This document shows, piece after piece, positions 1 through 20,970 of a stretch of DNA of 20,970 bases (the first letter of the stretch is position 1; every line of letters starts with the position of its first letter). Both the position numbers and the translations under genes were made by a program. The notes under the pieces were generated by a model that saw only the letters and a program-made list of their open reading frames with translations, was not told where the DNA came from and did not search any database. The DNA comes from a virus, in IMG/VR virus record IMGVR_UViG_3300047550_000690, positions 1 through 20,970 of that record. One strand, written 5' to 3'.

Positions 1-1128
1 GCAAGAGCTAATAATCAAGACATTCCTATTGCTGAACTTAAAAAATATGAAATTATTAAAAAATTTAAAGCAGATTTACAAACAGATTTAGAAAAAGATT
101 TATTAAGAACAGCTTCTGAAAGAAATATTGTTTCATTAAATAATCTTAATTTTAATGATGTAATGGTTAATCCATCTGAAGAAAATAAAAAAATGTTTAC
201 AGAAAGTTTAGCTGCTAGAAAAAATTCAGCTGCTGCTGCTGCAAAATATTATAATTTACCAGCTAGATTTTTTACTGAAGCAGAATCTAAACAATTAAAA
301 TCTATTGTTGAAAAGACAACCGATAGCAAAATGTTATTAGATTTAACACAAAATATTGCTAATGGTTTTGGTGCTGATGCTCCTGCTGCGTTTTCTGAAA
401 TTTCTAAAGAGAATGCATTGTTAGCTCATGTTGGTGGAATTACAATGTTTAATGGTGGAACTCCAACTAAAGGAGCTGCTGATGCTATTGATGGATATTT
501 ATTAAGCAAAAATAAAAATATTAAATTATTAAATTTTAGAGACGCAGATAAAGGATCTATTATTTCATCTTATAGAAATGCATTTACAAGTGTTCCAGCT
601 GAAACATTAAATAGAGTTATTGAAACAGCTGATAATATTTATTTAAAAAGAACTTATGATGTTAATGAATTAGAAAAATCATTTAGTACATCAAGATATC
701 AAGAAGCAATGAATGAAGCAGTTGGTGGATTAAAAGTTAATGGTAAAGAATATGGTGGTTTTGATAAATATAATGGTTTGGATGTTATTATTCCTGCTTA
801 TATAAGAAAAGGTAATTTTAATTCTATTGTTGATTATTTAGAAAAAAATGAAAACATTCTTAAAAAATCTGGATCTTACATTGATCCTCAAGGAAATTTA
901 ATTGAAACTTTACCATTAGATAAAAATGGAAAAGAAATTAAAATATTCTCAGAAAAATTTTTTGGTGATCCTTATTTTATAACAGTGGGTCCAGGAAAGT
1001 ACAAAATATCATTATCAAAACCTTATGGCAAAAATACACAACCTGAATATTTATTAAATAAAAATGGTGGTTACTTTATCGTAGATCTTAATAAGATTAA
1101 AGGAGATCTAGGAACAGTAAATAAATAA
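1..1128 (+). CDS. Large virion (internal/ejection-type) protein, C-terminal part
   Basis: The reading frame is open from the first base, so the gene begins left of the window and 375 residues are visible. The first ATG in view (163) is internal and has no ribosome site. The fragment is soluble and mostly helical, with an Ala-rich stretch near residues 75-80 and a segment around residues 115-165 with GADAPAAF, LLAHVGG and later AIDGYLL. I associate that kind of segment with large internal proteins of short-tailed phages. The last 100 residues look beta-rich. The stop overlaps the ATG of the next gene by one base (TAATG), so it is co-translated with two more giant proteins. Role as a structural or DNA-ejection protein is inferred from position and size. 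No enzymatic motif was found in the visible part. Confidence 0.6.
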   Translation, partial: ARANNQDIPIAELKKYEIIKKFKADLQTDLEKDLLRTASERNIVSLNNLNFNDVMVNPSEENKKMFTESLAARKNSAAAAAKYYNLPARFFTEAESKQLKSIVEKTTDSKMLLDLTQNIANGFGADAPAAFSEISKENALLAHVGGITMFNGGTPTKGAADAIDGYLLSKNKNIKLLNFRDADKGSIISSYRNAFTSVPAETLNRVIETADNIYLKRTYDVNELEKSFSTSRYQEAMNEAVGGLKVNGKEYGGFDKYNGLDVIIPAYIRKGNFNSIVDYLEKNENILKKSGSYIDPQGNLIETLPLDKNGKEIKIFSEKFFGDPYFITVGPGKYKISLSKPYGKNTQPEYLLNKNGGYFIVDLNKIKGDLGTVNK

Positions 1129-1283
1129 TGTCATTTTTTTTTGAAGAAGAAAAATCATTAAATACTTTATTAGAACCTCAAGAAAATTTTTATACTAAGA
1201 AAGAAACTACGAGTGAACCTAAACCACCAACAAGTGGTTTAGAGGGAAGAAGAAGAACTAACAGCAAAATCATTATTAGATAA
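1128..1283 (+). pseudogene. 5' fragment of the polyvalent protein gene, split off by a frameshift
   Basis: A 51-codon frame begins at the ATG overlapping the previous stop, as expected for the next gene of the operon. It starts MSFFFEEEKSLNTLLEPQ and ends in unrelated Arg/Ile-rich residues just before TAA. The coding style stays normal until GLEG (about 1245). From there the next frame continues naturally with EEEELTAKSLLDNF and runs without a stop into the 1378-4614 frame. Removing one G from the GGG at 1244-1246 would fuse both into one 1161-residue protein. I therefore read this as the true N-terminus of the following gene, broken by a real mutation or by a sequencing or assembly error. 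Confidence 0.7.
1241..1250 (+). other. Frameshift site (one extra G)
   Basis: The bases AGAGGGAAGA contain a GGG run where the first frame (from 1128) leaves normal coding sequence and the +1 frame takes over. Read with GG instead of GGG, the junction gives GLEEEEELTAKS, a smooth acidic linker. The +1 frame has no start codon between its in-frame TAG (1240) and ATG 1378, and that ATG has no ribosome site. This supports a broken gene rather than two genes. Confidence 0.65.
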
Positions 1284-1377
1284 TTTTAGCGCATCTTTAA
1301 AACAGTTTGAAACAAACAAATCTGAAGTATCTGAATATAGAAATCTTGATAATGCTTGGAGTGAAATTACAGACATT

Positions 1378-4300
1378 ATGCTTAAAAGAAATATTAATTT
1401 TTATAATCCAATTCCAGATGTTGATTTGTATACTACAGAATTTGGATTACCATCAGATTATAAATCAAGAGAAGATAGAGTTATTGATGCTTTAAAAATT
1501 TTAGAAGAAGAACAAAATAAAAATCAAGATTTAAAAAGAGAATTAGAAAGCAAATCATTAAACAATATGAATGCTATTCTTAAAAAAATTGGTGTTGATT
1601 CAAAAAATATAGATGAATATACAAATGATCTTTATCAAAATACAAATTTTTCAGGAAAAGTTGGAAATTTTGCAGGAACAGCTGTGGGTTATTTAAAAGA
1701 ACCAAGTGTATTAGTTAGTTTACCAGCTGGTTTTGCTTATGGGTTTGGAACAACAGCGTTACAAACATTTTTAAAAACAGCATATTACGAAACAGTTCTT
1801 GGAGCAGGTGCAGAAGCATCAAGACAATTAAATGTTCAACCATATAGAAAAAAATTAGGTTATGAAGGAGCTGGTTTTGAAGAAGGAGCTAAAGAAGTAT
1901 TTTGGAGTGCGCTTTTTGCAGGAGGTATTGGAGGTGTTTTAAACACAGGAGTTTATGGAATATCTAAATTATTTTCAAAAACTACTCCTGATATGCAAGT
2001 TAAGATGATTTCAAAAATTCAAAACAATATTGAAAATTTAACTGATGAACAAATATTAAAAATTTATAAAGAAAACTTTCCAGAACAATTTAAAACAAAA
2101 GACACCGATGCCGCAGCTAAATTTATAGAAGATAGAATATTTGAAGATAAACAAAATCCAATGGTGGATAATGTTAGAAGTAGAGATTTACATAATGAAA
2201 GAACAGCAGAGGTAACTGCAAATTTATTAAATGATGAACCAATTCTTATTCCAGATGAATTACCACAAAAATTAAAATTTGAAGATATTCTTAAAGGAGG
2301 ATCTATAGAAGAATTTGATATTAATAAATTAACAACTGATGCAAAAACTTTTCAATATAAATCAGAAACAAATGAATTTGGAATATCACAAAAACTTATG
2401 GAAGTTACAAAGTGGGATCAACCAAGTTCAAGTAGTATTTTAGTATATGAATTTAAAGATGGTAGATTAGCAGTCGTAGATGGACATCAACGATTTGGAT
2501 TAGCTAAAAAACTTATAAATCAAAAACCTAAACTTTATGGATATAGAATTAGAGAAGTAGATGGTTATTCACCTGATCATGCTATGCTTCAAGGTGTTGC
2601 AATTAATTTAAGACATGGAACAGGAACTGCTATTGATGCTGCTAAAATGATGCGTGTTAAAAATTTTGATATTAATGCAATCATGGCAAGCATGCCTATT
2701 AAAACAGAAATAGTTAAAGTTGCTCAGGGTTTAACTAAATTATCTAATGAATCTTTTTCAATGGTAGTTAATAAATTTATTGATTACAAAATTGCATCTA
2801 GAGTTGGTGAATTATTACCTGATAAAGAATTACATGTATCTGCGCTTTCAATTTTAAAAAAACAAAGAATTGATAATATGCAACAAGTAGATTTAATATT
2901 AAAACAAATTAGAGAAACACCTTCTGTTAAAATGAAGGAACAAACATTATTTGGAGTTGAAGAATTTAAACAATCTTTAATTGTTGAAAAAGCAGCATTA
3001 TTATCACAATTCACAAAATCTACAAAAGATAAGAAAAAGTTATTCTCACTTGTATTAAGAGAAGATGAATTATTGACTTCTGTAGGTAATAAGTTAGATA
3101 ATATTAATAACGAAAAAATATTAACTCAAAATGCGAAAATCCAAGAAAAAATTGAAATCCTTGCAACCAGAGTTGGACAACTCTCTACAGATCTCACAGA
3201 AGCAGCCAAGCTCTACCAAGCAGGAAGAAAAGCCGAAGCAAGAAAATACTTCGCCAACGCTGTCGATCGAGCAGCAGAAAGAGGCGATTTTGATGGGATC
3301 AATGCTAGCGGATCACCAGACAATAATGCAATTAAAACTGAGATACAAACAGGCACTGCAGGAAGCAGACCAGAATCAGAAAACGTAAGTAATAAATTAT
3401 TTGATCAACCTGGTGGCAAAGGTTCAGTTGAGCAAAGCCAATCATTAAAAAATGAAATATTAATAGGCGAGGAAGTTCCTCCTGCTAAACCAACACAAAC
3501 AGATTTAACAAATTCTATTAATGCAAAAAATAAAGTTCTTGATGAAAAAGAAAAAAGAACACTTGATACTATAAATCAAAAATTAGATTCAGGAACTGTA
3601 ACAATAGAAGATGTTGCTGATATTAAAAATTCAGATGTTCTTAAACAAATAATAGAAAAACAAGATATTTATACTGCTAATTATAGAACTGATGTTCCTG
3701 CTAATTATGTTAATGGAATTTTTAAAGATCAATATTTAAAAAATAAAATTTATAAATTGGGACAAGATGAATATAAAGGAATAGATAATATTATTAATGC
3801 TATTTATCAAACAGGATCTGAAACAAAAGATCGTGTTGCTTTTATTATAACAGGATTACCTGCTGCTGGTAAATCAACACTTACAAATCAAATTAAAACA
3901 AATTTTAAAGCAATAGTAATTGATCCTGATGATTTAAAAAAAGTAATACCTGAATACAATAATGGTATTGGCGCAGCTGCTACCCATGAAGAAAGTAAAG
4001 TATTATTTAAACAAATGTTAAAAAAATCTGTTTCTGGTGGTGATAATATTATTCTTCCTATTCTTGGCAGAACAAAAGAAACATTAAATGAATTAATAGA
4101 TAATCTTAAAATTAAAAATTATAACACTATAATTGTAAGAGTTGATATTCCAATTAATATTGCAAAACTAAGAAATCTTAAAAGAGCTGTAGAAACTAAC
4201 AGATATATTTATGATGATATTATATCAAAAGAAGTTGATAATAATATTAAAACAAACTATAATAACTTAACAAAGGAACAAATAAATGTCAGAGCTGAAA

Positions 4301-4614
4301 TTGATGGCACAACTGCCGAAGGGGACATCAAGTACATTACAGGATCAAGAGAACAGATTGAAGGAAATATACGAGAATGGAGAGAAATCAGAGCTACGAC
4401 TGCTGAAGGAATTGAAACAAGAGTTATTGCAAGAGAAGAACCAGTAGTTGCTTTAGGTGATGATACTGCAAATATTTTAGATCAAGAATTTTCATTAAGC
4501 ACTAAATTAGATGATGTTAATGAAATCGTACCAGAACTTAAAACTATGAGACAAATTCTTGATGAAGAAAATCAAACTAATTTATTTATTGAAAGATTGA
4601 AAGACTGTATATGA
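1378..4614 (+). CDS. Polyvalent virion protein with ParB-like and zeta-toxin-like domains
   Basis: The visible frame has 1078 residues; the true N-terminus probably lies at 1128 (frameshifted). Domains in order: acidic helical N-terminus; Gly/Ala-rich hydrophobic stretches at 95-150 and 170-200 that could insert into membrane; a ParB/DdrB-like domain around 303-430 with VVDGHQRFGLAKKL at 366-379; helical region 440-620; disordered linker 640-720; and a P-loop kinase domain of zeta-toxin type at 815-960 with Walker A GLPAAGKST (826-834), IDPDD (848-852) and THEES (869-873). ParB-like plus zeta domains fused in a giant protein next to virion genes match the published class of polyvalent proteins, thought to be injected with the DNA. 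Ejection and anti-host activity are inference. Codon use changes near 3130-3390. The stop overlaps the next ATG (ATGA). Confidence 0.75.
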   Translation: MLKRNINFYNPIPDVDLYTTEFGLPSDYKSREDRVIDALKILEEEQNKNQDLKRELESKSLNNMNAILKKIGVDSKNIDEYTNDLYQNTNFSGKVGNFAGTAVGYLKEPSVLVSLPAGFAYGFGTTALQTFLKTAYYETVLGAGAEASRQLNVQPYRKKLGYEGAGFEEGAKEVFWSALFAGGIGGVLNTGVYGISKLFSKTTPDMQVKMISKIQNNIENLTDEQILKIYKENFPEQFKTKDTDAAAKFIEDRIFEDKQNPMVDNVRSRDLHNERTAEVTANLLNDEPILIPDELPQKLKFEDILKGGSIEEFDINKLTTDAKTFQYKSETNEFGISQKLMEVTKWDQPSSSSILVYEFKDGRLAVVDGHQRFGLAKKLINQKPKLYGYRIREVDGYSPDHAMLQGVAINLRHGTGTAIDAAKMMRVKNFDINAIMASMPIKTEIVKVAQGLTKLSNESFSMVVNKFIDYKIASRVGELLPDKELHVSALSILKKQRIDNMQQVDLILKQIRETPSVKMKEQTLFGVEEFKQSLIVEKAALLSQFTKSTKDKKKLFSLVLREDELLTSVGNKLDNINNEKILTQNAKIQEKIEILATRVGQLSTDLTEAAKLYQAGRKAEARKYFANAVDRAAERGDFDGINASGSPDNNAIKTEIQTGTAGSRPESENVSNKLFDQPGGKGSVEQSQSLKNEILIGEEVPPAKPTQTDLTNSINAKNKVLDEKEKRTLDTINQKLDSGTVTIEDVADIKNSDVLKQIIEKQDIYTANYRTDVPANYVNGIFKDQYLKNKIYKLGQDEYKGIDNIINAIYQTGSETKDRVAFIITGLPAAGKSTLTNQIKTNFKAIVIDPDDLKKVIPEYNNGIGAAATHEESKVLFKQMLKKSVSGGDNIILPILGRTKETLNELIDNLKIKNYNTIIVRVDIPINIAKLRNLKRAVETNRYIYDDIISKEVDNNIKTNYNNLTKEQINVRAEIDGTTAEGDIKYITGSREQIEGNIREWREIRATTAEGIETRVIAREEPVVALGDDTANILDQEFSLSTKLDDVNEIVPELKTMRQILDEENQTNLFIERLKDCI

Positions 4615-7295
4615 GTTATAAAGATTGTATCACTAATGGTATTGCAGAAGGTAAAGTTACCAAAAATCAAGCTGATGAACAGATAAAATTATTTGATGAA
4701 AAGGTAGAAGAATATCTAGCTAAAGGTATGTCGCAAGCGGATGCTGAAAAACAAGCAGCCAAAGATTCTTTTGATATTTTTAAATACGAAGCAGCAGAAA
4801 AAAAACGTAGAGAATTATTAACTCTTAAAGCTCAACAAAGAATTTTAAAACATTTTAAAACTTATAGAAATATGAATGGAGAAGTAGATTATGGCAATGC
4901 AGGTATATCTGTTTTGTCCCCTGATGATTATTCACCACATATTACTGTAGAAAATCAAGCGAAGATTACTAAGGGACAAGCTCATAAAATATTAGTAGAT
5001 GTACTAGATACATTCAAACCAGGATTTGGTGGATATGAAAGAAATAAAGCTACATTAAATATGTTAGTTAGAGAAATTATAGAACCAGGTTCTACTAAAA
5101 ATCAAGCAGCAAAAGAAATGGCAGAAGCATGGAAAGCAGCTTCAGAATTTTTAAGATTAGAATTTAATAAATATGGTGGAAGAATACCATCTAGAAAAGA
5201 TTGGGGTTTGCCACAAGCTCACGACACATTAGCAATTAGAAAAACAAATAAAGAAGATTGGATTAATTTTACTATTGATAGATTAGATATGATTAAAATG
5301 ATTAATGAAAAAACTAATCTTCCTTTTAATGAAAAGACTTTAAGATTAGCATTATCCGATGTTTATGAAACAATCGTTAATGAAGGTTTTAATAAAGTAA
5401 AACCAACACAAAGAACTTTTGGAAGTAATCTTGCATCACGTTATACAGATCATAGATTTTTAGTTTTTAAAAACGCACAGTCTTGGATTGAATATCAAAA
5501 TAGATTTGGCAATAACAATGCATTCCAAGTAATGATGGATCACATTAATAAAATGTCTAGAGATATTGCATTAATGAAAGTTCTTGGAGCTAACCCTGAT
5601 GCAACAATTTCTTACATGACTACTCTTATTAAAAAACAAGCTCAAATAGATGTTACTAAACAAGTAAGACTTCCTGTTGCTAAACAACAATTAGAAGAGG
5701 CAAAAGCATTATTAGCTAAATCTACTGATCCTGTTGAAATTGAAAAACTAAATAGACAAGTAAGTCAATATGCTCAAGATATTGCTGATGCTGAAAAATT
5801 TAATAGAAAGTCAATAGCTCAATTCTTTGGTTCGTTAGAAGAAGATAGAGCTAGTAAAAAAATAGAATTAATTAAAAATTTATATGGTTATCATAAAGGT
5901 GCTTTAACAAACCCAGTTGATGGGTTTGTAGCAAGATCTTTAGCTGGATTAAGACATTTATTAACATCAGCTCAATTAGGATCTGCATCAGTTCTTGCAC
6001 TAACAGATTTTAACTGGAGTAGAGCGACATCAGCTCATGTTGGTTTACCACAATGGAGAACAGCGCAAAATAGTTTAAAATTATTATTTGATCCTTTAAA
6101 CAGTAGTCAAAGATCAAAACTTGCAATTAGACTTGGTTTAGTTGCTGAACACTGGAGTACAGTAGCATCTGCATCTGCTAGATATCTTGGAGAAATAGAA
6201 GCTCCACAAATAACAAAAAGAATATCAGATTCTATTTTAAGAATATCTGGTTTATCACATTTAACTCAAGCTGGTAGATGGAGCTTTGGAATGGAGTTAA
6301 TGGGGTTTTGGGCTGAGAATGTTGGTAAAAAATTTAATGAATTACCAGAAGCAATGCAAAAAACATTTTTACGTTATGGAATAAATGATGGATCTTGGGA
6401 TATTATTCGTCAAACAAAATTATATGATGCTGGTATTGATGATGTTAATTATGCAAATAAAGGTGCAACATTTTTAAGACCCGATGATATTAGATCAAGA
6501 GCTGATTTAACTGAAAGTTTAAGAGAAGATTTAACAACAAAACTAATGGAATTAGTTATTAACGAAACAGAATTTGCAATTCCTGCAACTTCAGCAAGAG
6601 GTAAAGTTGCATTATTTGGCAATCAAAGATCAGGAACAATCGGTGGAGAATTAATCAATTCTGTTGCAATGTATAAAAACTTTCCAATTACATTTGCTTA
6701 TACTCATTTAAGAAGAGGATTTACTCAAACAAATTTAACTGGCAAAATGAAATATGTAGTTCCTTTAGTTATTTCAGGAACTTTATTTGGAGCTTTAGCT
6801 TATGAGCTTGGTGAAATAACAAAAGGTAGAGACGTTACTTCTCCAGAATCAATGAAAGATCCTAAATATTGGGTTAGAGCAATGATTAAAGGTGGTGGAC
6901 TTGGTATCTTTGGAGATTTCTTAACTGCATCACAAAATCAATATGGAAGAAATTTATCAGGAACAATACTTGGCGCTCCTGCAGGTTTCTTTGAAGATGT
7001 TGCTAAACTTACATTTGGTAATTTAATTAATTTAGTCTCAGGAGAGGAAACTACTTATGGAAGAGATGTAAGCGATTTTTTAAGACAATATACTCCTGGA
7101 GCTAGTTTATGGTATGCAAGATTAGCTTTGGAAAGACTTATCTTTGATAACATACAAAAAATGATAGATCCTAAATTTAATGATAGAGTTATTAGACGAA
7201 TTAATAAATATAGGGATGAATACAATAAAGAATATTTTTGGAAACCAGGAGAAAGTTACCCTGAAAGATCACCAAAAATTAATATATTTGAATAA
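4611..7295 (+). CDS. Large internal virion / ejection-type protein
   Basis: This protein has 894 residues and its ATG overlaps the previous stop (ATGA), so it is translationally coupled. The N-terminal 90 residues are charged and helical, beginning MSYKDCITNGIAEGKVTKNQ. The middle (about 100-420) is helical with a coiled-coil-like Lys/Glu/Gln region near 350-400. The C-terminal third has a hydrophobic segment at about 713-732 (MKYVVPLVISGTLFGALAYE) and Gly-rich semi-hydrophobic stretches at 760-810, suggesting membrane contact. I recognise no catalytic motif. Size, position after the polyvalent gene and before the tail fibre, and the membrane-prone C-terminus suggest a functional analogue of the T7 internal core proteins that form the trans-envelope channel. 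That is an inference from context, not from a family signature. Confidence 0.6.
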   Translation: MSYKDCITNGIAEGKVTKNQADEQIKLFDEKVEEYLAKGMSQADAEKQAAKDSFDIFKYEAAEKKRRELLTLKAQQRILKHFKTYRNMNGEVDYGNAGISVLSPDDYSPHITVENQAKITKGQAHKILVDVLDTFKPGFGGYERNKATLNMLVREIIEPGSTKNQAAKEMAEAWKAASEFLRLEFNKYGGRIPSRKDWGLPQAHDTLAIRKTNKEDWINFTIDRLDMIKMINEKTNLPFNEKTLRLALSDVYETIVNEGFNKVKPTQRTFGSNLASRYTDHRFLVFKNAQSWIEYQNRFGNNNAFQVMMDHINKMSRDIALMKVLGANPDATISYMTTLIKKQAQIDVTKQVRLPVAKQQLEEAKALLAKSTDPVEIEKLNRQVSQYAQDIADAEKFNRKSIAQFFGSLEEDRASKKIELIKNLYGYHKGALTNPVDGFVARSLAGLRHLLTSAQLGSASVLALTDFNWSRATSAHVGLPQWRTAQNSLKLLFDPLNSSQRSKLAIRLGLVAEHWSTVASASARYLGEIEAPQITKRISDSILRISGLSHLTQAGRWSFGMELMGFWAENVGKKFNELPEAMQKTFLRYGINDGSWDIIRQTKLYDAGIDDVNYANKGATFLRPDDIRSRADLTESLREDLTTKLMELVINETEFAIPATSARGKVALFGNQRSGTIGGELINSVAMYKNFPITFAYTHLRRGFTQTNLTGKMKYVVPLVISGTLFGALAYELGEITKGRDVTSPESMKDPKYWVRAMIKGGGLGIFGDFLTASQNQYGRNLSGTILGAPAGFFEDVAKLTFGNLINLVSGEETTYGRDVSDFLRQYTPGASLWYARLALERLIFDNIQKMIDPKFNDRVIRRINKYRDEYNKEYFWKPGESYPERSPKINIFE

Positions 7296-7335
7296 ATAGG
7301 ATAGACATTAACGATTGAATTTAATATAGGGAATT

Positions 7336-8862
7336 ATGACAATATCATCAACTACAGTTAGAAATAGTTATTCAGGCAATGGATCAACTACAGTTTTCGC
7401 ATATACATTTAAAATCTTAGATGATGATGAAATTCAGGTTATTATCCGATCTTCAACAGGAACTGAAACTATAAAAACAAAAACAACTCATTATACAGTA
7501 TCTGGTGTAGGTGTTGCTGGAGGTGGTAATATCACATTCTTAACAGCTCCTGGATCAACTGAAACAGTAGTTTTAAAAAGAAATACAACTAAAACACAAG
7601 AAACAGATTACGTAGCTAACGATCCATTCCCAGCTAATTCACATGAAGAAGCTCTTGATAGAGTTACAATGATAGCTCAAGAAATTCAAGAAGAGTTAGG
7701 AAGAGCAATTAAATTATCTAAAACAAATACAATGACATCTACAGAATTTACTGTAGGCGCTACTGCTCGTGCTAATAAAATTCTAGCATTTGATACTAAT
7801 GGAGAAATATCAGTTACACAAGAACTTGGAACTAACAGAGGTTCATGGAGTGCTGGTGTTACATACAATGCCAGAGATATTGTAAAAGATTCATCTAACA
7901 ATAACGTATATCTTTGTAATACAACTCACACATCTACAGGTACAACTCCAATTAGTTCTAATGCTGATGTAGCTAAATGGGATTTAATTGTTGATGCACA
8001 ATCTGCTACAAACTCAGCTAATGCAGCTGCTAACTCTGCATCTAACAGTTCTAATTTTGCTAACAACTCATCTAACTCAGCTAATACTGCAGCCAATCAC
8101 GCATCTAATGCAAGTAATTTTGCAAACAATGCTTCTAATTCTGCAAACGATGCTTCAACATATTTAGCTGGTGTAAGTGCTAATGCTAATGCTGCAGCTA
8201 ATTCTGCTAGCAATGCTTCTAACTTTGCAAACAATTCTAGTAACTCAGCAAACACATCTGCAAATCATTCTGCAAATAGTTCTAACTTTGCAAATAACTC
8301 TAGCAATAGTGCTAACACATCAGCAAACCACGCATCAAATTCTAGCAACTTTGCTAATAACAGTTCTAATAGTGCAAACACATCAGCTAATCATGCTGCC
8401 AATTCATCTAACTTTGCAAATAACAGTTCTAACTTTGCTAATAATAGTTCTAACAGTGCTAATACTTCTGCTAATCATGCAAGTAATAGTTCTAACCATG
8501 CTGCTAACTCTAGTAATTTTGCTAATACATCTAGTAACCATGCAGCTAACTCATCAAACTTTGCTAATAATTCATCTAACTTTGCTAACACTGCTTCTAA
8601 TGCGGCTAATGCTGCAAACAGTGCAAGAGATGCGGCTCTAGCAGCAGCTGATAACTTTGATGATACATATTTGGGACAAAAGAATAGCGATCCTGCAGTT
8701 GATAATGATGGCGATCCTTTAACACCAGGTGATTTATATTTTAACAATAGCTCAAATACATTGAAATATTACACAGGATCTACTTGGTTAACTGTAGAGG
8801 CTACAGATACAAGTAATTTAGCTACTAAAGGTTTTGCTCTAGCTGTTTCTATTGCATTATAA
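7336..8862 (+). CDS. T7-gp17-like tail fibre with Asn/Ser/Ala heptad shaft
   Basis: This is a 508-residue receptor-binding fibre. Residues 1-135 match the style of the T7 tail-fibre N-terminal domain (NSYSGNGSTTVFAYTF, then VLKRNTTKTQETDY), which anchors the fibre to the tail. Residues about 170-220 (WSAGVTYNARDIVKDSSNNN, YLCNTTHTS, final KWD) resemble a small CBM5/12-type carbohydrate-binding module. Residues 225-430 are an unbroken series of heptads. The end (DNFDDTYLG, PAVDNDGDPLTPGDLYFN, STWLTV) is a C-terminal cassette common in phage fibres. ATG 7336 follows ATAGGGAATT, a good ribosome site. It opens the adsorption gene block directly after the internal virion proteins. Family assignment is strong; receptor specificity is unknown. 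Confidence 0.85.
   Translation: MTISSTTVRNSYSGNGSTTVFAYTFKILDDDEIQVIIRSSTGTETIKTKTTHYTVSGVGVAGGGNITFLTAPGSTETVVLKRNTTKTQETDYVANDPFPANSHEEALDRVTMIAQEIQEELGRAIKLSKTNTMTSTEFTVGATARANKILAFDTNGEISVTQELGTNRGSWSAGVTYNARDIVKDSSNNNVYLCNTTHTSTGTTPISSNADVAKWDLIVDAQSATNSANAAANSASNSSNFANNSSNSANTAANHASNASNFANNASNSANDASTYLAGVSANANAAANSASNASNFANNSSNSANTSANHSANSSNFANNSSNSANTSANHASNSSNFANNSSNSANTSANHAANSSNFANNSSNFANNSSNSANTSANHASNSSNHAANSSNFANTSSNHAANSSNFANNSSNFANTASNAANAANSARDAALAAADNFDDTYLGQKNSDPAVDNDGDPLTPGDLYFNNSSNTLKYYTGSTWLTVEATDTSNLATKGFALAVSIAL
8001..8640 (+). repeat. About 28 tandem 21-bp units encoding a heptad shaft
   Basis: Within the fibre gene the protein repeats in strict heptads of the form [S/A][S/A]N[F/S/H]A[N/S][N/T], for example SSNFANN, SSNSANT, SANHASN. 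The phase is kept from end to end. The DNA units are heavily diverged at synonymous sites (TCT, TCA, AGT and AGC for Ser; GCT and GCA for Ala), so the repeat is maintained at protein level. Small residues recur with 3/4 spacing, compatible with an Ala/Ser-core coiled shaft. Other elongated folds are possible. Confidence 0.9.
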
Positions 8863-8887
8863 TATAAACTAATATAGGAAATTAAAT

Positions 8888-9214
8888 ATGGCACAAAATT
8901 TTAGAAGATACATAGCAAGAAACGTAACAACTTCTGCTAGCACATTATTAACTGCAAATAGTTACGACACAATCATAGGAATATCTATAGCTAACACAAC
9001 TGCTTCAGCTGTTAATGCTTCAGTATATATTACATCAAGTGCTGCAGATTATTACATAGTAAAAAATGCACCGATTCCAGCAGGATCATCATTACAAGTT
9101 TTAGATGGTGGTGCTAAATTCGTTCTTGAATCTGGTGATGCACTAAAAGTAATTTCTGACACAGCTACATCTTTAGATGTAATTGTTAGTGCAGTTGACG
9201 ATATTTCAACATAG
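8888..9214 (+). CDS. Small beta-rich virion/tail-associated protein
   Basis: This 108-residue protein starts MAQNFRRYIARNVT after a clear ribosome site (ATATAGGAAATTAAAT). It is predicted beta-rich from alternating hydrophobic residues: IIGISIANTT, NASVYITSSAADYYIV, IPAGSSLQVLDG, FVLESGDALKVIS and LDVIVSAVDD. The pattern of a strand, a 'PAGSSL' turn, then 'LESGDALKV' is typical of small single-domain phage structural proteins that cap or decorate tails. I do not recognise a named family. It lies between two fibre genes with short gaps and has no signal peptide or membrane segment, so a virion role is the best inference. Confidence 0.6.
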   Translation: MAQNFRRYIARNVTTSASTLLTANSYDTIIGISIANTTASAVNASVYITSSAADYYIVKNAPIPAGSSLQVLDGGAKFVLESGDALKVISDTATSLDVIVSAVDDIST

Positions 9215-9225
9215 GAAATAATTAA

Positions 9226-9960
9226 ATGCCTTTTATAGGAAATAAACCAGCACAAGTTCCTTTAACTTCTGCGGATATAGCTGATGGTATTATAACATCT
9301 GCAAAGATTGTAGATGGTACTATTGTTAATGCTGACATTAACGCAAGTGCAGCTATTGTTGGAACTAAGTTATCTAATACAGGTGGCTTAAAATCTATGC
9401 AAGTATTTTCAACAGCAGGAAGTTTTACTTATACAAAACCATCAGGAATTAATCTTATTAAAGTTTATGTAACTGGAGGTGGTGGCGGAGGTGGAAAAGG
9501 TGGTTCTTCTGAAACTTCTGGAGGAGGTGGAGGAGCAGGAGGAACTGCAATAAAAGTTATTAATGCAACATCTATTACAACTGAAACTGTAACTATTGGT
9601 GCAGGAGGTGCTTCTGAAACTGCAGGTTCTACATCTTCATTTGGTTCTCATTGTTCTGCAACAGGTGGAGAACAAGGTTTAAATGCTGGTGCTTTAGCTG
9701 GAGATACACAAGGTGGAGTTGGTTCAAGTGGAGATATAAATTTATATGGACAAGCTGGTGGTGGCGGAGCAGATGATGCTTCTGCAAAAACTGGTGGATT
9801 AGGTGGTTCTAGTTTTTGGGGAGGTGGTGGATATGGTATATATAACACAACTGGTTTAGTAGGTTATCATGGCGGCGGAGGCGGTGGTGGTCAAAGATCA
9901 ACTGCAAACTTAGGTGGAGCTGGTGGTGCAGGAATTTGTGTAGTGGAGGAATATAGTTAA
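9226..9960 (+). CDS. Glycine-rich tail fibre / adhesin
   Basis: This 244-residue protein follows TAGGAAATAATTAA. Residues 1-55 are a shaft-type N-terminus (MPFIGNKPAQVPLTSADIAD, then DGTIVNADINASAAI at 30-44), shared with the fibre gene at 10371. Residues 58-80 (STAGSFTYTKPSGINLIKVY) lead into a glycine-rich domain with many GGGGG runs up to the C-terminus, of the type annotated as phage 'glycine-rich domain'. In T-even-like adhesins, such glycine-rich motifs form a polyglycine-II sandwich with loops that bind the receptor, and a similar tip role is inferred here. GC is raised locally by the Gly codons. The last base of its stop is the first base of the next ATG, so the small partner is co-translated. 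Confidence 0.75.
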   Translation: MPFIGNKPAQVPLTSADIADGIITSAKIVDGTIVNADINASAAIVGTKLSNTGGLKSMQVFSTAGSFTYTKPSGINLIKVYVTGGGGGGGKGGSSETSGGGGGAGGTAIKVINATSITTETVTIGAGGASETAGSTSSFGSHCSATGGEQGLNAGALAGDTQGGVGSSGDINLYGQAGGGGADDASAKTGGLGGSSFWGGGGYGIYNTTGLVGYHGGGGGGGQRSTANLGGAGGAGICVVEEYS

Positions 9961-10238
9961 TGAAAGCATTAATATTAAATAATAAAGTTGTAGATGTTAA
10001 AGAAGTGGAATTTGAAGTACCTAATACTATGGTTTGGGTAAATTGTTCTAATGATATTAAAATAGGTTATCGTTATGATGGTACAAATTTTATATCTAAT
10101 TTACCAACTGCTGAACAAATTGCAGAATATGAACAAGAAAAATTATTAAAAGAACAAAACAAACAATCAGCACTAAACAAACTTAAAGCATTAGGTTTGA
10201 ATGATGCTGAGATTAAAGCTATTCTTGGTATTAACTAA
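9960..10238 (+). CDS. Small fibre-partner protein (possible fibre chaperone), type A/X
   Basis: This 92-residue protein has a beta-rich N-terminal half (MKALILNNKVVDVKEVEFEV, then MVWVNCSNDIKIGYRYDGTN). A helical linker follows (AEQIAEYEQEKLLKEQ), ending in the module KQSALNKLKALGLNDAEIKA at 68-87. The same C-terminal module ends the protein at 10913. Its start overlaps the fibre stop (TAATG), and each of the three fibre genes in this region is followed by such a protein. By analogy with the tail-fibre assembly chaperones that sit directly after fibre genes in other phages, it may assist folding or cap the fibre. This is inference. Confidence 0.6.
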   Translation: MKALILNNKVVDVKEVEFEVPNTMVWVNCSNDIKIGYRYDGTNFISNLPTAEQIAEYEQEKLLKEQNKQSALNKLKALGLNDAEIKAILGIN

Positions 10239-10239
10239 T

Positions 10240-10368
10240 ATGATTATACAATCTTACATACCAAGAACAGAAACTAACGTAGCAATAATAGGAAATAACA
10301 TGCTGTCGCTAGACTTCATTATTAAATTACTTGTAAAGACTAACAATAAAATTATAAAAGGAATTTAA
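10240..10368 (+). CDS. Hypothetical 42-aa protein
   Basis: A short frame fills the gap between two genes: it starts one base after the previous stop and ends two bases before the next ATG. It begins MIIQSYIPRTETNVAIIGNN and ends in a basic tail with KIIKGI. It is moderately hydrophobic, without a clear membrane helix. Its ribosome site is weak, so translation would depend on coupling. The exact fit between neighbours favours a gene or a gene remnant. I do not recognise it. Confidence 0.4.
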   Translation: MIIQSYIPRTETNVAIIGNNMLSLDFIIKLLVKTNNKIIKGI

Positions 10369-10370
10369 TA

Positions 10371-10910
10371 ATGCCACTAACAAGAATAAAATCACTAGGA
10401 ATAACTGATGGTACAATCGTCAATGCTGATATTAATGCTAGTGCTGCTATAGATTCTACTAAATTATCTGGTGTTGCTAATACTCCAGCTTTCTTTGCAT
10501 ATAAAACTTCTGATCAAACAATATCAGACTCAACATTAACAAAAATAACATTAACATCTGAGGTTTATGATACTGATAATGCTTATGATACAACTAATTC
10601 AAAATTTACAGTACCATCTGGTAAAGCTGGTAAATATTTATTTACCTATGGTGGATTAACAGGTAACTTTGTAAGTGGAAACTGGTGTGAAGTATCTATT
10701 TCTGTAAATGGAACAGAAATATCTCCAAGTAGAAATAGACAATTTATTTCAACATCACAAAGTGCTGTTATACAAGGAATTGTTATATATGATTTAGCAG
10801 TTGGAGATTATGTTGAAATGAATACATTACAATCTTCTGGTGGTTCTAAAACTTTTTATGGTACTGTTGGTACATATTTTACACACTTTCAAGGATTTAA
10901 ATTAATATAA
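10371..10910 (+). CDS. Short tail fibre with C1q-like head
   Basis: This 179-residue protein follows a good ribosome site (AAAAGGAATTTAATA). Residues 1-34 are a shaft segment (MPLTRIKSLGITDGTIVNAD) whose DGTIVNADINASAAI (13-27) is identical to residues 30-44 of the glycine-rich fibre. From ANTPAFFAYKTSDQTIS (35-51) onward the pattern resembles the C1q/TNF-like trimeric beta-jelly-roll: a first strand, a central FTVPSGKAGKYLFTYGG, and a terminal GDYVEMN and FQGFKLI. The head is paralogous to that of the fibre at 12033. It probably forms trimeric receptor-binding knobs. The distance to its partner gene is two bases. Confidence 0.7.
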   Translation: MPLTRIKSLGITDGTIVNADINASAAIDSTKLSGVANTPAFFAYKTSDQTISDSTLTKITLTSEVYDTDNAYDTTNSKFTVPSGKAGKYLFTYGGLTGNFVSGNWCEVSISVNGTEISPSRNRQFISTSQSAVIQGIVIYDLAVGDYVEMNTLQSSGGSKTFYGTVGTYFTHFQGFKLI

Positions 10911-10912
10911 TT

Positions 10913-11179
10913 ATGGCACAACTTACAACTAAAATAAAACTATACACAAACAAAGAAATAGATTTCTTAAATGAAGTTAAACTTAAAGATGATGGTAATG
11001 GTGCTTACATCAAAGAATGGAATTTAAATATTCCACAGCCTACTCAATCTCAATTAGATGCTTTAGAAAATGAAGCTAATATTTATGAACAAAATTTAAT
11101 TAATAACAAACAATCTGCTTTAAATAAATTATCTGCTTTAGGTTTAACTGCAGATGAGATAAAAGCTATTATAGGATAA
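10913..11179 (+). CDS. Small fibre-partner protein, type B/X
   Basis: This 88-residue protein is a chimera of modules seen next door. Its N-terminal half (MAQLTTKIKLYTNKEIDFLN, then EWNLNIPQPTQSQLDALE) is paralogous to the protein at 12923. Its C-terminal tail (NKQSALNKLSALGLTADEIK) is paralogous to the protein at 9960. It follows the C1q-type fibre with a two-base gap. As for the other two partners, a fibre chaperone or cap role is inferred from the fixed gene order. No catalytic motif or membrane segment is visible. The stop lies one base before the start of the HNH gene. Confidence 0.6.
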   Translation: MAQLTTKIKLYTNKEIDFLNEVKLKDDGNGAYIKEWNLNIPQPTQSQLDALENEANIYEQNLINNKQSALNKLSALGLTADEIKAIIG

Positions 11180-11180
11180 T

Positions 11181-12032
11181 ATGGCATATATCGGCAAACA
11201 AAAAATATTTATAAATAACAAATATAAAGTTTGGCATGATAATATAATTGCCAGAGCTAAGAACAGAACATTAGAAGGATATAAAGAAGTACACCATATC
11301 ATTCCTAAAAGCTGTGGTGGTTCAAATGATAAAGATAATATTGTTAATCTTACTGCAAGAGAACATTATATAGTTCATTTATTATTACCTTATTTTACTA
11401 CAGGTGTTGCTAAGCATAAGATGCTAAATGCTTTCATATTTATGACATCTAAATCTAAGTTCTGTAAAAGAGATTATAAGATCCATTCAAGAGTATATGA
11501 AAAATTAAAAAGTGAATTTGCTGCATCATTAAAAGGTAGAAGATTAACACCTGAGTGGAAAGCAAAAATATCTAAAACATTAACAGGAACTAAATTACCA
11601 GAATCAACTAGAAGAAAAATTAGCTTAGCAAATATGGGTAAAAAAGTTAGCGAAAAATCTAAATTAGCTTTATCTATTCGTAATAAAGGTAATAAATATA
11701 ATCTTGGTAAAAAAGCATCATTAGAAACTAAAAGAAAACAATCTATTGCACATACTGGTAAAAAACATACAGAAGAATCTAAAGCAAAAATTAAATATGC
11801 TAGACAGTTTCAGGTTTGCTCAGACGAACAAAGAAAAAGATATAGCGAAATATATTCTAATTTGATTTGGGTTAATAAAGATAATAAATCTAAAAGAATT
11901 AAACCAGAATTAAAACAAGAGTATTTGAATAATGGATATAAACTTGGTAGAGATATGTCTTATATGACAAAAGAATTAAGAAATATATTTGCACAAAAAA
12001 CAAAAGCATATTTTGAAAGGAGAGTTGCATAG
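11181..12032 (+). CDS. HNH homing endonuclease with NUMOD3-type repeats
   Basis: This is a 283-residue free-standing homing endonuclease. The HNH core is at 33-70: EVHHIIPKSCGGSNDKDNIV, then NLTAREHYIVHLLLP, with H38/H39, N53, H62 and H66 as likely catalytic or metal residues. Residues about 115-210 carry several NUMOD3-like DNA-binding motifs (KGRRLTPEWKAKISKTLTG, NMGKKVSEKSKLALS, HTGKKHTEESKAKIK). It lies between a fibre-partner gene and a fibre gene, as expected for an intron-less homing gene that targets a conserved phage sequence. Its first residues, MAYIGKQ, imitate the MAYLGRQ of the following fibre. It sits one base after the preceding stop and ends directly at the TTG start of the next gene, so it is embedded in the late operon. 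Confidence 0.9.
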   Translation: MAYIGKQKIFINNKYKVWHDNIIARAKNRTLEGYKEVHHIIPKSCGGSNDKDNIVNLTAREHYIVHLLLPYFTTGVAKHKMLNAFIFMTSKSKFCKRDYKIHSRVYEKLKSEFAASLKGRRLTPEWKAKISKTLTGTKLPESTRRKISLANMGKKVSEKSKLALSIRNKGNKYNLGKKASLETKRKQSIAHTGKKHTEESKAKIKYARQFQVCSDEQRKRYSEIYSNLIWVNKDNKSKRIKPELKQEYLNNGYKLGRDMSYMTKELRNIFAQKTKAYFERRVA

Positions 12033-12923
12033 TTGGCTTATCTCGGCAGGCAACCTATCAGCGGGAACTTTGTAAAGCTAGATGCAATCACAACATCTGC
12101 TACAGCTACATATAATTTATTAAATGGTGGAGTTGCGTACTACCCACAATCAGCTAACAACTGCATCGTATCTTTAAATGGAGTTATTCAATCGCCAACT
12201 TCAGCTTATACAATATCAGGTTCAACAATCGTATTCTCAGATGCTTTAACTTCATCTGATACAATAGATTTTATTTTAGTATTAGGAGATGTTCTTTCAA
12301 TAGGTACACCAAGTGATGCTACAGTAGGTTTTTCAAAAGTAACTTCTAATTTAATTACTGGTGCTACAGCAGAAACTTCTATTGCTGATGCTGATACATT
12401 ATTAATTTATGATGATAGTGCTACAGCTTTAAGGAAGATGACAAAAAGTAATTTGTTTTCTGGTATTGCTAATACTCCAGCTTTTCATGCAAGAATGAGT
12501 GCAGATCAAACAATTAGTAATAATACTTTAACAAAAGTTAATTTTAATACAGAAGAATTTGATACTAATTCAGCTTATGATTCAACTACTAATTATAGAT
12601 TTACAGTACCTTCTGGACAAGGTGGAAAATATTTTATTTATACAAGCATTCAAGGTAAAATGGTGGATGCTGCAAGTGCATTACAAGCTGTAAAAGTAGC
12701 AATATACAAAAATGGTTCTCAAATATCTATAAATGGAACTGACCCAAGAAATAACAATGGTTATTTTTTTACAGCATATTCACATATAACATTATCTTTG
12801 GTTGCTACTGATTATATAGAAATATTTGGTTATATTATTGGAACTTCTGGAACTAACACAATATTAAATGACAGTCAAAATTACACAAATAGTTTTGGTG
12901 CATTTAAATTAATAGGAGCATAA
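12033..12923 (+). CDS. Tail fibre with conserved MAYxG N-terminus and C1q-like head (TTG start)
   Basis: This 296-residue protein starts with TTG, directly after the endonuclease stop and 8-9 bases after AAAGGAGAG. The start is supported because MAYLGRQPISGNFVKLDAIT is a very common N-terminus of marine phage fibres. Residues 10-90 form an attachment domain with CIVSLNGVIQSPTSAYTISG. Residues 108-142 (TAETSIADADTLLIYDDSA, then LRKMTKSNLF) are a shaft cassette. Residues 145-296 are a C1q-like head, paralogous to the head at 10371 (ANTPAFHARMSADQTIS; FTVPSGQGGKYFIY; SFGAFKLIG). The rare TTG start and the abutting homing gene suggest its original 5' end was disturbed. Its stop overlaps the partner ATG (TAATG). 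Confidence 0.75.
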   Translation: MAYLGRQPISGNFVKLDAITTSATATYNLLNGGVAYYPQSANNCIVSLNGVIQSPTSAYTISGSTIVFSDALTSSDTIDFILVLGDVLSIGTPSDATVGFSKVTSNLITGATAETSIADADTLLIYDDSATALRKMTKSNLFSGIANTPAFHARMSADQTISNNTLTKVNFNTEEFDTNSAYDSTTNYRFTVPSGQGGKYFIYTSIQGKMVDAASALQAVKVAIYKNGSQISINGTDPRNNNGYFFTAYSHITLSLVATDYIEIFGYIIGTSGTNTILNDSQNYTNSFGAFKLIGA

Positions 12924-13252
12924 TGACACAACTTACAACTAAAATAAAAATATACGCAAATAAAGAAATAGATTTTCTTAAAGATGTAAGATTACAAGAC
13001 AACTCAGATGGTAAAGGAGTATTCATAGCTGAATGGAATTTAGATATTCCTAAACCTACAATGGCACAGTTAGATGCTTTTGAAGCACAAGCTAATGAAG
13101 TTGAAAGAATTAATGAAATTAAAGCTAAAAGAGCAAACGAATATCCTGACTTTAGAGAATACCTAGATGGTATTGTTAAAGGTGATAACGCACAAATACA
13201 AAAGTACATTAACGATTGTCTAGCAGTTAAAGCTAAATACCCAAAAGAATAA
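12923..13252 (+). CDS. Small fibre-partner protein, type B/Y
   Basis: This 109-residue protein starts within the fibre stop (TAATG). The N-terminal half (MTQLTTKIKIYANKEIDFLK, then EWNLDIPKPTMAQLDAFEAQ) matches the protein at 10913. The C-terminal half differs and has the pattern EYPDFREYLDGIVKGDNAQI followed by YINDCLAVKAKYPK, a helical tail often seen in small phage proteins next to fibres. It is the third fibre-plus-partner pair and the last gene before a 47-bp gap. A role in fibre folding, capping or attachment is inferred from context only. Confidence 0.6.
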   Translation: MTQLTTKIKIYANKEIDFLKDVRLQDNSDGKGVFIAEWNLDIPKPTMAQLDAFEAQANEVERINEIKAKRANEYPDFREYLDGIVKGDNAQIQKYINDCLAVKAKYPKE

Positions 13253-13282
13253 ACTTAACAATCACATATAATAATATATAAA

Positions 13283-13301
13283 ATAACCATTAAAGGGTTA
13301 T
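13283..13301 (+). promoter_or_regulatory. Hairpin over the start of the glycosyltransferase gene
   Basis: ATAACC (13283-13288) and GGTTAT (13296-13301) form a 6-bp inverted repeat with a 7-base loop. The right arm covers part of the AAAGGG ribosome site and the first two bases of the ATG at 13300, so folding could limit initiation. Upstream 13262-13283 is almost pure A/T and could hold a -10 element. Weak evidence. Confidence 0.25.
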
Positions 13302-14055
13302 GAATATTTTAATTGCAATACCATGTTTCGGAGGTAACGTAAGTAACCTTACATTCCATTCTATATTAAACACATTACGTTGGTTAAACGATCAGGGACA
13401 TAATATCAGAGTTGAAACCTTGCCAACTGAATCCTTAATCAATCGTGCTAGAAATAAGTTTGTAACTAAGTTCTTAGATAATAAAGAATTTAATGGTACG
13501 CATTTATTATTCATTGATGCTGATATAGGTTTCACAATAGAGAACTTAAAAAGAATAATAGACTTTAATAAAGATGTTGTAACATGCACCTATCCTGTCA
13601 AAGGTTTCTATTGGCAGCAATTACTAGATCGTATCAAGAAGAATACAGATATAGATGAGAAGCTAATGCGTGATTATCTATTACAGTTTAATGTTAATCT
13701 ATATCCTAATACAGAATTTAAAGATGGATTTGCAAGGGTAAAGGAAAGTGCCACAGGTTTTATGATGATTAAACGTGAAGTATTTACTGCAATCATGGAT
13801 AAGAATCCTCAGCTTAAATATAAACCAGATTTAAGAACAGGTATAGAAGGATCAGATAATGCTTATGATTTCTTTCCTGTTGGCATCTATAAAGAAAAAG
13901 ATGGTGTTAATAGATTCTTATCTGAAGATTATTACTTCTGTAGATTAGCTGAAGAGTGTGGCTTTGAGATCTGGACAGATCTATCTACTCCTATAAATCA
14001 TTTGGGTAGCACAGAATATTATGGTAAGTTTATAGATCAAATAAACAGGAAATAA
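13300..14055 (+). CDS. GT-A-fold glycosyltransferase-like protein
   Basis: This 251-residue protein has the layout of a compact GT-A glycosyltransferase. It has an N-terminal Rossmann-like strand (MNILIAIPCFGG), a DxD-type motif FIDADIGF with D73 and D75 for metal and sugar-nucleotide binding, an acceptor-side segment ESATGFMMIKREVF (149-162), and SEDYYFCRLAEECGFEIWTD (208-227) followed by INHLG with H234. The family is widespread in phages, where members can modify phage DNA bases, virion proteins or host surface sugars; the substrate cannot be read from the sequence. The location directly after the fibre block suggests virion or fibre glycosylation or receptor modification (inference). It is preceded by the only sizeable gap in the late region before 14335. 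Confidence 0.75.
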   Translation: MNILIAIPCFGGNVSNLTFHSILNTLRWLNDQGHNIRVETLPTESLINRARNKFVTKFLDNKEFNGTHLLFIDADIGFTIENLKRIIDFNKDVVTCTYPVKGFYWQQLLDRIKKNTDIDEKLMRDYLLQFNVNLYPNTEFKDGFARVKESATGFMMIKREVFTAIMDKNPQLKYKPDLRTGIEGSDNAYDFFPVGIYKEKDGVNRFLSEDYYFCRLAEECGFEIWTDLSTPINHLGSTEYYGKFIDQINRK

Positions 14056-14056
14056 T

Positions 14057-14173
14057 ATGACAACAATATTAATACTTATATCTTTAATCATTGGTATCTA
14101 CATTGGCTGGAAGTATGAGCATGTAGTTAATGATATAATAGAATCTATTAAATCGCACTTGAATATAAAATAG
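14057..14173 (+). CDS. 38-aa single-pass membrane microprotein
   Basis: It begins one base after the glycosyltransferase stop, behind AGGAAATAAT. The sequence starts MTTILILISLIIGIYIGWKY, one transmembrane helix, followed by a short charged amphipathic tail (EHVVNDIIES). It probably sits in the inner membrane with the C-terminus in the cytoplasm or periplasm. Size and topology would also fit a small lysis or membrane-modifying protein, but the lysis genes lie further on. It is not a family I can name. Confidence 0.55.
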   Translation: MTTILILISLIIGIYIGWKYEHVVNDIIESIKSHLNIK

Positions 14174-14211
14174 TTAGCACTATATGCACTCCATAACCAA
14201 TGGAGAATAAC

Positions 14212-14334
14212 ATGTTAAACTATACTGACATCAAGTCATACTGGAATAAATTCTTTAATGATTATGCAGCAGACGTTAAGTCTTTCTGGAATAATTATTT
14301 AGAAACAGTAGAAAAGATATACAAAAATAAATAA
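14212..14334 (+). CDS. 40-aa amphipathic helical microprotein
   Basis: It starts MLNYTDIKSYWNKFFNDYAA behind a strong ribosome site (TGGAGAATAAC). The protein is one long amphipathic helix with regularly spaced aromatics and a loose internal duplication (SYWNKFFNDY against SFWNNYLETV). It has no membrane span, though the aromatic face could bind a membrane or a partner. The spacing is phasin-like, but this is only a resemblance. It is the last gene before a 99-bp AT-rich gap. Confidence 0.55.
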   Translation: MLNYTDIKSYWNKFFNDYAADVKSFWNNYLETVEKIYKNK

Positions 14335-14433
14335 ATAATAATTACAAAACAATAAGTTATAAAAAATAATTTTATTTACTTATTATTCAATTAATTCTAT
14401 TCCGCATTTGCCAAACCAACTATAGGAGTTTGC
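14335..14433 (+). other. AT-rich noncoding gap with an imperfect inverted repeat
   Basis: This 99-bp stretch is nearly all A/T at its left end. It holds AATAAGT, then ATAAAA, TTTTAT and ACTTATT, which pair as an imperfect hairpin without a GC stem. The right end holds the ribosome site of the next gene (ATAGGAGTTTGC). It could be a promoter region, a weak terminator or an easily melted segment near the DnaA box at 14642. Confidence 0.35.
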
Positions 14434-14601
14434 ATGGCAAAAAAGAAAAAATCTGCTGAAGATATTATCTATGAGATTAAAGATCTTTTAGATGATCTTG
14501 AGCTAAAGATAAATCCTGATGATGCTCATGTAGCATACGAGGATGATCTAGATGAAGATGAAGATTTTGATCTAGATGAAGAAGATGAGGATAACGAGTA
14601 A
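14434..14601 (+). CDS. 55-aa protein with basic head and very acidic tail
   Basis: It starts MAKKKKSAEDIIYEIKDLLD behind ATAGGAGTTTGC, a clear ribosome site. The first six residues carry four lysines, a short helix follows, and from residue 37 on almost every residue is Asp or Glu, ending DEEDEDNE. No Cys, no membrane segment. Such acidic tails are seen in DNA-mimic or histone-like-binding proteins, but the same composition occurs in many unrelated phage proteins, so no function is assigned. A hairpin follows its stop by 17 bases. Confidence 0.6.
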   Translation: MAKKKKSAEDIIYEIKDLLDDLELKINPDDAHVAYEDDLDEDEDFDLDEEDEDNE

Positions 14602-14618
14602 TCCATCTTTATAGTATT

Positions 14619-14640
14619 GGTGGCAGCAATGCCACCTTTA
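14619..14640 (+). terminator. Stem-loop, possible intrinsic terminator
   Basis: GGTGGCA (14619-14625) pairs perfectly with TGCCACC (14630-14636) across a GCAA tetraloop, the most GC-rich hairpin I see in the window. It lies in the gap after the acidic gene. The following TTTACTT is only a weak U-tract, so termination may be partial, and an RNA-stabilising role is possible. Confidence 0.5.
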
Positions 14641-14641
14641 C

Positions 14642-14650
14642 TTATCCACA
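14642..14650 (+). promoter_or_regulatory. Perfect consensus DnaA box (TTATCCACA)
   Basis: TTATCCACA is identical to the strongest E. coli-type DnaA box. It lies in a noncoding gap directly after the hairpin at 14619. It is the only perfect copy I found by eye. The phage itself encodes a DnaA domain-IV protein (17341-17865), so the site may be meaningful; a single 9-mer can also occur by chance. Confidence 0.4.
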
Positions 14651-14670
14651 TATTCATATAACTAATCATA

Positions 14671-14889
14671 ATGAAATTTTTATTAATCTTTACCATTTGC
14701 TCAATGGTTAATGGCAACTGCCTAGACGTAATGAGTACAGGTAAGAAGTTTAATACCTTTAGGGAATGTACCATAGCTGGCTATGAGTTTATAGCAGAGC
14801 AGAATAAACTATTCCCATTAGATCAGTTTGAGAAAGTCAAACCATCCTTTCATTTTTACTGTATGGAAACACCAGAACAATCCATATAA
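14671..14889 (+). CDS. Small exported Cys-containing protein
   Basis: This 72-residue protein starts MKFLLIFTICSMVNGNCLDV: a short signal peptide with Lys at position 2, a hydrophobic core and a probable cleavage near residue 16. The mature part has three cysteines (C17, C33, C64) and aromatic residues, ending HFYCMETPEQSI, and looks like a small periplasmic domain that could hold a disulphide. No lipobox is obvious. It lies upstream of the lysis cassette, so a role in envelope disruption or superinfection exclusion is possible but not shown. The ribosome site is weak. Confidence 0.55.
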   Translation: MKFLLIFTICSMVNGNCLDVMSTGKKFNTFRECTIAGYEFIAEQNKLFPLDQFEKVKPSFHFYCMETPEQSI

Positions 14890-14902
14890 TTACAATCTTT
14901 AA

Positions 14903-14930
14903 TTGACTTTTGCATACCACTATATATGGT
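14903..14930 (+). promoter_or_regulatory. Candidate sigma-70-type promoter for the lysis cassette
   Basis: TTGACT (14903-14908), a 16-base spacer and TATGGT (14925-14930) lie just before ATG 14937. An overlapping imperfect palindrome ACCACTATATATGGT covers the -10. A similar block (AGCACTATATGC) lies at 14176-14187 before the 14212 gene, behind TTGAAT. Predicted by eye. Confidence 0.35.
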
Positions 14931-14936
14931 GTTGCA

Positions 14937-15161
14937 ATGAAATCAAAACACAAAATATCTAATACGTCAGTCAGACTATCGGCACACGAGAAGTTATGCG
15001 CCGAAAGAATGGCACAGCTTATTAAAACAATAGATGAATTAAGAGCTGATGTTAAAGATCTACGTACTGATATGAATAAGGGTAAGGGTGTTATTGCTTT
15101 CTTAATAATAGTCGGCGGTATAGTCGGCGCAATAGTTGGCTTGCTAAAAACATTTAGATAA
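14937..15161 (+). CDS. Coiled-coil plus C-terminal membrane anchor protein (holin-accessory-like)
   Basis: This 74-residue protein has a basic N-terminus (MKSKHKISNTSVRL), a helix with heptad-like spacing at 18-50 (MAQLIKTIDELRADVKDLRT) and a Gly/Ile-rich transmembrane segment at 52-70 (GVIAFLIIVGGIVGAIVGLL), ending KTFR. The layout of cytosolic coiled coil followed by a C-terminal anchor is that of XhlA-type haemolysin/holin accessory proteins. The cassette that follows holds an endopeptidase and a holin, supporting a lysis role. I chose ATG 14937; an upstream TTG at 14910 lies within the promoter-like sequence. The stop overlaps the next ATG (TAATG). Confidence 0.6.
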   Translation: MKSKHKISNTSVRLSAHEKLCAERMAQLIKTIDELRADVKDLRTDMNKGKGVIAFLIIVGGIVGAIVGLLKTFR

Positions 15162-15463
15162 TGAAAACAAGCAACAAGGGAGTGTTGAGCGAAACCATTG
15201 CTCAATCTCATTTTGCTAAAGATCCTAATCTATTAGTATTCATACCATTATGCGGTGTGGGTCCAGTAGATATCGTAACTTATAATATCAAAACAAAAGA
15301 ATATAATAACTATGATGTCAAGACAGAATCCTACAGACATTCAAGTAATAAATATGGAAACAAAAACAAAGATCGTATTAATAGAACTCCAAATAAAAGA
15401 CAAAAAAATTTAAATGTTAAAATAGTTTATGTCAATAAAGATGGTAAGATAACAATCAAATGA
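15161..15463 (+). CDS. PD-(D/E)XK-like small nuclease candidate
   Basis: This 100-residue protein shows the core order of the PD-(D/E)XK fold. An N-terminal helix contains SETIAQSHFAK (E11), then LLVFIPLCGVGPVDIVTYNI with the PVD motif at 36-38, then YNNYDVKTESY with DVK at 52-54. The C-terminal part is basic (KDRINRTPNKRQKN) and ends in a beta strand (KIVYVNKDGK). It resembles small single-domain PDDEXK proteins related to resolvases and host-type endonucleases. DNA cleavage is inferred from motifs. It is joined to both neighbours by overlapping start and stop codons, inside the lysis cassette, which is an unexpected place for a nuclease. Confidence 0.6.
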   Translation: MKTSNKGVLSETIAQSHFAKDPNLLVFIPLCGVGPVDIVTYNIKTKEYNNYDVKTESYRHSSNKYGNKNKDRINRTPNKRQKNLNVKIVYVNKDGKITIK

Positions 15464-15924
15464 AACTATCCAATAATTTTACATTAGAAGAATTAACTTA
15501 TTCTAAAACAGCAGAAGAAAAAAAGATAATTAATATTCCTAAAGTTGAGCATATTAAAAATTTACAATTATTATGCGATCATGTATTGCAGCCAATAAGA
15601 GATGCATTTCAAATGCCAATTAAAATTACTTCTGGTTATAGATCACCTGAGTTATGCCTGGCTGTTGGTTCAACTATTAAGTCTCAACATACCGAAGGTA
15701 AAGCAGCAGACTTTGAAATAGAAGGTATTCCAAATTTACAATTAGCTAATTGGATATATAAGACGTTAGAATTTGATCAATTAATACTTGAGTTCTGGAA
15801 CCCTACTGAAGATAATTCAGGATGGGTTCATTGCTCTTACAATGTTAATAATAATAGAAGAGAATATTTGAAAGCAATGCGAATAGATGGTAAGACTGTT
15901 TATTCAACAATGGAATTAGAATAA
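15460..15924 (+). CDS. Endolysin, peptidase M15 family
   Basis: This 154-residue peptidoglycan peptidase has the M15 metal site: SGYRSPELC (58-66), SQHTEGKAADFEI (75-87) with H77 and D84 as zinc ligands, and GWVHCSY (121-127) with H124 as the third ligand. This matches M15_3-type phage lysins that cut peptide stems of the cell wall. There is no signal peptide or membrane anchor, so it would need the holin encoded directly downstream to reach the wall. The ATG overlaps the previous stop (ATGA) and its own stop overlaps the holin ATG (TAATG). No cell-wall-binding domain is present; this is the whole of a compact single-domain lysin. Confidence 0.85.
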   Translation: MKLSNNFTLEELTYSKTAEEKKIINIPKVEHIKNLQLLCDHVLQPIRDAFQMPIKITSGYRSPELCLAVGSTIKSQHTEGKAADFEIEGIPNLQLANWIYKTLEFDQLILEFWNPTEDNSGWVHCSYNVNNNRREYLKAMRIDGKTVYSTMELE

Positions 15925-16346
15925 TGTTACCTGCTTTACAAATTATAGCTCCACTTGCTAAGATGCTTTTTTCAACTATTGACAAAGCAATTCCTGATAA
16001 GGATCAAGCTGAAAAATTAAAGTTTCTTTTAAATCAACAATTACTTAAATCATCAACAGAGGAATTAAAAGCGGCTGCATCTATTGTAGAAGCTGAAGCT
16101 AAATCTAATTGGTTTGTTTCATCCTGGAGACCCCTGCTAATGTATGTTCTTATTTTTATTCTTGTATGGAATTATATATTGGGACCCATAATAAAAATAA
16201 TTTTTGGATCTGTAATAACATTTGAACTTCCAGGAGATGTCTGGACATTACTGCAGATAGGTTTAGGTGGTTATGTAGTAGGCAGATCAGGAGAAAGTAT
16301 TGCAAGAACATTAGCTAATAAAACTGTAGTTAATAAAGATGAGTAA
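15924..16346 (+). CDS. Holin of the GTA-type 3TM family
   Basis: This 140-residue protein has an amphipathic N-terminus (MLPALQIIAPLAKMLFSTI), then a helical charged region to about 60 ending EAEAKSNWF. The hallmark SSWRPLLMYVLIFILVWNYI follows (66-85), then a second hydrophobic segment and a C-terminal VWTLLQIGLGGYVVGRSGES (106-125). The 'SWRP ... W ... P ... GxxxxGRSxE' pattern is that of the 3TM holins found in gene transfer agents and many alphaproteobacterial phages. It would form the inner-membrane pore that releases the M15 lysin encoded directly upstream. The neighbouring gene begins within its last codons. Confidence 0.8.
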   Translation: MLPALQIIAPLAKMLFSTIDKAIPDKDQAEKLKFLLNQQLLKSSTEELKAAASIVEAEAKSNWFVSSWRPLLMYVLIFILVWNYILGPIIKIIFGSVITFELPGDVWTLLQIGLGGYVVGRSGESIARTLANKTVVNKDE

Positions 16347-16452
16347 TCAAATACAAACAGCATTCGCAATGAAGTATAAAAAGAAAGCAATCAATAAAGA
16401 TTACAATGGCAAGAAAAAATCTAGAAAACAAACATATAAGAAAACCACCTAA
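16339..16452 (+). CDS. 37-aa highly basic microprotein
   Basis: It begins ATGAGTAA, overlapping the holin stop by eight bases. The sequence starts MSNQIQTAFAMKYKKKAINK and continues with Lys/Arg-rich residues to KKTT. No fold can be read, but nucleic-acid binding or virion packaging would fit the charge. It overlaps the next small gene by 47 bases in another frame, so one of the two may not be expressed. Confidence 0.45.
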   Translation: MSNQIQTAFAMKYKKKAINKDYNGKKKSRKQTYKKTT

Positions 16453-16531
16453 GAAAAGAAAAGGTAGGCATACCAAAAGAGTTAATAAGCATAAGACTTA
16501 TAAACCTTACGTGGGACAAGGTAGAGTATAA
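16406..16531 (+). CDS. 41-aa Arg/Lys-rich microprotein
   Basis: It starts MARKNLENKHIRKPPKKRKG, continues with RHTKRVNKHK and ends VGQGRV. About 40 percent of residues are Lys, Arg or His. The arrangement RKPPKKRKGRHTK with a closing YVGQGR looks conserved rather than random, which favours this frame over the overlapping one. It may bind nucleic acid. It starts inside the preceding gene without a clear ribosome site. A 63-base gap without a convincing gene follows. Confidence 0.5.
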   Translation: MARKNLENKHIRKPPKKRKGRHTKRVNKHKTYKPYVGQGRV

Positions 16532-16594
16532 TTATTATGTACTGTATATTTAAAACAATGTATGGTTGCCTGTTATTGAATAAATGTAAGTGTT

Positions 16595-16864
16595 ATGAGA
16601 AAAGAACATAAGAATCCAAAGGGTGGATTAACAGCCGCAGGTAGAGCTTATTTTAAAAGAACTGAAGGATCTAACCTTAAAGCTCCAGTTAAAGGTGGTT
16701 TAAACCCTCGTAGGATCTCTTTTGCCGCACGATTTGGCGGTATGAAGGGTGCCATGAAGGATAGCAAAAATAGACCCACTAGATTGGCTTTAGCGCTAAA
16801 AGCATGGGGGTTTAGAAATAAGGAATCTGCAAGAGCTTTTGCTGCAAGACATAAGAAATCGTGA
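16595..16864 (+). CDS. DUF6321-like basic phage protein
   Basis: This 89-residue protein has the pattern of DUF6321: NPKGGLTAAGRAYFKRTEGS (7-26) with NLKAPVKGG, then FAARFGGMKGAMKDSKNRPT and RLALALKAWGF, closing with Ala/Arg/His-rich helical residues (ARAFAARHKKS). Members are common in marine phages and have no known function. The high Lys/Arg content suggests contact with nucleic acid or the capsid interior. Its last bases (GTGA) hold the GTG start of the zinc-binding gene. Confidence 0.7.
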   Translation: MRKEHKNPKGGLTAAGRAYFKRTEGSNLKAPVKGGLNPRRISFAARFGGMKGAMKDSKNRPTRLALALKAWGFRNKESARAFAARHKKS

Positions 16865-17076
16865 GAAAAAAAAAGAACTCAATATTTCGTTGTGGTTTCT
16901 GCTTTATTTGCAACAAAGAATTGTTGTCAAATATGGGTGGTTGGGTTATTAATGCAGAAGGTTTGCGATTTTGTCATGCAGGAGATGGTGATTGCTTTGA
17001 TAGATACCACCAGGATAACCTAAGACGAAGAGCTGCCGAACAAAGAAAAGAAGAAAGATATTATGCCACTAAATGA
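16861..17076 (+). CDS. Small zinc-binding Cys-rich protein (GTG start)
   Basis: This 71-residue protein starts with GTG overlapping the previous TGA. It has CGFCFICNKE (C11, C14, C17), then FCHAGDGDCFDRYH (C38, H39, C45 and H50), followed by a basic helix (NLRRRAAEQRKEERYYATK). The Cys/His spacing suggests a zinc-ribbon or treble-clef-like knuckle with a nucleic-acid-binding tail. The upstream frame remains open only for a short distance and the GTG gives the conserved-looking overlap, so I keep it as start. Function unknown; late transcription or packaging accessory is possible. Confidence 0.6.
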   Translation: MRKKKNSIFRCGFCFICNKELLSNMGGWVINAEGLRFCHAGDGDCFDRYHQDNLRRRAAEQRKEERYYATK

Positions 17077-17203
17077 AAAAGGTAAAAAGATTATGGCTGC
17101 CATGAAAAAACAATATGGAGCTAAAGCTAAAGAAGTTTTTTATGCATCAGAAAATAAAGGAACTATCACTGGTGTTAAGAAAAAGAAAAAGACTATACTA
17201 TAA
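17063..17203 (+). CDS. 46-aa basic phage protein ending KKKKKTIL
   Basis: It starts MPLNEKGKKIMAAMKKQYGA, then KEVFYASENKGTITGV, closing in a polylysine tail and TIL. The pattern 'LNEKGKKI ... MKKQYG ... VFYASENKGTI' is one I recognise as a recurrent small protein of marine and enteric phages without known function. It overlaps the zinc-binding gene by 14 bases and its stop shares a base with the next ATG (TAATG). It shares its C-terminal KKKKTIL with that neighbour. Confidence 0.6.
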   Translation: MPLNEKGKKIMAAMKKQYGAKAKEVFYASENKGTITGVKKKKKTIL

Positions 17204-17346
17204 TGGAAAACAAAGGTTTATATTATAACATAAATAAACGCAGGAAAGCAGGAATATCTAGATCAAAAAAAGATTCAACGATATCTCCTGAAGCATATAG
17301 AAATATGAAAGCTGGTTTTCCTAAAAAGAAAAAAACTATTTTATAG
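17203..17346 (+). CDS. 47-aa basic phage protein ending KKKKTIL
   Basis: It starts MENKGLYYNINKRRKAGISR, then STISPEAYRNMKAGFP and a polylysine end. The 'GLYxNIxxxR' opening is typical of a small phage family usually found next to late genes. It is the last plus-strand gene; its stop (17344-17346) overlaps by six bases the end of the convergent DnaA-like gene. Function unknown; a basic virion-internal or nucleic-acid-binding protein is plausible. Confidence 0.6.
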   Translation: MENKGLYYNINKRRKAGISRSKKDSTISPEAYRNMKAGFPKKKKTIL

Positions 17347-17865
17347 TTCTTTATTTAGTTCCTCGTAAATATTCCAGATTTCATTCTGCGGTTTCCAATA
17401 ACCTATCTTTAAATTCTTTTGGTTATGGTGATACATAATCGTTGTATGATTTCTCTTGCCAAGAACGTTACCAACGATTGTATAGTTCATGCTAGCTCTC
17501 TCAAGCATAATATTAATTGCAATAGTTCTTGCATATACAAACTTCTGTAATCTACTTGGAGATTTAATCTCGTCAATAGAGACATCAAATCTTTTACATA
17601 TCTTCTCCAGGATATGATTAACCTCAGGAAATATACTAATTATATTAGCTTTCTTTGTTGGTTCTTTGATTGAATATAATTTCTTTTTAGAAATAACAGA
17701 ATAATATTTTGCTTTATATTTATTAACTTCAGTATTTAAAAAATCCCAAACAAGTCTGGACCCAGTAATAAAACCTTCTCTATATTCTTTATTGTTAATT
17801 GTTTTGGTTCTTCCTTTAATAGAGGTTTTTAATCTTATAATGGCTGCTTTAGTAAATTCACTCAT
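17341..17865 (-). CDS. DnaA domain IV (DnaA-box-binding) protein without AAA+ module
   Basis: This 174-residue protein has an N-terminal basic, helical region of about 80 residues with no counterpart I know (MSEFTKAAIIRLKTSIKGRT). Residues 84-150 follow DnaA domain IV: ICKRFDVSIDEIKSPSR, then YARTIAINIMLERASMNYTI and the DnaA signature KRNHTTIMYHHNQ (137-149; GGRDHTTVLHA in host DnaA). The AAA+ ATPase domain III is absent. Such a protein could bind DnaA boxes without forming the initiator filament, acting as a phage origin binder, a transcription regulator, or a competitor of host DnaA (inference). I chose ATG 17865, behind GGAGATATTA and overlapping the upstream microprotein's stop. It is the last gene of the minus-strand operon. 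Confidence 0.85.
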   Translation of the reverse strand: MSEFTKAAIIRLKTSIKGRTKTINNKEYREGFITGSRLVWDFLNTEVNKYKAKYYSVISKKKLYSIKEPTKKANIISIFPEVNHILEKICKRFDVSIDEIKSPSRLQKFVYARTIAINIMLERASMNYTIVGNVLGKRNHTTIMYHHNQKNLKIGYWKPQNEIWNIYEELNKEL

Positions 17866-17974
17866 TAATATCTCCTTGATCAAATTGAAATAAAAAATTA
17901 GCAACATCATAAACTAATGATGCTGCTGCTATTAGTATAAGAATCTGCATTAATGTTATTATATATGTAAGCAT
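17858..17974 (-). CDS. 38-aa single-pass membrane microprotein
   Basis: It starts MLTYIITLMQILILIAAASL, followed by VYDVANFLFQF and an acidic end (DQGDINE). One transmembrane helix with a short tail. Its stop overlaps the DnaA-like gene start by eight bases (ATGAGTGA), so the two are translationally coupled. A ribosome site (AGGAGATAAT) overlaps the end of the gene before. Function unknown. Confidence 0.5.
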   Translation of the reverse strand: MLTYIITLMQILILIAAASLVYDVANFLFQFDQGDINE

Positions 17975-17975
17975 A

Positions 17976-18062
17976 TTATCTCCTGTTGTTAAAATATATT
18001 AGTATTAAAATTGAAATTAAGATTAGTTCGTACCAAAATAAATCTTGTAATGTTTCAATCAT
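17976..18062 (-). CDS. 28-aa single-pass membrane microprotein
   Basis: A very short frame of 28 residues, starting MIETLQDLFWYELILISILI and ending IYFNNRR: an amphipathic start, a hydrophobic helix and a positive end, as in small inner-membrane proteins. It overlaps the zinc-ribbon gene by eight bases, and its last codons (AACAGGAGATAA) form the ribosome site for the next microprotein. This tight packing supports it as real; function unknown. Confidence 0.45.
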   Translation of the reverse strand: MIETLQDLFWYELILISILILIYFNNRR

Positions 18063-18255
18063 TTATTCCTACCCATTCATTATCACACTTAACGCATCTA
18101 AAAGTTGGGTTTGGATCTGCTTGGATATCCTGTGTTGTAATGTTTGGAGTATACCATTCCTGAGTAAGCTCGCTTTGTAAATAAGCAAGATTTCTTTGGA
18201 ATGCTAAATATTGTACTCTAGAACTATTACAATCTGGACATCTAATTATTTTCAT
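18055..18255 (-). CDS. Small zinc-ribbon protein
   Basis: This 66-residue protein has two CxxC knuckles, CPDC (6-9) and CVKC (54-57), at the two ends of a helical insert, ending DNEWVGIND. The opening MKIIRCPDCNSSRVQYLAFQ is like the first knuckle of transcription-factor-type zinc ribbons. It may bind DNA or protein partners. The ATG overlaps the previous stop (ATGA). No catalytic residues are seen. Confidence 0.65.
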   Translation of the reverse strand: MKIIRCPDCNSSRVQYLAFQRNLAYLQSELTQEWYTPNITTQDIQADPNPTFRCVKCDNEWVGIND

Positions 18256-18416
18256 TGAGTTACTTCTTTCTGTTTTAATTGATCATCATCAGCTTTAAAT
18301 AACATCTCAACATATTGAGTGTAATAAAAGTCTGATAACTTTGGATCTTTTTCATCTAATGATTTTTGTAAGAATGATTGAGCAAGTATGTATTTGTCTT
18401 TAATAAGTTTATTCAT
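18252..18416 (-). CDS. Hypothetical 54-aa helical protein
   Basis: It starts MNKLIKDKYILAQSFLQKSL and ends KADDDQLKQKEVTQ, all helical, with the central motif KLSDFYYTQYVEMLF. It is tied by ATGA overlaps to genes on both sides. I recognise no family. Charge pattern and lack of Cys or membrane segment suggest a small cytosolic adaptor or inhibitor, but there is no direct evidence. Confidence 0.55.
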   Translation of the reverse strand: MNKLIKDKYILAQSFLQKSLDEKDPKLSDFYYTQYVEMLFKADDDQLKQKEVTQ

Positions 18417-18622
18417 AGTGATGCTACCTCCATTTCATATTGATCTTCATTAATCTTTAAATCTAAAAGATTTCTTCTATCTAATTCTTGTTTAATTGCT
18501 TTAAGATTAAGAAGAGCTGTTAAAGTTCTAACAGGCATGCTGTTATAATAATCATATTTATTTAATAGAATTTCATCTGATGATCTTCTGATTAAATCTA
18601 ATTGAGTTTTACTAATGATCAT
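18413..18622 (-). CDS. Hypothetical 69-aa helical protein
   Basis: It starts MIISKTQLDLIRRSSDEILL and contains the helical stretch VRTLTALLNLKAIKQELDRR, ending in an acidic tail (EDQYEMEVASL). Overlaps of four bases (ATGA) join it to the genes before and after. The Leu/Arg-rich helix could form a dimer. No recognised family. Confidence 0.55.
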   Translation of the reverse strand: MIISKTQLDLIRRSSDEILLNKYDYYNSMPVRTLTALLNLKAIKQELDRRNLLDLKINEDQYEMEVASL

Positions 18623-18780
18623 ATTTTTTTATCCTTGTTATTAACTTTGTTTAGTTCTTCTTGACTTGCTTCTTTAACTAAAACCATTTTACCATTGTCA
18701 TCAATTTTATATTCTTTAATTGAAGTAACTGGATCTGGTTCATTGTTAAAGACAACATCTCTCATTACTACTTTGATCAT
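18619..18780 (-). CDS. Hypothetical 53-aa protein
   Basis: The start ATG 18780 lies six bases or so behind the strong site AGGAGG and overlaps the stop of the 124-aa gene (ATGA); an in-frame ATG further upstream lacks this. The sequence opens MIKVVMRDVVFNNEPDPVTS, continues IKEYKIDDNGKMVLVKEASQ and ends in Lys/Asp/Asn residues. It looks like a small beta-hairpin domain with a helical end. Function unknown. Confidence 0.6.
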   Translation of the reverse strand: MIKVVMRDVVFNNEPDPVTSIKEYKIDDNGKMVLVKEASQEELNKVNNKDKKI

Positions 18781-19151
18781 GCTGCCTCCTGTTCTTTGTA
18801 AAAAAGTTTCCATCCAATGTCTTGGCAAAGATATACATTGCCATCAATAGAGACTATATCTCCAACACTCATTGAAGTGTGATAGCATCCTACTTCGTCT
18901 CTCTTCATTGCTTCTTGGAACTCAGCTCCTGTACCCATTTTATCTTTACCTATAAAACAAACTTTATTTGTTTTGTTTGAATAAGATAAAGGATTTGTTT
19001 CATTATTGTTGAAGGTTCTAAAAACAGTTTCCTGATCTTGATCGTCATTGATCACACCTTCAAAAACTTTAACGTGTGTTTTTTTAAAATTGCCTGTGTA
19101 CTTGGCATAAGGGTTAAAGTCTTTTTGATAATATACAATTATGTTTTTCAT
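18777..19151 (-). CDS. Hypothetical 124-aa protein with YodL-like C-terminal motif
   Basis: It starts MKNIIVYYQKDFNPYAKYTG behind AGGAGGCAGCATAA. The N-terminal half is mixed alpha/beta. The C-terminal part reads EVGCYHTSMSVGDIVSIDGN, then VYLCQDIGWKLF, which resembles the 'SMSVGDVI ... YYxxxxGF' core of YodL-like or antirestriction-associated domains of mobile elements. The similarity is short, so I use it only as a lead. Seven small genes follow in the same direction before the DnaA-like gene. Confidence 0.6.
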   Translation of the reverse strand: MKNIIVYYQKDFNPYAKYTGNFKKTHVKVFEGVINDDQDQETVFRTFNNNETNPLSYSNKTNKVCFIGKDKMGTGAEFQEAMKRDEVGCYHTSMSVGDIVSIDGNVYLCQDIGWKLFYKEQEAA

Positions 19152-19180
19152 TTATGCTGCCTCCTGTTGGTTGGTTTAAT

Positions 19181-19375
19181 TTAGTCAAAGAAGTTTCCTT
19201 TTACCCAAGTGAATGTATCGTTTTTATCTATGATATCACTATTGTTATCACCGAACCAAGCTCCTTGAGGTAAATCAAAATAATTGTTAGCTTGTTCCAT
19301 TGCGCATAATCCGCCTTCAATATCTTGAGCTTTAAAAATGTTTCCATCAAAGATGAAGGTGTATGTTTTTGTCAT
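19181..19375 (-). CDS. Hypothetical 64-aa protein
   Basis: I start at ATG 19375, behind GAAAGGAAACCAA, the same leader as the next gene upstream; a longer in-frame start overlaps that gene and lacks a ribosome site. The protein opens MTKTYTFIFDGNIFKAQDIE and continues YFDLPQGAWFGDNNSDIIDK, ending FTWVKGNFFD. It is small, acidic and aromatic, probably a compact alpha/beta domain. No recognised family. Confidence 0.6.
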   Translation of the reverse strand: MTKTYTFIFDGNIFKAQDIEGGLCAMEQANNYFDLPQGAWFGDNNSDIIDKNDTFTWVKGNFFD

Positions 19376-19386
19376 TTGGTTTCCTT

Positions 19387-19587
19387 TCATTGGTTGATTA
19401 TATTTATCCAAGCTACTTTATAATTTTCTGTTATTGTTTTTCCGAGTTCAATTTGATTCATATATCTGAGGTCTGTTGAAACTGATCTTTCACCAATTTT
19501 TGCATCTGAAATATCAATTTCAAAATTGATATCATCTGGTAAATCTTTAATTAACTTTCTGAGATCTTTGATTTTTATTTTTACCAT
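19387..19587 (-). CDS. Hypothetical 66-aa protein
   Basis: The start is ATG 19587, behind GAAAGGAAACCAG, giving 66 residues; an upstream in-frame ATG at 19644 would lie within the repeat-rich control region. It begins MVKIKIKDLRKLIKDLPDDI, followed by NFEIDISDAKIGERSVSTDL and a beta-like end (YKVAWINIINQ). The 'LRKLIKDLPDDxxVxI' type opening occurs in many small phage proteins. It is the first gene after the intergenic region, so it would be the first product of a promoter there. Confidence 0.6.
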   Translation of the reverse strand: MVKIKIKDLRKLIKDLPDDINFEIDISDAKIGERSVSTDLRYMNQIELGKTITENYKVAWINIINQ

Positions 19588-19691
19588 CTGGTTTCCTTTC
19601 TGTGATTTGTTTGGCATATCTAATATATGACAGTGTCTAGCCAAAATGTCTAGATATCTACAGAAAGAAATAATGTAGATAAATCAATAAC
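19588..19691 (-). promoter_or_regulatory. Repeat-rich intergenic control region
   Basis: This 104-bp region is the longest noncoding stretch in the minus operon. On the plus strand it holds a direct repeat TGTCTAG (19634-19640 and 19647-19653), the palindrome TAGATATCTA (19651-19660), and an 8-bp inverted repeat TATCTACA/TGTAGATA (19655-19662, 19674-19681). Read on the minus strand, TAGACA (19652-19647) lies 17-19 bases before TATATT-like -10 sequences (19629-19622), a possible promoter. TTATCTACA (19682-19674 on minus) differs from a DnaA box by one base. Operator function is inferred. Confidence 0.45.
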
Positions 19692-19859
19692 TTATTCTGA
19701 ATCTTTTAGTTTAATTAAAGTTCTTACAACTTTTATCTTATCAACTTTGTAAATTGATTTGTTTGTTGGAGATGAATTTTTGGCATCTTCCAAAGTTTCA
19801 AATTCTTCTTCAATGCGAAACGTACATTCGCCATAAATAATTTTTTTATAATTATCCAT
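19692..19859 (-). CDS. Hypothetical 55-aa protein
   Basis: It begins at an ATG overlapping the MazG-like gene's stop by eight bases. The sequence opens MDNYKKIIYGECTFRIEEEF, then ETLEDAKNSSPTNKSIYKVD and ends KLKDSE: a small alpha/beta domain (strand, helix, strand by eye). It is the last gene before the intergenic control region. Short repeats in that region follow its stop. No family recognised. Confidence 0.6.
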   Translation of the reverse strand: MDNYKKIIYGECTFRIEEEFETLEDAKNSSPTNKSIYKVDKIKVVRTLIKLKDSE

Positions 19860-20145
19860 TGTCTTTCATAAGAGCATGAAGTTTTTGTTTTAACTTCCTA
19901 TATCTCTCAATGGCAATTTCTAAATAATTAATTAAATCTATTGCCTCTTCTTGAGCTTCCAATAACCATTGATCTACATCTTTTGGATTGTCGTGCATTG
20001 TAACTCCAAATTTACTCATGCCGCTAATTGATCTATGAACTATTTTATTAATTACTTTTTGAGTAATTGGATCTCTGGTAATGTCTGATAAATTTACTTT
20101 ATCAGTGTCATGCTCTTGCATTTGCCTATCTTGATTGTAATCCAT
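19852..20145 (-). CDS. MazG-like helical protein (possible nucleotide pyrophosphohydrolase)
   Basis: This 97-residue protein has the elements RSISGMSKFGVTMHDN (38-53) and DVDQWLLEAQEEAIDLINYL (57-76), i.e. a 'KxGxT ... EAxEExxDxxxYL' arrangement as in phage MazG-like and related all-alpha NTP pyrophosphohydrolases, where the Glu and Asp residues bind magnesium. Acting on (d)NTPs or alarmones would fit an infection-time role; activity is inferred. ATG 20145 follows AAAGGATAGAGG and overlaps the LexA-like gene by 52 bases; an alternative start at 20121 has a poorer site. Confidence 0.65.
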   Translation of the reverse strand: MDYNQDRQMQEHDTDKVNLSDITRDPITQKVINKIVHRSISGMSKFGVTMHDNPKDVDQWLLEAQEEAIDLINYLEIAIERYRKLKQKLHALMKDNG

Positions 20146-20309
20146 CCTCTATCCTTTAGTTGGTGAACATAATTATATACAGAATTTTTAGATTTAAGGT
20201 TCACCCCTCGCATGATTAGTTCATACGAGGGAGCTTCCTTATTCTTCTGAATATAGCTCTTCACAAAATCAAAAATCTTTTTTTGTTTTTTGGTTAAGCT
20301 ATATTTCAT
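20094..20309 (-). CDS. LexA-type winged-helix DNA-binding protein (no protease domain)
   Basis: This 71-residue protein covers just the LexA N-terminal domain: LTKKQKKIFDFVKSYIQKNK (5-24), then EAPSYELIMRGVNLKSKNSV (25-44) as the recognition region, and YNYVHQLKDRGWITIK as helix plus wing. The C-terminal Ser/Lys autoprotease of LexA is missing, so it would be a constitutive regulator, perhaps of the phage early operon or of host SOS boxes (inference). The start has AGGAGATAGAA in front and begins two bases after the upstream gene's stop. Confidence 0.8.
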   Translation of the reverse strand: MKYSLTKKQKKIFDFVKSYIQKNKEAPSYELIMRGVNLKSKNSVYNYVHQLKDRGWITIKIGKCKSMTLIK

Positions 20310-20311
20310 TT

Positions 20312-20605
20312 CTATCTCCTGTAGGTTTGTTTCTGGTAACCACCTGCAGGTTTAGCTGCGGCAGCTCCATCCTTAGCTGGTTTAACAGAATAGATAGACA
20401 AGAACTCAGTGCCTTCAGGCATTGACTTTCCTGCGCCAACTATTTTTTTATAACCACCTATATACAACTTTGATGATGCACCAGCATCAGCAACTAATCT
20501 GTAACCAGATAAGATTGCAGTACCTGTGAAATCAAAGTCTGTTTCTTTTTCTTTAGTAGAAGGATCTGTAAAAAATATCCCTCCACTGTTTTTAGCATCA
20601 GCCAT
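20312..20605 (-). CDS. Hypothetical 97-aa protein next to the annealing protein
   Basis: It starts MADAKNSGGIFFTDPSTKEK behind AGGAGGTTTTA, overlapping the ERF stop by eight bases. The central part (FDFTGTAILSGYRLVADAGA, then KLYIGGYKKIVGAG) is beta-rich, and the C-terminus (AKDGAAAAKPAGGYQKQTYR) is a flexible Ala/Gly/Lys tail. A small beta-barrel with a disordered tail beside a recombinase suggests an SSB-like DNA-binding partner, but the tail is basic, not acidic as in typical SSBs. Kept as hypothetical. Confidence 0.6.
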   Translation of the reverse strand: MADAKNSGGIFFTDPSTKEKETDFDFTGTAILSGYRLVADAGASSKLYIGGYKKIVGAGKSMPEGTEFLSIYSVKPAKDGAAAAKPAGGYQKQTYRR

Positions 20606-20970
20606 TAAAACCTCCTATTTTGGTTTGGTTGATTATGTTGTTTCTTGCAGAGCTTTGTGTAAACTTTGAAACTGGTTCTGGTTTTAGATTGTGAAGTTCA
20701 CTCTCTTCATCATCACCTATTTCAAGCATAAAAGTTTTTAGCAAAGCATATTTAGTTGCATAACTAATTGCTTTACCTATTCCTTTATCTGATGGATCAA
20801 CTCCATATCCAACAAATCCCTGCGCTGTGTAACAATCTTCCGGATTATCAATATTCATAAACTTCATGTCTATTGATACCATTGTAAAGTTACCTTCTCT
20901 TGAATGATTAGATACAGAAGGAATTGCTATAATCCCCTGCTTAATCATTTCAGTCTTGATAGTATTATTT
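20598..20970 (-). CDS. erf: ERF-family single-strand annealing protein, C-terminal part
   Basis: The frame is open to the right edge; the first ATG in view (20948) is internal, so the N-terminus is missing. The visible part carries the ERF core: GIIAIPSVSN, FTMVSIDMKFMNIDNPED, VGYGVDPSDKGIGKAISYAT followed by KYALLKTFMLEIGDDEES. 'DKGIGKAISYATKYALLKTF' is the hallmark of ERF/Rad52-like annealing proteins of phages, which pair complementary single strands during genome recombination, concatemer formation or circularisation. The short tail (NIINQTKIGGFNG) is disordered. It is the most upstream visible gene of the minus-strand operon. Confidence 0.85.
   Translation of the reverse strand, partial: NNTIKTEMIKQGIIAIPSVSNHSREGNFTMVSIDMKFMNIDNPEDCYTAQGFVGYGVDPSDKGIGKAISYATKYALLKTFMLEIGDDEESELHNLKPEPVSKFTQSSARNNIINQTKIGGFNG

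Follow-up and report, generated by a model that had tools for sequence, protein, structure and literature searches.

Two neighbouring genes in the window, as the whole stretch of 20,970 bases analysed here is called, start alike: a homing endonuclease gene and the tail-fibre gene that follows directly at its stop codon. This raises the question of how the start of a fibre came to stand at the head of an endonuclease, and what became of the fibre itself. The preliminary description proposed that the homing gene had taken over the fibre 5' end and its start signals. The comparisons below agree with that idea but refine it, since the fibre 5' end seems to be replaced rather than only displaced. 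The preliminary description had missed the apparent rewriting of the first ~33 fibre bases and the match between the retained half-site and its local upstream context.

The endonuclease gene and its setting

The gene order of the fibre region resembles that of Pelagibacter phage HTVC203P, with a large internal protein, a tail fibre, a small structural gene, a run of fibre-like and small genes, and a peptidase. Positions 9226-13252 contain three tandem modules, pairing a fibre-like gene with a small XkdW-like or tail-assembly-like gene. The homing endonuclease gene is located between modules two and three (Table 1), a placement suggesting that such elements may help to build fibre arrays. A distant DNA search of the phages collection with positions 9000-14100 matched 117 phage records, 10 of them Pelagibacter phages; among the 30 of these 117 rows listed, the endonuclease region was matched by T4-like enterobacterial phages, and the rows from Pelagibacter phages carried annotations for other genes.

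The endonuclease ORF (11181-12032) encodes 283 aa, starts with MAYIGKQKIFINNKYK and ends with TAG at 12030-12032. Pfam matches to NUMOD3 (2e-14, three stretches) and HNH (1.6e-5, above the cut-off), together with PHROG 655, homing endonuclease (2e-42), show both the HNH motif and the NUMOD repeats of HNH/NUMOD3 homing endonucleases, and the product is thus predicted to cleave DNA and to home. Residues H39, N53, and H62, which we take to be the three catalytic residues of the HNH motif, are invariant in an alignment of 11 relatives, and the conserved core begins at about residue 11. The dN/dS values of 0.20-0.48 (28 pairs, the L007 gene being entered without its last codons) point to a gene that is under purifying selection. 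The AlphaFold model is poor (mean pLDDT 53.8; residues 1-11 below 50), and a PDB profile search yielded only matches of ~30 residues, to a maturase reverse transcriptase and a 5-methylcytosine-specific restriction enzyme. Scanning genome contigs with the endonuclease as query gave no relative.

Table 1. Features of the endonuclease and fibre region, in window coordinates
Feature	Position	Strand	Basis
Fibre modules one, two and three	9226-10238, 10371-11179, 12033-13252		
Small XkdW-like gene, left flank of the endonuclease	10913..11179	+	Pfam XkdW 1.6e-11
HNH/NUMOD3 homing endonuclease gene, in-frame fusion to the fibre-start remnant	11181..12032	+	Pfam, PHROG
Retained 21 bases of the former fibre start (MAYIGKQ), reused as endonuclease codons 1-7	11181..11201	+	blastn junction, 20-mer survey
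HNH core, residues 38-62	11292..11366	+	Pfam and alignment
Best of three NUMOD3 motifs, residues 153-188, likely DNA binding	11637..11744	+	Pfam
Shine-Dalgarno-like AAAGGAGAG inside the last endonuclease codons, serving the fibre	12016..12024	+	Read from sequence
Tail fibre gene, beginning with TTG immediately after the endonuclease stop	12033..12923	+	PHROG 18673 tail fiber 5e-34
Rewritten fibre 5' end, 11 codons beginning with TTG, probably a cleavage-resistant replacement	12033..12065	+	Comparison with the nearest endonuclease-free fibre

A fibre-start remnant at the head of the endonuclease

Fibres of this family in other phages usually start with exactly the bases of 11181-11201. Of the 57 IMG/VR contigs that contain the 20-mer ATGGCWTATATCGGCAAACA, 53 read on with ACC and encode an intact fibre from it (MAYIGKQP), and four read on with AAA and encode an endonuclease of the window type. 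The expectation that relatives free of the insert would carry an intact, ATG-started fibre at this sequence is thereby borne out in 53 of 57 contigs, several of them with the same upstream sequence. Within the window, the starts of the endonuclease and of the downstream fibre share 15 of 20 bases, which confirms the reported likeness of MAYIGKQ to the start of the next gene. Neither strand of the window holds another match of 15/20, and 60 simulated Markov-1 windows of equal length gave one 15/20 match in total. This within-window match and the identity to the fibre start in 53 contigs exclude a chance resemblance of the two starts.

Relatives of the endonuclease typically start otherwise. Among 58 distinct distant rows (from 74 loci, which belong to the best 80 of at least 386 confirmed), typical starts are MFIDNKY, MIFIDNKY, and MYLQNKY, and none is MAYIG; four of these rows (L167, L173, L180, and L191) lack a usable start, and their in-frame stretch shows no MAYIG. 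MAYIG-started endonucleases away from fibres, named beforehand as the case that would count against a captured fibre start, were sought and not seen in these 58 rows. An origin of MAYIGKQ within the endonuclease family is excluded, the relatives in this set (best 80 of at least 386) starting with M(I)FIxNKY, MYLxNKY or MNYxxIY.

The left boundary of the element was located by blastn of the left flank plus 60 endonuclease bases against endonuclease-free loci. Identity with the empty alleles ends exactly at ORF base 21 in all four MAYIGKQ-class loci tested (the window, L001, L002, and L010). Empty-site counterparts with both flanks were recovered for seven of eight endonuclease-bearing loci, demonstrating a presence/absence polymorphism at one site; L005 was the only one of the eight for which an empty site was not found. 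Apart from the endonuclease, which separates base 21 from base ~34, the fibre locus is intact. Twelve bases are replaced by 864 in the window, L001, and L002, and by 681 in L010; the replaced segment is 33 bases long in L003 (by 864), L009 (by 681), and L007. With the 21-base remnant, the junction at base 21 and the empty sites in 7/8 loci, the proposed takeover of the fibre 5' end and its start signals is supported.

The remnant appears to belong to the invaded locus. The AGGA-TAA-T at the end of the XkdW-like gene corresponds to the start signals formerly used by the fibre. Similar upstream sequence, ending in AGGATAAT, is common to the window and to contigs with endonuclease-free fibres (L020, L021, L040, L043, L060, L062, and L069). 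The upstream sequence of L002 differs from that of the window and is common to fibre contigs L017, L035, and L054. Codon 2 of the remnant is GCA behind AGGATAAY in the window and both fetched endonuclease loci, as in 10 of 14 endonuclease-free ones, and GCT behind CCACAAATATA in the single endonuclease locus and all three endonuclease-free loci with that context. This tracking of the upstream context by codon 2, though small in numbers, fits a remnant left by the host gene.

Fifteen close viral loci were classified by the endonuclease start as MAYIGKQ (four), MAYIGRD (three), MFIENKYK (five), and METINNKYK type without MAYIG (three). Apparent copies among the printed stretches (L003/L004, L005/L006/L008, L009/L012, and L010/L011) make the independent cases fewer than 15. 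The remnant comprises 21 bases in the window and 4 of the 15 loci, is reduced to a 16-base match in L005-type loci, and is absent in five. In the MFIENKYK class (5/15), the left junction immediately precedes the fibre start and no remnant is left, indicating that the remnant is not essential. Near-identical endonuclease bodies occur with and without it (L009 and L010, 95.7% over 645 bases; L002 and L007, 96.6% identity over 771 bases). The enzyme core is thus independent of the MAYIGKQ peptide, as had been suggested, five close relatives starting with MFIENKYK and three others of the 15 lacking the peptide otherwise. A structural, fibre-like gene is located directly 3' of the endonuclease in all 15 loci, although L014 shows only seven codons of it and the three METINNKYK-type neighbours belong to other families and are putatively fibre-like. 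In the fibre survey described below, the endonuclease-bearing loci carry one endonuclease each within ~1.5 kb.

Compared with the window gene, L009 and L010 encode a shorter endonuclease body missing ~60 middle residues; this form occurs with either start type, and the endonuclease genes therefore look mosaic. One MAYIGRD-type copy (L008:4447-5284) contains a frameshift, representing decay or a sequencing error.

Replacement of the fibre start

The fibre ORF (12033-12923, 296 aa) reads MAYLGRQPISGNF from its start. As first noted, it begins with TTG at 12033, immediately after the endonuclease stop at 12030-12032. The Shine-Dalgarno-like AAAGGAGAG lies 8 bases before this TTG, and relatives have the same stretch or one like it ahead of their fibre start; the old start signals are thus left to the endonuclease, and new ones serve the fibre.

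The extent of change in the fibre was assessed in a survey whose query began at fibre codon 12 and which was consequently blind to the fibre start itself. It yielded 77 usable loci of 80 (three being cut off at a contig edge), giving, with the window, 78 fibres, 65 of them distinct: six with an endonuclease directly upstream and 59 without. The 57-contig 20-mer set, having been selected for the canonical start, was kept out of the divergence statistics. Between the window fibre and its nearest endonuclease-free counterpart, 13 of 33 bases differ at 12033-12065, vs. 11 of 161 at fibre bases 40-200. The same holds for all six endonuclease-bearing fibres, with 11-15 mismatches in bases 1-33 and 0-11 in bases 40-200 relative to the nearest endonuclease-free fibre; these six sequences are related, and the counts are not independent. 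In the extreme case, L007 (counted as L279) differs from L306 at 14 positions of the first 33 and at none of the 161 downstream. Pairs of endonuclease-free fibres with 0-3 downstream mismatches (n = 57 pairs) show a mean of 1.8 and a maximum of 9 mismatches in bases 1-33, and those with 4-8 show a mean of 1.7 and a maximum of 17, the latter being L322.

The rewritten starts are also distinguished by their start codon, TTG being found in 6/6 fibres behind an endonuclease vs. 0/59 endonuclease-free ones, and by the absence of the GGNAARCARCC motif of codons 5-8, found in 0/6 vs. 42/59. Bases 16-21, the most conserved without an endonuclease (consensus match 0.99, n = 41), are the most changed with one (0.19-0.38, n = 7), the count leaving out L134, L008, L146, L093, and L122 as misregistered or set apart. 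The rewritten patches differ among themselves by a mean of 10-12 mismatches. Despite these DNA changes, their peptide remains [AS]Y[ILV]G[KR]xPxxGNF and is probably still selected as protein. Rewriting of the first ~33 fibre bases implies that the element replaces the fibre start and does not merely push it downstream.

The origin of the patch may lie in other fibres. The 17-mer TATATTGGACGTACTCC, present in some of the rewritten starts, is also found at the head of a distant fibre class, reading MAYIGRTPTNAALT or MSYIGRTPTNAALT, in 9 of 47 contigs (L226, L230, L238, L241, L249, L252, L253, L259, and L266), so that recruitment from another fibre is conceivable. This class is a possible donor of the replacement start, and the patch could have arisen by ordinary fibre recombination. 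L322 (the same as L093, and counted as L322 in the fibre survey and divergence statistics) carries a rewritten start, MYIGRQPLIGNF (L093:3646-3690), with 17 mismatches and no endonuclease directly upstream. The patch can therefore occur alone; this locus may be a scar of element loss, a resistant allele, or a sign that the patch is independent of the element.

Proposed mechanism, alternatives, and related elements

The reading that we consider probable is that an intronless homing element enters a phage tail-fibre gene at its 5' end and exchanges that end for a version of its own. The endonuclease would recognize the highly conserved fibre start, approximately bases 1-33 (canonical sequence ATGGCATATATCGGCAAACAACCAGTTGTAGG), and cut endonuclease-free phages during mixed infection. 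Repair templated by the donor would then copy the endonuclease and the rewritten start together. The sequence shows the left 21 fibre bases retained as the start codon and first seven codons of the endonuclease, behind the old start signals of the fibre; the right end of the element supplies rewritten fibre codons 1-11 with a new start codon and a ribosome site, rebuilding a full-length fibre. The rewritten start would not be cuttable by the enzyme, and the 21-base remnant, lacking the right half of the site, would also stay uncut; where upstream genes differ, the remnant may serve as the left homology arm. We infer the fibre start as the cleavage site from sequence comparison, and the closeness of the patch to the insert speaks for a site nearby. 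From the sequence, a short and well-defined candidate target can be paired with its candidate-resistant counterpart.

The best-placed alternative, though an unlikely one, is ordinary T4-style free-standing homing, in which the cut site is distant and the fibre start has diverged or been co-converted. For free-standing enzymes of phages, cut sites hundreds or thousands of bases away from the enzyme gene are described (PMC2988022), but a distant cut leaves unexplained a divergence limited to ~33 bases beside the insert and followed by up to 161/161 identical bases. Clearly less probable is that the rewritten start is an adaptation to its new context, tuning expression rather than conferring resistance to cutting. 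The TTG codon behind an AGGAG-like stretch, or a weaker version of it, in 6/6 fibres would suit this; however, the changes reach codon 11, many of them synonymous or conservative, are heaviest at the best-conserved bases 16-21, and are found also in L006, which retains ATG. Marginally weaker still is fibre-module shuffling, whereby the endonuclease entered another tandem fibre copy, the remainder of which was lost, and now adjoins the next module by chance. The three tandem modules in the window and the sharing of fibre starts by many modules make this conceivable, but it predicts a normal downstream fibre start, seen in 0/6 cases, and empty loci with both flanks exist. The last reading, an endonuclease encoded in an intron or intein, where splicing would join fibre codon 7 to an exon further downstream, would suit the shared reading frame of the ORF and fibre codons 1-7, a feature of some mitochondrial intron ORFs, but it is practically excluded by the absence of any group I or II intron match in Rfam (window 10500-13300), there being moreover no room for a ribozyme, a stop codon at the end of an ORF that fills the insert, and a separate start and ribosome site for the fibre. 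With no intron or intein around it, the gene is best classified, from its sequence, as a free-standing (intronless) homing gene.

By analogy, the closest known system to a replaced gene end is the family of yeast WHO elements at FBA1. These intronless elements replace one end of the host gene at each integration, leave a fragment of the old end on the far side and carry a resistant gene end (PMC7282813). The phage element likewise appears to replace one host-gene end, with bases 1-33 rewritten in 6/6 fibres, but at the 5' rather than the 3' end; it also leaves an old-end fragment on the far side, of only 21 bases and now serving as the start of the enzyme. Resistance of the host gene to its own enzyme is a feature of WHO elements (PMC7282813), which in the phage is suggested by the rewritten start. 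WHO elements are also marked by tandem clusters of old copies; on this point the fibre survey covers ~1.5 kb at each locus, with one endonuclease in each endonuclease-bearing locus. Cleavage has been shown for WHO, which uses an intein-derived zinc-finger endonuclease and replaces the FBA1 3' end (PMC7282813), whereas the phage element encodes an HNH/NUMOD3 enzyme at a fibre gene and is presumed to cleave. It is thus not a WHO element by descent; following the same logic at a 5' end with an unrelated enzyme, it would work like WHO without being one.

Other comparisons are more partial. In fungal mitochondria, mobile ORFs associated with duplicated gene ends, described for atp6, atp9, cox2, and nad3 of Glomus and for Allomyces, are similarly inserted together with a divergent replacement of a gene end; they differ in that the C-terminus is replaced, the native end remains downstream and the atp6 enzyme is of the LAGLIDADG type (PMC3630166). 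The nearest phage relatives in kind, again by analogy, are the T4-type free-standing Seg and Mob enzymes, including Aeh1 mobE inside nrdA (PMC2988022). They share an intronless homing enzyme beside an important gene and co-conversion of flanks, but their cut sites are described as distant, and in the excerpted account the split gene is described without a replacement gene end (PMC2988022). For free-standing HNH genes of Skunavirus, recipients are assumed to become resistant as their cleavage sequence is replaced by that of the donor, but the homing gene itself is described as lying at a position unrelated to its target gene (PMC12724721). Homing genes at phage exchange boundaries have also been studied (PMC10448857). 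An account of the present arrangement in phages was not found in the open-licence literature, which leaves out most subscription papers. The T4 mobA and gene 60 bypass cassette provides a precedent for an endonuclease moving along with a resistance-conferring change, as proposed here, although resistance there is due to the inserted bypass sequence and not to a rewritten gene start.

Whether phages own a class of gene-end-replacing homing elements mirroring WHO, combining an endonuclease with a resistant tail-fibre 5' end and keeping a half-site as both recombination arm and enzyme start codon, appears to us evenly balanced. Such a class would illustrate a route by which selfish genes get into protein-coding genes with neither intron nor intein, by bringing a replacement for the part that they break, and its presence in phages, based on an unrelated enzyme, would make the carrying of replacements a general solution. 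The target fibre start being common to many marine phage contigs, the element may help to move fibre modules between phages; if the proposal is true, moving with fibre starts could drive the exchange of fibre modules, and perhaps of host range, among abundant marine phages.

A scan with the fibre of L013, representing a second fibre family, recovered distant relatives and one identical contig, also endonuclease-bearing. Another HNH gene (L394:785-1321, 49% identity over 176 aa) is located at a locus of a different fibre family, suggesting that the lineage invades several fibre types. In L196, L198, L200, and L218, distant HNH genes lie just 5' of a gene starting (MPR)LS(L/M)(Y/F)(R/K)PEKG, forming a recurrent neighbour pair.

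Follow-up and report, generated by a model that had tools for sequence, protein, structure and literature searches.

The window (the whole 20,970-nt stretch of viral DNA that was analysed) carries a dnaA-like gene whose predicted product is a stand-alone DnaA domain-IV protein (Table 1). The gene is the last of a leftward early operon and is convergent with the late genes. An alternative in-frame start of this ORF, at 17910, is probably unused, since a ribosome site (AAGGAGATA) lies ahead of the start at 17865 and the ORFs of relatives open with ATG or GTG at this position. The early operon also contains a gene coding for an Erf-like annealing protein, the full-length copy of which in the relative G001 matches PF04404. 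In the marine relatives Greip, HTVC203P and Skadi, the early operon is ordered nuclease, annealing protein, small genes and dnaA-like gene. Directly upstream of the dnaA-like gene no conserved DnaA boxes were seen. Elsewhere in the window we noted a 1078-aa putative virion-associated protein (1378–4614), which oddly pairs a ParB-like stretch (VVDGHQRFGLAKKL, spotted by eye) with a C-terminal P-loop kinase-like domain (GLPAAGKST; matches to phrog_2071, ATPase, and phrog_505, polynucleotide kinase), a tail-fibre-like protein (7336–8862), the second half of which consists of a long (S/A)N-rich repeat (SSNxANxSANxA), and, amid the tail-fibre genes, an ORF recognised by reading as HNH-type homing-endonuclease-like (11181–12032).

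Table 1. Coordinates of the features discussed, with the evidence for each.
Feature	Position	Strand	Evidence
dnaA-like gene (174 aa) of an HTVC010P-related phage, coding for a stand-alone DnaA domain-IV protein	17341..17865	-	ORF, domain match, alignments
N-terminal module, residues 1–74: predicted helices 3–16 and 26–54, then a disordered basic linker	17644..17865	-	AlphaFold2 model, alignment
DnaA domain IV (Bac_DnaA_C), residues 83–148	17422..17619	-	PF08299, Foldseek, residue map
C-terminal tail, residues 150–174, outside the Pfam domain	17344..17418	-	alignments, model
Canonical DnaA box TTATCCACA, the sole exact one in the window	14642..14650	+	followed after about 20 nt by a small ORF
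Intergenic element with inverted repeat TATCTACA-N11-TGTAGATA (19655–19681)	19640..19690	.	conservation
Erf-like single-strand annealing protein, possibly truncated by the end of the window	20598..20948	-	phrog_155, E 6.9e-14

A sequence-only reading had claimed that the C-terminal residues fit the DnaA DNA-binding domain, including its HTT signature. This was borne out: the HTT triplet is present, and residues 83–148 match PF08299 (Bac_DnaA_C) over model positions 2–67 of 69 with 58.7 bits (E 5.8e-16), above the Pfam gathering cut-off of 31.5 bits and for this reason far from chance. All 30 aligned family members matched the same profile. The contact residues of domain IV are all kept (R105, R113, H140, T141 and T142, corresponding to E. 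coli R399, R407, H434, T435 and T436), and the HTT triplet as well as the equivalents of the minor-groove residues R399 and R407 are nearly invariant across the family. The E. coli DnaA variants R399A and T435M are impaired in box binding (PMC5742627). Within the freshwater clade, to which the window belongs, the equivalent of D433 in the recognition helix is changed to N (N139), and that of R405 to Y. In an AlphaFold2 model derived from 30 relatives (block-mean pLDDT of at least 85 in the domain-IV region), the predicted domain IV superposes on the DnaA-box complexes 1J1V (E. coli) and 3PVP (M. tuberculosis) with an rmsd of 1.5–1.6 Å (Foldseek).

The ATPase had been described as missing, and this also held: the model shows no AAA+ fold, PF00308 (Bac_DnaA) had no match in the window or in five relatives, a Walker A motif was found in none of the 30 aligned family members, and the protein scored 53 against the cut-off of 344 of the full-length DnaA model TIGR00362, which argues that it is not a DnaA initiator. 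A degenerate AAA+ fold in the N-terminal part, which would have refuted the earlier reading, does not appear in the predicted structure. The model is all-helical, without strands, and is disordered or of low confidence at residues 50–76. The 80-residue region that was said to stand in place of the ATPase is indeed basic (18 K/R versus 6 D/E in residues 1–80), but it is not structureless: it forms a predicted helical module with the motif Y-x2-(G)F-x2-G, common to the window protein and its marine homologues, in which Y28, F32 and G35 are invariant and G31 is found in at least 90% of the sequences. The C-terminal tail has three invariant residues (K150, W157 and W164) and a last helix modelled at 163–173. 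Judged by sequence and predicted structure, the protein thus keeps the DNA-binding domain IV of DnaA but lacks the AAA+ engine, and having no ATPase, it would be unable to melt an origin itself as DnaA does.

Its description as an undescribed device did not hold up, as homologues are present in 19 pelagiphage records, several of them with a DnaA annotation, and also in phage phiGT1 and many phage entries of BFVD. Annotations in isolates read 'DNA replication initiation (DnaA)', 'Bac_DnaA_C domain-containing protein' or 'DnaA-like', and Chen et al. 2019 (PMC6811365) name DnaA among the proteins shared by all of their HTVC010P-related genomes. A profile search of viral contigs recovered 177 stretches that code for relatives, and near-identical genes occur in further IMG/VR contigs, one of which is G001 (34.2 kb). 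The large terminase subunit (TerL) and the capsid protein of G001 are 62% and 70% identical, respectively, to those of HTVC010P, the former value lying within the range of terminase identity (62–85%) given for phages of Fonsibacter (freshwater SAR11) by Chen et al. 2019 (PMC6811365). The source phage is HTVC010P-related, and kinship with HTVC010P-type phages points to freshwater SAR11 bacteria as its probable host. The window protein had no PHROGs match and marine members only weak ones, and a search of cellular genome contigs confirmed no cellular homologues. On these comparisons the gene is a member of a known family, the DnaA-like genes of SAR11 phages of the HTVC010P type, and codes for a real, well-formed protein that is already known and annotated, while its function is a prediction.

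New here is a conserved late-region DnaA box in the marine relatives. In 24 dereplicated marine relatives we surveyed the 300-nt region upstream of the first late gene, which appears to be a 63-aa gene preceding the large terminase subunit. The box TTATNCACA was exact in 19 of these regions and present with at most one mismatch in 23, located 56 or 58 nt ahead of the start codon (67 nt in Greip) and throughout on the same strand as the late gene, and no exact match fell in any other bin of the 24 upstream regions. The eight fixed positions of the box average 1.89 bits compared with 0.98 in the flanks, in an alignment that was anchored on the best match and consists of mutually related sequences; the fifth (N) position is free, taking A or C, as it does in genuine DnaA boxes. 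Each of the eight gene-bearing marine contigs that were checked had the late-head box too. No consensus sigma-70 promoter above chance was found beside the box, and an AT-rich tract is found a short way upstream, a block that could be an origin or packaging region. Since boxes are overall unenriched in the window and five relatives (six genomes or fragments, none with a cluster and all at or below expectation at up to one mismatch; 30 sites versus 39 expected in the window), the late-head box stands out, and a DnaA-box cluster acting as a phage oriC was rejected.

The freshwater relatives of the window read TTTCACACACACA in the same region and lack the box; the window itself ends short of the late-operon head. 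The box-less clade is the one with the changed recognition helix (D433 to N), a coincidence that is only suggestive because it represents a single evolutionary event. Contig L111 (28.5 kb) was rejected as a case of correlated loss of gene and box: by the gene order of HTVC010P it stops short of the dnaA position and is therefore uninformative. Upstream of the 63-aa late gene, five freshwater relatives (L190, L196, L200, L212 and L214) have an inverted repeat, CCGATAAC...TTATCGG, a possible second operator.

Within the window, the best candidate target is the intergenic element in the early operon, a stretch of 51 nt that is almost unchanged across about twelve related contigs and is kept in L041 despite a protein identity of only 67%. 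Its paired half-sites (19655–19682) are TTATCTACA-like, a weaker match to the DnaA box. Substitutions in relatives are uncompensated, which led us to reject a hairpin and makes a protein operator likelier; on this pattern of conservation we consider the element a candidate operator of the freshwater clade. As a genome-wide motif TTATCTACA was discarded, its sites being scattered and many of them within genes. The exact box at 14642 was also dismissed as a conserved site, as only some members of the clade have an exact copy and in others it is lost or gapped, and its function is doubtful.

In the marine relatives, an intergenic hairpin lies about 630–740 nt upstream of the dnaA-like gene (L017:6810–6870, L016:19110–19170, L104:2025–2110 and equivalents). 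It has a pyrimidine-rich loop (CCCTTTC flanked by T runs), which we take to resemble the anti-Shine-Dalgarno end of 16S rRNA. Its outer stems vary by lineage with complementarity kept (GTCTTGGGG/CCCCAAGAC, GTCTTAGGG/CCCTAAGAC, GTGGCGGGG/CCCCGCCAC and AAGCAGGGTGGGG/CCCCACCTTGCTT), and its fold z-scores are about −3 to −4. At gathering thresholds it had no Rfam match. It may serve as an RNA regulator or as a single-strand origin.

Taking sequence and analogy together, we tentatively favour, at just short of an even chance, the explanation that the stand-alone domain-IV protein is a site-specific regulator that binds the box heading the late operon, thereby switching late expression. The protein would be produced from the end of the early operon, its domain IV would bind one DnaA-box-type site at the late-operon head, and its helical N-terminus and W-rich tail would contact a partner, be it RNA polymerase, a second copy of itself or host DnaA; binding to the box together with this contact would then switch late expression in a GafY-like manner. 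We infer that the phage protein, rather than host DnaA, would bind the late-head box, that binding would activate transcription and that the freshwater clade would use a shifted site. This explanation draws on the domain match, the predicted fold, the contact residues, the operon position and the marine box, and on the fact that no polymerase A or DnaB-type helicase was detected. Repression had been among the options of the sequence-only reading, and some form of transcriptional control is now no less likely than a role in replication.

The main rival to a late-region regulator is recognition of a phage origin: the protein would bind the conserved box or another phage site, recruit the host replisome through host DnaA or DnaB, and so replace an O-like initiator. 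Neither the window nor five relatives had a match to DNA polymerase A, DnaB helicase or the AAA+ domain of DnaA, and Skadi is described as dependent on host polymerases (PMC10504331), for which reasons the protein could be an origin marker. The position of the gene in a recombination and replication operon, beside a nuclease and an annealing protein, the AT-rich tract just upstream of the late-head box and the depositors' annotation 'DNA replication initiation' are all consistent with this. We nevertheless regard it as rather unlikely, because there is one box only and no cluster, because an AAA+ domain for opening DNA is lacking, and because a distinct HTH_36 protein, similar to phage replication initiators, is encoded by the freshwater relative G001. 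The gene for this protein (L022:15445–15969) lies on the opposite early arm of G001 and matches phrog_270 (E 3e-10), with weaker matches in marine phages, and by sequence its product is a candidate for an alternative initiator in these phages.

Two further explanations involve the host's own initiation system. In one, host DnaA reads the conserved box, which would tie late expression to the host initiator, and the phage protein regulates independently or in competition, for example as an autorepressor acting at 19655–19681. That the box fits the canonical bacterial consensus agrees with this, as does the strong conservation of the inverted repeat within the freshwater clade, but the clade without the box is the one with the changed helix, which, although a single evolutionary event, fits the phage protein as the reader; we consider host DnaA as the reader improbable. 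In the other, which is the takeover idea of the sequence-only reading, the protein occupies the DnaA boxes of the host oriC and halts host replication. The contact residues of domain IV would allow this, and since box counts in the phage genomes do not exceed expectation, boxes of the host could be the chief targets. The gene, however, stands at the end of an operon with recombination genes, gene-bearing marine phages retain a late-head box of their own, and these phages need host replication proteins; moreover, an oriC blocker should retain host specificity, whereas the equivalent of D433 is changed to N in the window clade. A block of host initiation therefore appears decidedly improbable.

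HTVC010P-type phages belong to the most abundant phages of the ocean. If the late-region explanation is true, then in very abundant phages a captured DnaA domain IV reads one box heading the late operon. The annotation 'DNA replication initiation' may be wrong; the late-region box weakens so confident a label and provides a specific site at which the annotated function can be tested. The fuller proposition, that a gene labelled a replication initiator encodes a late-gene switch of DnaA origin, and that reader and site changed together in the freshwater clade, is conceivable but on balance unlikely.

The closest and best-tested analogue is the transcription activator GafY of Caulobacter, a homologue of DnaA domain IV according to its authors. 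With IHF it binds the promoters of a gene transfer agent (GTA) and turns them on, contacting sigma-70 in the proposed model, and the authors propose that it has no role in oriC regulation (PMC9632790, PMC11150451). Like GafY and Rhodobacter GafA, the window protein has a stand-alone or N-terminal domain-IV-like DNA-binding domain and belongs to an alphaproteobacterial phage-like element. Unlike these systems, it has no GafZ-type partner (DUF6456), a domain without a match in the window and five relatives, whereas the Caulobacter control and phage RDJLPhi1 did match. It keeps the equivalent of R399, where GafA has E8, and GafA of phage RDJLPhi1 showed no profile similarity to the dnaA-like family. 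As no consensus promoter was found beside the box, DUF6456 is absent and RDJLPhi1 GafA is dissimilar, the likeness to GafY is one of working principle and not of family membership. With bacterial DnaA (E. coli, B. subtilis and M. tuberculosis) the protein shares the domain-IV fold and the DNA-contact residues, but domain III (AAA+) is missing, the N-terminal module and the tail are different, and D433 is changed to N in the window clade. Sulfitobacter phage phiGT1 gp62 ('DnaA C-terminal domain IV') and other phage proteins in BFVD likewise have domain IV without AAA+; phiGT1 gp62 is shorter (115 aa) and, its domain IV beginning at residue 4, lacks the N-terminal module. The DnaA-like proteins of HTVC010P-type phages (Greip gp42, HTVC203P gp22, Skadi1_28 and HTVC010P gp46) resemble the window protein in length (about 170 aa), domain IV, the N-terminal Y-x2-GF-x2-G motif, the W..P..W tail and the position at the end of the early operon. 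They differ from it in being only about 26% identical, in reading GQDHTT where the freshwater clade has GKRNHTT, and in coming from marine phages that have the late-head DnaA box.
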